Made by a program: the position numbers and the translations under genes. A stretch of DNA of 64,000 bases, taken from NCBI GenBank assembly GCA_947579605.1, contig OX388321.1:10195427-10259426 (forward strand), given 5' to 3'. This document shows, piece by piece, positions 1 through 64,000 of this stretch. The DNA comes from Athripsodes cinereus (lineage: Eukaryota; Arthropoda; Insecta; Trichoptera; Leptoceridae). The notes under the pieces were generated by a model, which had not been told where the DNA came from, ran no database searches, and saw only the letters and a list, made by a program, of their open reading frames with translations. Every line of letters begins with the position of its first letter. The first letter of the stretch is position 1.

Positions 1-44
1 AATCAATGTACAGTAAAGAATGAATAAATAAATAAATAAATAAA
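1..44 (+). repeat. LINE 3' terminus with (AAAT)n tail
   Basis: The window opens with CAATGTACAGTAAAGAAT followed by repeated AAAT units. The same end recurs at about 36095-36139, so this is the 3' end of a LINE family whose body lies off the window. Orientation is inferred from the A-rich tail. Confidence 0.6.
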
Positions 45-155
45 TATTATCATATTTTGTCAAACTTTTTCTATAGACTGAATTCGGTGTGACCTAGAAA
101 ACTTTATGTGTAATAGGTTTACTCTTGGTATAATTGCTATAGAAGAAAATAATTA

Positions 156-335
156 TGAGTTCGTCGGTAGCCTGGAGGTAGAGTCTCGGCCTCTTGAACA
201 AGGGGTCCGCGGTTCGATCCCAGGTGCCGGCAAACTCCCCTTTCACGACACAAGCTTTTAGCTTACTGTGGAAGGTGTATAAAGTTGTATTTGGGTTTAC
301 ATAACAAAACCCAGATATATCTTTTTAAAAAAAAA
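156..335 (+). mobile_element. SINE-A, full-length tRNA-derived SINE
   Basis: The head resembles a tRNA with an A box (TAGCCTGGAGGTAGAG) and a B box (GGTTCGATCCC). A shared body follows (CACGACACAAGCTTTTAGCTT, then GTATTTGGGTTTA), then CCAGATATATCT and a poly(A) tail. AATTAT occurs just before the head and just after the tail and may be the target duplication. Further copies lie at 17515, 37687 (minus) and 57848, with diverged ones at 12474 and 14334. It would be transcribed by Pol III and moved by a LINE reverse transcriptase. Confidence 0.85.
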
Positions 336-930
336 AAAAAAATTATCTTCTGGTTATTCGATTCCTCTGCCCATTCTATAAGGAACAACACGTATGACAA
401 TGATATAGAGATAGAAGGATAAATAAATACATATAGGTAAGTATTTTCTCCCCCAGAGACAAGTATTTCCTTATTATTATTATTATAAGTTTATCTTATA
501 GTCACAAAGTATAACTATTAACACTGTATATAAATGCAAAGCAGGGAGAACAGGATTACTATAATATAAACGTCCTCTGTAGTATTTATATGGGGTATGG
601 TATCTGATAATTATCATTAAGGAAACTAGTTAACACGGCTTCGTACTACAGAGAGTAACCTATTTGTAAATCCATTGAAATATCTTGTAAAAACTTTTGC
701 ATTAAGTTTAACGAATTTCCAAACCTACTTTGTAGGTAGATAAAATATTTTTTAAAGGAATGTTTTCACATTGTCTTAATCTGCATAATTAAAGGACACA
801 ATATACCATATTATATCATACTTTTAATTATGCGTTTTTTATTTCAATACACAGCAAAAGATATACCGTCTGGGTAGTGCAGAAGTCCGGTTAATCAATA
901 TCAAAACGAAACAAAATATTTAGTAATTTA
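336..930. other. AT-rich intergenic stretch
   Basis: No ORF, RNA gene or recognisable repeat was seen; only short TAT/TAA-rich runs. Confidence 0.5.
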
Positions 931-1060
931 AATATGCTAACAAGCTTTCGAAAACTTCCGCTCTCATTGTCAGCTAAATGTATAATAAAGTTTCACTTTA
1001 GATTTACCTGACGATGAGAGTTGAAACGTACGAAAGCCGGCTCACTTCTTTATCTGTATT
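925..1060. repeat. Inverted PLE-like remnant with two hammerhead-like cores
   Basis: On the plus strand, CTGACGA (1008-1014) is followed by T-GAGAG, a loop and CGAAAGC (1031-1037). On the minus strand, CTGACAA (967-973) is followed by TGAGAG and CGAAAGC (944-950). Together they suggest CTGACGA-T-GAGAG/CTCTC-GAAA, the layout of a hammerhead core in which stem II would be GAGAG/CTCTC. Two such cores facing each other match the inverted partial dimers known for Penelope-like elements. Both are mutated, so activity is unlikely. Confidence 0.5.
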
Positions 1061-1332
1061 ATTAATTAAAAAAAAAAAGTAAAATTTAAATATCCAGAAA
1101 TTTAATTATTAGATATATACTTGTATGGAGGCACGAAAGACCATCGGTTTCATGAATATTAGTTTCTCATAAAGGCAAATACATCCCAATTACCCTCGCA
1201 GTAATTAATATGCTCATGTCGTAAATTTTTAGTTGGTTAGCAGCAGGAAGAATCGAATCTTGGATCTTGGATCTTCCGCTTGTAAGTCCGAGATTCTACC
1301 ACTACGCAACTGACCATTTTATGCATACATAC

Positions 1333-1865
1333 TAGGGATTGCAATCCAGCAAAGTGGGATCCCGCAATCCAGCGGGATCCGCGTAATTTTAGAGTTTGCG
1401 GGATCCCGCAAATGCTTGCGGATCCGCATGTGCGAATCCGCAAACTGAAGATTTTCCGAAAGTTGCCAACTAAAGGTGAAACATGTTTGCAAAAATACTT
1501 AAAGAAGAAACAGGAAAAGAATTATGTTAATCCTAGATTGCTGCACTCACTAAAACAGCTTGCTTGATATGTTAGAAAGATTTTAGTCCCAAAGTTTGCA
1601 TTGAGAAGGCTCTCATCGACATAGCATCTGACATAAAATTTACGCACAAAATCAAAAACGTGATTGACAGCTTGCAGCCCTTTAAATTGGTCGTAAAGTA
1701 TTATGCAGAAGATAGTCTACACTAATAACGGCAGTTATAACATTCCGATTTATTTTAGAGAAGCTAGACACAGTATTAAGCGGGATCCCGCGGGATCCAG
1801 CTGGATTGGAGTCAATCCAGCAGAAATCCCGCGGGATTGAAAACGGTTCGGGATTGCAATCCCTA
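1333..1865 (+). mobile_element. Non-autonomous hAT element
   Basis: Terminal inverted repeats TAGGGATTGCAATCC / GGATTGCAATCCCTA bound a 533-bp insert. The flanks are ATACATAC (1325-1332) and ATACGTAC (1866-1873), an 8-bp duplication with one change, the length expected of hAT. Sub-terminal zones are crowded with GGGATCCCGC motifs. The interior keeps a scrap of transposase (1597-1725), so this derives from an autonomous hAT by decay and deletion. Confidence 0.85.
1597..1725 (+). pseudogene. hAT transposase fragment
   Basis: A 42-codon open stretch reads CIEKALIDIASDIKF...KNVIDSLQPFKLVVKYYAEDS and then stops. The 'A/D-LEPFK-x-x-T/K' block preceding an acidic 'RED/AED' step is characteristic of the middle of hAT-family transposases. 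It sits inside the hAT TIRs at 1333-1865. No start codon, DDE residues or dimerisation domain remain, so it cannot encode an active enzyme. The family assignment is from memory of the hAT pattern; a profile search would settle it. Confidence 0.6.
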
Positions 1866-1873
1866 ATACGTAC

Positions 1874-2384
1874 ATACTTACAAACCTTTTCAAATATTTA
1901 CATAAGTATTGGCTATAGTTACTACGTCATGGAGAGAGGACGAACCCCTTCGATAGTTTCCGGACTTCCCACTTTTGTTGATAAGCAACATTGGAATTTA
2001 GGGTAATCCATTTTCTAATTTCCTTGTATATATACCCATAGACATATTATACATTTATAGGAGATATTATATATGGAGGTTTATATTTTTTTTTATTAAA
2101 CTGAAAGGGTTATTGAAACTAGAAGTAAATAATGAAAAACCTAAGAAAATACTTTAAGTTACGGCGTAAGCCTTTTTTTTACATGTTCAAATATAAAACA
2201 GACTAAAAAAATGTATGCACAATACAAATTTACACATATACCTTCGCATCACTGGGATTAGAAAAAAAAAGATTTTTTTAATAATATAAATGAAGTATTT
2301 TTAAATTATACATTTCAAATAAAATATTCAATTTTAGTAATAAAATGTGATGACATATTAAAAATAAAGACATTTTACATCTTA
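1874..2384. other. AT-rich intergenic stretch
   Basis: Only poly-A/T runs and chance short ORFs were seen. Confidence 0.5.
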
Positions 2385-2533
2385 AATTCAGCGATGAAGT
2401 TTGCCACCCATCCTTAATGTCTTGATTCTATGTTGGCGCGGGGAGGACGGCTTACATGTTTATTACATGCAGCTGGTCTGCTGGCTACCCCACTTGTGAG
2501 ATATACCGTGATGGTATAAAAGTAGTAGTAGAA
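2385..2533 (+). repeat. Repeat C copy ending in (GTA)n
   Basis: It carries the family landmarks in order: ATTCAGCGATGA, TTTGCCACCCATCC, GGCGCGGGGAGGAC, CAGCTGGTCTGCTGGCTACC, CCACTTGTGAGATATACCGTGATGGTAT, then GTAGTAGTAG. At least 15 copies or pieces occur in this window. Non-coding; probably a SINE-like or internally deleted LINE derivative (see findings). Confidence 0.8.
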
Positions 2534-3867
2534 CATATTAAAAATTCATTAAAAATATGAATAACTAAATATGAAAATAATTTAAATGATTTAAATAATA
2601 AACTAGAATTTATTAAAATTTAACAGTTAAAAGTGAGCACTCAAAAACAAGATAAGAAAAGTAGATAAAAATAATAATAATATGGGTCAATATAATAACA
2701 AATCATTACAATGGCATACATGAAAAGTCGGATCGCAAACCTCTATTCCCCGAAGTCAATTATGTAATATTATATGAATTAGGTATATATTGAATTTATG
2801 AAGAATCGACTACTCATAACCCAATCTCAAAGACGCTATTTTGTGAATCCATTGCCTGAAAGTCTCAGCAAACAGACACGTCTCGAGTCTTATGCACATT
2901 TCAGAAGACCCCAGTATTTGTATAATTATGTATACCTCTCATCATTATGTCAAATAATGGTGTATATAGGTATGTATATGCTCGCTAGTATTTGAGACAT
3001 GTTTTTTGTTTTGGAGAGCTGTCGACATTTGTCACTTAGCAGACATATTGTGGAGTGGAGCGGCTTTTGTTTTGAAACAAAAGAAAAGTAAGTATAACTA
3101 ATATAATAGAATGAAACAAAATATCCCAAGGTCATAGAGATATAAAATTTTCTATGGAATGGGCACATGGATTATAAGACTAAAATCACATTACTACTTG
3201 AGTGTAATTGTATGTTTGTTTGTTTTAATATGCTTTATAGTTATTGAATACTTTATTGCAAAGCAAAGGGATAATGAAACATGAAATTCAAACTAGTTTT
3301 GGCGACGAAAAGAAATAATAGGTTTGCGAATGTTTTTAATTATAAAAATTGATATTAAATATTAGGAGGTACCTAGGAGCAATGGGCCCCCGACCCAACT
3401 AGGACAAGGGGAAGAAAATGTATGCATGTATGATATTAAATAAACTCAAGACGTTTTCGATATTTTTTGATGCATTACGTCAAATATTTGTTTTATATAA
3501 CTGAAATTGATGTGATATTACTATTTTTGTTGGTCTAGATTTTCAACATCAATTTTTTGAAATAGAAAAAAAAGACATATTTCTTTTATTCAAACTAAAA
3601 AAAAAATATTCCAGATTTTCAGGTAGATATAATTAAGGCCCTTCCGTTATAATGGTTTGACATAAGGGTAACTACTCACTCGATTGCGGGTACATTGCCA
3701 TGAAATAAACAAGACAAGGCTTACTGCCTATTTTTGTAATTTTAATCGTGTTAATTTATCTTTGATTTAAATCAATTAATTTATAGATAATCAACATTTG
3801 AAGTAGGTACCTATTTCATTATATCATTTTCACACATATTTCGAAGTAGGTTTATTTTGTAGGCCGA
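2534..3867. other. AT-rich intergenic stretch
   Basis: Nothing supportable was seen. The 65- and 72-codon ORFs here overlap on opposite strands and resemble no family. Confidence 0.5.
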
Positions 3868-3926
3868 TTTATTGTTCGTCGCCGTTTAATGGAGCATCCA
3901 TCTTGAGGGCGCGGATTTTCACACTG
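3868..3926 (-). repeat. L2-type LINE 3' remnant
   Basis: The plus strand reads CGCCGTTTAATGGAGCATCC then CTTGAGGGCGC. This matches the extreme 3' end of the L2 element at 28720-28760 (GCGCCGTTTAATGATCC, TCAAGGGCGCC). Only about 60 bases survive. Confidence 0.55.
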
Positions 3927-3956
3927 TAAATGCAAAAAGAACTAAAATATAAATCA

Positions 3957-4016
3957 TATACAGACAATTCACACAGATCGAGTTAGTCCAATAATAAGAT
4001 TTGAATCTTGTATAAA
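3957..4016 (-). repeat. SINE-B 3' fragment
   Basis: ACAGACAATTCACACAGATC and GAGTTAGTCCAATAATAAGA match the tail half of SINE-B copies at 21275 and 40768. The tRNA-like head is missing. Confidence 0.7.
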
Positions 4017-4018
4017 TT

Positions 4019-4697
4019 TACCTATTTCTTCATTTATAATAATACTTGTTTTTATATTTATATATCTCTTAATGTTTGATACAGAAATTGACACTTGCAT
4101 TATTTTTTGACTAAAGTCGAATACCTACAACAATAAATTGCCAGTGATATAATAATACACCTCACATTATGTGGTTCTGCACACTATAATATAATATTCA
4201 CGCCATAGTTAAAGAATAACACTTCAGATTTTTTCGAGACATTAGTCTTATTTATATATAGACCAATATTATTATATTCGAGCAGACCCACAATAATAGC
4301 ACACGTATTAAATATATAAATTATTTTCATTCGGTTTAAATGTCTTTACTGTATTCAAGGTGACATATTTTAGATTTGGAATTCAGAATCTTCTTTAATA
4401 TTCATTCAGTTTGAAATTATATGTTTCATATTATACTATATACCTACCTGATAATATTTTGTTCCTATTTTTTTTCGAGATAGAAAACTTTTACACGTCA
4501 GGACCATTGTTTTTCAATTATCATTGAAGTCTTATCATTTAGGTAACTCGGAAGAGATGAGGCATTTGCAATAAACTCATCTTAAACGACAACAATAATT
4601 AAAACAATGAAAATTCAGTAATAAAATAAAATTAGTAGAAAAAAATAATTGTTTATAAAATTGCTTGTAATCAATGTATAGTAAGCGTAGAAAAAAC
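4019..4697. other. AT-rich intergenic stretch
   Basis: No gene or repeat was recognised. Confidence 0.5.
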
Positions 4698-4715
4698 ATT
4701 TATTATGCAATAAAA

Positions 4716-4854
4716 AATGAAACACTGTATAACTTTCACTAATTAATATATTGCTTAGAAGCTTTTCGGGCATACATCCATCCTCAGTATGGATGTAGGT
4801 CCGAAAAGCTTCTAAGCAATATATTAATTAGTGAAAGTTACACAGTGTTTCATT
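4716..4854. repeat. Long hairpin with hammerhead-like core
   Basis: The arm starting AATGAAACACTGTATAACTT is matched by its reverse complement ending at 4854, with about 60 of 65 bases pairing. On the minus strand the left arm reads CTGAGGA (4787-4781), T-GG, loop, CC, then CGAAAAGC (GAAA at 4767-4764), a hammerhead-like core. The right arm keeps CGAAAAGC but has lost CTGANGA. The sequence matches PLE-style inverted dimers better than a cut-and-paste MITE. Confidence 0.6.
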
Positions 4855-4879
4855 TATTTATATCTAAATTTAGAGACTA

Positions 4880-5353
4880 CTTTTTGTTTCTCTCGTAAGG
4901 CCATTATTGGAGTATAACACTGTAATATGGTCTCCAAATTATAATATCCACATCAGTGGCTTGGAGAGAGTACAGAGAAAATTCTTGAGGCTGATCAACT
5001 ATAAGTTAGGGTTACCGGTGGAAAATATTGACTACCCGGCTTTGATGAATGAGCTTCGACTCCTCAGCTTAGAAAACCGTAGAAAAGTGTTTGATCTTTG
5101 TTTTCTTCATAAGCTTCTCAATGGAGAAATAGATTGTCCCGAATTAATTGAACTGATTCAATTCAACATACCTACCAGAAGTACCAGACAAACAGTGTTA
5201 TTTCGAGAACACAACACTAGGAATAATTACTCATTTTTCTCTCCTATGGTTAGAATTCATAGATTAGGGAACCTGGTAGGAGATAATACAGACATTTTTG
5301 CTGACAGTTTACCTAAATATAAACATGACATTATAAATTGTTTTAATGTATAA
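4880..5353 (+). pseudogene. Jockey/CR1-like LINE, C-terminal end of reverse transcriptase ORF
   Basis: The reading frame is open from about 4880 (before any ATG) and contains LVRPLLEYNTVIWSP, the conserved block after the RT thumb in Jockey/CR1-type LINEs. ERVQRKFLRLI and ENRRKVFDLCFLHKLLNG follow, and the frame stops at 5353. Endonuclease and RT catalytic motifs are absent because the copy is 5'-truncated, as is usual for LINE insertions. It lies between the PLE hairpin and a roughly 500-bp 3' UTR with an (AAAT)n tail. It is not a functional gene, but there is no internal stop in the retained part, so it is fairly young. Confidence 0.85.
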
Positions 5354-5852
5354 ATTAACAATGGGCATTTCGAAGTATGTTTGGCTATTAATTTGAATTT
5401 TTGCATTTGTATTATTGTTCCTTCATCTACTAGTGACAATTTATTATATAATTGATATATACCTATTTAATTTCTGACATCTTGCTGAATTATTTATTAT
5501 TTTTTTTTGACATTTTAATTATCTATTACAATTCATATAGGTATATAATTTTTTTTTAATTTTTTTTTTCTTCTATCTACTTGACATCTCCTTACTGTAT
5601 CAAAATAATTGTTCTTGACATTTATCAAACCTTTGTTGACATTTACACTCTCACCACAATGTTTTGACTTTTCTAATTGTTTTGTTTTGACTATTTTATA
5701 ATTGTTATAGTTTGATTTCCAATTGTATTGTTTCTTCGCCAGTTGTTGTTCTGTTCCAACTGTGTTGTAAATGAGAATTATGTTTGTTTTTGTTTTGTAT
5801 TTTTAACATGTATAAGGCTCACGCCGTGGATTTATGTATAAATAAATAAATA
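5354..5852 (+). repeat. 3' UTR and (AAAT)n tail of the LINE
   Basis: AT-rich non-coding sequence ends with ATAAGGCTCACGCCGTGGAT and an AAAT repeat. The AGGC-N3-GCCGT motif just before the tail recurs at LINE ends near 10290, 38775, 50250 and 55550. Confidence 0.75.
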
Positions 5853-5918
5853 AAAAATTTAAAAATTAACTTTCATAGTGTTTCCTCCTCGAAAATAGAA
5901 AAGTTATTTATTATGCAA

Positions 5919-7799
5919 AGTACGTTGGACTACATTTCATTAATTAATTGTGGCATTTCCATTCACCTGAAAATATATTTTTTAATAAATTTTCTAAACT
6001 CTGATGTCAGTATAGGTGGTCGGCTTACCCCTTATGAAATTTCTTCCAGAAAACAAAAAGTAGAACAAGGTCGTGCCATTGAATAAAACATGACAGATTT
6101 TGTACGTAAATAAATATAATGAATGAAAATCAATATACACGTATATTTAAGTAGCAATAGTTTCTCCATTCTTTGATTGTTACCGCATTTATTATAACCG
6201 CAAGATGTAATAATAATTATATTGCCGAGGTATTTTCTAATTTTCATATAAGACGGTACAACTAACTCTCGAGTCTAAATATCTTTTTATTGAAAGCACG
6301 TTGATCGACATTACCTGCTTCATATTCCCGTGTACAAAAGATTTCATCACCAAGTATTTACATTTGCTCTGTCTTGATTTTGATTATATCACATTAAAAA
6401 TATAATGTATATATACATTCAAGTTTTATATTATTATAAGAATGAGTAAGAAGTAGATAGATTTATGTTTATCTATCTTCGTGTTGCACGCACGTGTAGT
6501 TTTATTAGTTTTGAAAGAAAATCTAATATAATTTTAAAGCCAAGAAGTGAAAAGAAACTATAATTTTTTTAACGATTTAGATCTTTAACATTTTCAGTTT
6601 AGCGATGAGGTATGTCACTCTTTGGAATCAAATGAGTAGGGTGTGTCAAAACTTTGAAAGTAGTTTAAGCTGGTTTTAGTGCACTCATGGTACATTCACC
6701 AAACCCACTAATTTCTGTTTCAAAGCGTTATGTTCGATATTTGTTGAGTATAATTATATTCATCGGAATCAAATATGTATACATCGATTCTGTCAGCATC
6801 GGTTAAAAAATAAATATATGTCATAGTGTGACCATAACTGCAACACTCAAAACATTGCACGACTAGACAAACAGTACTGTTACATACATCAGAAGCATGC
6901 ACGTACATAGATGCTTACAATACAAATGTAAGTATACAGAAAGATAATATGTCTATTATTATTACTATAATACTGTATATATTTAATGTATTAGTCTTAC
7001 AACTAATAGCAGACAGTAGGCGCAATACATTATACACATATACGTTAGTATTTATTATAATCATAATATTTTACATACATACCTACGCACAGCAAAATAA
7101 TAATCAAAACGTCAATTTTATATACTGAATATTTGCCTTTGCGTGTTCTTACATGTCCTGTGTAGTTTTTTCACGAGGAAAGAAATATTAACTTAATATT
7201 TAAATCATAATTTGAAAAATTACTTTTTTTGAAAGATATTTTTTAGTAGACAAATGTAATAGACATTTATGTAATTGTGAACAAAATGAAAAAATAGGCG
7301 GATTTAAAATATGTCAAAAAGTATTATAAACCAAATCTTAGTTGCCATAGTTCGTATTTTTTTATACAGAAAGATTGAAACACAACATTTAAGCTATGTT
7401 CACTTTTTTATGTATTAACTATTTAAAAATTATTATTTTTTCCTGAGAGAGACTGAACTCAATGAAGCTAGTAGACAATATTAATAACATGTAAAATAAT
7501 GAGTGTGTATGGTTTGTGTGTGTGTGTGCGTTATGTGCGGCAGAAGATGTTCCGTGTGTACGATAATATTAGACCGCGACCTTTCGCAATCACCTACATA
7601 TACCTATATACCTAGTACCTACCCACTGCACAATATACCCTACCTATATACCAAACATTATATTTAATTATAACTATTGCTATATATGTATACATTGTTA
7701 AAAATCCCGATCAGTGGATACACAGCTATTTAAGCAGGTATACGTACAATTATATTGAATACTTTTCTCTTACTATTCAAATTTTTACATGGAAACCAT
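5919..7799. other. AT-rich intergenic stretch with small relics
   Basis: It contains a repeat C scrap (6585-6640: TTCAGTTTAGCGATGAGGTA) and a short TG-rich microsatellite at about 7510-7530. No supportable gene. Confidence 0.5.
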
Positions 7800-8290
7800 T
7801 CATTCTTACCATCACGGTATTACCCATAAGTGGAGTAAGAGTATGCAATAAACATACAAATCATGCTCTCCACGTCAGTAAAATTCAATACCCTCAAGAT
7901 GGATGGCATATCTGCAGGGTTACTCTTGACACAATCCAAATACGATCTTAATCTAATCTTGATCTTAATCATACGACGCGCGAAGGGACTATGGTCAAAA
8001 ATACCGCGCTACCGCTACCGCGAAATTGGTATGCACGTATTTTTGACTAATAGTCACTTCGTGCGTCGTCAAGAGTAGGTACTGATTGCTGAGTTGAAGA
8101 CGTAAAGTGTCATATTCTATTGTATGAATTTAAACCTATTTTTTACAGGACCTCTCGATAACTAACAAAAATGAGTTGAAAACTTATTCTTAGCTGGGAA
8201 CTCGACGTAATAAAAACAACATTTATTCTCTCGAACAATGAATTTTTCACGAAAAAACTAGAACTCGTAAAAGACCTACCTTCAGTGGAT
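7800..8290 (-). repeat. Repeat C copy split by a hairpin element
   Basis: TTACCATCACGGTATTACCC, AGTATGCAATAAACATACAA and AAGATGGATGGCAT show an inverted repeat C. The family continues after 8080 with TTTACAGGACCTCTCGATAA. The interruption at about 7921-8076 is described separately. Confidence 0.6.
7921..8076. repeat. Small hairpin MITE nested in repeat C
   Basis: TACTCTTGAC at the left is mirrored by GTCAAGAGTA at the right. Inside, CGAAGGGACTATGGTCAAAA pairs with TTTTGACTAATAGTCACTTCG. A loop of CCGCGCTACCGCTACCGCG separates the arms. It interrupts repeat C, so it arrived later. No clear target duplication. Confidence 0.55.
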
Positions 8291-8667
8291 CTATTTATAA
8301 AAGCTTATTTTAAGAGTATACCTGAATAGTTAAATTATAATTATATGTCTCTATCTAATTTTTATAGAAAAGAAAAAAAAATGGAAGATGGGTTGAAAAT
8401 TTTAATGAATGACATCCCCATTGTTATTGTTCAAAAATTCTTAACCAAGACTTTAAAATCATGTTTTATTTTTGTTGTTCGTAAGTTTATTTGTTGTTTA
8501 TTAAAAAAAATCATTGCATTGAAATGAAAAGTTTTTTAAATTTTGTATTCTTTCCAAATTTAGTATTGATAATGTAAGAGACGAAACAATTGACTACTTA
8601 TTTATTAAATAAAGTGTGTTTTTATAAAAAAGTTAAGTGTTTACTTCATACCGAAAAGTTTTTTATT
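8291..8667. other. AT-rich intergenic stretch
   Basis: Only chance ORFs (for example 8345-8527, lysine-rich, no family). Confidence 0.5.
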
Positions 8668-8973
8668 TCCCTTCTTCTTCTTCTTCTTATGGCCTTAAAC
8701 CCGTACTTCCAGCTCACTCAACCATCGTACGGCTGCCTCCGAGGCGTCGTGTATTTCTCTCAGTCCCCCGTCAAAGGAATATAGGGGGCACTGCTCCACG
8801 ATGTGGTCCATGCTCTGGGTTTCCCCGCATGGGCAGGTGGGTAAATCAGCCATCCCCCACTGATGCAGATTTGCTGCCGAGCAGCCGACTCCAGTCCTAA
8901 ATCTATTGAGCCTGCACCAAGACCTTCTGGGTAGAGAGAACCCGGGCTGTTGTTGAGTTGGGTCGTTCCTAAG
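8668..8973 (-). pseudogene. LINE C-terminal zinc-knuckle fragment
   Basis: Read on the minus strand from 8973 to the stop at 8695-8697, the frame is open and gives RLNRFRTGVGCSAANLHQWG, then CPCG..QSMDHIVEQCP (a C-x-C-G...H-x-x-x-x-C knuckle) and REIHDASEAAVRWLSELEVRV. This is the typical last 90 residues of a LINE ORF2 found next to the RNase H or RT end in arthropod elements. The tail on the minus strand is (AAG)n. The rest of the element is missing by 5' truncation. A shorter relative lies at 41272-41412. Confidence 0.8.
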
Positions 8974-8974
8974 T

Positions 8975-9252
8975 TAAGTTCCCTCCTAGCAATATATCAA
9001 CATTAGACAGTAACAATGATCACAGTATCATACATTATCATGGACATCACGTATAGTCTAATCACTTTTTCTTATTATCACACCTTATCATGAGTTCCCA
9101 ATAATAGTCCCAGGCGAGCGAGCCAGAGGCAATCCCCACAGGGACCAAACAAAGACTATGGTCGTCTTCGAAAAAGTATACCAAATATCACAATAAACTC
9201 GTGGTTTATTTTCTTTATGGATTCTTCTGACTAGTATGTGTGATAAGGTACC
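8975..9252. other. Unassigned stretch
   Basis: Slightly GC-richer around 9105-9165 (AGGCGAGCGAGCCAGAGGCA). No ORF or known repeat was recognised. Confidence 0.4.
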
Positions 9253-9458
9253 CAGTGGGCCTAGTCAAAACACATTTAAGCGTTACGTTTTCGTTTCGTT
9301 TTCGTTCAAACAAGACGAGGTTGCGAGAACGCGTTAATTTTCGTAGCTAAAATACACAAGTAGCTACGGAAATTAACGCGTTCTCGCAACGTCGTCCGCG
9401 TTTAAACGAAAACGAAACGAAAACGTAACGCTTAAATGTGTTTTGACTAGGCCTACTG
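9253..9458. mobile_element. Hairpin MITE 'GGCCTAGTC', copy 1
   Basis: The 206-bp element is a near-perfect palindrome. CAGTGGGCCTAGTCAAAACA at the left is mirrored by TGTTTTGACTAGGCCTACTG at the right. Arms of about 90 bp include repeated TTTCGTTTCGTTTTCG and TTGCGAGAACGCG, with a short loop near 9355. It is almost identical to 47706-47890. It has no coding capacity, so it depends on a transposase elsewhere. The superfamily is not clear; the CAGT start and possible TA-type target hint at Tc1/mariner but no clean duplication was found. Confidence 0.85.
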
Positions 9459-10229
9459 ATATCTTACCATAATCATAAAAATGTAAAAAAAATATAATAT
9501 TAGGAATATATACTAATCTTTTCCTACCAGGAGCACCTAACGTATGACGTACCTATATAGAACCAAATAGTTACCTGCTACCAGTGATGTCATTATTATG
9601 AACTTGGTTTACTAAACTTGTGATGTCATTATTATTACCTACGGAATATGATAATCTCCTAATACATGATTTAGGTATACCTCCCACGCTTGAGTAATTA
9701 TTATTATTATTATTAAATTGCATGTAATAAAACCATTATGAAAAGATACTCAATATTAATAGATACTAATCTGGGTCATAAATAATTCATCATTTTTAAT
9801 TTTAACAGTTTAAGTGTCAAGTTCATCTTTGTAATAAATGACGGGATGACGCGATCTTGTCATAATAAGCGAATAACAAATGGATATATAACTTAAGTCA
9901 ATAATCGGATGAATATACCATTATTTTTTTAATAATAGGAAAAATATCACTATGAAATTTGTACACCAAGAATATTCGATGTTTATTTATTTATTAAATT
10001 TACCTCTAATAAACAAAGTATTTTTGACGATAACTCATTTTGTAAATAGATGGTATAAATATAATACGTGAAAAAGGTAAAATTTATCTTCTTGAATTTT
10101 TCGAGAGAAAAATATAGAGAATAAACAGTTTGTTTAGGACAGCGACAAGTTTTATTGAGTAAAATAATATTATGAAAGTCTTTTTAGAAGTGTCCAAACA
10201 TTTTAAATAAATATATATTCAGAAAATTC
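9459..10229. other. AT-rich intergenic stretch
   Basis: Nothing supportable. It contains a pair of similar phrases (TGATGTCATTATTAT at about 9585 and 9620). Confidence 0.45.
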
Positions 10230-10480
10230 TTTTATATTTTTTTTTTTTATTTATTTATTTATTTAATACATTAAACGGCGTTTAAGCCTTTTTACATTGT
10301 ATTACAAAGTATACTTAAACATATATCATTATTACATTACAGTTATACACTCAAGGTACATATCGACCACAAAAGATAAAAACAAATTTCATTATATAAA
10401 CATTAAGACATAAGCATTATACTGCAATTTATACACAATCATAACAATCCGCTTAACCCTATAACAAATAAAAATATAAT
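10230..10480 (-). repeat. LINE 3' end (minus strand)
   Basis: A (TTTA)n run is followed by ACATTAAACGGCGTTTAAGC CTTTTTAC; on the minus strand this reads AAAAAGGCTTAAACGCCGT before an (AAAT)n tail, the same 3' motif as other LINE copies. The UTR extends an uncertain distance to the right. Confidence 0.6.
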
Positions 10481-11184
10481 TACATGTATCTATCATTGAT
10501 ATACAATACTATGTACACACGCAGGTACCTTCCAACAAACAAGAGGAAACATTTATAACAAAAAATATGCATTACCAAAAGGTAAGAATGAATAAAAATC
10601 TGTAAAGGGTACATAAAACAAATATAAATATAGCAAACAATACGAAGAAGCAAAATCATCAGGTAGGTACCTACATAATAATTATATACAATATAAGCAA
10701 GTACATGCACATTGGCAACAATAATCCACACAGAGTCGCCAAACAAAGTCTATATAATATTATCAACCTATATAAAGACATAGCTATACTTAACACTAAT
10801 CCTATATAATAGGTATCGCCACCGACATACAGGCACTACAATGCAACCCTACATTAGCGACACTCCGAGCGGAATCAAATCCAAACTTCGCTGTATATAA
10901 TTTCAAATTCTTGTAGTTCAATTTATCAAACTATAAAATCTTTTCTATAAAGGACAATAAAATTACCATCAACATACAACGTTTCTGTTTGCGAAAACAG
11001 TGTTCAAGGCAAGTTTAAAGACCCTATTGTTCAGGAGGTGTTATGATTCTTGAATAAGCCTTGTAGTGTTTTTTCCACAAAACGGCGCATCTTATAGAAG
11101 AAAAAATATTGTCTAATTTATTATTAATACCTATCATTATCTCTTTAACTTATTTAACATTCTCAAAATTTGAAGCAATACAAT

Positions 11185-11428
11185 ATAAGGTTACCGACAA
11201 ATAAAACAGGTGTTTTATTCTACTAAAGATTTATTTTGTGAGAGAGACGTCTTTCGTCTTATGAGGACATTGTCAATCGTCAGGACGTCTTATGAGGATT
11301 GACAATGTCCTCATATGACGAAAGACGTCTCTCTCACAAAATAAATCTTTAGTAGAATAAAACACCTGTTTTATTTTTCGATATGGAATTCTACTACCTA
11401 AACACCGACACAGTGAATAAGGTTACCG
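11185..11428. mobile_element. Hairpin PLE-like insert with 12-bp target duplication
   Basis: ATAAGGTTACCG flanks the insert exactly at 11185-11196 and 11417-11428. The 220-bp insert has two arms, TTTATTTTGTGAGAGAGACG and its complement. The minus strand reads TTGACAATGTCCTCATAAGA followed by CGAAAGACGTCTCTC, fitting a hammerhead-like order: core TTGACAA, stem GTC/GAC, then GAAA. One arm is longer and ends ACACCGACACAGTGA, an end shared with the copy at 44184-44383. Asymmetric inverted dimers with variable-length duplications are typical of Penelope-like retroelements. Confidence 0.7.
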
Positions 11429-12473
11429 CTCGCGTATTACAATAACTTCAAGTATTGCATAGATTCTTAAAGTATAACATCTTTCCTACCTATTCCACTA
11501 GAAACACAGATTGAAACGAAAAAAGATTGATAATTTGTTATATGATTTGAGTTAGTGGCCCCAAATTCTTTTCGTTTATCAAGGAAATGGCGCCGGCGTA
11601 TAATAATAGACTGTATACATGTAGGGATATGATCTTTTTTAAATGCACAATTGTATTAAGTAAAATTAGGTATGATTTCAATACTTAACTATTATATGTT
11701 AATTGAGAAATATTTTAAAAAATCTTTGTGTTTTCAAAAGGAATGTCAAAGTTACAAAATGAGAAAAAATTTAATTAATGTATCTTTTTTCAGATGAATA
11801 CGTTGAACAAATAATTATTTATCTATGAAAATTGTCATTATAATATGCAATGACCTCATTAACTACCAAATAAATATTTGCACTACTGCAGGTGATTCAG
11901 TAAATTTATTTATTTTAAATGCAAATAAAATGATTGACATTATAATATTAATGTTGAATAATTTCTTTAATATACCAAGTTTGTTTTAGTGATACTAGAT
12001 GCATTTCAATTATTTATGACTTCAACTTCATCGTGACACTTTGTTACACAAAGTTGTTCTCAATCAAATTATATATTCATTTTGTTAATAATTGTTTTGT
12101 ATTATCTAAAATATTTACTGCATATTTAAAAATATATATTTACAGTTGGGCGTGAATGGACGTTAAGGCTTTTTAAATATAAATAATCAGGTTATTAACT
12201 TTTATAAATATTGTACATCAAAACTGTTTGCAAAGAGCAACGTTCTTCACAGTCATTTTTCAAATATACACAAGTGTTTGTTATAGGCTCAAAAATATTA
12301 CAAACATCCTCACAACTTATGTTGTGAAGGTAGAATAGGTTGTTGTGGTCCTGTAACTGAATATCCAATATTCTACTATAAATATTTTAATGCGATTTCA
12401 AAATATTTGTATACTATTTTAATAAAAAAAATAAGTATGATTTATCCATTATTATATATAATTATAGTATAAT
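11429..12473. other. AT-rich intergenic stretch
   Basis: No gene or repeat was recognised. A small hairpin lies at about 12305-12330 (CTCACAACTTATGTTGTGAA). Confidence 0.45.
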
Positions 12474-12655
12474 TGGCCGGTATCGTAATGATATGATTTC
12501 AGACTATTAATTGGGTGTACCTGGATTCAATTCCTCCCACTGAAGACCTATTATATCTTCACGACACAAGCATATTGCTTACTTTAAAAGTGATTTGGGT
12601 GTATTTGCTTTAATCATTAATCCAGAATCATCTTTGTATATAAAAAAAATTATAA
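12474..12655 (+). repeat. Diverged SINE-A relative
   Basis: TTCACGACACAAGCATATTG CTTAC, a GTGTATTTG block and CCAGAATCATCTTTGTATAT A-rich tail match SINE-A in order. The tRNA-like head (ATTCAATTCCTCCC) is heavily mutated. Old copy or a sister subfamily. Confidence 0.6.
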
Positions 12656-13585
12656 ATGATGTAACAGTACTTTAATTACCTATACGCAACTAGGTATGTA
12701 TTTAGTTATTCAATACATTATTATAAAACTATTATTGAACAGGAAATACTCTCGCAATTCATTGATTCGAGTAACAATTATGTTTCAATATAATAAATTC
12801 ATTCATCTATACCACAATTAATCTATAATCTTAAGGTTTTCAAAAGTTGGTGTTCTTGATAATTGTCTGTCTACATGGATTCAAGAGAAACTTTCGGTTA
12901 CATTGTCAAGTGAAAATCACAGTTTATTTTCAATAATATCAATTTGACGTAGATCAAGTAAATAAGATTAAGATTCTACTACAAGGCCGATTCAGAAGAA
13001 ACTCTCTAGTTTTCGATTCCAAACCATATTTTGCTCACACTTTTATTAATCAAGTATTTTATTGTAGGTACTCTCACTAGATAAAAGCTTTTATAAAGTA
13101 CCTATCACAAAGTTTTTATTGGATTTTGTTTTCACTTTGTATAAAACTGTCTGACCCATCGTACGAAAAAATGTTTAGTCTTTCAATACCCAACATTCTT
13201 GAAATGTGTGTATGTGTGTATGTATATTTTTTTCATTAATGTTACAAAAGTAGGAGAAAAGTAACATAAGGAAAATAAAGGCAGTACGGCGCCGGCGGGG
13301 AATTATCAAAACATTTTATTACTTTTAAGGTAGCTTCCTTTAAGAACCTTTTACTTAAATTTCAATTTTAGTAGACCTTTTAATTCTGACCTCAAAATAA
13401 GCTTTTATTACACACATTCCGTAAGCTTGTCACGTAAATGTTATATCAGCTTTCTCAGTAGCTTTATTCAGCACATGTTTACAATCTTTCATTTAATTAC
13501 ATTTTCGAGGACCTTTTATCTAACTAATTGGTTTGACAACACAAATAGCTCGAATCGAGTGGAATGCCGTAACTGAATAAGAATT
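12656..13585. other. AT-rich intergenic stretch
   Basis: Nothing supportable was seen. Confidence 0.5.
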
Positions 13586-13830
13586 GTTTTTTTTTTTACA
13601 AATTCAAATATTTTTATTAAAATAAAATTTACAATTAAATAATATTACATACACACCTTATTACTAAAAAAAACATATTTATTTCATATTTGACCCTCAA
13701 AATTGAGCAGTGCTCGTGCTTTGAGGGCTTAAACATATTTTATATAATTTAGATAAAACAATAGCGCTCACCAAACAACAACAAAAATAAACACATATTC
13801 ACAATACAAACGGCAAACAAATACAGTTTT
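13586..13830 (-). repeat. Retroelement 3' UTR with poly(A) on the minus strand
   Basis: A 12-T run is followed by AT-rich UTR-like sequence and a small inverted pair GACCCTCAAAATTGAG...CTTTGAGGGC, as in LINE 3' ends here. No coding part remains. Confidence 0.4.
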
Positions 13831-14333
13831 GTTAATTATATTTACTGATTTTGAAGAATAATTTCTCAGGTCAATATTAAATAAAAGATTATGATGCTTT
13901 TTTACGTAGTTTGACAGTTCATATGATAATTCATTTCTTTTAATCTAAAAAAACAATACAATCGATAAAAATTCTATCCAACTAGTGTAGTTTTTGTATA
14001 TCTGTAAGGCTAAACTTTTTTGAGGATGAAATTAATTAAAATTTAAACTCAATTCTAATATTTTTGCAGCTAGTTGGTCTTTAAGTGAAACATAAACATT
14101 CAATTGTTGGGACCACAAAAATGCACTCAAGTACCAATGACTGGGTGGATTGGTAGAAATTGTCTTTAATTAACCAATAAACTCGCCTCTTGTTTTTTTT
14201 TCAGTTACGTAGAACAAATCAAATCAAACAATTTTTTTTTATTTGTTTGATTTTACTTGACATAATTGTATGACTAGATAAGAAATCAAACTAATTCAGT
14301 ATCTAGAGATTAACATAAAACTTATATAATAAT

Positions 14334-14496
14334 AGGGTGATCAAGTCTTACAGTCATGGACCTTCAATAGATCCTGAGTTCAATTCTACCAGCTGCCACC
14401 CTACTCTATCTTCACGGCAAGATAATATCGCTTACTATGAGGATTTTTGTGTATTTGGGTTTGTTTTAATTATAAATTCGTTTTCTTAAAGAAAAG
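14334..14496 (+). repeat. Diverged SINE-A relative
   Basis: GAGTTCAATTCTACCAG (degenerate B box), ATCTTCACGGCAAGATAATA TCGCTTAC and GTGTATTTGGGTTTG follow the SINE-A order. It directly abuts the repeat C copy at 14497. Confidence 0.6.
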
Positions 14497-14735
14497 TACT
14501 ACTACTACTATACCATCACGGCATATACCACAAGTGGGGTAACCAGCAGACCAGCTGCATGTAAGAAACATGCAAGCTGTCCTCTTCGTGCCAGTATAAA
14601 ATTAAGACATTCAGGATGGGTGGCAAACCTCATCGCTGAATTTAAGATGTACAATGTCTTAATTTTTTCGAACACCTGCCTTTTACAGGACACTCGAAAA
14701 CTAAAAGAAAAGTATATTTTTTAATTATGAATTTT
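14497..14735 (-). repeat. Repeat C copy, nearly full length
   Basis: Starts TACTACTACTATACCATCAC, passes CCACAAGTGGGGTAACCAGC, CATGCAAGCTGTCCTCTTCG, TCAGGATGGGTGGCAAACCT, CATCGCTGAATTTAAGATGT and ends near TTTTACAGGACACTCGAAAA. This copy best shows the family consensus. Confidence 0.85.
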
Positions 14736-15485
14736 GCTGTGAAGAGAATTTTCTAAAAATGTAAAACATACAAACATAAAAGACATGAATGTTACATAAA
14801 CCTATTTCTCTCTTTCACGAATATTGGTTCCCTATTTTCTTTTGACGAAGGTCCCCCATCGACAGCATCAAGATTGGGATTCATCCGACATGGGATATAT
14901 GTATAATATTGGTTAGTGGTGCAATACTTGTGTCAAACTGTTTGCTTTGTTATGTTAGTTAATTTGAGGTTTATAAAGGGTTTCGTATTTGTGGTGATTA
15001 TATCAATTTTCTTTATTATCTCCAAAATGAAATGGGTAATATTTTATTTGTATAATATATGCATTGATCTTTCAATATTTTTTATGGTAATTATCTTTAA
15101 AACAAAGCTGAAGTTAGTCATTCGTGCAAGTTTGGCCGCGTCTAAACATATAATTTTCTACCAAATGGTTGAGAAGGTACCTATTCAAATAACTAATTAC
15201 AGCTATTACAATTCGTCATGATCAGACAATTTTCGGAATTAAATATAACTTATGTAGGTGTGTACGTGAATGCAACACTGCATAATTCTGTGAAGGCTGC
15301 ATTTGTTTTATTCACTGATTATTCAAATTCAGGTTTAAATGTTGTATTTAATCATTTAATCATACATACATAAAACAAAAAAATAAAAAAAAAAATAATA
15401 TAAGATTTGTAAATAAATAAAAAATTAACACCCTCGTTGATTTCTTTTAGAATATCAATTACCATTTACGTACAGTGAAAACAAT
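14736..15485. other. AT-rich intergenic stretch
   Basis: A hydrophobic 101-codon ORF at 14916-15221 resembles no family and is probably chance. Confidence 0.45.
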
Positions 15486-15489
15486 TTAT

Positions 15490-15650
15490 TTGCTTCAACA
15501 TCACAATATGTCCTTCAAATAATGGACCAGTAGATAAACTGCATGCGATGAACATAAAAGTCGTTCTTTTCGTACCAAAAAATAAATTAAGGATGGGTGC
15601 CATACCTCACTGCTTAATCAAATATTTTAATTATTTTGTTAGTTAAAATT
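15490..15650 (-). repeat. Diverged repeat C copy
   Basis: GTAGATAAACTGCATGCGAT, GTCGTTCTTTTCGTACC and AAGGATGGGTGCCATACCTC are recognisable in family order. Confidence 0.6.
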
Positions 15651-16115
15651 ATCCATTTACAAAATACTTCTTAGAAAGCTGGAGAGGAAAAACATAATAC
15701 ATTTTACTATTTATTTATTCATGAAATATACGTTTTTTTCTTATTATTAGTATTACTGGCAACGAGACGATTCTTTATTACAGTTGAAGGCTAATGCGAT
15801 ATCAGAAGAAAACCAACAATATACAGACAACAATACAACTACAACACACTTTCAATTTTCTTGACAAACTCGACGTACGTCATGCCAAATATATCAATGT
15901 ATCTAACCAGACCATTAAACATTTGAATAGCCCTTTCTATTGGGGACTTTTCCAATATGTTTGTTCTACTTTGATGTTGATAAAAAAAATCGTGATGCCA
16001 ACAATCAACATGAACAAGAAAATTATACAGTCTTCAATAACAGAAATAAAATCAATCAATAAAAACAAAAAATAAGCAAACATTACTAGGAACATAAGTA
16101 CTCTATCAAAACAAA

Positions 16116-16119
<4 letters not shown>
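15651..16119. other. AT-rich intergenic stretch
   Basis: The 93-codon ORF at 15794-16075 is Asn/Lys/Ile-rich with no recognised family; probably chance. Confidence 0.45.
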
Positions 16120-16147
<28 letters not shown>

Positions 16148-16803
16148 ATTTATTTATTATTCCAATAGAGCATACAAAATTAACATAAAAAACAATATAA
16201 TGGAATATATTGCCCCACTAGATTAAAATCTGTTCTGGGGCAATACTAGAAAAAAATACATATATCAAAATACAATTTTTCAAATATGACTTAAAATACA
16301 ATTCTTTTATGTAAACTTGAATAAGAGTTAAAATAATTCAAAATACATAATGAAATAGCATGTCATACGTCAAGTCATTTAGAATGTGCAAATAAGATTA
16401 ATGTAAGAGTAAGTCAGTTATTGTATTATGTTCGTCAGGTCTCTCTCAGACTCCCTTCTTCCCCTGTCCATGAGCCAATTCGTCACCAATTTGTTTAAGT
16501 TTTTCCCACTTGGGGAAATAAATTTAGCAATATTTGGGATTATTCGATTATACATTCTTGGCCCAAGGAAGGTGAGGAATCTCTGAGCAAAAGTCGTATG
16601 TGTAATAATTGGTTGCAATAGTCTTCCATTTCGTGTATTTGCTGAAAGCATGTGTTGTGGCATGTATGGAGTTGGATTTAGGTGTATGTGTTTAGTTATC
16701 GTCTTTATGTATAGTTGTCGTATGTCCAGTACAGAAAATTCTTTGAAAAGTCTATCAGATGAGTATCTATACGGCATACATTTATAGTTAGCTCGGGCAC
16801 ATG
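16120..16803 (-). pseudogene. Jockey-like LINE, C-terminal ORF fragment with UTR and poly(A)
   Basis: On the minus strand the frame is open from about 16803 to 16418 and reads RANYKCMPYRYSSDRLFKEF, then LYIKTITKHIHLNPTPYMPQ, NTRNGRLLQPIITHTTFAQR and FTFLGPRMYNRIIPNI. This is the extreme C-terminus of Jockey/CR1-type ORF2 (the 'TRN..L..P...T..G.R...Y.GP..YN.LP' block). A roughly 270-bp UTR follows, then a 28-base poly(T) at 16120-16147, the poly(A) tail. Endonuclease and RT cores are missing through 5' truncation. No internal stop, so fairly recent. Confidence 0.8.
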
Positions 16804-17514
16804 GTATTTACTAATTAAACATAGTCATAGTCGGGTATCTATCCATACATTTTCAGAATTATTTAATCAATTTATGTTTCATATACCAAGCAGGTAGATA
16901 TACACTATATACTAAATTTTATCTCACTGTTGCCTTGCAGAATAATAATATAAAATAATTTGAGTTATGAAAATAACCAAGCAACACCTACAATACCAAG
17001 CTAATCCTAGTAACATTTTAATACATGAAATTATATAAAAAAAAATAGTGGCTTTGCCCTCTATGAATCATCGTTTCGCATATTAAATTTTTATTATTCA
17101 ATCAAAAATATGTACATACACCGCCAATCAAATACTCACAATGAATAATAATTAGCTAACAAAAAATCATAATCTATAGGAATAAATAAATCTCTGTTTG
17201 ATGTCAGCGACTCAGTACGAAAAGAGACCTTGAAACCTAAAACATGATGTTCTGTTGGTTCCAAATATGGTCTGACATTATACGTATTATATTATAATAA
17301 TATTGTAATAGAATAGGACTGTGTATTAAATCTATATTAACTAATATCAAAGGTATCGGTTATTGGCAATAATGGGATCGCCTCAGACCGGCACACCTAT
17401 CAAATACTATGCACAAATGAATATATTATATTTGGGCGTAATAAACTCTATGGTATTCCTAAACAAGTTATTTTACAACACAATGTATTTTTTTGGCATT
17501 GAAGTGTAATTTTT
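16804..17514. other. AT-rich intergenic stretch
   Basis: Nothing supportable was seen. Confidence 0.5.
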
Positions 17515-17670
17515 GCACCGAGTCTCGGCCTCGTGAACATGAGGTCCGTGGTTCGATCCCAGGTGCCGGCAAACACCCCTTTCACGACACAAGCATTTAG
17601 CTTACTGTGAAAGGTGTATAAGGTTGAATTTGGGTTTATAAGAATAACCCAGATATATTTTTTTAAACTA
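17515..17670 (+). mobile_element. SINE-A copy lacking the first bases
   Basis: Begins within the head at GAGTCTCGGCCTCGTGAACA, keeps the B box GGTTCGATCCCAGGTGCCGG and the full tail to CCAGATATATTTTTTTA. The missing start removes part of the A box, so it is unlikely to be transcribed by Pol III. Confidence 0.8.
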
Positions 17671-17764
17671 ATAAGCATTCGACTTGTTGTTATTCGTTGT
17701 TTTAACTATTAGGATTTTCAAGTTTCATCAAGTTTATGATAGAAAGAGGAAGAGGAACGTATAA

Positions 17765-17925
17765 GACATTTTAACATCTTCGATACAGCGATGAGATGAT
17801 AATATTCTGCCACTGCCCTGAACTTCTCAACATTTATTCAACGGAGAGGACGACTTGCATGTTTGATAATTGTAGTTCGTTCACTGGTTATCCCACCTGT
17901 GGTAAATTTGGTGATGTTATGAATA
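17765..17925 (+). repeat. Diverged repeat C copy
   Basis: ACAGCGATGAGATGATAATA, GGAGAGGACGACTTGCATGT, TATCCCACCTGTGGTAAATT and GGTGATGTTATGA follow the family order. Confidence 0.65.
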
Positions 17926-18300
17926 AATTAACTATTCATATTGTGTTCATTACATCGGTGTTTCCGTGTTTAACATTATTGTAATAATGCATAAGTTGGT
18001 ACACCATAACTTAAATGTATTGTTCTGTGTTAATGTGGCTACAATACTAGCTTCCTTAGTTCACACAAAGTTGGTGTATTGTAGTCTGACAGTACCCACA
18101 AAGTAGCTATAATAAACTAGCTATTTAGATACATAATTATATAATAATTGTATCTAGCCTAGAGAACATTGTATCCAGCCAAAATAGTGTTATACTTTAT
18201 CATGGTTTTGTCCGAATTGTGAAACAAAACCACAAAAATGTTCCTCTTTTCTCTCCGACATAAAAATAACATATCTTGTAATATAAACTAGTGATGTAAC

Positions 18301-18396
18301 GAATATTCGCATTCGCATTCGCATTCGCGAATATTCGCATATTTCAAAGTATTCGCATTCGCATTCGCATTCGCAAAAAAATATGCGAATGTTTTG
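18301..18396. repeat. (CATTCG)n sub-terminal tract, left
   Basis: Three or more GCATTC units occur in two blocks with a GCGAATATTCGC palindrome between them. It mirrors the tract at 24463-24540. Confidence 0.85.
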
Positions 18397-18525
18397 CGAA
18401 TATTATTTTAGTAATAAAGTATCTGGTCTGTTCCGTGTTGGCCACATTTGTTGTATTGTTTCCTGTGTTCGTTTGCTTGATGATGTTATTATTATTAGGA
18501 GAAATATGCATTTGTGGAGATTTAA

Positions 18526-20535
18526 GAAAGTGTAAACAGAATATGGGAGAAAATCAAAGAGAAAATTACTACAGCGGCAGATGAGGTAATAGAGAAAAGA
18601 AAGCCGCAAGCTAGGAAAGAATGGATTACGGTCGATATATTAGAAATGATTGAAGAAAGAAGGAGGCTAAAGAACTCGAGAACAGAAGAAGGAAAAAAGG
18701 AATATAAAATCTTGAGAAACAAAATCAACAGGGAGTCCAAATTGAGAAAGGAATGCTATCTGCAAGAAAAATGCAGGAATATCAACAGAAATATAAAACA
18801 AAGGAAATTTGAAACTGCATATTCTGAAGTCAAGAATTTTTACAATGATAAGACACAACCACGATGTGCTATCCAAGATCAAAACGGCAAACTACTGTTT
18901 GAGGATGAATTGATTGTTAAAAGGTGGAAAGAATACCTAGAACAACTTTACAAAGGAAAGAACATACTTGAGGAAAGTAAAGCACTGGAAACAGAATATG
19001 ACAAAGAAAATAATGGAGATGACATCTTAAGAAGTGAATTTGATAATGCCTTATCAAAATTGAAAGACGGCAAAGCACCAGGTATTGACCTAATTCCATC
19101 AGAGTTGCTTAAATGCGCAGGAAGCGGCATGCTTGACACTTTGTATAAGCTTGTCTGCAAAATATATAACACAGGAGAGATACCTGAGGACTTCGCCAAA
19201 TGTCTGATACGAGCGCTACCTAAGAAAACAGGCACGACAAAGTGCGAACAACATAGAACATTAAGCATGATATCACACGCTTCTAAGATACTCACCAACA
19301 TTATAATGAAAAGGGCGGAAAGTAAAATCAACGAAACACTTTCAGAAGATCAATTTGGATTCCGCAAAGAGACAGGTACAAGAGATGCAATTCTGAGTCT
19401 AAGACTTGTTCTTGAAAAGAGAATAACAGTAAATAGAAACACGTATGTAGCATTCATCGACCTAGAAAAAGCATTCGATAAAGTAGAATGGGAACAACTT
19501 TTTAAGACTATAAACCAGATAGGAATGAGCTATAAGGACAGAAGAGCAATCTGGAGCCTATACAAGAATGAAATGGCTGTAATTAAAAGCGGAGAGAGCT
19601 GCGCAGAAGCGAGGGTAGAACAAGGTGTGAGACAGGGATGCTCAATGTCGCCAGCACTCTTTAACTGCTATATACAGCGAGCTATTGATGAACTCAGAGA
19701 AGAAATGAAGAACTGGACAGGAGTAAAAATAAATGGGAAAAAAGTCGACATGATTAGATATGCAGACGACATAGCACTGCTCGCAGACTCCGAGATGGAG
19801 CTGAACGAAGCCTTAGGGAAAATGGAAAGTATACTGTTGTCAAAGTACAACATGAAAATAAATAAAGATAAAACAAAATGTATGGTCGTTGGAAGGGAGG
19901 AAGCGACTGCGAACATTGCCATAAATGGAGTGAGCATCAAACAAGTAAGAGAATTCGTGTACTTGGGCAGCAGAATAAACCAGGACGGACGCTCCAAATC
20001 AGAAATTGTGAGCAGAATAAACCAGGCACGAATTGCCTTTAACAAAAAATCCAAAATATTAGAATCCCCTAATATTGATCTAAGCGTGAGGAAGAATCTC
20101 ACTAAAGCCTTTGTGTGGAGCATTTTGTTATATGGGTGCGAGACGTGGACCATCAGCAAGAGGGAAAGCGGACGGTTAGCGGCATTTGAAATGTGGTGCT
20201 ATAGACGCATGCTGAAGATTCATTGGTCGGAACACGTCGAAAACGAAGAAGTGTTAACCAGGGTTGGCGAAAAAAGGCAACTCCTCAAAAGAATCTGCCA
20301 ACAACGAGCTAATTGGATTGGCCACAACATCAGGCACCCAGGACTGCTCATCGCAATCGCAGAGGGCAGGACCGAAGGCACAAATAGCAGAGGTCGACCG
20401 AGAGACGCCTATATGGACCAACTGAAGAGGGACATGAGCTGTGGCTCATATATGGAGTTGAAGAGACTAGCTGAGAATAGGGAGGAGTGGAGAAATAAGT
20501 CAAAACTCGTTGCAGACCAATCCAATGGATTGTAA
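18526..20535 (+). CDS. RTE-type LINE reverse transcriptase, 5'-truncated
   Basis: This uninterrupted frame (629 codons from the ATG at 18646, open back to 18526) encodes a non-LTR reverse transcriptase. Motifs from that ATG: DGKAPGIDLIPSELL (141-155), EDQFGFRKETGTRDAI (234-249), FIDLEKAFD with D272, GVRQGCSMSPALFN (327-340) and YADD with D374/D375. The C-terminal half has YLGSRINQDG, LLYGCETWT, AFEMWCYRRMLKI and GRPRDAYMDQLKRD, the usual ending of arthropod RTE/BovB-like elements. The APE endonuclease is missing, so the copy is 5'-truncated and cannot retrotranspose alone, yet its RT core has no stop. An internal piece of the same element lies at 62991-63095. Confidence 0.85.
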   Translation, partial: ESVNRIWEKIKEKITTAADEVIEKRKPQARKEWITVDILEMIEERRRLKNSRTEEGKKEYKILRNKINRESKLRKECYLQEKCRNINRNIKQRKFETAYSEVKNFYNDKTQPRCAIQDQNGKLLFEDELIVKRWKEYLEQLYKGKNILEESKALETEYDKENNGDDILRSEFDNALSKLKDGKAPGIDLIPSELLKCAGSGMLDTLYKLVCKIYNTGEIPEDFAKCLIRALPKKTGTTKCEQHRTLSMISHASKILTNIIMKRAESKINETLSEDQFGFRKETGTRDAILSLRLVLEKRITVNRNTYVAFIDLEKAFDKVEWEQLFKTINQIGMSYKDRRAIWSLYKNEMAVIKSGESCAEARVEQGVRQGCSMSPALFNCYIQRAIDELREEMKNWTGVKINGKKVDMIRYADDIALLADSEMELNEALGKMESILLSKYNMKINKDKTKCMVVGREEATANIAINGVSIKQVREFVYLGSRINQDGRSKSEIVSRINQARIAFNKKSKILESPNIDLSVRKNLTKAFVWSILLYGCETWTISKRESGRLAAFEMWCYRRMLKIHWSEHVENEEVLTRVGEKRQLLKRICQQRANWIGHNIRHPGLLIAIAEGRTEGTNSRGRPRDAYMDQLKRDMSCGSYMELKRLAENREEWRNKSKLVADQSNGL

Positions 20536-20645
20536 CTCATTATATATAATTTATATGTTTGTTTTAAGTATTACAACTGCTATGAGTATAGGGCCCTACA
20601 ATAATTTTATATTCTATTTAAGGAATATTTATATCATACTACAAG
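20536..20645 (+). repeat. 3' UTR of the RTE LINE / junction
   Basis: Short AT-rich UTR-like sequence leads directly into the Jockey-like ORF. The exact boundary is not visible. Confidence 0.45.
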
Positions 20646-21274
20646 GTGAACCACACTAAAGTATTCTCTCAGAATTTTCGGGGCTTGAAGACTAAGAGCG
20701 AGGAGTTTAGAGCAAACTTATTTGCAAATAGTTATGATATAATTGTTCTGACGGAAGCTTGGCTAAATTGTGGCATATTTGACAGCGAACTTTTTCAAAA
20801 CGAATATACAGTTTACCGCAAGGATAGGGATTTCATGTTGAGTGGTAAAAGGGATGGAGGTGGGGTCTTAATTGCTGTGGATCGGACACTAGGATATTCA
20901 TCCACTCTTGTTTGGGATGATACTGGTGAAAGTTTTTTTTACCAGTATTCGTTTTTCATCGGTAACGCATGAAAAAATGCTCACCGCTACTGGGTGTAGT
21001 ATATGTATATACCGCCTTCCACATCCTTAGATACTTAAAACATCTTTTTTTAAAGTATATCTGAACGTTTAATCAGCTATTACGGCAATACAAAAAAAAA
21101 AAAAAAAAAACGGATATTTGTCTTATTGGAGATTCCAATATCCCAACAATCCAATGGAAAAAAGACCCCGATGTTGATTCAATCTTTGTTCCGTATTCTT
21201 ATTCGTGTCCTGTTGCGCAGTATTTGATAGAATCTATATCTTTTCTCAATATGTTTCAGTCTAACGGAGTTTAT

Positions 21275-21482
21275 AAATAACATAACATAACATGTATAGA
21301 CAATTCACACAGACCGAGCTAGTCCCAAACTAAGATGTGAACCTTGTATTATGGGTACTAACGCGACGGTACACATATATACAATGCACTACACACATAT
21401 ACATGTAACACCCAGACCCAGGACAATCTGAAAAAGGTCATTCTTCATTTTGCCCTGGCCGGGAATCGAACCCGGGACCTGA
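21275..21482 (-). mobile_element. SINE-B inserted in the Jockey-like LINE
   Basis: On the minus strand a tRNA-like head with GGTCCCGGGTTCGATTCCCG (B box) is followed by GGGCAAAATGAAGAATGACC, CAGATTGTCCTGGGTCTGGG, GTTAGTACCCATAATACAAG and CTAGCTCGGTCTGTGTGAAT, ending in (ATGTT)n-like tail. It splits the endonuclease coding region between FQSNGVYN and QVILDLVL. Confidence 0.85.
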
Positions 21483-22359
21483 TAACAGCAATCAAGTTAT
21501 CTTGGATTTAGTTCTTTCAACTATTCCGTGTTCTGTTACCAGATGTGACTCTCCACTGGTTGATAAGGATTCACACTATCCTTCACTGTTGATAGATTAT
21601 GAGTTTGAAATTGCTGAGGATTTGTCTCAAAATATGATCCAGAAATTAATATACTTTAAGTCAAACTTTTCGGAAATAAATTTTGAACTACAAAGTGTTG
21701 ATTGGGTCAGTGTTTTGGGAAACGGACCGGTGAATAAGATGATTGAATATTTTTATGGTTATGTTTTGCCAATAATTGAGAAGCATACACCTACATATGA
21801 AGAGGGTGTCACCTAATAATTTTCCCAAATGGTTCTCTAATAGAATTTTGTTATTGTTTAAGAGAAGTCTAAGGCTTGGCGTAAGTTGAAGATGAACCGT
21901 AATGATTCTGACTACAATTTATTTTTTCAACTAAGAGCTCAGTTGAAGTTGTCGCAGAATCACGATTATAGGTCTTTTATTAATAACACTGAGAAGTCAC
22001 TTAAGGGCAATGTCAAGTCTTTCTTTTCATTCGTGAATTCCCTTAAAGAATCTAGAGGCTATCCAAGGGTAATGGGTGACGGTGACCAGACTTCGAGCGA
22101 TCCAGAGGGAATTGCAAACTTGTTTTCGACGTTTTTTGGTTCTGTATTTTCACTGAATAATTTGCATGATTCTAATACTAAAGAATTGGAAAATATTTTA
22201 ACTAACTCATGTTTATCCATGATTAATATCTTGAAATCTGATATTCATAAACGTTTATTAGGTATAGATGAGACAAAAGGAGTTGGCCCTGATGGTCTAG
22301 CACCAATATATTAAAGAGATGTGTAAGTCATTTAACCAAACCATTGTATCTGACATTTA

Positions 22360-22668
22360 TTAGAACACCTTGCTGCAAGAGGCAATCTAGACTATGGGAC
22401 ATGGAAAACCCTAAATCGACTGAGATCTGGTGTAGGAAACTGCCGCGACAATAGAGAACGATTGGGCTTCCTACAGGACGAATCCGGAGCGTGTGACTGT
22501 GGTGCAGCACAGACTATGCCACACTTGTTGGAGTGTCCATTGTGCCCTGTCACTTGCACTATGGAGGATATTTTTGACGCATCTCCACTTGCTGCGCGTT
22601 TTGCGCAGTACTGGAAATCAGTTTGATGGGTTTTTTATCTGGGTTTCGACACGATAAATAAATTAGGA
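22360..22668 (+). pseudogene. Different LINE's C-terminal zinc-knuckle fragment, nested
   Basis: From 22360 to the stop at 22624-22626 the frame reads LAARGNLDYGTWKTLNRLRS, GVGNCRDNRERLGF and ESGACDCGAAQTMPHLLECP, followed by a short UTR to about 22668 and the tail GATAAATAAA. The C-D-C-G...H-x-x-x-x-C knuckle is the C-terminus of another LINE ORF2. The surrounding Jockey-like coding sequence resumes at EGCFPCKWKMASIIPL, so this is an insertion. Confidence 0.75.
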
Positions 22669-23937
22669 GTTTACAAGAAGGATGCTTTCCATGCAAATGG
22701 AAGATGGCTAGTATTATTCCTTTGCATAAATCTGGCAGCAAATCGGACGTTCGTAACTACAGACCAATTTTAATTCCTATTTCATCTATTCAAAAATATT
22801 TGAGGGTATGGTTCGTGAACAAATTACTTTTTTCCTGAAGCCGTATCTTCTTGTAGAGCAGCATGGATTCATGAATGGAAGATCGACAGTAACAAATCTG
22901 ATTTTTTTTCTCAGCTATGGACAATCGTATACAGTTGGATGCCATTTATATCGGCTTTCAAAAGGCATTTGATAAAGTAGAACATCGACTTTTTTCAACT
23001 AAGGTGGATTGAATCATATATATCTGATAGATTGATGACAGTTAAACTTAACGGTTACTCATCTGGCAGTGTCAGTGTTACATCTGGTGTCCCTCAGGGG
23101 TCTTCTTTGGGTCCTTTACTTTTCACGATATTCATAAACAACATAAAAAAGTGCTTTGACCACTCAGAGCTTCTATTATTTGCGGACGATTTAAAAATAT
23201 ACTGTCAAATTCAATTATTGTTTGACTATGAAATGCTTAACGAGGACTTGGAAAGACTACACGAGTACTGTAAAAGAAATAACTTGCACTTGAATCTGGA
23301 GAAGTGTAATCTGATCTCTTTTACCAAAAATAGAAACAAAATTCGATAAATTTACAATATCCATAATCATGATTTAAAAGAAGTAAATAAGATTAGAGAT
23401 TTAGGTGTGGTGTTTGACTCTGAGCTTCACTTTGATGATCACGTGAACAAAATTATCGAAGAAAGCAATAAAATACTGGGATTTATTCTGAGATCTACAA
23501 AGTCATTTAGGTTATATGAATCGTATTTGTACTTGTACTTATCGTTGTTTCGCTCCAAGCTGGAGGACTGTTCCTCTGTATGGAATCCACATTTTAAAAA
23601 ATATGTCGATCAAGTTGAGAGAACTCAGTCTAAATTCATTCGTTTGGTTAGGAAGAGATTGCATTATCCTGTATTTATTAAAGATTTGCCTAAATTGGAA
23701 TTGTGAAGAGTTTTGCTGGATGCATGCAACCTGAGAAAAATATGCTTGTCCGAATACGATGTGCCTAATATTTTAGATAGGATTAACTTTAGAATGCTTC
23801 CTTTAACAAGATCTTGTTTTCCGTTCTACATTAAAAAAAAAACAAAAACGATTGCAGACTCAAGAAACCCTGTTTATAGAATTTTAAAGTGCCAATTACG
23901 TCAGGTTTGTGAGAAAGGAGAGTTGAGGGTAGAATAA

Positions 23938-24335
23938 GATGAAATAAATATAAAAAAATGTATATGTTTGATAAAATGTGAAGTGTTTGGGATAGTATTA
24001 ATTTTTAGACTGTTTTTTAAATTTTTGATTTTTCTTTTTTAAGAGTTTTTTTGTATTGTTATTGCATACATTAGTGAAGTGTGAATGTGTTTGTGCGAAT
24101 GAATGTATTAGGTATGTGTGCGAAATTGGGTGAGCAGCGATTTGTAATAGGAATGGGTGATTGGATGTATTGTGAATTAATACCTATATCATGTGTAAGA
24201 TTTTCTATAATTGTTTTGTGTGTTATTGCTGAAGTATGCACTGTTTCGATGTAAGACTATTGGAATGTTTTTGTCGCTTACATGTTTATATTTATATGTC
24301 TTTCATCTGTTGTGTACCATGTAAATGAAGAAACA
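23938..24335 (+). repeat. 3' UTR of the Jockey-like LINE
   Basis: T/G-rich non-coding sequence after the last coding block, without ORF. The 3' end is not sharply defined; ATGTAAATGAAGAAAC is a possible tail. Confidence 0.5.
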
Positions 24336-24462
24336 AATCAGTAATTCGGTGAAAGTACCGGATACTTACCCGGTACATTGTGGAAAAAGGTACTGCAAGA
24401 AAATATTCTTTAAGAAAACCGAGGAGTTTTGGAATATTTCAAATTCCTATACCATTTTCGAG

Positions 24463-24540
24463 TCAATATTCGCATTCGCATTCGCATTCGCGAATGTCGG
24501 CATGAAATATTCGCATTCGCATTCGCATTCGCGAATATCC
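24463..24540. repeat. (CATTCG)n sub-terminal tract, right
   Basis: Two blocks of GCATTC units flank CGCGAATGTCGGCATGAAAT, mirroring the left tract of the hAT element. Confidence 0.85.
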
Positions 24541-24678
24541 AAAATCAGACATTCGTTACATCACTAATATAAACGTAAGTATAATTATTATATTTAGTAA
24601 TTCACTTGTCTTCAATTTGTCATTCAAAGTATTTAATCCATGAAGGTATTGTTTTCTAAAAAAATATTTAACATCTAA

Positions 24679-24990
24679 CACTATACTATACTATACTATA
24701 CCCTCACGCCGTGTCCCAAGTGGGGTAGGCTGAGAGAACGGAACGCCAAACAGATCTATAAGACATCACACCGTTCATTCATCGTAAAATCATTCCTTTC
24801 GTTCGCACTAAGCTTTTCATTCACAGTTTTTACATTCGTCAGTCTTTCTCACCATCCCTCCTCTCACATTCAAAACTCCCACCCTGCATTCCGCTCTCCT
24901 CTTTGTGCCCTTCACCCACTTTGACGCGGCATGATGGGTGGCAAGCCTCATCGCTGCCATATGCGTCAAAGCGTACTACCTATGGTCTTA
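24679..24990 (-). mobile_element. Internally deleted RTE-type LINE derivative
   Basis: On the minus strand it starts GGCAGCGATGAGGCTTGCCA CCCATC, matching the front of repeat C. It then has an ORF start reading RVGVLNVRGGMVRKTDEC, resembling the first residues of a LINE APE endonuclease. It jumps to AGATCTGTTTGGCGTTCCGT and CTACCCCACTTGGGACACGG, the LINE 3' end, with a (TATAG)n tail. Everything between is absent. It links repeat C to the RTE-type LINE family. Confidence 0.65.
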
Positions 24991-25010
24991 AATATTTGAT
25001 TTAGCGATAA

Positions 25011-25100
25011 GAAACGCCACCTATTCTGAATGTGTTGGTTTTTTCTTAGCACGGAAAAGGAAACCTCAATGTTTACACGAAGTTAGTATAGGTATTGACT
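25011..25100 (+). repeat. Repeat C fragment
   Basis: TTTAGCGATAAGAAACGCCA, CTATTCTGAATGTGTTGG and AGCACGGAAAAGG follow family order but the 3' end is lost. Confidence 0.5.
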
Positions 25101-25298
25101 AATGGTGTAGAAAGAGATAACTATTTAATATCGGCTCATTAAAGACTTAATATTTCAAATGCTTTGATATCGTTGTCAGTATTGTGTGAAAAAGAGAGAA
25201 TTGAAAATGTTGCGAGAAATATTTTTAAATGATCAAAAACGCTTGTTATTAATAATCGTAAGCTTAGCATTCAATGAACGAGATTAGAGAACGCACAA

Positions 25299-25600
25299 AT
25301 GTTTTAGAAGGGTTTTGGATGTTAGGTGGATGAGCATGTCACAAATGATTTTGTAATCTCTGTAGATAATATAGGTACCTACAGGAGAGACCACGGTTCT
25401 GATTGGGTCACCTTTTGAGAATGATCAGTGATAATTGGCCGAAAAGAGCTCTATTTTTTGACCCACAAGGGTTCCGATGACCCGAGTGTCCGTCTTTCAC
25501 AATACACTGTTCATTTGACAACAACATCAGAACACTAGGAATTTCGTGGGAAAAGGTGACTCAATTGGCGGAGGAGACTGGTTTCTGCCATGAGAGTTTC
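25299..25600 (+). pseudogene. Decayed LINE C-terminus (same family as 60507)
   Basis: TAGAAGGGTTTTGGATGTTA, GGGTCACCTTTTGAGAATGA, GGGTTCCGATGACCCGAGTG TCCG and TTCGTGGGAAAAGGTGACTC AATTGGCGGAGGAGA match the element at 60660-60960 base by base with many changes. Frames are broken. Confidence 0.7.
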
Positions 25601-27489
25601 ATAATAATTTATAATAAATTCTCTTGATTGATGTAAAAATACGCTTGATATTTACAGTATATGAAAACAGTAGGTACAATGAAGAAGGTACATCGTAAGT
25701 TAGTACTTACTTACCTAATGATTCATCTGTACTGTCAAGTAAATTAATAATTTAATTAGCAAATTATAAATGTAACGTAATAATATTATCACTGTTTGTA
25801 CGAGAGAATATTCTCAGTGTCGGTCGCTTCGCCTACATTTTACTTGTATTCTGTGCACTGATAAGGCTACAAGACAAAGTAGTATCGAAGCCACGTTAAC
25901 TGATAACCGAAACAGAATTTTGGCCAGTGAACGAAAACTCTTATTATAATTTATTTTGTCCATCTACGAATCGGGCCCAAACCCAATTTAACAGAAAAAA
26001 ACTCTAAATGTCATAACTCATAGGAAGAAGATTATATTATGTTTTCATTGGATTTTCTATTCTTATTTTATTTATTTTGAAAATAAAATTATCATTTTAA
26101 AGAGTGAGGCATTATTTATTTAGAATAAATTTTGTGATAATGGGCCATCAATATGTAAATGATTGTAGTACACATTATATCGCTGAATATCCACTTAAAA
26201 TATTCGAACATGAATGAAAGATTAAGTCGGAAGCAACCATTTTTTAATTAAAATCAGTACCAAAATCGATGAACGTGTTAACATATTTTCGACCGAAACT
26301 CATCAAAACAGGTTTTCGGTTTGCATCTGGGATGAACGCTGTGGTATTTATTTCACTCATGTATATACATTGTTCTGCATAAGTTGCGGTCTGGAAAATG
26401 TATCTAATCCTGTAGAAGTTGTGTGAAGTTTATAACACCGTACTAAATAGGTACCTACACATTTACTTATTTTATATCTAGTACATGGTGATAATTTTTG
26501 TCTACGTGCATATTTTGTACAAAAGCATTATGCAATGTAAATTTTGTAGAATAAGGATTAAAGTTATTGTATTTCCTCTATTAGATACACCGTTCGTGGT
26601 TCTTATGACAAAAATACAATAAAAGCTTTAGGAAAAAAACGCACAATTGGTTCAAAGTCGCTTTAAATGGGAAGGTACATAGTAGCATTTTTTGTAAATA
26701 CGTGAAGAGTAAATAAAGATTTACATATTTTGAAATTATATATTGAACTCCAAACTGAAACTTTCGTTATTCAAATTTTACAACCCATAATGATTCTGTC
26801 TTGACAGTGCAAGAAAAATATCTCTTCATTTATAATTACAAAACTGTGAAAAGTTCAAAACAGTATTCAAAACATCTAATAACATGTAATTTCATTCTGT
26901 CATATTATTTTCTTAAACATACGGATTCTCTTTGTACTTTAAGACAATGAGTATACATTTATTTAGATGGAGATATCTTATCTTAACTTATAAAATATTC
27001 AGCGTTTATGGAATGAGATTTTATAATCAAACTAATGACACTATTCAATTTGTATCGAAATTTCATATAAACTCACTGAGACATTGAAAATGTGATTCCA
27101 TATAATACCTCGTTTAGGAATTCTTACAATTCATTATTATATTATATGATCGTTATACTTACATGTTTGTTTCAATTTAATAAGATAGTTTCTAAGAAAG
27201 TATTAGAGAAATAAGCTTCTAAAATAATGGATTTTCTAGTTCAATAATAAATGAAATTGATAAAAGAATAAGCGAAAAGTTGGCAGAAAAGATTTGAGAC
27301 AATGATGTACCCAATATTAAATATCTTGTGACAGCAGAAAGATTTGATCATATTATGTGTAACACATAGTAAGTATGAAAGGAGTATTTTATTTTTTTAC
27401 GTACCTACTGTAATTTGTTATCCCTGACTAAATCAAAAGTAACAACTTATATTATTATGACACCGTTTACTGTGACCATCTTAAAAGCA
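25601..27489. other. AT-rich intergenic stretch
   Basis: Nearly 1.9 kb with no ORF above chance and no recognised repeat. This is one of the longest repeat-free stretches in the window. Confidence 0.5.
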
Positions 27490-27740
27490 CTGTGACTTCT
27501 TCTGAACCTAAGTGTGGTAGTATACTGATTCTCTTTCAATTCAGCGGGAAATCTGTTCCAGACAGTTGGCGTGACAAATCTGAAGCTATTTTCTACAAAT
27601 TTGGAGGTATTGGGTTTCCAAGTTTTTTTTTTTGTTTTTTTTTTTTACAAATTTGGAGGTATTGGGTTCTACGAGTTTGTTGACAACAGTAGGTAGAAGC
27701 TAAGCGTAGTGGTTGCCTCTGAGTTTCCGTGGGTGCCGTG
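27490..27740 (-). pseudogene. Decayed L2-type LINE C-terminus
   Basis: TCTGTTCCAGACAGTTGGCG, AATCTGAAGCTATTTTCTAC, GGTATTGGGTTCTACGAGTT TGTTGACAACAG and GTGGTTGCCTCTGAGTTTCC align to 28830-28980 of the intact L2 nearby, in the same orientation. It is interrupted by the poly(T) insertion at 27617-27645. Confidence 0.75.
27594..27668. mobile_element. Minimal retro-insertion: 29 bases of mostly poly(T) with 23-bp duplication
   Basis: TACAAATTTGGAGGTATTGG (first 20 of 23 bases) occurs at 27594-27616 and again exactly at 27646-27668. Between them is TCCAAG followed by T11-G-T11. This looks like target-primed integration of almost nothing but a poly(A) tail on the minus strand. Confidence 0.8.
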
Positions 27741-27744
27741 TAAC

Positions 27745-27796
27745 CCTGAAATAAGATAATATATGTATAAGGAATATATATTATTATCTTATTTCA
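27745..27796. repeat. Perfect-arm AT hairpin
   Basis: CTGAAATAAGATAATATA and TATATTATTATCTTATTTCAG face each other around GTATAAGGAA, with one bulge. Directly adjoins the L2 relic. Function unknown. Confidence 0.6.
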
Positions 27797-27799
27797 GCC

Positions 27800-28577
27800 C
27801 TAGAACAGGTCTCACCTAGTTGGGTAATCCACTATATTGTGTAAAAAAATCATGTATTTATATTATGATGAAATATGGAACAATGATTATTTCTGTTTAT
27901 GCATAAGATGTTAGCCGAATATAACCTTTGCAAAAGTAGTTATTCCTTGTTTTTTAGTATGGCTTATAGTTTCTAAACTTATTCAGGTTTAGCTATATGC
28001 TACTTTCTAACATCTGGATTTTTCTTTCGACATTTTTTAAAATACATAGTTATGAATTGGAACATGAAAGTAATTAAAACGATAAATAAACGATTGAATT
28101 AATACCAAATAAATAGAATTATTTATTCACATTTTAATGGTTGTTTGATGTGAAATTATGAATACTTGGAATTTTTAATAATAATTTCATAAAATCTTGT
28201 TTTTTTTTATTTTTTATTTTATTAATACAAACAAACAGCTTTTACATTTTTTATAGTACAACTTAAATATTACATTTTTCACAAGCCAGTGAAGAAATTA
28301 TTTCAACGAATTCGTAACCCACATTTAAATTTCAATAATTGATCGATTGAACTTTGTAAAAGATATTCAACACGATCCTTAGTGGGAGTAAATATGAAAA
28401 AAAACAATTATCATTTTTATTTAGACCTATTTCCCCGGGCAAAATTTCAGCGGTGCTAAATTGAACAAATTAGACCTCGCGAAAATTATGAGTTGCGGAT
28501 TCAAATGCCGTCTGGAGAACTATGAAATTAGGTGAAGTTGCCTATTTGAAAACTCAAACGGATCACGTTTTGCCTTA
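27800..28577. other. AT-rich stretch with a retroelement 3' scrap
   Basis: A T-rich run at 28201-28225 followed by ACAAACAAACAGCTTTTACA resembles a minus-strand LINE 3' end. Nothing else was seen. Confidence 0.4.
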
Positions 28578-31500
28578 AATGAAAATATTTATTATGTAAT
28601 TTGAAACAAGTGTTTCTTTCTACTATAGATTATTGATTCCGAGAGAGACGTCTTTCGACTTATCAGGTCATTATTACATTATTGATTGGTAATAATAATA
28701 ATAATAAAGACAATTTATATTTGGCGCCGTTTAATGATCCGTGACCATCTCAAGGGCGCCATGACTTTTCTTGAAAAGCAGTGTTTTCAGCTTACTCCTG
28801 AACGTTGCAGTGGGCTGGTTCTTTCTTAAATCCGCTGGTAATCGGTTCCAGGCAGTTGGCCCCGCAACGCTAAAGCTCCTCTCTGCGAATTTGGAAGTGT
28901 TTGCCCTGTTGGGCTCCACAAGCTTGTTTACAGCGGTGGAAGCTGATCGCAGTGGTCGCCTCAGAGTTTCGTCGAGGGGACATAGCTCAGCGAGGCATAG
29001 AGGTGCTGTGCCGTTCAAGGCTTTGTGGACCGTGAGGCACAGCTTGAACTCTACTCTCTCTGGGACTCTAAGCCAGTGTAGCTCCTTAAGCAGTGGTGTG
29101 ATGTGGCAGCGCTTGTTCTCTCTATAGATGGTCCTGGCAGCAGCATTAAAGGCCATTTGGAGACGATTCAGAAGGATCTGGGGCAGTCCTGTACATATGA
29201 TGTTACAATAGTCTAGACGGGAGACGACGAAGGCGGCGACTAGACTCTTAACCGCGTCTACAGATAAGTGTCTTGATACTAGGTACAGTTGGCGAATATG
29301 AAAGAAAGCTGTGCTCACTGTCTTTGACACTTGAGCCTCCATAGAGAGTGCTCCATCCAGTAGGACGCCGAGAACAGATATGGTGCGCGATGGTGTTATA
29401 TCAGTGCCGGAGACAGAGATCGGTTTGGTGTCTAAGAGATGTTGCCGTCCAGGAGAGGCGACCCACATAAATTCTGTCTTAGTTGGATTCAATTTAAGAC
29501 GTCTCTGGGCCATTAAGTTCGAGAGTTTTGCCACACACTGGACAGTGGTAGCTACCAAGTTGTCTCTTTGATCCGGGCTACAGAAGCCTACGAGGACACG
29601 ATCGTCAGCGTATGCATAGTTTCGCAGGCCACACTCTTCCAGCAGGCGATCAATGCATCCTATGTATAATATGAAAAGTACTGGACCCAGAACCGATCCT
29701 TGTGGAACTCCTTGAGTTACGATATCTTCATCAGTTGAGCCAGATTCGACCCTTACAGACCACCTTCTATTGGTCAGGTAGGAGCGTAGCCATTCTAAGA
29801 CGGTGCCGTTAAGATTGTATTCGATCTCCAGACATTGAAGGAGCATTTCATGTTCTACGGTGTCGAAGGCGGCGCTCATGTCAAGGACCGTTACCAGACC
29901 GATGTTTCCTGATGCAACGCCCGCAATCAAGTCAGATGTCAGTCTTGTGAGGGCGGATTCGGTGGAGTGGTGTTTTCTGTATGCGAATTGGTGCTTTTGA
30001 TACAAATCGTTACTCTCAAGGTAGGCTGTAAGCTGGGACGCTATGACTCGCTCAAGCACCTTGGATAGAAATGGAAGATTAGAGATTGGTCGGTAGTTGG
30101 TTGCGTCGTCGGCATCAAGTGTTCTTTTTTTGAGTAAAGGAATGACATGCGACACTTTCCAAAGTGACGGCACAGTTCCGCGCGTCAAAGAAAGATTGAA
30201 TATACGTAAAATTAGTGGCAAGAGGAGGTCAAGATTTTTCTTTAACAATTGTGTGGGTACAGGATCAAGCTGACATTGCTTGTTGGGAGAATTTCCTATG
30301 GCTTTTCTGAGCTCTGTTTCAGATGCAGGTGTGAAAGTACTTAGATTATTGGAGCACGTTGTTGGAAGTGTGACCACGGTGTTGTGCTTTGGAAGGGATG
30401 CAGAAATCTCGTCGAGCTTCGTCTGGAATGCAGTCTTAAACTGATCAGCTCTCAAGTTTGTAGGCGTCGTAGATTTTTCCGTCTCCATGATTCCTTGTAG
30501 GTCTTGCCAAAGCTTCCTTGGATTATCTTTGTTGATGTTTATTCGCTCTCTCCAGAACCTAGACTTCACTTCCTCGATGAGTTTTCGGTATGTCCTTTGG
30601 GCGGAGGTCCAGGTGCTCCTAGACTCAGGTGTTCTTTGACGCCTATAGACTCTTTCAAGCTTGCGGACTTTGGCCTTTTCAGCTCTACACTCAGAGTTGA
30701 ACCACAGCTGTCGAGGGTTATGAACTCTGACAGTTTTTGATGTAAATGGTGCAAGTTCATTCAAGATGTCATGAAGCGTAGAGTTATACTGTTCTACAAG
30801 GTTATCTATGTCGTCGTTGGCATGAATGACATCAGAACATAATACCGAGCTCTGCAAGCGAGTTCGGAATGCATCAGGACAAAGATCTTGCCATTGTCTT
30901 GAGGTGATAGTTGTATAGAGAGGCGGTGGAATAGTGACATGAAACCCTGAGACAAGAAGTCGGTGGTCCGAGAGTCCCACATCAAGGACTGCGGTTGATG
31001 ACGGAACAAAGTCCGTGCGTGTGATCAGTAAGTCGAGGATTCCTCCGGCATCGTGGGTAGAAGATGTAATATTCTGTGTGAGGCCGTGATCCTCCAGTAA
31101 TTTAACAAATTTCTTTGCGTGGACGTCGTTCTGTTTTTCTACGTGGATGTTAAAATCTCCCGTCAGTATGACTGGTATTGCAAAACGAGATGTGAGGTTC
31201 AGGATGGTAGTGACCTCGGTAAAAAAGTCAGACGTGGGTGAGCAAGTACCGGGTCTGTATATGGTGAGAATTATGAATGATGTACCGTCGAGAGTTAGCT
31301 TGCAGCCAACATACTCAAAAGTACTGTATGTTCCAAAGGAGGCTATATTGGATATGCGTAATTCTGGTTTACAGACGATGGCAACTCCGCCATGGTTGGT
31401 TTTCAGTGAGCGATCAGATTCTGGGTTGCGGGGTCTGGCCTTGTCCAATACTGTGTATCCATGATTGCGGAGAGTTTTGATTGCAATCGACTCCGAACTG

Positions 31501-31682
31501 TCGTGCCATGTTTCGTTTAGTGTTAGGAAGTGCAAGTCATGTCCTGATGTCATAATGACCTGATAAGTCGAAAGACGTCTCTCTCGGAATCAATAATCTA
31601 TAGCAGAAAGAAACACTTGTTTCAAATAACATAATTATGGAATTCTACTACATGTGCACCGACACAATTAATGAAAATATTT
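28578..31682. mobile_element. PLE-like hairpin insert split by an L2 LINE
   Basis: AATGAAAATATTT is duplicated exactly at 28578-28590 and 31670-31682 (13 bp). Inside, the left arm (GATTATTGATTCCGAGAGAG then ACGTCTTTCGACTTATCAGG, to about 28667) pairs with the right arm (about 31556-31625). The right arm extends further to GTGCACCGACACAATT, as in the other copies. The minus strand of the left arm carries TGACCTGATAAGTCGAAAGA CGTC, hammerhead-like. The whole L2 element sits in the loop. Confidence 0.75.
28693..31553 (-). CDS. L2/CR1-type LINE ORF2: endonuclease plus reverse transcriptase
   Basis: Coding runs from the ATG at 31553 down to 28731 (940 codons, no stops); the span includes the (ATT)n tail to about 28693. 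N-terminal APE endonuclease: LNETW (12-16), GDFNIH (132-137), ILDLLITR and GLSDHRLL (193-200). Reverse transcriptase: NYRPISNLPFLSKVLERVI, HQFAYRKHHSTESAL, LDMSAAFD (D558), GVPQGSVLGP (615-624) and YADD (D650, D651). The C-terminus has SRLDYCN, LLKELHWLRV, FKLCLTVHKALNGTAP and GPTAWNRLPADLR, as in L2/CR1. The ORF lacks the first beta-strand of the endonuclease and any ORF1, and starts right at the PLE arm, so the copy is slightly 5'-truncated. All catalytic residues looked for are present, so it inserted recently. Confidence 0.9.
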
Positions 31683-31689
31683 GTAATAG

Positions 31690-32335
31690 TAATTAGCTTT
31701 TAAAAATTAAAAAGACAAAATTCTATGAAAACATAACATTTTATACTTGTACATATTATTATGTATTCTTACAATAGTTCCAAGTATTTTAGATAAGCAA
31801 GTATAAAACATTGTGGCCATGTTATCTTTTATTATCAAAGTTACCACTGATTAAATTTATACTAAATCCACAATTAAGCATTGATTATCTCAGATAAGAT
31901 GTTTTATAGATTAAAGACTTGTCTGCCCTTGCGGCGGTAAGAATGTCTTACATAAAAAATGAATTACATAATTACTAAGAACTGCAATTTATAATGTAGG
32001 TAATAATCTTAAGATAAAATGGATTTTATTGGTCGCCGCCTTTGAAATATTGCGATCAAATCGTAGATTAATCTATCTTTAATTCTTTGTTGTTCACAGT
32101 ATATAAGATTGGTTTGTGATCAGATTAACATTCCTTTTCCATTCTTTTCTACCACCTATCAGTTTTTCAAACTCACAATGCTTGATACAGTGTATGTTTT
32201 TTGTGGTTTTGTCCATAAGTTTAGTTGTTATTTCACCAACCTCTGTAATTCTAGGCTTTAGGGCATGCTCTTAGCGATCGTAATGTGCAGACTTGGGTGC
32301 ATGAAATCCTGGATGCACCTACTTATTATGCAATC
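31690..32335. other. AT-rich intergenic stretch
   Basis: Nothing supportable was seen. Confidence 0.5.
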
Positions 32336-32339
32336 ATAT

Positions 32340-32530
32340 TAATTTCAAATATTTCAAGGTTTTCGATGGTCGAGAATCTAGATGATCGTTTTTGACAATT
32401 TACCTACTTTTACTTTGACAACGATATCGGAAAATGGATGGAATTTCATGGAAAGAGTTGAGCCAATTGATGCAGAATCGCTCTGAACAAAAGGAGCTAG
32501 TATCTTAGAGGAGCATTAGAGGGCGAAAGC
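32340..32530 (+). pseudogene. Heavily decayed LINE C-terminus
   Basis: TTTGACAACGATATCGGAAA, GGAATTTCATGGAAAGAGTT, GAGCCAATTGATGCAGAATC GCTCTGAA and GAGGAGCATTAGAGGGCG match the end of the LINE at 60880-61010. No readable frame. Confidence 0.65.
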
Positions 32531-32754
32531 AGAATAACTCAAAAACAAATGCTGGAGCGCGGTTTCATCTATCACTTTACAACCTTGTGCCGCGGCCTTC
32601 TACATTATTAGCAGATATGGTAGAGTAGCAATAATTTCCATTACCTATTAAGCATCTAACAATGCATTGTACCTAATTGGTAATAAAATACCTAATAATG
32701 TCAATTTCAACGTTGTGGAGTCGTCAGTAAAATCATGTTTGCACTCTAATATGT

Positions 32755-33299
32755 CGATGGTTTAAAGCACAGAAGACACATGTCCACATTTGACAGTTTA
32801 GAGAAAACAGGTTTTGAAAGTTTGAGATTCTTAATTAATTCACTTACTTCAAATTAATGCAGAAGATGTTGAAAATCATAACCTTTGTTCTTTTTTAATG
32901 TCATTTATTACTTATTTTTTACTATATTTTTAACCAGAATGCCAAGAATTAGCATTTTTAGATGATGGTCATGGACATGTGTTTGGAAGTGTGATGGAAG
33001 TGCCACTCACGGCGACTTTTGGGATGCGTTTATGCGTGCACAGATGACACATGTCCGTCCTAAATGTACATGTGTTTTTTAGAATCTTCATATCTTATGT
33101 GACATGTTACATCTGTGCACAAAACAAAGTGAATTTGTGGACATGTGACATTTGGTTTTTACTAAATATTTCAATAATGATATTAAGATTGTTGGTAATA
33201 TTTAATCAGGAAATAGATGGTGTTGCAACCGATCTTGTACATGTATTAACTCATTTTACCTAAAAAGTGGACATGTGTCTTCTGTGCTTTAAACCATCG
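32755..33299. mobile_element. 545-bp MITE with perfect 33-bp TIRs
   Basis: CGATGGTTTAAAGCACAGAA (32755 onward) and its complement ending at 33299 are identical for 33 bases. ATGT lies directly outside both ends (32751-32754 and 33300-33303), a possible 4-bp duplication. The interior repeats ACATGT/ACATGTCC about eight times and has no family-like ORF (the 70-codon ORF at 33051 is probably chance). It therefore depends on another element's transposase; superfamily unknown. Confidence 0.8.
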
Positions 33300-33394
33300 A
33301 TGTATTTGCTTTGTTAAGCGAAACCAATCGATTTTAATTTTTTTATTTCCTTCTTCCTCATTATAAAAATAATTTTGTCCCCTTTTTCCATTTA

Positions 33395-33660
33395 ATCATA
33401 CCATCATGACATTTCTCACAAGTAGTGTAACCAGTGATTCAACTGCGTGCAATAAACGTGCAAATCGTCCTCTCCGTACTAAAAAGGTAAAATTTATTCA
33501 TGATGTGTATTGTGCTGTGTCTCATGCTGCTCCACTGAAATTGTTAAATGTCTTATAAGTATGGGATGTGTTACAAATACCCACCTATTACAGGGCTCCT
33601 GAAACCTTATAGAAAAGAGTGAGAGACCTAAATTCTCTGCCGGAAATTTCATGGGGCCTA
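33395..33660 (-). repeat. Repeat C copy with long 5' extension
   Basis: ATACCATCATGACATTTCTC ACAAG, TGCAATAAACGTGCAAATCG TCCTCTCCG, CCACCTATTACAGGGCTCCT and GAGTGAGAGACCTAAATTCT CTGCCGG follow the family order, showing that the repeat extends past the GACACTCGAAAACT block. Confidence 0.6.
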
Positions 33661-35085
33661 TTTATGTTATCTTTTTCTGTGTAAAAGTTGGTAACCTTAA
33701 ATAGGAGAAACACAAATATTTAATAATTTACGTAAGCTGTTCACGTAGGTATAAAATATAATTTATTTAATATTCAAATGGAAGAATTTTGGGAACGTCC
33801 TCAACTATTTTACCTTTCAAACCCGGAGGCGTTATAGAATTCAAATTTGAAAATACTTCAAACAAACCACTGCTAAACGATGGATGAGCTAGATAGAAAT
33901 ATTATATCTTTCTCTCTCTCTCTAATTGAATTCTTCATAGCATCCTCTTCTGTTTTCAGCATTGTATATTGTTCTGTAGACTGAAAGATCTATGGTCTGC
34001 TTTCCCTGGTCCATCCATCTCATTGCAATTCTTTCTTTAGTATCTCTATTATAATATTTTATTCTATGCTTAGAACATTTAATATTTTTTTTATTGTTTA
34101 ACCTAATTTGGGCACAACGTAGAGATGACAAAACCAATAAGACATCTCGATTGGAGAACCATGCCTACACAATGTAACATTGAGCAAGGCGTCCCAATAC
34201 TTACGAATTGGCTCTAGGCTGGCTTAAGTATGTTTAGAGGTCATCTATTTGTTCCAGAGTTATCATTTCACTTACAAATTAATTTTCTTTAACAATTTTC
34301 AATAATACTGTGTGTTCAATAGCGCTGTATTATCATCGCAGAAGACAGAGATGTTTAAAGAGGTTAAATAATAAATATTCAACTATAGAGAGAACATAAC
34401 AGGTGTTGGTGATATAATATTTATGGCATCAGTGATTTCATCACTCGGTACAGTACTATTATAGAACGTAATTTGAATTCACTTAAGAATGCACTATGAA
34501 CATAGCAGTGTGTTTAACAAATAGTCATTATAACTTCTCAAAATAATGGTTTATGGTTATCGAGTTATTTTTGACAATATTTTCTAACCAACATAGCGCA
34601 TTATAATAAATATTTGACCAATTTTGTCAGACAATATTTCTTTTCCTGAAAAATGATTTATAGGACAAAATATAAAATTTAAACAAATTATAAAATAACT
34701 TTTTACATAATAATGTTTTTAATTTAAATGCCTGTGTTAATATCATTTGAAACATTCATTTTTCAGAATGACATAAATGCACATGTATTGTGTTAATTAT
34801 TTGATGACAGTTCGCCATTTTTATGGGAAAAAATCGCTTAGGATTAGAAAAAAAATTGTTCTATATTTTGAATCTTTCTATGAAATCCTAACTTTCAGAT
34901 AGTCAGTTGTTATTTAAAATTATCTCAAACTTTCGTTTCAGTATATCGTGTAGAACAATGCAAAATTTATTTAGACTGAAAATATATTTAGCCGTGAAAA
35001 CTTTAAGTAACACGGTTATTATTACATCTCTCACGCATAATGTCTCCTGATGATTATAATAAAAATAATAATACATTTATAACAA
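33661..35085. other. AT-rich intergenic stretch
   Basis: A CT microsatellite lies at about 33909-33922. A 71-codon minus ORF (33922-34137) has no recognised family. A phrase CTTACGAATTGGCTCTAGGCTGGCTTAAG-like (34202 region) recurs near 59090, suggesting an unclassified old repeat. Confidence 0.4.
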
Positions 35086-35089
35086 CAGA

Positions 35090-35295
35090 GTTTCAATAAA
35101 ATTCCCGCATCTGTCACGTGACACACATACACACAAGATGGCGGACCTTCTGGTGGTGAGCGGCGAGTTCTTTTTTTGAAATTCGCGAATAGTTCGACCT
35201 CACCGGGTTTGTGTTGTCGTATTTATAGTGACCAGCGTCACAACCAGACCGTCGTCGTCGCTATAGTGTGTCGTAGTGTGTAGGATATATAACAT
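35090..35295 (+). promoter_or_regulatory. CpG-rich island, possible promoter and first exon
   Basis: In an AT-rich neighbourhood this patch has CACGTG, AAGATGGCGGAC, GCGGCGAG, TTCGCGAA and CGTCGTCGTCG. An ATG at 35139 sits in a strong context (A at -3, G at +4) and reads MADLLV before GTGAGC, a usable splice donor (unspliced it stops after 13 codons). CAAGATGGCGG is also a YY1-like motif seen at many promoters. No downstream exon was found, so this could be a 5' exon with a long intron or only an open promoter. Inference. Confidence 0.35.
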
Positions 35296-36039
35296 ACCTA
35301 ATATATAATATCTAATCATAGGTTAGGTATATAATGTTATTATTATTATTATTTTTGCGTGAGAGTGAGATGAAATATACTGAAGAATAATGTGTTAGAT
35401 TAGGATGGATAATATTTTAATGTTTATGAGAATGTTTATTATTGGGACAGGGGCGTTGACATTCATCGTGTTTGTTCCTACGTCCGATATTATGTTGCTA
35501 TGAAATTTATGTTTATAAATGTAGTTCTAGAGCGCTACACAGGCAATTATGTTACACCGCGATCACCAGCACCACTTACACTAACATTTCTGTACTTATT
35601 ATTATAATAACTAGACTACTACTCGTGTTTTTCGCGCAACACGTCATGGTCGGGCTGGTTTTTCATTATGTAATCACATCATGTTAAACAGGGATAGGAA
35701 AATTCTACTTCTCATGATTACAAAAACATAAAAATTTCATAATTATACTATTGTTTGATTGTGAAAGGGCAACAGGAGGGGCATTGTGTGAAGCGTTACG
35801 AAGGGCCAAAGGCCAATATTTTGCTGAAATGCACTAACTTGCACCAGCACGAATGATGCTCATGAATCTTGACTCTGTCTCTGAGGGAATGAAGAAAAAG
35901 AAAAAGATGAACCTTGTAAAAGACCTAGTCATATTTTATTAAAAAATAACATGAATAAATAAAATTGAACTATCTTTTTACTTTCATCGATTTTTCAACA
36001 TTCCTTTATGTTTGTAAGTACATATTGTATTGAATAATA
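35296..36039. other. AT-rich intergenic stretch
   Basis: Nothing supportable. If the patch at 35090-35295 is a first exon, this would be its intron. Confidence 0.4.
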
Positions 36040-36140
36040 ACAATGATTATGAATACACGATTCTAATAATCTTTTTTGAAGGAGGCTATTATTGTAAACA
36101 ATGTACAGTGAAGAATAAAATAAATAAATAAATAAATAAA
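36040..36140 (+). repeat. LINE 3' terminus with (AAAT)n tail
   Basis: CAATGTACAGTGAAGAATAA AATAAATAAATAAATAAAT matches bases 1-44, so both are ends of one LINE family, here with about 60 further bases of UTR. Confidence 0.6.
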
Positions 36141-36699
36141 TTTGAATAAAAGTGTTGCCTTATGCAACTAGAAACGTGTTTGCTTTGAAAGTTTCGTTTC
36201 AAAGAACATGTTCTATTCCAAATTTGATTTGTATTTTTCAACTGTATTGTGTTGTGTAGTGCAGCCCTATGATAGATGAAGTTGTGCATCATTTGCATAC
36301 TAAGGTAGACATTACGTATAGATAAATACTGGTGAAAATTATTTATCTATGGATGCCATTGATAATTAGAAGTGATTGTCATTGATCAATACAACAGTGA
36401 ACAGTAGTGTAATATGTTTGTAGTTTTGTAGTTGTACCTGTAGGTATATATTGTTATTATTATGTCATTTTATATGATTGATCACAGATCATATTGTACT
36501 GTCACTGCATTACCCAATGAGGGACAACGACAAAATAATGTGTCGATAGATTTCAAATTTGCGTGAGTTGCAAATAAAATTGGTGGATTATGAAAATTGT
36601 TTCGGTGGTGTTATGGCGTAGTATCATTGTCATGTTTCTGTAAATTTTCGAGTGTACTGTGAAAAGCGGGTATTGGTGGTTAATCATCCCTGGTAAGGC

Positions 36700-37205
36700 A
36701 TTTATCATCTTCAATTTATCGTTGAAGTATGCCACCCAACTTTTATTTGCACAGAGAAAGCGACTTGAATATTTACTACTACTACTATACCACAACGGGA
36801 AATTCCACAAGTGGGGTAGCCAGCAGACCAGCTGCATAATAAATAAATACATAAATCTTTATACAGCTGTACTCTCCGAGCTAATATAAAATTAACGCGT
36901 TCAGGATGGGTGGCAAACCTCATCGCTGAATTTAAGATGTAAAATGTCTTAATTTTTCAAACACCTGTCTTTTATAGGCAATTCAAAAACTTACGAAGAA
37001 GAGTGGGAGACCAATTCTTTACCGGGTGTTACCGCACTTTGGTAAATGAGGAGAAAAGATATCCAAGATGGGTGACATACCTCATCGCTGAATCGAAGGT
37101 GTTAAATATCTTATTTATGATATTTTACACATCTACCTTTTACAGAATGCAAGAAAGTTAACTCAAAAAAGTGTAAAACCTATTCTCTGTTGAAGACTCC
37201 ACAGG
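36700..37205. repeat. Repeat C cluster: one plus, two minus pieces
   Basis: A plus-strand scrap (36705-36770: TTCAATTTATCGTTGAAGTA TGCCACCC) meets a minus copy head to head at TACTACTACTATACCACAAC (36775). That copy runs to about 37060 through CAAGTGGGGTAGCCAGCAGA, GGATGGGTGGCAAACCTCAT and TCTTTACCGGG. A second minus piece (37064-37205) starts AGATGGGTGACATACCTCAT. The cluster suggests insertion of repeat C into repeat C. Confidence 0.7.
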
Positions 37206-37239
37206 AATTATTATCTAGATTCTAGAAGAACATTTATGA

Positions 37240-37365
37240 ACGTAACATGACATGCATAGACAATTCGCATAGATCGAGCTAGTCCCAATGTCAGATATGA
37301 ATCTTGTATGTACTAACGCGGTAGGTAGGTACTAACGCGACGACACACATATACATGTATAATAT
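37240..37365 (-). repeat. SINE-B tail fragment
   Basis: GACAATTCGCATAGATCGAG CTAGTCCC, TATGAATCTTGTATGTACTA ACGCG and a local duplication of GTACTAACGCG identify SINE-B. The head is missing. Confidence 0.65.
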
Positions 37366-37684
37366 AATGTAGTATTTCTGAAGTTACCAAGTTTTTATTC
37401 ATCACCACAAACAGGAGGTATAATTTATATTTTATTTCCTGTTATCAGTTTTTACTATCGGAAACAGTGTACAAAATTAATTGCTTTTGTTATTACTACA
37501 TTGCAATTTATTTTTAAGTAAGTAAATAAGTAATCCACACATGCATCATTGGACACTTGGACAGTCGACCTAATTTTACACAAATAAATATCAAATCGAG
37601 TTTTTTAAATAGATATAGGTACAAGAGACGGGAAAGGAGGGGGGGGCTGTTTTTTTATTATGTTCCTATCACTCTTCGTCAGTA

Positions 37685-37686
<2 letters not shown>

Positions 37687-37768
<82 letters not shown>

Positions 37769-37921
37769 TATATCTGGGTTTTGTTATAAACCCAAATACA
37801 ACCTTATACACCTTCCACAGTAAGCTAAAAGCTTGTGTCGGGAGTTTGCCGGCACCTGGGATCGAACCGCCGACCCCTTGTTCATGAGGCCGAGACTCTA
37901 CCTCCAGGCTACCGACGAACT
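37687..37921 (-). mobile_element. SINE-A, full length with 75-base poly(A)
   Basis: A run of 75 T (37687-37761) is the poly(A) tail. Then come AAAGATATATCTGGGTTTTG, CACAGTAAGCTAAAAGCTTG TGTCG, CCGGCACCTGGGATCGAACC (B box complement) and TACCTCCAGGCTACCGACGA (A box complement). The very long pure tail suggests recent insertion. Confidence 0.9.
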
Positions 37922-38019
37922 CAAGTGCATGATGTGGCACTCTGTTTTTAATTAAAATAATCTACATTTGTTTCTCGTAATTTGAATTTATTTTGCGATA
38001 CACGGGAAACTATGGACAT

Positions 38020-38215
38020 GACTGGGTCGTATTTTGAGAATTTCCTATGATGGTTGACCAAAAAAAGTACTACTTGTAGACAAAAGAATTGTCCACAATG
38101 TATCCGAAGAAAGACGTCCCTCTTTCACAATACACTGCTCTCATGACAACTAAATCACAGGATAACAATGTCGTGAGAAGAGGTGACTCATTTGGCGCAA
38201 AGATATTCTTAATGA
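38020..38215 (+). pseudogene. Decayed LINE C-terminus
   Basis: GGGTCGTATTTTGAGAATTT CC, GACGTCCCTCTTTCACAATA CACTGCTCTCATGACAAC and AATGTCGTGAGAAGAGGTGA CTC match 60780-60940 of the LINE at 60507. Frames are broken. Confidence 0.7.
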
Positions 38216-38384
38216 AGGTACCTGGTTCCTGTCCTGCGTTCCAGGGAGGAGGAGCGATTTTATTTATTTTGAAAAACTTCACATCTACCTACATGACTTT
38301 TTAAAACAAAACCACATATATTGTTTTTCTGTTTATTATACATATAAGTGTCCCGTGGATCACCCAGAAAAAAAATTGCCTCCC

Positions 38385-38595
38385 ACACTTTTCCGTAAGT
38401 TTTCGGGTGTCCTGTAAAAGGCAGGCGTTCGAAAAAGACATTTGTTATTTTAAAATCAGGAATAAGTTTTTCCACTAATCCTGAATGTCTTAATTGTTTC
38501 TTGACACGGAGATGACAGCTTGCGTGTTTATTACATGCTGATGATCTACTAGCTACCTTACCAGTGGCATATGCCGTGATGGTATAGTAGTAGTG
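38385..38595 (+). repeat. Repeat C copy, long
   Basis: Starts CCGTAAGTTTTCGGGTGTCC TGTAAAAGGCAGGCGTTCGA, continues AATCCTGAATGTCTTAATTG, GGAGATGACAGCTTGCGTGT and ends ATGCCGTGATGGTATAGTAG TAG. Confidence 0.8.
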
Positions 38596-38689
38596 TAGTA
38601 TATAGATTTTTTTTTTATTATTTTATGCTAGGTAGGTACCTATATATAAAATTTGGTTCTCTGTTTGCTGTTTGGTCATTTGTTTTTTT

Positions 38690-38815
38690 TTTAATATTTA
38701 ATGACATATAATTTTGTTAGACTTGTCACTGTTGTATTTATAAATGTTATGTTTAATGTATTTTATCATGTAATAGGCTTATGCCGTGAATTTAAGTAAA
38801 TAAATAAATAAATAT
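38690..38815 (+). repeat. LINE 3' end with (AAAT)n tail
   Basis: TAATAGGCTTATGCCGTGAA TTTAAGTAAATAAATAAATA closely resembles the end at 5808-5850. No coding part. Confidence 0.65.
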
Positions 38816-39445
38816 TCGATTTAGTTAAAATTTTGCTGTCGATTTTATTTTTAATACCATCAGTTATTTTTAGCAGAGAGACACGTTGTTTGAGTCAATA
38901 TAGTGCGATGTATATTATGTATGTGTTGGCACAAATCATCCTCGTAGGATGCTATGCCATAAATGAAGGAAAAAAAAAAAAAAAAAAAAATATATATATT
39001 ACCTATGTATGTACTTACTAAGTATATAATTATGTACTACATATTAATATTAACTCAGTCGCTGATGTCAATCTGAGGATTCTTCTTACGTAGTCTAGAA
39101 AGTAATCTGCGTGCCAAAACCTACTAAAATACTTTTATGCCTATACACTGATACTACATGAGTAACTAGGTGCATGAAATTATCGAAGGGACGCGTCATA
39201 ATGGTTCAAGTTAATATCACTTATTCCATATAAAATAACATTGTTTTTAGTTCTGTTATGAAATAATGATTCAACGCATATATACCTATCTATAATTGAT
39301 GAATTTAACTGTCAAAATAGTCTAACATGAATAAAAAACAATTCTAATTTCGTATTCTCTTGGTTTTTTTTTGTTAAACTCCATATTAATCAAAAATCAT
39401 AATATACCTAATTATTTAGATTCACAAGTAGGTACCTACTTTATT
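38816..39445. other. AT-rich intergenic stretch
   Basis: A 19-A run at about 38970. Nothing else was seen. Confidence 0.45.
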
Positions 39446-39449
39446 TTTT

Positions 39450-39530
39450 GTTCAACTAGTTTGAAAAAGACATTAAATGTCGAAACTTGAATCACTTTAA
39501 TAAAGCGCTATTCAAACTAAATATTTTATT
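39450..39530 (+). repeat. PLE-like hammerhead remnant
   Basis: TTTGAAAAAGACATTAAATG TCGAAAC gives a GACAT/ATGTC stem immediately before CGAAAC, preceded by a degenerate core (TTTGAAAA). It fits the hammerhead-like pattern seen elsewhere in the window but the first half of the core is mutated. Confidence 0.4.
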
Positions 39531-39545
39531 TTTGGGTTGAAATTT

Positions 39546-39584
39546 CTTTTTAAGAGATAAACTTCTTTTTTATCTCTTAAAAAG
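39546..39584. repeat. Perfect 16-bp hairpin
   Basis: CTTTTTAAGAGATAAA (39546-39561) pairs perfectly with 39569-39584 around a 7-base loop, directly before the LINE fragment at 39586. Confidence 0.8.
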
Positions 39585-39585
39585 G

Positions 39586-39835
39586 CTATATTTGGCTGAG
39601 AGGAATGGTGCTCGGAGACGCGGACGTCCGAGGATTAAATGGCAAGATCATTCAAATCAAATCCTACAGGACGGTCACGTGTTGAGCACATTGAACAAGA
39701 GAGCATGCATGAGGAATTGTATGACAGTGACGGAAGCGAAAGATGTATGCAAGGAAAGAAGGAAGTGGCGCTCGATCCTTTCTGCCTACCCCGCAAGGGA
39801 AGCTGCGCGATGGTATGTATGTATAACTTCTTTTT
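39586..39835 (+). pseudogene. RTE-type LINE C-terminal fragment
   Basis: The frame reads LAERNGARRRGRPRIKWQDH, LQDGHVLSTLNKRACMRNCM, TVTEAKDVCKERRKWRSILS and AYPAREAARW. It is the same C-terminus as 50298-50558 (GRPR..W..H, RRACMRNCM, VCK.R..WR..LSAYP). 5'-truncated; the local (GTAT)n tail replaces (TATAG)n. Confidence 0.8.
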
Positions 39836-40082
39836 AACTTATTTTATCCACCGTAACTTGGGTCTTATCTAGACCTCGTTAAAGAGTTCAAAGAGCCGAA
39901 TGCGGTTTGCCGCACCCTGATCTATGGCATCACCACGTAACCTCCCTCTGGCTTCTCCAAATCTGGTGTTATCATAATTATTCAAACCGTATACCATATT
40001 TCATGCGCCTATTGGAATGCGACCATTGATCAAGAAATACTAAATAATTTGCATTGAACCTTAACTATAAACATCAAAAACA

Positions 40083-40295
40083 TAACATGACAATTCACAC
40101 AGATCGAATTAGTCCCAAACTAAGATATGAATCTTGTATTATGGGTACTAACGAGACGATACGCATACGATGCACTAAATAAATATACATGTAACACCAA
40201 GACCCATGACAATTTGAAAAAAGCCATTCTTCATTTCGGGAAATTGTACCCGGGACCTTGTGACTCAAGGGACAGAGCGTTACGCCATATAGGTA
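40083..40295 (-). mobile_element. SINE-B copy
   Basis: ACATGACAATTCACACAGAT CGAATTAG, CCATGACAATTTGAAAAAAG CC, CGGGACCTTGTGACTCAAGG and a degraded head (AGCGTTACGCC) show a nearly complete SINE-B with a mutated B box. Confidence 0.75.
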
Positions 40296-40339
40296 CACAA
40301 ATATTTAATTACACTTAATAATATAATATAGTTACAACC

Positions 40340-40416
40340 TTATACACTGTGAAAGGTGTATAAGGTTGTATTTGGGTTTATAACAAAAACCCAGATATAT
40401 CTTATTTAAAAAAAAA
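40340..40416 (+). repeat. SINE-A 3' fragment
   Basis: CACTGTGAAAGGTGTATAAG GTTGTATTTGGGTTTATAAC and CCCAGATATATCTTATTTAA with an A tail. No tRNA head. Confidence 0.75.
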
Positions 40417-40767
40417 TATATATAACATGTTTATTACTTACTTACTCATCATGTATTTTTAACAAAGCATTACATACTATTATTATTATAATAGGTATAT
40501 TTACATATTATAATAGGTATATTTACATTATTATAATACTAGGTATATGATTGATTGTGTGATGAATGTCATGTTGTAAGTACAATATTTTGACAATGTT
40601 GTTTCTCACACACATGATGATTGTACATAATACAACAGCTGATGATTTATAAGAATATTAGTCACGGTAATACGATTGCATAGTACAAATAGTAGATTTA
40701 AACTAGCTTTAAACTCAGCTTTGCTTGCGATATAGAAAATAATTAATATGGACATATGTACATATGA

Positions 40768-41022
40768 CGACCGGTGTGGCGTGGAGGCTAACGCACTTGC
40801 CTTTGAGTCACGAGGTCCCGGGTTCGATTTCCGGCCAGGGCAAAATGAAGAATGACCTTTTTCAGATTGTCCTGGGTCTGGGTGTTACATGCATATGTGT
40901 TTAGTATATGTGTATCGTCGTGTTAGTACCCATAGTACAAGATTCATATCTTAGTTTGGGACTAGCTCGGTCTGTGTGAATTTTCTATACATGTTATGTT
41001 ATACATGTTATGTTGTGTTATA
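40768..41022 (+). mobile_element. SINE-B, best full-length copy
   Basis: The head carries GTGTGGCGTGGAGGCTAACG (A-box region) and AGGTCCCGGGTTCGATTTCC (B box). The body has GGGCAAAATGAAGAATGACC, AGATTGTCCTGGGTCTGGGT and GGACTAGCTCGGTCTGTGTG, then an ACATGTTATGTT repeated tail. tRNA-derived; probably Pol III transcribed and LINE-mobilised. Confidence 0.9.
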
Positions 41023-41067
41023 TATATACGTACATATGTCCATATTTATTATTTTCTATATATATCT

Positions 41068-41215
41068 ATATATGTATTCACTGTGCAGGTGTTAAAATAG
41101 TAGAATTCCATAATCAAATAGTAAAACAAATGTTTTTTTCTACTATACCTTCTTTTTGAGAGGACATTATCAAACTTTCTTATAAGGAATCTTAGGGATA
41201 GACGTCTCTATATAT
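41068..41215. repeat. Degenerate PLE-like hairpin
   Basis: CACTGTGCAGGTGTTAAAAT AGTAGAATTCCATAATC matches the long end of the PLE copies (reverse orientation). TTTTTCTACTATACC, GAGAGGACATTATC and GATAGACGTCTCTATA follow. Heavily mutated. Confidence 0.55.
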
Positions 41216-41271
41216 ATTAAAATATATGGTAGGAAAAAAGTTGTATTATTTCATTATACATATTTACTTTA

Positions 41272-41412
41272 CTTGTCCTATCGCTTGGTGTGTAGGGAAA
41301 CCTTCACCCGTGTGGGTTGGGTCGTATCCTCTAAGATTTTGGCTCCAGCTCTGACAGCCAGTTCACCGCTTCCGACCTTGCTTCATGAATGTCCTGCAGG
41401 TCCCCGCTGATT
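41272..41412 (-). pseudogene. LINE C-terminal scrap (relative of 8668)
   Basis: On the minus strand the frame reads SGDLQDIHEARSEAVNWLSE LEPKS then stop, parallel to REIHDASEAAVRWLSELEVR in the fragment at 8695. The zinc knuckle is missing. Confidence 0.65.
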
Positions 41413-41414
41413 TT

Positions 41415-42335
41415 TTTTAAAATAAATAAATTCAGGGAAAGAAATCACTACCAGCCTACGAAGATATATTTCACCCACCTCCTAAAAGGCTTGAATCGCG
41501 AAAACCAATTTGGACGGTCAATTCTGGGGAACTTGACATGAAAAAAATATATAGTGAGAGTTCATAGCATAAAGGTTGTTAGTTAGTACATAACATGTCT
41601 AGTAGATCACTTTAAATAATATACAAACAAACATTGAGCCGCGTAAAAATATTTATGTGAACGGAGAACAATTTTAAAGTTGTACCCCGAGTAATTTGCA
41701 TACCCACCTTTTGTAGCCTGTTAATAGATGAACCTTTTATTCAAAATGTATACCTAGGTGTTCCAGTGCTGATGCGCAGTACTAGGAGGAGGTAAATAGT
41801 TTCTATTAAGCACGTAAATACATAATTATGATAGTATGGTTATTGTATTATCTCAATCTTTGCATGCTGTCATAGAACAGTGATGCCTATGTTAATGTTT
41901 TCATTATTTTCTATACAAAGTTATAATAATGGTTATAAATCTGAGTCATTCTGAGAGTTCATTTCCTTACACATTTTATATTTATTATAATGTTAAGTGT
42001 AAATATCATCACGATATTTTATTTTATTTTTATCACCTAATTGTAAGATGGTCAGTAAACAAACATACAGGTCATCATCTCCATGCCATGATATTTAAAA
42101 AAGGTGGCATGTTCGACATACACCAATTATTGTTGTTGACTATCTGCCTAAAACAGGACACCCAAAAACTTTGTAGATAAGATTGATTAGATATATTTTA
42201 TTACAAGTAATCCACGAATCAAACACGTTATTTTGGTTCATTTAAAGCTTCTTTGAATTGAGTTATTCTGTTACAGTAGCTATAGAAAAAATAATTTAGC
42301 CTAAGTAGGTATACACTTTTATTGTATGAGGAAAT
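41415..42335. other. AT-rich stretch with diverged repeat C
   Basis: At 42040-42178 TCATCATCTCCATGCCATGA and CCTAAAACAGGACACCCAAA AACT recall repeat C (minus). Nothing else was seen. Confidence 0.4.
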
Positions 42336-42340
42336 AATAA

Positions 42341-43300
42341 AAAAACACATCGGACAAATTAATATTAATAAATAATTCTATACTACATAAAATTATAATA
42401 CAGGCCGATAAAAATCATACACCTTTAAATTTAAATGACGAAACAGTAGGTCCGCGATTAAACTATTTAAATATTTTGTTAGAATCTTGGGGTAGGAAGG
42501 AACTTCATGCTAGACACCTCAATGATCTCAACCAATCTTATGTTGACAAATATGCGTCAAACAGGTGGTTGACCATTGGGGAATTGTATGGGGAAACCGA
42601 GGGTTTTATGCTAGCAATTCAAGATCAGGTAATAAATACAAAAATTTATCAAAAATATATCATAAAAAATCAAAATATAATTGATGATTCGTGTAGGAAA
42701 TGTCTGGCCAAACCGGAAACAATTCAACACATTGTTTCGGGTTGTTCCACTCTCGCTCAAACTGAGTATACCAATAGACATAATCATGTCGCAAAAATAA
42801 TACATCAAAATTTAGCAATTAAACATAATCTTTTAAACTCACAAATAGTAATTCCTTATTACAAATACAACCCGGAACCGGTTTTAGAAAATCAAAATTA
42901 CAGGCTCTATTGTGATAAAACCATAATAACAGATAGACAAATACATCATAATAGACCCGATTTAGTATTACATGATAAACGTAATAAAATAACGTACCTA
43001 ATAGACATCGCTATTCCAAATACACATAATATACAAACAACCGTCGCAGAAAAAATACGTAAATATACAGAACTAGCAGGAGAAATAAAAAATATTTGGC
43101 ATTCCAGATCCGTTTATATAATACCTTTAGTCATGTCAGCTACAGGGGTAACTCCGAAATCTTTAATAAATAATTTACAAAAATTAGATTTACCGGTTAA
43201 TTTGTATATTAAAATTCAAAAATCTATTATAATAAATACTTGTAATATTGTAAAAAAGTTTTTGAACACAGATATTTCAGGCACAATGCTGGTATTTTGA
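42341..43300 (+). pseudogene. R2-type LINE C-terminus: zinc knuckle and REL endonuclease
   Basis: The frame is open from 42341 with no ATG needed and includes QADKNHTPLNLNDE. Residues below count from 42476. A C-x2-C-x8-H-x4-C knuckle (C73, C76, H85, C90) is followed by RHNHVAKIIHQ, then VLENQNYRLY, RPD (160-162) and LIDIAIPNT with D177, a PD-x14-D restriction-like endonuclease core as in R2/R4-type elements. The end is LVMSATGVTPKSL and KSIIINTCNIVKKFL. RT and N-terminal DNA-binding regions are missing, so the copy is 5'-truncated but free of stops. Such elements are usually site-specific, yet no target gene is seen here. Confidence 0.75.
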
Positions 43301-43960
43301 TCCCGCCTTTTGAGCCTAATCCTTTGATATCCTGTATATCTGGATATGTGAATTTTTCCCGGCATTAGACTGTTAAGTTTTTGTGTGACCATGACTGATC
43401 ATATGGAGACTTATCTGGTTGTATAATGCTGAGAAGTGTGGATGGCAATTCTGCCGCCGCGTATAAAATATATACATGACGCAGGTACGTTATAGTTTTA
43501 TACGACATAATAATTATATAACGACATATTTTATGACGTCATAGGTGCATATTATATTTTTCTTATGATTTTATTAAGTAATTGATAAGATATATAAATA
43601 AAAACATTATATTTGTACGGTTTTCAAAACAGTACATGGACGACAGGTTATTATTTACTCGGACAACTGAGAAATTACGTGGGAATATTATGTATGTACC
43701 AGTACCTATATTCAATATAATGGCTGGTATATAAATAGATTAGCTATTTTTATTACCATGACATATACTCGCTTATATAAAATATATAAAAGAGTATCTA
43801 AGTAATTACTTATAGTAGTATATAATATCTATTCTGTTCCTGTAAACATGTGCATACAACGATTATATTGAAAGAATTTATTATACTCAGCCTCTTCTGA
43901 TTCTGTGTAGAAAGAAGATCGAATGACTTATCATACCCATGTTCTTATAATTTTTTTATA
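43301..43960. other. LINE 3' UTR and AT-rich sequence
   Basis: The first 150 bases may be the 3' UTR of the R2-type LINE (GGCAATTCTGCCGCCGCG). No further features. Confidence 0.45.
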
Positions 43961-43964
43961 TTAT

Positions 43965-44412
43965 TGACCGAGGGTACTTATTGGAAGTCCATTTCAAGGT
44001 GAATCGAAAAAAAAACACTATTTAGTTAACTTCCAAATGACTTAATTGATTACGCTTACCTTGTAGACTCGGAGACTCTCAATTCAATATTCGCCTTCGA
44101 AAAAGTTTTTTTCTAATCGTTTGAAGATGGAGTCGAGAGTCTCCGAATACTGGTAAGTGTAAATAATAAAGTCACTAAATAGTACAAGCGTTTTATTCCA
44201 CTATCGATTTATTCGACGAGAGAGACGTCTTTCGTCTTATAAGGACATTATCAATCGATTGACAATGTCCTTATGAGACGAAAGACGTCTCTCTTGTCGA
44301 ATAAATCAATAGTAGAATAAAATCCTTGTTTTATTTATTTCGATATGGAATTATATGTACTACCTAAACACTGACACAGTGAATCACTAAATAGTGTTTT
44401 TTTTTCAATTCA
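43965..44412. mobile_element. Older PLE-like inverted element, interrupted
   Basis: Left: CCGAGGGTACTTATTGGAAG, GTCCATTTCAAGGTGAATCG and AACACTATTTAGTTAAC. Right: CACTAAATAGTGTTTTTTTT TCAATTCAC forms the complement. In between the plus strand reads TTGAAGATGGAGTCGAGAGT CTCCGAATAC (44113-44142), a hammerhead-like core with a perfect GGAG/CTCC stem II, mirrored by GGAGACTCTCAATTC at 44069. The same sequence occurs unmirrored at 49005-49165. The younger PLE at 44184-44383 interrupts it. Confidence 0.6.
44172..44395. mobile_element. Hairpin PLE-like insert with 12-bp target duplication
   Basis: TCACTAAATAGT is duplicated exactly at 44172-44183 and 44384-44395. The 200-bp insert has arms TCGACGAGAGAGACGTCTTT and complement, carries TTGACAATGTCCTTATGAGA CGAAAGACGTC on the plus strand and ends ACTGACACAGTGAA, as does the copy at 11197-11416. 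Confidence 0.75.
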
Positions 44413-45934
44413 CAATAATATTCTTATTTCCCACGCTTAAAGTTCCTGCACCGTCTCCGGATCGCGTTAGGGATGTCCCTCCAATCACTTTAATACCTTT
44501 TCATATTGAATACTATTCTACCGATGCTTGGTACCTACCGGATTTTTATTACACTACACATACATTGATTCACTGATATTATGAATGTATTGGCTGACAT
44601 TCATGTTGTATTCGTAATACATTGCTTATGACATTAGGTCTTATTGATTTTCTGTTAAGTGCTTCAATAATGCACCTACACATTATTACTATACATACAA
44701 TCATATATAATCATATTAATAAAAGTGTTATTGTATGAATCTGCTTACACATTATATATACCTACATCCTACATATTATATAATTATTATTGTTTTATGT
44801 TATGGTAGTTATGACATTTTATATATTTTTATTATGAAGATATTATGATGGCATATTTATGAAAGCGAATGTTAGTAGTATCCAAGTAATGTTATAAGAT
44901 TCTATTTTATTACAATGAATGAAAATTGATGGAGTCATTAGAATGAGTACATAATATGTAGGTTATATACTTTTTTCTCATAATATTCTGTATATTGAGA
45001 TAACTTTGGACTTCTTTTTTTATTTTTTTTATTTTTTTTGTGTATCATCAATATATGTTTTTATATTTGTTGCGTGTTTATTTATTTATTTATTTTATTT
45101 AATTGATTATCCAAGCAAAACATACAGTCACGCTTATATGACTGTGTCAAATAAAAAAAAAAAAACATGAATAGAGAAATTGTGGAATGACGCATTTTAA
45201 TATTTGAGTATGAAGTTGATTTTGATAGTGGAATTTTAATGTGTTCCCCGAATACGTATACATTTAACATTAAAAAAAGTTTATTACTCAATATGTTTTT
45301 TTTTAAATATACTACTTTGTTTCATTCATTCACTGATATGTATTGGCCCAAAATGTGAATCTGGAATATGGTGTGGAAATACATTTTATATCTTCTATTT
45401 TTTTATAAAGGACTTTTTTCTTCATAGCTGTTTGAAAAAGGTATGTAAGTTATTTAGATTTGCATATCTTTTTCATAAAATATTATATAAGATGATTTTG
45501 GATAAATATATATTAAATGTCCACTGAATATTATCATTCTGGCTGAAAAATACCAGCACCTAATAAAGTTTTAATGATGCAAAACCAGACGTGTTCTAAC
45601 AAAACATACCTACAATTTGTCAAGCTCAATTTACTACGTTAACAATAATTGCAGTCTTTGCAATAACAAATTATGTTAAATAATTCAAATATTGTATTTC
45701 ATTGTGTTCATCACTGAAGTGATGATAATTGGCATCAAAATCTAAATTTAAATTAGGAATTAGTAGTCATTGTAAACAAAGGTGTAAATATGTACCATTT
45801 TCAATTTTCCTATTCTAGAGTTTTACGTTTCAAAGTGAAGTTAGATGAATGCTAAGTGGTAGGAACAAGATTAACGTTAACGATTAACGGTAACGTGATA
45901 ACGCCATTTATTATCACAATTGTATTCAAGATCT
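44413..45934. other. AT-rich intergenic stretch
   Basis: A (TTTA)n run at 45077-45100 may be a minus-strand LINE tail. No gene was recognised. Confidence 0.45.
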
Positions 45935-47701
45935 GTAGCCTAAGTATGTAAGACACAAAACGTACTTATAGTCTTCGTTTTGTACCAAAACGGAGCCAAC
46001 TGTCAGTTTTTAATTACATCGGTAGTATGTAAGCCTACGTCACCGTAATTTAGTGAAAACCTATGCGTTTTTGATTACGCGCCGTGATTTCTCGCGTCTA
46101 CTTGAATTTTGCCGGCGTTTTGTTTTGTTATTTTTGACAGATAGACGTATGGACATCTAGTAGCCCAACAAGAAGAAATATTTAAGTGTTAAAATTGACA
46201 ATATATTGTAAGTATTTAATTGATTTATTGATTTTATTTTATTTATACATTGTAAGTGTAGTGTCTTATTTACAAATATTTCTACAAAACAATAATGATA
46301 CAAACATATTGTAAATAATGCACCAATAAACAACTTGTTGACATATAAATGCATGTATATATTAACAGCAAATGTGTGTGGCAGTATAATAATATAGTGT
46401 TAAATAATAAATTATTTAATAAATTGTTAAGTTTTTGTAAAAAAAACCATTGCAAAATAATAGGTCTCAGTCTTAATATATTATTTGCATTAGGCATTTG
46501 ATGTGGCAAGTGTTGTTTGCTGCTTTAGAATAGTTTCTTGATTCTGTAAAAAGGTTATTTTCGCAAATATTTGCATACTTCATCTAAAATTTTGTTTTAC
46601 AGAATATGGCATCAGTTTATTTGTCAATGAGATTCTGGCGTCGTCGGCAATTGGCTGAAGATAGGATTCGCAGACGCAATCTTCGTGATATTTCAAATCC
46701 TCTGAATATTCCTCCGTCCCTATTTAAAGAGCAGTACCGTCTAACACAAGACTTATTTATATATTTGTGTGACAAAGTTAGGCCTCACACCCCAACAGCT
46801 AGGAGGTCTACTAAGACACCATTGGAGTTAAAGGTATCATACTCGCACTTACATCATACATGTATCCATTCTCGTCCACGAGAGAAGAAATAGGTACAAT
46901 TTTCTTAATTCTTCATCTGTAAATATATTTCAGGTTCTAACTACTTTGTCATTTCTGGCATCTGGATCATACCAGAAATCAATTGGAATGCCTGCTTCTC
47001 TCAAAAAACTGTCTCAATACACATTAACGAAATTGTGTCTGCAATTAATGTGATAATGCCAGAATTTATAAAGTTACCATCGACTCGGATGGAGAGGGAT
47101 AAAGTGAAACAAGGGTGTGTACTTATAAATATTTTTATTGAATTATTTATTGGATACTGATATTACATACCTATTATCTCAAAAATCAAATGCTTTTAAC
47201 TTACCCATTTCTTTTACTTCACAAAACCGCCAGCGAAACAATATGACATTCGACAACACAAATAACGCGAAACACTTGTTGACAAACATAAGACGAATGT
47301 TGCCACTTTTCAAATTCAATTATCTCAATATTTGATAAATTGAAGAAAAGACAATTACTATAAAGGAGTTTTATTGTGAAAAAGATTAAAAAGAAAAACG
47401 GCTGTGAAAATAGTATCGGTTTTTATATTTAAGTTTTGTGACAATTCACTGTTTTAGTGATATTTTTATTTTCTAAATAATTTAAATTCCCAATATTTGG
47501 CAATATTTTTTGTAACACAACCTTGAATATTGTTTATGGTCTTCGCCGAAACGCGCGACGCTACCGACGCCAAAACGTGAATAAAACTCTTGGCATGTGC
47601 TTACATAGTACCGATTTTGAACAGATTTGTAAACGAACGTAAAGTTTACCTTAACATGACGCAATGCCAAGTTATCTATGCGAGTTACATACTTAGGCTA
47701 C
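45935..47701 (+). mobile_element. PIF/Harbinger element relic
   Basis: GTAGCCTAAGTATGTAA (45935-45951) is exactly mirrored at 47685-47701, a probable 17-bp TIR pair enclosing a Harbinger-type transposase relic. The 3-bp target duplication expected of the superfamily was not confirmed; the right edge is abutted by a MITE starting at 47706. Confidence 0.65.
46606..47117 (+). pseudogene. HARBI1-like transposase, N-terminal part with one intron
   Basis: Exon 1 (46606-46833, 76 codons) begins MASVYLSMRFWRRRQLAEDR and contains RRRNLRDISNPLNIPPSLFK EQYRLTQDLF, the N-terminal block of HARBI1/Harbinger nucleases. A 100-bp intron (46834-46933, GT...TTTCAG) in phase 0 leads to VLTTLSFLASGSYQKSIG, the next conserved block. 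After LSQ a frameshift occurs; the other frame continues IHINEIVSAINVIMPEFIKL PSTRMERDKVKQG. Nothing of the DDE catalytic domain remains beyond 47120. It is therefore a dead relic, roughly a third of the usual 350-400 residues. The correct splice sites argue it was once expressed. Confidence 0.8.
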
Positions 47702-47705
47702 TGTA

Positions 47706-47890
47706 GGCCTAGTCAAAACGCATTTAAGCGTTTCGTTTTCGTTCAAACAAGACGAGGTTGCGAGAACGCGTCAATTTTCGGAGCTACTTGTGTATTTTAG
47801 CTCCGAAAATTGACGCGTTCTCGCAACGTCGTCCGCGTTTGAACAAAAACGAAACGAAAACGTAACGCTTAAATGTGTTTTGACTAGGCC
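47706..47890. mobile_element. Hairpin MITE 'GGCCTAGTC', copy 2
   Basis: Starts GGCCTAGTCAAAACGCATTT and ends with the complement of GGCCTAGTCAAAACACATTT. Arms match copy 1 (9253-9458) including TTGCGAGAACGCGTCAATTT. It lies 4 bases from the Harbinger end. Confidence 0.85.
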
Positions 47891-49004
47891 CACAGTGGTG
47901 TTCCACGGTCCGAAGGGATATATTTGCCAAAAGATCCTGAGAGTCCTCAGTTTTCAAGAGATCTACGAAGGGGGGGGGGGAGAAAGAGAGATATTTTTCA
48001 TATTCAGATATTAGTGGTATCATGGTGACGTCATTTCACATATCTATTTAATGATAACCTCTAAAATAATGCTTACTACTATGTAATTATGAAACATACA
48101 ATTTAATATCACGAAGACTTAACTATCTTGTGAAAAAATCAATAAATTATCTTTGTGTTTCGATAGTTTAAACTTAAAAGCAAACAGTTTAAGCGATTCT
48201 GTGTAATCTATTATGATTAAAATCTAATTATTATTTCAAATAAGACGTCTTCTTCCAATCTTCATCGTAAATCTAATTAATTTCAAGAGACCGTTCTCAA
48301 ATACAAACTAAATGAAATATTCATTGTTGTGCCCTTTTCTTTCCTGAATTCCTCGAAACTCTTCTCTCCTGGCTTGATTAAATGATTGTTTATTTAATTA
48401 TTCTTTTACTGATATAGATACATAGCATTCAGTTTATTTAAGTGTTAAACTTTCACCGTGAAGTTCATGGAATATGGAATATCTTGGAACTTTCAATGGT
48501 TCATAGTGGATTTGTATAGCATCTGTTTTTTTTATGCATTTAGCTCGCTAGCTAACTCTGACCCCCTAGACAAACCATACGTGACGATCGACTACAAACG
48601 AATTTACGCCTATAACCGCAACAATAACGCATAATTACACGGTACATGTAGGTAGATTGTCGAAAAGTTCGCAGTAGTCGATCGCTAAGTACGGTTTGTC
48701 GACGGCCCCAGTTCCAAAAAAAAAACACTCTATCTCTATTTACATATGGTATAGATATGTATGTAAATAGAGATAAGAGTATTGAATAATACTTATTAAT
48801 GTAACCAGAGCAATCACGGGATCGAAAATAAGGAAAAATTTCTGAGAATATTTTTTGTGTCATGAATTTATTGTAACAATATAAATCTTGTTTAATTTTA
48901 AAATACGGCGCAGTGAGGATGCTTTATACTTATGTCCGATTGCAATATATATATAGTCATTGTAATGTTAAAAAAATAATACACAGGGGTCAAATTTTCG
49001 CCTG
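47891..49004. other. AT-rich intergenic stretch
   Basis: A G10 run at about 47970 and an inverted pair AGAGATA...TATCTCT around 48730-48775 (CTCTATCTCTATTTACATAT and complement). The 103-codon minus ORF at 48552-48863 has no recognised family. Confidence 0.4.
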
Positions 49005-49165
49005 ATAATAAATAATCGCCTGATGATGGAGTCGAGAAGCGAAGCGCGAAGAAGAGACTTTATTAAGCGAAGTTAATAAAGTCACTTGGGAGATAACTAA
49101 ATACTGTGGTTTTTTCAATTCATCTTAAAATGGACTTCCAAAAGTACCTTCGGTCAAGAATATCG
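49005..49165 (+). repeat. PLE-like remnant with hammerhead-like start
   Basis: CTGATGATGGAGTCGAGAAG is an intact CTGATGA core plus GGAG. The closing CTCCGAAAC is lost. Downstream TTTTTTCAATTCATCTTAAA ATGGACTTCCAAAAGTACC matches the complement of 43965-44030. Confidence 0.55.
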
Positions 49166-49454
49166 AAATGTCCATTATTTTGTTCTATTTTTTCCAATTT
49201 TTACTTTTTCTAAAAACACAAACCGATTGTGTAGAATAAATGATAAATAAATAAAGTAAATTTATCATCAATCGAATGTCGTACCAATCGGTTATATTTA
49301 ATTATATTGATTCATTCGTCAAACAATTCATTAAATTGAACTACACCATGAGTCGAGTGTATTTGTAGAGTGTAATCGTCCATCAAACTATGTAGTTGAG
49401 TGAAATATCATTAACCGTAGATACATGCCTATCTATCTATCTATATAATTATCC

Positions 49455-49690
49455 TAATCTATACTATCGTAGTATCTCCCTCACGTGGTGTAGCCAGCGG
49501 ACCAACTACAAGTAAAAAAATATGTAATTCGTCCTCTCCTTGGCAATAAAAAGTTAAGACAATCAGTATGGATGACAGCTGATGTCATCGCTAAATTTAA
49601 GATGTTTAATGTCTCTTTATGAATACTTGCCTTTCACAGGACATAAAAAATTACAAAATAGACCGTTAGACCTATTCTTTGCCGGACTAC
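49455..49690 (-). repeat. Repeat C copy
   Basis: GGTGTAGCCAGCGGACCAAC, TAATTCGTCCTCTCCTTGGC, CATCGCTAAATTTAAGATGT, GCCTTTCACAGGACATAAAA and GACCTATTCTTTGCCGG follow the family order. Confidence 0.75.
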
Positions 49691-49699
49691 ACGAAAAAA

Positions 49700-50585
49700 A
49701 TAATGCTCCAAACAACTGTTTGTTTGTTTGCGAGGGATGGAAGATGCGACAAGGATATCGAAAGAAGAAAAGTGGCCGGTGCTAAGATTAACGGTGCACT
49801 TCGGCCCATTGTTAGCAATGACAATGTGCCGAATATGGCAAAATTGCTAGTGCACAATACGATCCTGGTACTGACACTTATGTATGCAAGCGAAACGTGG
49901 ACATGGTTGAAGAAGGACGAAATTGGAATAAATGCTGTGGAGATGAGATCGCTGAGGAGGATGGCTGGTAAAACGTTGCGTGATAGAGTGAGGAATGATG
50001 ATATTAGAAGAATGAGTGGATGCAAAAGGAGTGTTGTAGATAGAACGCGTGTGAATAAATTGAGATGGTTTGGTCATTTAAATTTAAATTTTTAAATTTA
50101 AATTTTTAAATTTAAATTTTTAAATTTAAATTTTCATTTTTATTTTTTGACTTTAACTGGAGAATGTTTTGTCTGTTTTTATGTTGTTTTTATATTTTTG
50201 TACATGTGTTGAATGATTGTGTGACGTTATAAAGTTTATCTGTATACTTGTAAAGGCCATTGCCGTATATTGTGTTAAAATAAAATAAAATAAAAATGTG
50301 GAACGAATGGAAGAGGAAAGAATGACAAAGAAGATATACTTGGCTGAAAGGAGGGGTGTGAGGAAGCGCAGGCGTCCGAGAACTACATGGCTTGAACATG
50401 TAGATCAAATTCTCAAGGACGGCCGTGTTGTGAGTAAGAGAAATCGACGTGCGTGCATGAGAAATTGTATGACTGTGGAGGAGGCGAAAGAAGTATGTAA
50501 GGACAGATCTAATTGGCGTTACGTTCTCTCTGCCTACCCCACTTGGGATACGGCGTGAGTGAATAGATAGATAGATAGATAGATC
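49700..50585 (+). pseudogene. RTE-type LINE C-terminal half, split by another LINE end
   Basis: Part 1 (to 50080) reads LFARDGRCDKDIERRKVAGA, KINGALRPIVSNDNVPNMAK, LMYASETWTWLKKDEIGINA VEMRSLRRMAGK and NKLRWFGH. Part 2 (from 50298) resumes VERMEEERMTKKIYLAERRG, GRPRTTW-like RRPRTTWLEHVDQILKDGRV, RRACMRNCMTVEEAKEVCKD and LSAYPTWDTA, then a (GATA)n tail to 50585. Joined across the insertion, these are one C-terminal RT domain of the element whose ends recur at 24679, 39586, 53338 and 59670. RT catalytic motifs are upstream and missing (5' truncation). Confidence 0.85.
50080..50297 (+). mobile_element. LINE 3' end inserted into the RTE-type LINE
   Basis: After GGTCAT the coding frame is broken by four ATTTAAATTTTTAA-like units, a T-rich UTR with GTAAAGGCCATTGCCGT and an (AAAAT)n tail; coding resumes at GTGGAACGAATGG. 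The inserted piece has the AGGC-N3-GCCGT end of the local (AAAT)n LINEs. A duplication is not clear. Confidence 0.7.
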
Positions 50586-50589
50586 CAAA

Positions 50590-51295
50590 CAGTACATTAC
50601 TATATGTATATTAAAAAATATTGTTTATCGTGATTGTTGGCTGTTTTCATGGCATTGAATTCAAACTCTTCAATGTGTCTTTTTTTAAATGAAAATAGAT
50701 AGGAAACTGTTTCCAACGATTCTGTTAAATTAATTGTGTCCCTATCAAACAAGATTCATTACTTCAACATTAATCTAATAATTGACCTTACGTAATGATG
50801 GCTACACAGGGAGTTACGTAAGACAGCAACCGACTAGGTTTACAGTGCGTACTTCCGGATACAAAAAGATTTATGTGGCTGAAACAATGGATAGCAAAAA
50901 ATAATGTTTGACCTTAAAAATAATCTCCCTTTTAACATTTTATTATTCAGTATTTTGTTGCTGTACATTAAATCAATGTTTTTAAAACATATTTCATGTC
51001 AAGGTGGAAATCAAAGAAAAAAGTATTGTAAGTTTATGGTACATTGTTGAAAAAACATATGAACATAGTTTGATATTTAGTAATGTGATCATAAAATTTT
51101 AAAATAGCGAGAGTGAGAAAAATAGACGTGTGCTATGCAACAGAGTTCATCGAATTTGCGTGCTTTAAATTGTAAAATGTTTAATTTCTTTTGTATCTCA
51201 CACCAAATATCCCGGCGCTTAGGAATAAATTGACCATGAAAAAAAACATATTCAAATTTATTTGTCGTCGAGAATTTTTTTACAAATTGAATATT
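50590..51295. other. AT-rich intergenic stretch
   Basis: Nothing supportable was seen. Confidence 0.5.
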
Positions 51296-51299
51296 ATAA

Positions 51300-51445
51300 A
51301 ATTTATTCATACCAAATGCTCCGACACAAGATGGATAAGAAAAGTGACATCAAGAATAGGTAAGAGAAGTTGACAATGTCCCTTTAAGATGAGAGATTTC
51401 TTTCTCAATAAAGCAATTATATAGTATAAGGAAACCTTTGTTTTC
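51300..51445. repeat. Degenerate PLE-like hairpin
   Basis: CTCCGACACAAGATGGATAA, GTTGACAATGTCCCTTTAAG ATGAGAGATTTCTTTCTC and ACCTTTGTTTTCTTTTTATT TCG follow the order of the PLE inserts at 11185 and 44184, with many changes. Confidence 0.55.
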
Positions 51446-52130
51446 TTTTTATTTCGTAAGACAAGAGAAATATTGGAAGAACTCAAGCTAGATAACGTCA
51501 GAAAGATCACTGAGAGAGGAAGTGAATGCAGCATTATTCATATTTTTCATTAAAATTTAAGTGACCATAATGTGTATGGCTATGATAAAATATAAAGATA
51601 AAATTCTCCATCCTTGTCATGGCTCCTGTATAGAGAGAGTAGTTAGTATATTTCCCGTCTCTAACCCATTTAACCAATTTGAGGACCCTACAAAAACACT
51701 CTGTCCCACTATTCAATTAATTTCTAATTTATGTCGGCACAAACAATCTGAAAATTACATTAAGATCCCTGGGATACTTATGATAAAAATAATAATAGTA
51801 TGTATGTATAACGATACCCTTTAACGAAATAAAATAAAACCTACTTTGAAAGTCGTCATCTCTGATGTTCCACTTTCTTGAGGTTCTACTCGTGTCTCAA
51901 ATAATTCATTACAAACTCAAATATTATGTTTATATAGGATTCACAGTTATTAAGTTCAAACAGAACATACTTTCTTCAACAACTTCCAAAACTATCAAAA
52001 TTCTAAATTGTTAATAGAATCAGACAATTAAGGCAATTGTACAATCTTTCCTTTAATTTGCGACACCCTCTAAAATATAAATTTTGAAAGAGAGTTATTA
52101 TATTGAAATAACTCTTTTTTAAACGTAAAT
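51446..52130. other. AT-rich intergenic stretch
   Basis: Nothing supportable. The 87-codon ORF at 51561-51824 has no recognised family. Confidence 0.45.
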
Positions 52131-52326
52131 AAATGACATAAATTGTGTCGGTCCACACGTAGTAGAATTCCATAATTATGTAATTGAAACAAGTGTGTCT
52201 TTCTATTATAGATTATTGATTCCGGGAGAGACGTCTTTCGACTTATCAGGTCATTATCAATCTGATTGAATCAATAATCTATAGTAGAAACAAACACTTG
52301 TTTCAATTACATAATAAAAATGACAT
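52131..52326. mobile_element. Hairpin PLE-like insert with 9-bp duplication
   Basis: AAATGACAT is duplicated at 52131-52139 and 52318-52326. The insert starts AATTGTGTCGGTCCACACGT AGTAGAATTCC (the long end) and folds as GATTATTGATTCCGGGAGAG...complement at 52264-52300. The plus strand of one arm has ACGTCTTTCGACTTATCAGG TCATTATC; the minus strand therefore has TGACCTGATAAGTCGAAAGA CGT. Orientation is opposite to the copies at 11185 and 44172. Confidence 0.7.
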
Positions 52327-53135
52327 TCTATAAAACTAGGTTTAAAGAATTTTTAAAACTCTTACTTCAGCAGAGGCCCCAATATTTTAAGATTTGCATG
52401 AAATTTTCCATGAAAGTTTTCGGTAAGGTCATGGAATTTTATTTAAAAATCGACCGAACGGAAAAAGAACCGCGCACCTCTTGTGCATTAGGGCGAGACT
52501 TTGTCCAAGTTACAGACTAAATCGATATATACTCGATAGTTGTTAAGTAAAAGGTATTTTTAATTGCAGTTGTTTAGAAATTTATTTTTAGATTATGAAG
52601 AAGAAAAAAATGTTTCTTTTCAATTATACATACATTGATCTTACATTTTTTCGTAATGATTTCTGTTTAATGTTCAATTTTATTGAAATTTTGTCGGTAT
52701 TGTGCAACATTACTTAAGTATATTGGCATTTTATTATGAATAGGAACTGATTAATTAATAAATATTTACATTACATAAGATCCCTATGTATTGTGAACAC
52801 TTTGAAGTCGGAATAAATGTAATAATAGAATTTAGAATACTTCACACTTTGTTTTATATCCCTGATTTTTAAACATCTTTTGTCTTTGACTAGGTCAACA
52901 ACTTGATGATATATGTCCATCACACGCTCTTAAAATCACCATTAAACTAGAGTTTATTTTTGACAGCTTATATAATGTGAAGTATTCTAATATTATTAGT
53001 TTATTCAGTATGTCTGAAAGAATCTCAAATCACTTGGAAAATAAACAATAATACTTTATTGTATAATGATCTGATTAATACAATCATTTTAGTTACAGGA
53101 GATGAAAGTTTTTTTCATATCTTCACTTCTATAGA
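52327..53135. other. AT-rich intergenic stretch
   Basis: Nothing supportable was seen. Confidence 0.5.
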
Positions 53136-53139
53136 TACA

Positions 53140-53295
53140 TTTGAACATGATATTCATTTAACATTTTCAATTCAGCGATGAGATAGGACTCCCTAAATAT
53201 CTTATTTTATACGGCACGGGGAAGAAAACTTGAATTTTTATAGTAAACAATGAGTTCATTGACTACTTCACTTGCGGTAAATGTTGTGATGGTGT
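53140..53295 (+). repeat. Diverged repeat C copy
   Basis: CAATTCAGCGATGAGATAGG, TACGGCACGGGGAAGAAAAC, TTCACTTGCGGTAAATGTTG TGATGGTG follow the family order. Confidence 0.6.
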
Positions 53296-53337
53296 AAATA
53301 GAGAAACAATAATGATCGGAGTTTTAATTTATACAAT

Positions 53338-53440
53338 GTGGAAAGGAAGTGTGTAAAGATAGATCTGTTTGGCGTTCCGTTCTCTCTGCCTACCCCACTT
53401 GGGACACGGCGTGAGGGTATAGTATAGTATAGTATATTAT
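53338..53440 (+). repeat. RTE-type LINE 3' terminus with (TATAG)n tail
   Basis: GTGTGTAAAGATAGATCTGT TTGGCGTTCCGTTCTCTCTG, CCTACCCCACTTGGGACACG GCGTGAGGG then TATAG repeats. Encodes VCKDRSVWRSVLSAYPTWDT A, the last 21 residues of the ORF. Confidence 0.85.
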
Positions 53441-53482
53441 AATTCAAAAGTTTTGTGTTTACATTGCGAAAATCCATTTATA

Positions 53483-53613
53483 ATTTTAATTAAATAAAAA
53501 ACGTCAGTTTCCCTGAAGATGGCTACAAGTATAGGCGAAAACGTTCGATGTCGATATTAACTAAGTGGAAATTTAACAGTGTTCAAATAATTTATATTTT
53601 ATTTAATTAAAAT
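53483..53613 (+). repeat. Small TIR element with hammerhead-like core
   Basis: ATTTTAATTAAATAAAA is mirrored exactly by TTTTATTTAATTAAAAT near 53595-53612. Between them CTGAAGA (53513-53519), T-GGCTA, loop, TAGGC, GAAAAC (GAAA at 53537-53540) and a following GTC form the best plus-strand hammerhead-like core in the window. Stem I partners were not evident. Confidence 0.55.
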
Positions 53614-55350
53614 TCGTTATAATAATAGTTTCATATTAGTAACATAAAAATGTATAACTTCATCACCACATGACGAACTTTTTATGAAAGAGTGTTAACC
53701 TATGTGCATATTTATTATTTACAATATTTAATGTTTTATTAAGTATCCCGTAAAATAAAAGTACTATCGTATGGTAATATGTTATGTTTTAATCAAACTT
53801 CATAAACAACAATTTTATTATCATCAGTGAATATGGATCATAAATCATTTGGAGTAGTGATTTCAAAACACAAATTATGAAGTATTTTTTTTAATATCTG
53901 TGAACATGCAATGAACTTCAACAGGATACTGTGATTTATGTAATATTTAAGCTACGAATTAATCAGTCATCTAAAATATTATAAAAAATTCTATCATTCG
54001 GAATTATAAAGTTTGTTATTTATCTGTAGACTGTTCGGCACCAAATGCATTAAAATTTTTAAAATGATTTACTTTTCATAAACAGACACATCCTCCACCT
54101 GGCGGCGAGAGAACGCAAAAAAGTTTATGATTATCTGTAAATGTCGAAGCATTGAATAGTACCGAAACGGATTTTACGCCGAAATCGAATGTCGATCTTT
54201 AATTTATTTGCTGTGAATTTTCTCGAAGAACATTGGGAGAAATTACAGACGTTGTTATCTGACTTTTTTCATAACTATAATATTATACATTGCTGCCTGG
54301 AGAAATATGAGGGAGGCCTATGTTCAGCAGTGGACAGTAGTGGCTGTATAGATAGATTGATAGAATATTATACATTATCGTGTGATTATGAATTAAAAAT
54401 TTTCACACGTCCATGTTTGTGCAAATACATTTTTTAAATATTGACGATACATTCAGATGAGGATGATATCAGCCTTTTAAAAATATTTTTATTACCAATT
54501 GCATACAAATGGAAGATTTGACTGTTAATTTGCATTACATGTGATGATGTCAATAGTGATAATGTTATTTTTTTATAATCGTTGTCAAAAATTGCATTGC
54601 ATTACTAATAAGAGGCAACAGCTATTTATTGTATCAATAATTTAGCTTATCTTTTAAAAAAAAAATATAGAGAAATAAATAAATAATTATAAAATGAACC
54701 ATATTACGGACAACCTTCTTACCTAATTAAGTAAATAAAATAAATAAAACTTTAATGACCATAATTTTAACATTACAAAACGTGACAATTAACAAAATTT
54801 GGCCAAAAGGCGGACTTGTTGCTAGGCAACGTCTTATAAACAGAAAGTATATAAACAGAAATCAAAACCGATATTTCGGTTTGTCTTTATATGAGTAAAA
54901 TCAATATTGACATAATGTAATGAGTATTTGGATAAATTTAAAACATCCGAATTATAAACAGTAAAGTCAATAAACCGGCAGACAAAATAGTGTTTATATT
55001 GTGAAAATATTATTACTCACAATTGCACATTGTATGTATTGTATGTATGTAACATATTATTATACTGTTTGATAATATTGTTGTAATGGATTATTTTTAG
55101 ACATTTATACAAAGTCAAGGAAATGAGCAGTAAATTATACACATGATAAGCGTGTGAGCGGGTTATTGCTATATTTACTCTACATTACTATGTATATTTA
55201 TACTTCCTACTTTCTTGTGTTTATTTTTTTATAGAACGTGTTGTAAAAAGTTTAATATATATTTTTTTAATTGTTGAAGTCGAGGTACTTGCGTTAAGAC
55301 TGTGACAATTCATTTTAATTGATTTTGTTTTTTAAAAATATATTTTTATC
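53614..55350. other. AT-rich intergenic stretch
   Basis: About 1.7 kb with no recognised feature; the 82-codon ORF at 54189 is probably chance. Confidence 0.45.
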
Positions 55351-55354
55351 ATAT

Positions 55355-55440
55355 CACCACAACAATCACCATAAGTGGGGTAGCCGGTGGGCTAACTACA
55401 TGTAATAAACATTTCTAATTTAGTAATGAGGTTTTTGAAG
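55355..55440 (-). repeat. Repeat C fragment
   Basis: AACAATCACCATAAGTGGGG TAGCCGGTGGGCTAACTACA TGTAATAAACAT and TTTAGTAATGAGG. Confidence 0.6.
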
Positions 55441-55512
55441 ATAATAATATATTTTGAATGGTTGACCTGTATGTCTGTGCACCAAATGAATTCGATAATA
55501 AAAAAATCACAT

Positions 55513-55640
55513 TAATTATTTATTTATTTATTTATTTACACAGTGAACGGCTATATAAGCCTTTTACAATTAAGGCCAGACTAAAATTCAGATTGTTGCT
55601 CCTTCATTTTTAAAATATTTTTCGAATAAATTAATTTTTG
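55513..55640 (-). repeat. LINE 3' end (minus strand)
   Basis: (TTTA)n then ACAGTGAACGGCTATATAAG CCTTTTAC; the minus strand has AAAAGGCTTATATAGCCGTT before an (AAAT)n tail. Confidence 0.6.
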
Positions 55641-57265
55641 TTAATAAAACTTGGGTGTAAGTTAAATACAGACAACTCATGATTGGAGAACATGAAAAGA
55701 AAAAAGAAGGGCTTCGTTTAGGAGTGACAGGAATAATCGGAGAAGAACAAGAAGAACGAAAAACTTCACGAGTTTATCATAAACTGATCTAGTTTATCCA
55801 TTAGAACATTTAATGTATATTTATACTTGTTATCATTGAATAATATGTAACAATAAAACATTATCTTTCTATACAGTTATTAAGTAAATTATAATCAAGC
55901 CAGTTAGAATTATTGTCATCTAGTACAATTGCACCCGGTTTCGCTAAATAAATAAGCATCAAATTGACAAATCAATATTTCCAGACAATATAAGCTATTT
56001 CCTAAGAAATGGAGGATTTTTTTTAAAAAACTGACTCACCATGATTTATATATTTTTGACAGGTCTACTGTCTTGTGTAATTACTGTGTCTATAGAGGAC
56101 ATGATATAAACATACCTATATTTGAACGGCACAAATATATTTATCAATGTATAAAAATATGAAACACATAAATGAAAATTGGAGGTTTGCATCAATAAAT
56201 ATAAAAGATACCTTAGTAGAATGTGCAACATAATGAATACGTGCAATTAAAAGTTGAATAAATTGCACGGAATAATTTATAATTCACATCAATTATAACA
56301 ATAATCGATAACATTTTGAGTAATAAAACACATTTATGAATATAAACATATATTTTATTCATTTATTGTGTTCATATAATAAGCATTTTTTGATACATAG
56401 GTATTACTATGTATTCAAAAACTTCTTAACTAATGTTGAATATATGTGTATCAATAAAATATTGGCACACATTTTTTAAATTTACAATTATGATTCCAAA
56501 TCGTCTAATTTGTATGGAATATGATTGCCTCATCCTTCATTTCTTCTCAAGATATTGTTATTTGAATTGCACTGTATTCAATTATCACCTTATGATTTGA
56601 ACAAAGCTGTTTTTTTATTAACAAAGTAGCGACACGAATTTTTGAATCACCTTTAGAAGTTATTTGTGACGTCACAACCAAAGCGGGAATTTTGAATTAT
56701 TTGGAATGGTGACATCACATCTCGCTCAAAAAGTGGAATAAAAATTCTATATACGAGTATATTATACTCAAGAACACATCTTAAAAATTGTAGTTGGTAT
56801 AGAGATCATTATTTTCCTTATAGTTTATATGATAAAAGTGTCCATTTCCGGTAAAAACACACCCATATCTACATACATACTAACAAACTGACTGAAATAT
56901 TTATTAAGTTGATTTCAGTATTCATTTTTAGTTTAGACTCGTCATGTTTTAAAATTAAATAAACAATACATAAAAATGAACGTAAAATAACATAAATAAT
57001 GATCCAATAACTCAATTAGATTAAAGATTTTCACTATTAATGAAGTGAATATGTTTTCATGATTAAATTCCACAAAATAAAATAATAATTTTGCATAACT
57101 CATAAAAGTACCTTCTGGTAATAGGGTTGAAAATAGAATACTCATGTATTCTGGTAATAATATACACGAAAATCAGCTGATAACTGCTTCAAAATTATTT
57201 TGTAACCATATCAATAAAAATATTGATTATTGAGTAGACAATGTTTCGATCGTGGACCACTTGGC
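55641..57265. other. AT-rich intergenic stretch
   Basis: Nothing supportable was seen. Confidence 0.5.
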
Positions 57266-57269
57266 AAAG

Positions 57270-57545
57270 AAGGGGTCTCCAAGTCTTTTCTATAAATTTC
57301 CGAGTGTCCTGTAAAAGGCAGGTTTTTAAAAATACATATGACATCTTAAATCCAGCGATAAGGTATGTCACCCCTCCTAAATCTTATCTTATTTTTTTGT
57401 TGGCACGGTGAAGACAGAGCCGACCCCAAGTAAATGGGATAAAGGCGAGGGCGAAGAAGAAGAAGAAGGTGAAGACAGCTTGAATGTTTATAACACTGGG
57501 GCTGGTCTGCTGGCTACTCCATTTGTGGGATATTACGTGATGGTA
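57270..57545 (+). repeat. Repeat C copy carrying a 50-bp LINE end
   Basis: TTTCCGAGTGTCCTGTAAAA GGCAGG, TTAAATCCAGCGATAAGGTA TG, TGGTCTGCTGGCTACTCCAT TTGTGGGATATTACGTGATG show the family. It is interrupted at 57418-57467. Confidence 0.85.
57407..57478 (+). mobile_element. 50-bp LINE 3' end with exact 11-bp duplication
   Basis: GGTGAAGACAG is duplicated at 57407-57417 and 57468-57478. The 50 bases between read AGCCGACCCCAAGTAAATGG GATAAAGGCGAGGGCGAAG and an (AAG)n tail, the terminal motif of a common arthropod LINE. Extreme 5' truncation. Confidence 0.9.
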
Positions 57546-57644
57546 CAGTATTGTAAAATTTTGAAAAAAGTTGGGTTAGTTGTCACAGATTTACTCACCA
57601 AGTGCTTCAAATTTCAATAAAATAAACATACTTTCAAAAGGGGC

Positions 57645-57813
57645 ATTGAAGAGAGTGTAGTTTAAAAGATTCCCATGACGGCGGTTTTAGCCGGTCGGTC
57701 CTTCAGACCTGCCCAATGGCCCGCCCGTGAGGACAATTTTGGTTTGAATGTGCGGATAAATAGGAGTCTATGACTCCTGAAATATCCGGGTGTGAGGTGG
57801 GTCTCTCTTCAAT
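57645..57813. repeat. GC-richer unclassified element with 11-bp TIRs
   Basis: ATTGAAGAGAG (57645-57655) is mirrored exactly at 57803-57813. The interior (GGCGGTTTTAGCCGGTCGGT, ACCTGCCCAATGGCCCGCCC) is GC-richer than its surroundings. TCACCAAGTGCTT with CAA/TCAA occurs at 57596 and 57813, a near-direct repeat offset on the left by about 30 bases. No ORF. Not recognised. Confidence 0.5.
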
Positions 57814-57847
57814 CACCAAGTGCTTTCAAGATGAGCGTTAAAGAGTG

Positions 57848-58018
57848 AAAGTTCGTTCGTCAGTAGCCTGGGGGTAGAGTTTTGGCCTCCAGAATAAGGG
57901 GTCCGTGGTTCGATCCCAGGTGCCGGCAATCTCCTCTTTTACGGCACAAGCTTTTAGCTTAGTGTGAAAGGTGTATAAGGTTGTATTTGGGTTTATAACA
58001 AATACCAGATAAAAAAAA
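57848..58018 (+). mobile_element. SINE-A, full length
   Basis: GTTCGTTCGTCAGTAGCCTG GGGGTAGAG, GTGGTTCGATCCCAGGTGCC GG, GGCACAAGCTTTTAGCTTAG and GTATTTGGGTTTATAACAAA with an A tail. Confidence 0.85.
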
Positions 58019-58088
58019 ATGTTTGTAAAATCTTCACGTTTTCTTGAATAAATTGATTAATTCCAATATGCTATAAAAAAAACACGTT

Positions 58089-58382
58089 AATGTCACATCA
58101 ATGTAATCAATCATCAAGGTTCGGAAGGTTTCACATCTGGGTCATGTTCTGCGTGGAGAAAAATACCACCTTCTCCAACTGATATTGAAGGGGAAAATTG
58201 AGGGACGCCGAGGTCCCGGTAGGAGACAGATGTCCTGGCTGCGAAACATAAGGGAGTGGACCGGAATCCGAAGTGTGGAAGAGCTGTTCCGAGCAGCGCA
58301 GGACAGGGACAAGTTCGCCGAGGTGATCGCCAACGTTGGGGGGACCCGACAAGGCACTTGAAGAAGAAGAAGAATGTCACAT
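58089..58382 (+). pseudogene. RTE-like LINE C-terminus with exact 10-bp duplication
   Basis: AATGTCACAT is duplicated at 58089-58098 and 58373-58382. The insert's frame from 58107 to the stop at 58359-58361 reads KVRKVSHLGHVLRGEKYHLL, QLILKGKIEGRRGPGRRQMS, WLRNIREWTGIRSVEELFRA and AAQDRDKFAEVIANVGGTRQ, the last ~80 residues of an arthropod LINE ORF2 (GH...R...Y.LLQLI..GKIEG.R..GR...SWL). An (AAG)n tail follows. 5'-truncated. This family differs from the (TATAG)n LINE. Confidence 0.9.
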
Positions 58383-58384
58383 AT

Positions 58385-59660
58385 CAATTTTTCGTGCATA
58401 ATTTATTTTTATGGACAGCTGTTACGAGTATATATATAAATTTTATTTATTTGATTGGGTAATTGTGAATGTCTCAATGTTATGTATTTTCCTTAGATTC
58501 TCTGTTCACTCACTCTTTCCATTTGTCTAAAATACAGACTCTTAGTCAACAGATTTGTTCATATATTTATCAATTCAGCTTTAATTTCAAATTTCCTCAT
58601 ATTTCAATAAGATTTTATTTTCTCAATGGGAATTTAGATTGTATAGAAGAATTAAGTACCTTTTGTTTCAAAATACTCTGTAAATGATTGACCTGTAGCA
58701 GTAATTTGTTGTATGGAAAATCGATGTACTATATTTGTTGTACAAGTGTTTGTTTGTTTTAAGTAAATGATGTATAATTTACATCAATAATTCATTACAA
58801 TAAAACACTCACAATTGTTAGGGAACTGTGACTGTGGTTGAACGCTTTGGATGATTGCTATACATAATAAATTCAATATCACCTAGCACAAGGGTATGAA
58901 GGTTCACATTTTAAAACCAATTATAGACTCATATAATATTATCATGTGTAATAGTAATATTATGACAATTTATATAGCGTCGTATTGTGATAACATCACT
59001 TCAAGGGCGGTTTGCAATATCACAGGTATGATTCAGTCTCAAGATACGTGTTACTTGCAAGGCAGAGAGTATCAGATATTCCGGCGCTTACGAATCGGCT
59101 GAGGCTGACTTAAGGGCTTTACTCCATGGCAATATTTACTAATTCAACGATTATTTCTATATACTTCTCATATCAATCCTTTTTCAGTGCAGGCATTGTA
59201 CTCTATGCTGCATAGCAACATCGTCCAGCCAACTGCACATCATCTCAAATATGAAACTTTAAATACTCAGTGGGGAGGAGTAAAATGGGACAGTTGCCCT
59301 CCCGGCCAAGGATTTCGAAAATAGTAGAAAAGTTATCAAGATAAGTATCAATGTATGAAAAATTGGAACAAAAGTGATAAGCTGCCTCCCCTTTTAGTTT
59401 AACCAATATAAGGCGGTTATCATAAGTATAAAAATAATGAATGTTATATTGTTGAAATATTTATTTTTAAACCTCAATAAAAGTTTTTAAATTTGTAACG
59501 CATGTGGCTTTGTCCTCATTGTGTGATTAAGGGTAAAATAAAAATAGATTATTATTTACCAGCTTCACACCCGACGTTGCACATAAATATATCATTTGTT
59601 TCAAACAATTTATAAATTATTAAATTTCTTTTGAAAAAATATGCTATTAAGATAATAATA
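58385..59660. other. AT-rich intergenic stretch
   Basis: A scrap CGGCGCTTACGAATCGGCTG AGGCTGACTTAAG at about 59082-59115 recurs near 34200 as an old repeat. Otherwise nothing. Confidence 0.45.
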
Positions 59661-59868
59661 TACAAAAACTTTACTATACTATACCCTCACCCCGTGTCCC
59701 AAGTGAGGTAGGCAGAGAGAACGGAACGCCAAACAGATCTATCTTTACACACTTCTTTCGCTTCCTCCACATTCATACAGTTTCTCATACACGCACGTCG
59801 GCTCCTCTTACTCAACACGCGATCGTCCTTGAGAATTTGATCCACGTGATCAAGCCAGGTACAAAAAC
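59661..59868 (-). pseudogene. RTE-type LINE C-terminus with exact 9-bp duplication
   Basis: TACAAAAAC is duplicated at 59661-59669 and 59860-59868. On the minus strand the insert reads TWLDHVDQILKDDRVLSKRS, RRACMRNCMNVEEAKEVCKD and RSVWRSVLSAYLTWDTG then stop, with a (TATAG)n-like tail. It is the same C-terminus as 50298-50558. Confidence 0.9.
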
Positions 59869-60440
59869 AATGTGAATGAAAAACATTGTAAAAACTAGGG
59901 TTTACATAAATAAGAATGCATATTTTTTAGCCTACTTGATAGATAATCGGCGTTTATTGAGAAAATGTTGATAGCGTAATGAAAAGTTTTTCATGATGGT
60001 TAATATAAAATACCGATAATGACATAAATATAACAATTCAATGACAGATCATAGAACGTTTGACAAGTTGGTGACGTGGTCACACATAAACCTATAATTT
60101 TACCTCCATTGTGCTTAATAAATTTGTCCGCAGAGGACATATTATTATCAACATACATACATACATGTTTTAAAATGGAACCAATTATATATTCAGAAAA
60201 GACAATTTGATTGTTTCACAGATAACAAATAACCCCAAAATTTTGTTATCAATATTTGATGGTGAATTTTATTATTATTTTGGTAGATATTTGTACCTCA
60301 CGCTCGTGTGAATAATAATATTTACGTATACAAACATTGATTGCTAGTGGAACCTTCGAAGTTAAATACTTTATTGTTTTTAAAAAATGCCCATTTTAAA
60401 TATGATTTTTATCTATTTGACAAGTGGACTCCTTGGTAAA
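59869..60440. other. AT-rich intergenic stretch
   Basis: Nothing supportable was seen. Confidence 0.5.
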
Positions 60441-60444
60441 TAAT

Positions 60445-61165
60445 GAGAATCCCACTCATTTCTGTTAATTTTCGAGTGTCGAGTAAAAAGCAGGTGTTCG
60501 TTAAACATGAACAAAGTTTGGAAGGCGTCTTGACTCAGCATCAGGACAAAATGCCGCTTGTTCAATGCGTGCATCATCCCAATCCTTCTATATGGCTGTG
60601 AGTGTTGGCACTTAACTAAGGCTCAAGAGCGGAAGATACTCAGCTTTGAAAACAAGTGTCTTAGAAGGATTTTGGATGTCAAATGGTATGAACATGTTAC
60701 AAATGATGCCATGCGCCGTCGCACCCAGCAGAGACCTGTAATCTCCGTAATACAGGAGAGACGATGTTCCTGGCTGGTACATGTTTTGAGAATGCCTAAT
60801 GATAGTTGGCCAAAAAGAGCACTGTTCTTCCGTCCGCAGGGGTTCCGTCGGCCCGGGCGTCCCTCTTTCACAATACACCGTTCCTATGACAACGATATCA
60901 GAGCCCAGGGAATGTCGTGGAAAGAGGTGACGCAATTGGCACAGAGACGCTCTGAATGGAGGAGGCTGGTTTCTGCCCTGTGCTCCCGAGAGGAGCGTTG
61001 AGGGCGATGATGATGATGATGATATTCGTTAAACTTCATGTATAAGACAATTATTATCTTATTTTTTATTGGCACAGACAAGGCAATATGTATGTTTATA
61101 ACTTGCATGTATTCCGCTGGCTACCCCAATTGTGGGATATTTTGAGATGGGAAAAAAGTAGTAGT
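60445..61165 (+). repeat. Repeat C copy split by a LINE
   Basis: Left part: ATTTTCGAGTGTCGAGTAAA AAGCAGGTG. Right part: TATTGGCACAGACAAGGCAA, TTCCGCTGGCTACCCCAATT GTGGGATATTTTGAGATGGG and GTAGTAG. The LINE at 60507-61024 separates them. Confidence 0.8.
60497..61034 (+). pseudogene. LINE C-terminus with exact 10-bp duplication
   Basis: TTCGTTAAAC is duplicated at 60497-60506 and 61025-61034. The inserted frame (60558-61001) reads CIIPILLYGCECWHLTKAQE, RKILSFENKCLRRILDVKWY EHVTNDAMRRRT, CSWLVHVLRMPNDSWPKRAL and SWKEVTQLAQRRSEWRRLVS ALCSREER, the C-terminus of an arthropod LINE ORF2 (LLYGCE.W, LRRIL...W..H..N). The tail is (GAT)n. 5'-truncated. Decayed relatives at 25299, 32340 and 38020. Confidence 0.9.
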
Positions 61166-62685
61166 TTATTTGTAAAGACAAATTTATATTCTTCTGGATT
61201 TTTATCTATTTTTTTTTTATATAAGAAAAAAAAGAATGCTTAACTCAGTGGCGATATTTACTCATAAATAAAATCATCGTGTATATGATAAAATAAATAA
61301 ATAACAATGTGTTGAAATGTTTACGTTTTTGTGGTTAGAATCATTCATCACAGTGACAAAATAATTTTTAGGATTAAAATCATATTAATCTTACTTACCC
61401 CGCATAATGCATGGATTCCGAAGACTCCTAAATGTTGAGTTGGGAATATTTAAATTCTTACTTCGTGATAGACTGAAATAATTGTCTTTTGTCTCTCATA
61501 ATTAATCTGACGTCACACTATATTTAATGAAATTTACAGTTGATATTTTATCGAGTTTTTTTCTTATTTAACTCTTGTTTTCTTATTTAATACACTAGAG
61601 AATAAAGTTTAATTTTTAACGTGCATAGTTGGGTCATCATGATACATAGTGTCTGGATGCTTGCTTCAAAAACCCCTGACCATTATTGTAAAACTTTAGT
61701 TTTAGCATTGTATTTATTATAATATATTATATAAATAAAATTAACTGATTCATCGTATTTTCCACTCACTTATTTGAGTAAGAACGTTTTCGACACTTTT
61801 GTTTCACCTTCAGTTATAATAACTTACTGCAAGTTTTGCGTTTATGGAACAATATCCATTTATTAACCACATATCAGTGAAATAATTTTCAGATAATAAA
61901 AGGAGAGTTGTTTTGCAATTTTTGAGCTTGTTAGTTGATATTAAAAACCACAACAAACTTATTGTATTAAAGTCTTAAAGATACTGAAAGAGTTATTTAG
62001 ATAAATTAAAGTTTCTACCGATTTTATCAATTTTCTCATCACCTAGGTAGTTAATTTTTACAGAAAATATGTAAAATGTATATAAAAAAGTATAGCGATT
62101 AAAATTTAACCCCAATAAAATCCTATCAACAATATGCTTGAGTCATGAAGGCAGAGTAAGTTGGCTTAAAGATTTAGCAATAAATTAATGATGTTACCTT
62201 TTCTCCATAAATCGTGTTTAAAATGAAGACTCAGTTGCGAATAAAATTATTAATTCGCGACTTGCGCTCCCTAATGAAGAATCACCTAAAGAGCCAACAG
62301 TACCTAATATATCTCTGAAATTTAATTAACAATATAGCCGATGACACCACCTGTCCGTTACATGTTTACTTTCACCTGTTGCTGATGAGATCGTGATATA
62401 TTTTATATCTCTGTTATCACAGCTATATAATAGTATAATACTATTATTATATGAACAATGGCCTGTGTGTAGATACTTGTTAAATAACACTACTCGTTGA
62501 TACTGTTAATAAAAGGTCATACTGTACACTAACCGCCTACATGTCGGAAGTTAGTTTTGTAAATACTACATAGTATACTTTCTATATAACATAATAATGT
62601 GTAGTCAGAGTGAGGTGGAATTTCTTATCAATCAACTATTTTATCTGTAATGATGATATTTCAAACTATTAGTTTGTCTTCATAG
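61166..62685. other. AT-rich stretch with a possible hammerhead scrap
   Basis: At 61778-61815 the minus strand reads CTGAAGGTGAAACAAAAGTG TCGAAAACG, a weak hammerhead-like core. Nothing else was seen. Confidence 0.4.
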
Positions 62686-62689
62686 ACTT

Positions 62690-62865
62690 TCACGTCTCTT
62701 CCACAAGTATGGTAGCTAAAAGACTTATTGAAAATCATCCTTTTTGTAATATTAAACAAATAACATTTAAGGTGGGTAGAGTAACCATAAAGTTAAATTG
62801 AAGATGTCTGACGAACATCTGCTTTTGACAAGACACACGAACACTAACGTGTGAAACTCTTCATT
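62690..62865 (-). repeat. Highly diverged repeat C copy
   Basis: TCCACAAGTATGGTAGC, AAGGTGGGTAGAGTAACC, AAATTGAAGATGTCTGACGA ACATCTGCTTTTGACAAGAC AC follow the family order. Confidence 0.5.
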
Positions 62866-62990
62866 GAAAAAACTTTCGATTCGAGGACTAAGGATTTTTT
62901 AAAACTATTTTCATATTTTCTTATGTTGCTATCACTTTATTTATTGATTAAATCATGACTAATTGGCTAACAGAAAATTAATGACTTGCG

Positions 62991-63095
62991 CAAGATAAGA
63001 CACAGCCACGATGTGCTATTCAAGATCAAAACGGCAAACTACTGTTTGAGGATGAATTTATCGTAAAAAGATGGAAAGAATACCTTAAACATTAT
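62991..63095 (+). pseudogene. Internal RTE LINE fragment
   Basis: GATAAGACACAGCCACGATG TGCTATTCAAGATCAAAACG GCAAACTACTGTTTGAGGAT is about 93% identical to 18847-18945 of the RTE LINE. It lacks the LINE 3' end, which is unusual for a retro-insertion. Confidence 0.85.
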
Positions 63096-64000
63096 TTAGT
63101 CATTTGGAACCGTCGAACCAAAAGAAGCATGGCATGAAAGGATAAAAAATCGCCGAATATTATATCCGAAGATCGTATAAATTGCCACATCTTTTATTAC
63201 CAAAACTTCATTTTAAATAATTTGCGGTGATTAAATAATAATAATAACAAATAATTAGTTATCATTTCATTTAAAGCTCTAGTCGCAGTGTGAGCTTACC
63301 AGTGGCACAAAGATACTATTATAACTTAAGCTCGTCGGTAACCAATATAGAGTGCGTGATAAGTTCACAATATAATGAATTAATTAATCAGCTTCAGTGA
63401 TCGCACAATAATTATTCATGTCGTGTAATTGTGGTCTTTCAATTATTCACGACTAGAATAGTTTTACCCGGTACCACTCAGGAAATTATCATCAAAATGA
63501 CAAATTTATACTTGCAAATAACAATAAGTATTTAATTGAGAAATAAAATTTGGAATTTTTTTTGTATCCTGGCAATACTTACCATAAAGCATTTTTTTCG
63601 CATAATCTATTACTTTACTTTTTACTTAGAATCCCAGTATTTGAGAAGTATTCTGGATTTTTATTAGCTATTTTGTTTTTGCAAATACATCTTTGGACAT
63701 AATACATCAAGGTAGTGGCATAATGTTATATATCCACCATGACATGTAATTATCACAATAATTTAAATCTTTATTATAAGAACAGCATTAATGACAATAA
63801 AATATTTATACGAAATGTCGAAATATAAATGTTGAGTTTGTATATAACATGCTCAACAATATGTTCAGTGCTCATATAAATCATGGTGTCGTATATGTAA
63901 TCTTTAATGTCTGTCAATATATTTTCAATAAAAACGTGCCCAAAAAATGAGACTTGTATACCTAGAGTGTGTTTTTTTCATCTTGTCAAATTGGGCGCTT
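63096..64000. other. AT-rich intergenic stretch
   Basis: Nothing supportable was seen to the end of the window. Confidence 0.5.

Follow-up and report, generated by a model that had tools for sequence, protein, structure and literature searches.

The 64,000-nucleotide stretch of DNA analysed here (the window) contains copies of repeat C, an element of about 245 nt with target-site duplications (TSDs), together with remnants of an RTE-type LINE and a short element at 24679-24990 (Table 1). The short element consists of three collinear LINE pieces: the ORF start with its hairpin and the last 80 nt of the LINE are retained, with 77 nt of the ORF middle kept between them, so that its two ends are homologous to one LINE and the rest of the middle is absent. 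The initial annotation had described this element as an internal deletion derivative of the LINE, with a repeat-C-like front, an endonuclease-like ORF start and the LINE tail. Its letters and coordinates were found to be correct, the derivation, the ORF start and the tail were all recovered, and the repeat-C-like front corresponds to a 22-mer common to repeat C and the LINE; the 77-nt middle piece had been missed. The 5' start of the element, TAAGACC at 24990, coincides with the onset of the LINE match. With at most one mismatch, CTACCCCACTTG occurs at 9 places in the window versus 0.11 expected from shuffles, and the front 22-mer, with at most three mismatches, occurs at 4 places versus 0 expected. 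The element is inserted within or next to an old, oppositely oriented copy of repeat C, and both of its flanks (24982-25104 and 24640-24680) resemble the repeat C hairpin region.

Table 1. Features of the window. LINE positions follow the numbering of the genome stretch L013, which served as reference; residues are those of its 1014-aa frame.
Feature	Position	Strand	Remarks
Putative RTE-type short internally deleted element (SIDE)	24679..24990	-	5' end at 24990
Front piece: LINE 5' region and first ORF codons, to LINE position 211	24835..24990	-	97.5% to LINE copy in L013; residues 1-45 at 100%
Hairpin around motif shared with repeat C (22-mer at 24936-24957)	24919..24971	-	LINE hairpin z -3.09, 0/200 shuffles as good
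Middle piece: LINE ORF, LINE positions 984-1060	24759..24835	-	90.9%; residues 304-328 at 88%
3' piece: last 21 LINE codons, stop codon, (TATAG)n tail	24680..24759	-	98.75% to LINE 3066-3145; residues 994-1014 at 85.7%
Old repeat C fragment, short element inserted in or beside it	24993..25073	+	profile match
LINE copy, 5'-truncated	49724..50578	+	82-84% protein identity
LINE tail, 5'-truncated	53343..53436	+	
LINE tail, 5'-truncated	59668..59861	-	
Sister RTE family, tail	39574..39825	+	65% protein identity
Repeat C, young, 5'-truncated	14499..14726	-	98-99% to 39 other scored places
Repeat C copy	2361..2528	+	
Repeat C copy	36776..37021	-	second front unit at 37056-37188
Repeat C copy, older	38368..38594	+	
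Repeat C copy, older	49459..49682	-	

An intact LINE of about 3.1 kb, with a single frame of 1014 codons, is present in the same 716 Mb genome (L013; L-numbers designate fetched genome stretches). Its frame contains a reverse transcriptase domain (RVT_1, E 3.4e-36) and a match to Exo_endo_phos_2 at E 7.7e-5, but at 23 bits versus a cut-off of 27.4. As in RTE elements, a single ORF encodes the endonuclease followed by the reverse transcriptase, and the stop codon is followed by a very short simple-repeat 3' UTR, (TATAG)n. The RTE label is a putative one, based on this architecture, on the naming in the initial annotation and on likeness to lepidopteran RTE elements as described (PMC2887409). 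The last ~70 nt before the stop codon are coding, with the protein ending in …SAYPTWDTA, and the relatives P0001-P0003 end alike (SAYPHGKQA, SAYPSGKKA and SAYPSGKEA); named relatives of the LINE protein come from Parnassius mnemosyne and from another species whose name begins Phthorimaea. Neither the LINE protein nor the motif had a match among viral contigs. Two further reverse-transcriptase-like stretches in the window, at 18526-20496 and 29466-30761, belong to other LINE families (about 20-31% identity).

When the genome was searched with the window element, the best 40 of 1266 candidates were scored, and these represented the window itself and 39 other places that match the front of the element at 93-99%; two further rows of this front search were the tails of two places already counted. 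Twenty stretches were fetched from the front search, of which L009 and L010 are short derivatives and the other 18 carry the front and, farther along, the 984-1060 segment. The LINE tail was inside the fetched stretch in 15 of these 18 LINE copies. TSD candidates of 10-15 nt accompanied 8 of the 18 (the tail was not located in 5), that of L019 being 13 nt of simple sequence, and the 5' ends differ among copies. L014 and L028 have non-LINE filler (about 40 and 170 nt, respectively) between the TSD candidate and the LINE start, possibly as a result of template jumps at the 5' end.

For repeat C, the best 40 of 2687 first-look candidates in the genome were scored and all were 98-100% identical, which indicates recent activity, and the window copies, with identities down to about 67%, show that repeat C has long been active. 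Among 30 loci examined, flanks were distinct in 25; the repeat starts at (G)TGCCGTGGAGCACC or nearby in 22 of the 30 loci by strict match, and in 20 of the 25 distinct ones. Twelve of the 20 distinct full-length loci have a TSD of at least 9 nt, compared with a mean of 0.2 and a maximum of 2 in a shuffled-pairing control. These TSDs, together with a tail homologous to the LINE ORF end (0/300 shuffles as good), bear out both the SINE-like behaviour and the shared 3' end that had been proposed for repeat C. Six copies (L044, L045, L046, L047, L052 and L055) have identical flanks, and hence repeat C there lies inside another amplified repeat or duplication. At 36776-37188, a second, differing front unit lies upstream of repeat C, so that motif and hairpin occur twice in a dimer-like arrangement, and in L038 the first ~10-13 nt of repeat C seem to be repeated in inverted orientation before its start, which would fit a folded-back cDNA end.

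Repeat C does not have the hallmarks of a SINE transcribed by pol III, namely A and B boxes and a head derived from tRNA, 7SL or 5S RNA. The best A and B box matches were equalled by 279 and 109 of 500 shuffles, respectively, so that neither stood above shuffles, and TTTT occurs at +51. A tRNA search of the window found none, and an Rfam search of the window yielded no match at the gathering score; sub-cut-off Rfam matches of the window element, repeat C, L059 and L031, none of them near the cut-off, were regarded as chance. No ribozyme family was among the Rfam matches, and inspection of the repeat C head by eye found no case for an HDV-like ribozyme.

The match between the LINE and repeat C is not confined to the tail, because a 27-nt motif at the LINE ORF start also matches the repeat C front, at 25 of 27 positions (0/300 shuffles as good). 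The expectation that the LINE 5' UTR would match the repeat C front was therefore answered in part: the ORF start does match, but the whole 5' UTR has no clear match to repeat C, its score being equalled by 38/300 shuffles. A narrower comparison of the nearest 90 nt with 120 nt (GTAAGTTTT..GGTGT) was equalled by 10/300 shuffles, and the stretch after the motif (GGCAC..AGAGGA) by 33/300, which is not significant alone. Consistently, a profile of 8 repeat C copies found only the 27 nt of the front, plus the tail, on the LINE pieces. An earlier repeat C profile, applied to 157 kb, gave motif-to-tail matches in L010 (E 3.5e-4) and L009 (E 7.4e-4); of its 32 matches these were the weakest. The unclear match upstream of the motif argues against a simple deletion from this LINE. 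The repeat C tail scores 61 against a decayed RTE copy in L007, 53 against L016 and 51 against the window copy at 50505, and the L007 tail is thus nearer to it than are the tails of the window LINE type.

The initial annotation had placed the link between the two elements in a shared 3' hairpin, which folding did not support: neither tail surpasses its shuffles in folding (z -0.66 and 0.08), and when 8 tails are aligned, a 3-pair stem without any compensated pair results. It is the shared front motif that lies within a hairpin, both in repeat C (z -5.4) and in the LINE (z -3.1), each better than all 200 shuffles; the extra front unit at 37056-37110 reaches a z of only -1.0. The stem closing the CAGCGATGAGG.TTGCCACCCATC hairpin differs in sequence between the LINE and repeat C and pairs fully in both. 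In one register, compensation between the two stems is 9/9 and 4/4, but in the register that aligns the shared GAC/GUC and CAG letters (by eye) few compensated pairs are left, and because the count varies with register, this covariation is only suggestive. Within repeat C copies, the variation is mostly decay with few compensated pairs. Since a MAFFT alignment shifted the LINE stem, pair counts were not drawn from it. Repeat C has this small RNA hairpin and the tail in common with the window element, and therefore probably arose in the same way. A related RTE is the probable source of repeat C, which would then be an older SIDE. Its proposed birth by internal deletion remains likely as far as motif and tail are LINE-like, but its head has no clear LINE 5' UTR counterpart; mobilisation by this very LINE, as had also been proposed, would be a further inference.

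The most serious competitor to a deletion origin of repeat C is that it is a composite SINE, made of a separately derived head and an RTE tail, with the motif either a conserved SINE domain or a sequence that the LINE took from repeat C via template jumping. We regard this as a minority possibility. The first ~110 nt of repeat C without a clear LINE 5' UTR match would fit it, as would the motif region of the LINE ORF, where residues look different (by eye) in the N-termini of P0002 and P0007, and the extra sequence that L014 and L028 apparently carry between TSD and start suggests that 5' additions may happen. However, the lack of A and B boxes above shuffles and the TTTT at +51 are contrary to a pol III head, and the window has no tRNA and no Rfam match near the cut-off. 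Motif and tail of repeat C, moreover, follow one another as they do in the LINE-derived short elements, and matches of the repeat C profile to L009 and L010 extended from motif to tail, albeit as its two weakest.

Short derivatives of the LINE were also found elsewhere in the genome. A pattern search for the front joined to the tail, with at most 30 nt between them and exact letters, by which only junctions in that place can be found, gave 8 places, compared with 0 for a reversed control. These fall into five junction types: A (L059), B (L060, L063 and L066), C (L061), D (L062 and L064) and E (L065). L061 and L062 are the L010 and L009 places, respectively, and the 8 places represent 7 insertions because L060 and L063 have common flanks. 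In a search with the tail, the best 40 of 367 candidates were scored; 39 besides that of the window were fetched, of which 2 were derivatives (L080 and L086) and the remaining 37 continue into the ORF as far as visible or are plainly 5'-truncated. Since about 220 nt before each tail were covered, deletions farther up would escape this sample. Together with the window element, L080 and L086, the junction types amount to eight.

Two of these types have spread as short forms to more than one site. Type B occurs at two unrelated sites, L060 and L066 (TSDs judged by eye), and type D at two sites, L062 and L064, whose copies have two marker substitutions in common (by eye), which suggests that copying involved the short form itself. 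Because two junction types are present at more than one insertion site, the window element is assigned to a mobile kind: with good though not full confidence, we interpret 24679-24990 as a SIDE derived from an RTE-clade LINE that this genome also contains, and repeat C as most likely an older element of the same build. The front sequences of the short forms are not separable from one LINE subgroup. L059, L061 and L062 have a common 5' head, which, by eye, is not visible in any of the 18 LINE stretches within the 200 nt preceding the front. In L060 and L064, which lie at unrelated sites, both short derivatives are 5'-truncated at the motif (GCAGCGATG and CAGCGATG, respectively).

Seven of the eight junction types have their outer ends at LINE 209-225 and 3061-3074, the window type with its middle piece between them; L080 joins LINE 217 to 3061. 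L086 joins about 255 to 2898, so that in the freer tail sample one of the two derivatives lies outside this hot spot. Microhomology at the junctions is 3 nt in type B, 2 nt in L080 and none in type C, types D and E have 1-2 untemplated bases, and the computed junction call of L059 was disturbed by a 1-nt gap. The eight types might represent one lineage with later small changes. Splicing was rejected as the origin of the deletions because no donor side starts with GT (by eye). Long-range RNA pairing between the breakpoints was likewise rejected, with an energy of -46.3 that lies within 200 random pairs (mean -41.2, sd 10.0); LINE 100-215 paired with 3060-3150 at -69.4 versus a background minimum of -66.3, the latter from stretches of other lengths.

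RNA structure may have set the recurring breakpoints, if reverse transcriptase stopped in a hairpin near 3048-3078 and landed in a hairpin at 201-257. In the minimum-energy fold of the whole LINE RNA, one hairpin does hold 7 of 8 donors in its 5' arm and a second hairpin holds 7 of 8 acceptors, but both are only weakly favoured over shuffles (z -1.9 and -1.1), the reading is post hoc, and for some types microhomology of 3 nt (type B) or 2 nt (L080) would suffice; we consider this explanation unlikely. Least probable is a one-off genomic deletion in a single LINE insertion without mobility of its own, which is compatible with the window junction with its 77-nt middle piece having only one occurrence and with no clean TSD being callable for the window element, but not readily with 7 other insertions of near-identical end points in the pattern search or with the recurrence of two junction types at unrelated sites.

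Taking 24679-24990 as a SIDE, we infer a mobilising protein, a template jump and a role for the 5' hairpin in the following mechanism. The SIDE would retain the RNA parts needed in cis but not the enzyme; the protein of an intact LINE would bind the 3' end of its transcript and reverse-transcribe the RNA from a genomic nick (target-primed reverse transcription), and this process would leave the (TATAG)n tail, TSDs and frequent 5' truncation. At its birth, the terminal ~70-85 nt of the LINE would be joined, by reverse transcriptase or by DNA repair, to sequence past the 5' hairpin, at short repeats in some cases. Repeat C would be an older and far more successful product, comprising a head, the 5' hairpin motif, a short spacer and an RTE tail, made from a related LINE. 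A bolder extension, which we offer tentatively, is that the RTE has a second cis-acting RNA in the ORF-start hairpin, and that only derivatives keeping both this hairpin and the coding 3' end would be amplified in trans.

RIME, SIDER and L1Tc/ingi belong to a clade other than RTE. In excerpted descriptions, these autonomous and short elements have a common 5' RNA hallmark, Pr77, as is the case here, and Pr77 is described as a promoter and ribozyme (PMC4035085, PMC4748587, PMC8190864). SIDEs of non-LTR elements are described as rare, and a close counterpart is Persaeus, which in Lepidoptera derives as a SIDE from Zenon, a CR1 element (PMC6740152). As here, Persaeus is described as keeping the 5' UTR with the ORF start and the ORF end with the 3' UTR, as having no pol III promoter, as having several origins (which may apply here too), and as having a variable breakpoint region edged by short direct repeats, at which breakpoints recur (PMC6740152). 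It differs in its CR1 clade and poly(A) tail, whereas the present elements derive from an RTE-type LINE, have a microsatellite tail and retain a 3' end that is almost wholly coding. SIDEs are also known from R2, where, according to the excerpt, a structured 5' RNA is likewise joined to the LINE 3' end and moved by the machinery of the parent (PMC3414825); there, the 5' RNA is a ribozyme that cleaves itself and rDNA is the specific insertion target, whereas the Rfam matches obtained here included no ribozyme family and insertion sites vary.

Lepidopteran RTE elements such as HmRTE-e01 and BmRTE-d01 to d25 (PMC2887409) and RTE-5_PGo of pink bollworm (PMC6522560) are described in part in terms that fit the parent LINE, with one ORF of about 990-1014 aa, 5' truncated copies, TSDs, and a stop codon directly followed by a short simple-repeat 3' UTR (PMC2887409, PMC6522560). 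For RTE-5_PGo, one RTE copy was reported from which about 1,000 bp had been deleted internally (PMC6522560). These descriptions, as excerpted, concern copies that are truncated but complete at the 3' end, or a single copy with a deletion, in contrast to the family of short front-to-tail derivatives found here. The lepidopteran Metulj SINE of Heliconius (~267 nt) resembles repeat C in its abundance and suspected RTE partner, but is set apart by its description, in the excerpts, with pol III boxes and a tRNA-like head (PMC4016481, PMC6685494), neither of which was detected in repeat C. Among the matches listed, the open-licence PubMed Central literature contained no SIDE from the RTE clade.

These elements would add the RTE clade to the sources of SIDEs, with one genome that contains an intact LINE, its short derivatives and perhaps an old derivative of great success, and hence the birth of a SINE-like element may be traceable there. 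The RNA hairpin at the RTE ORF start is a candidate, testable mobilisation signal; if it is indeed a second cis-acting hairpin, RTE elements would be two-ended like R2, and repeat C would be their minimal natural substrate.
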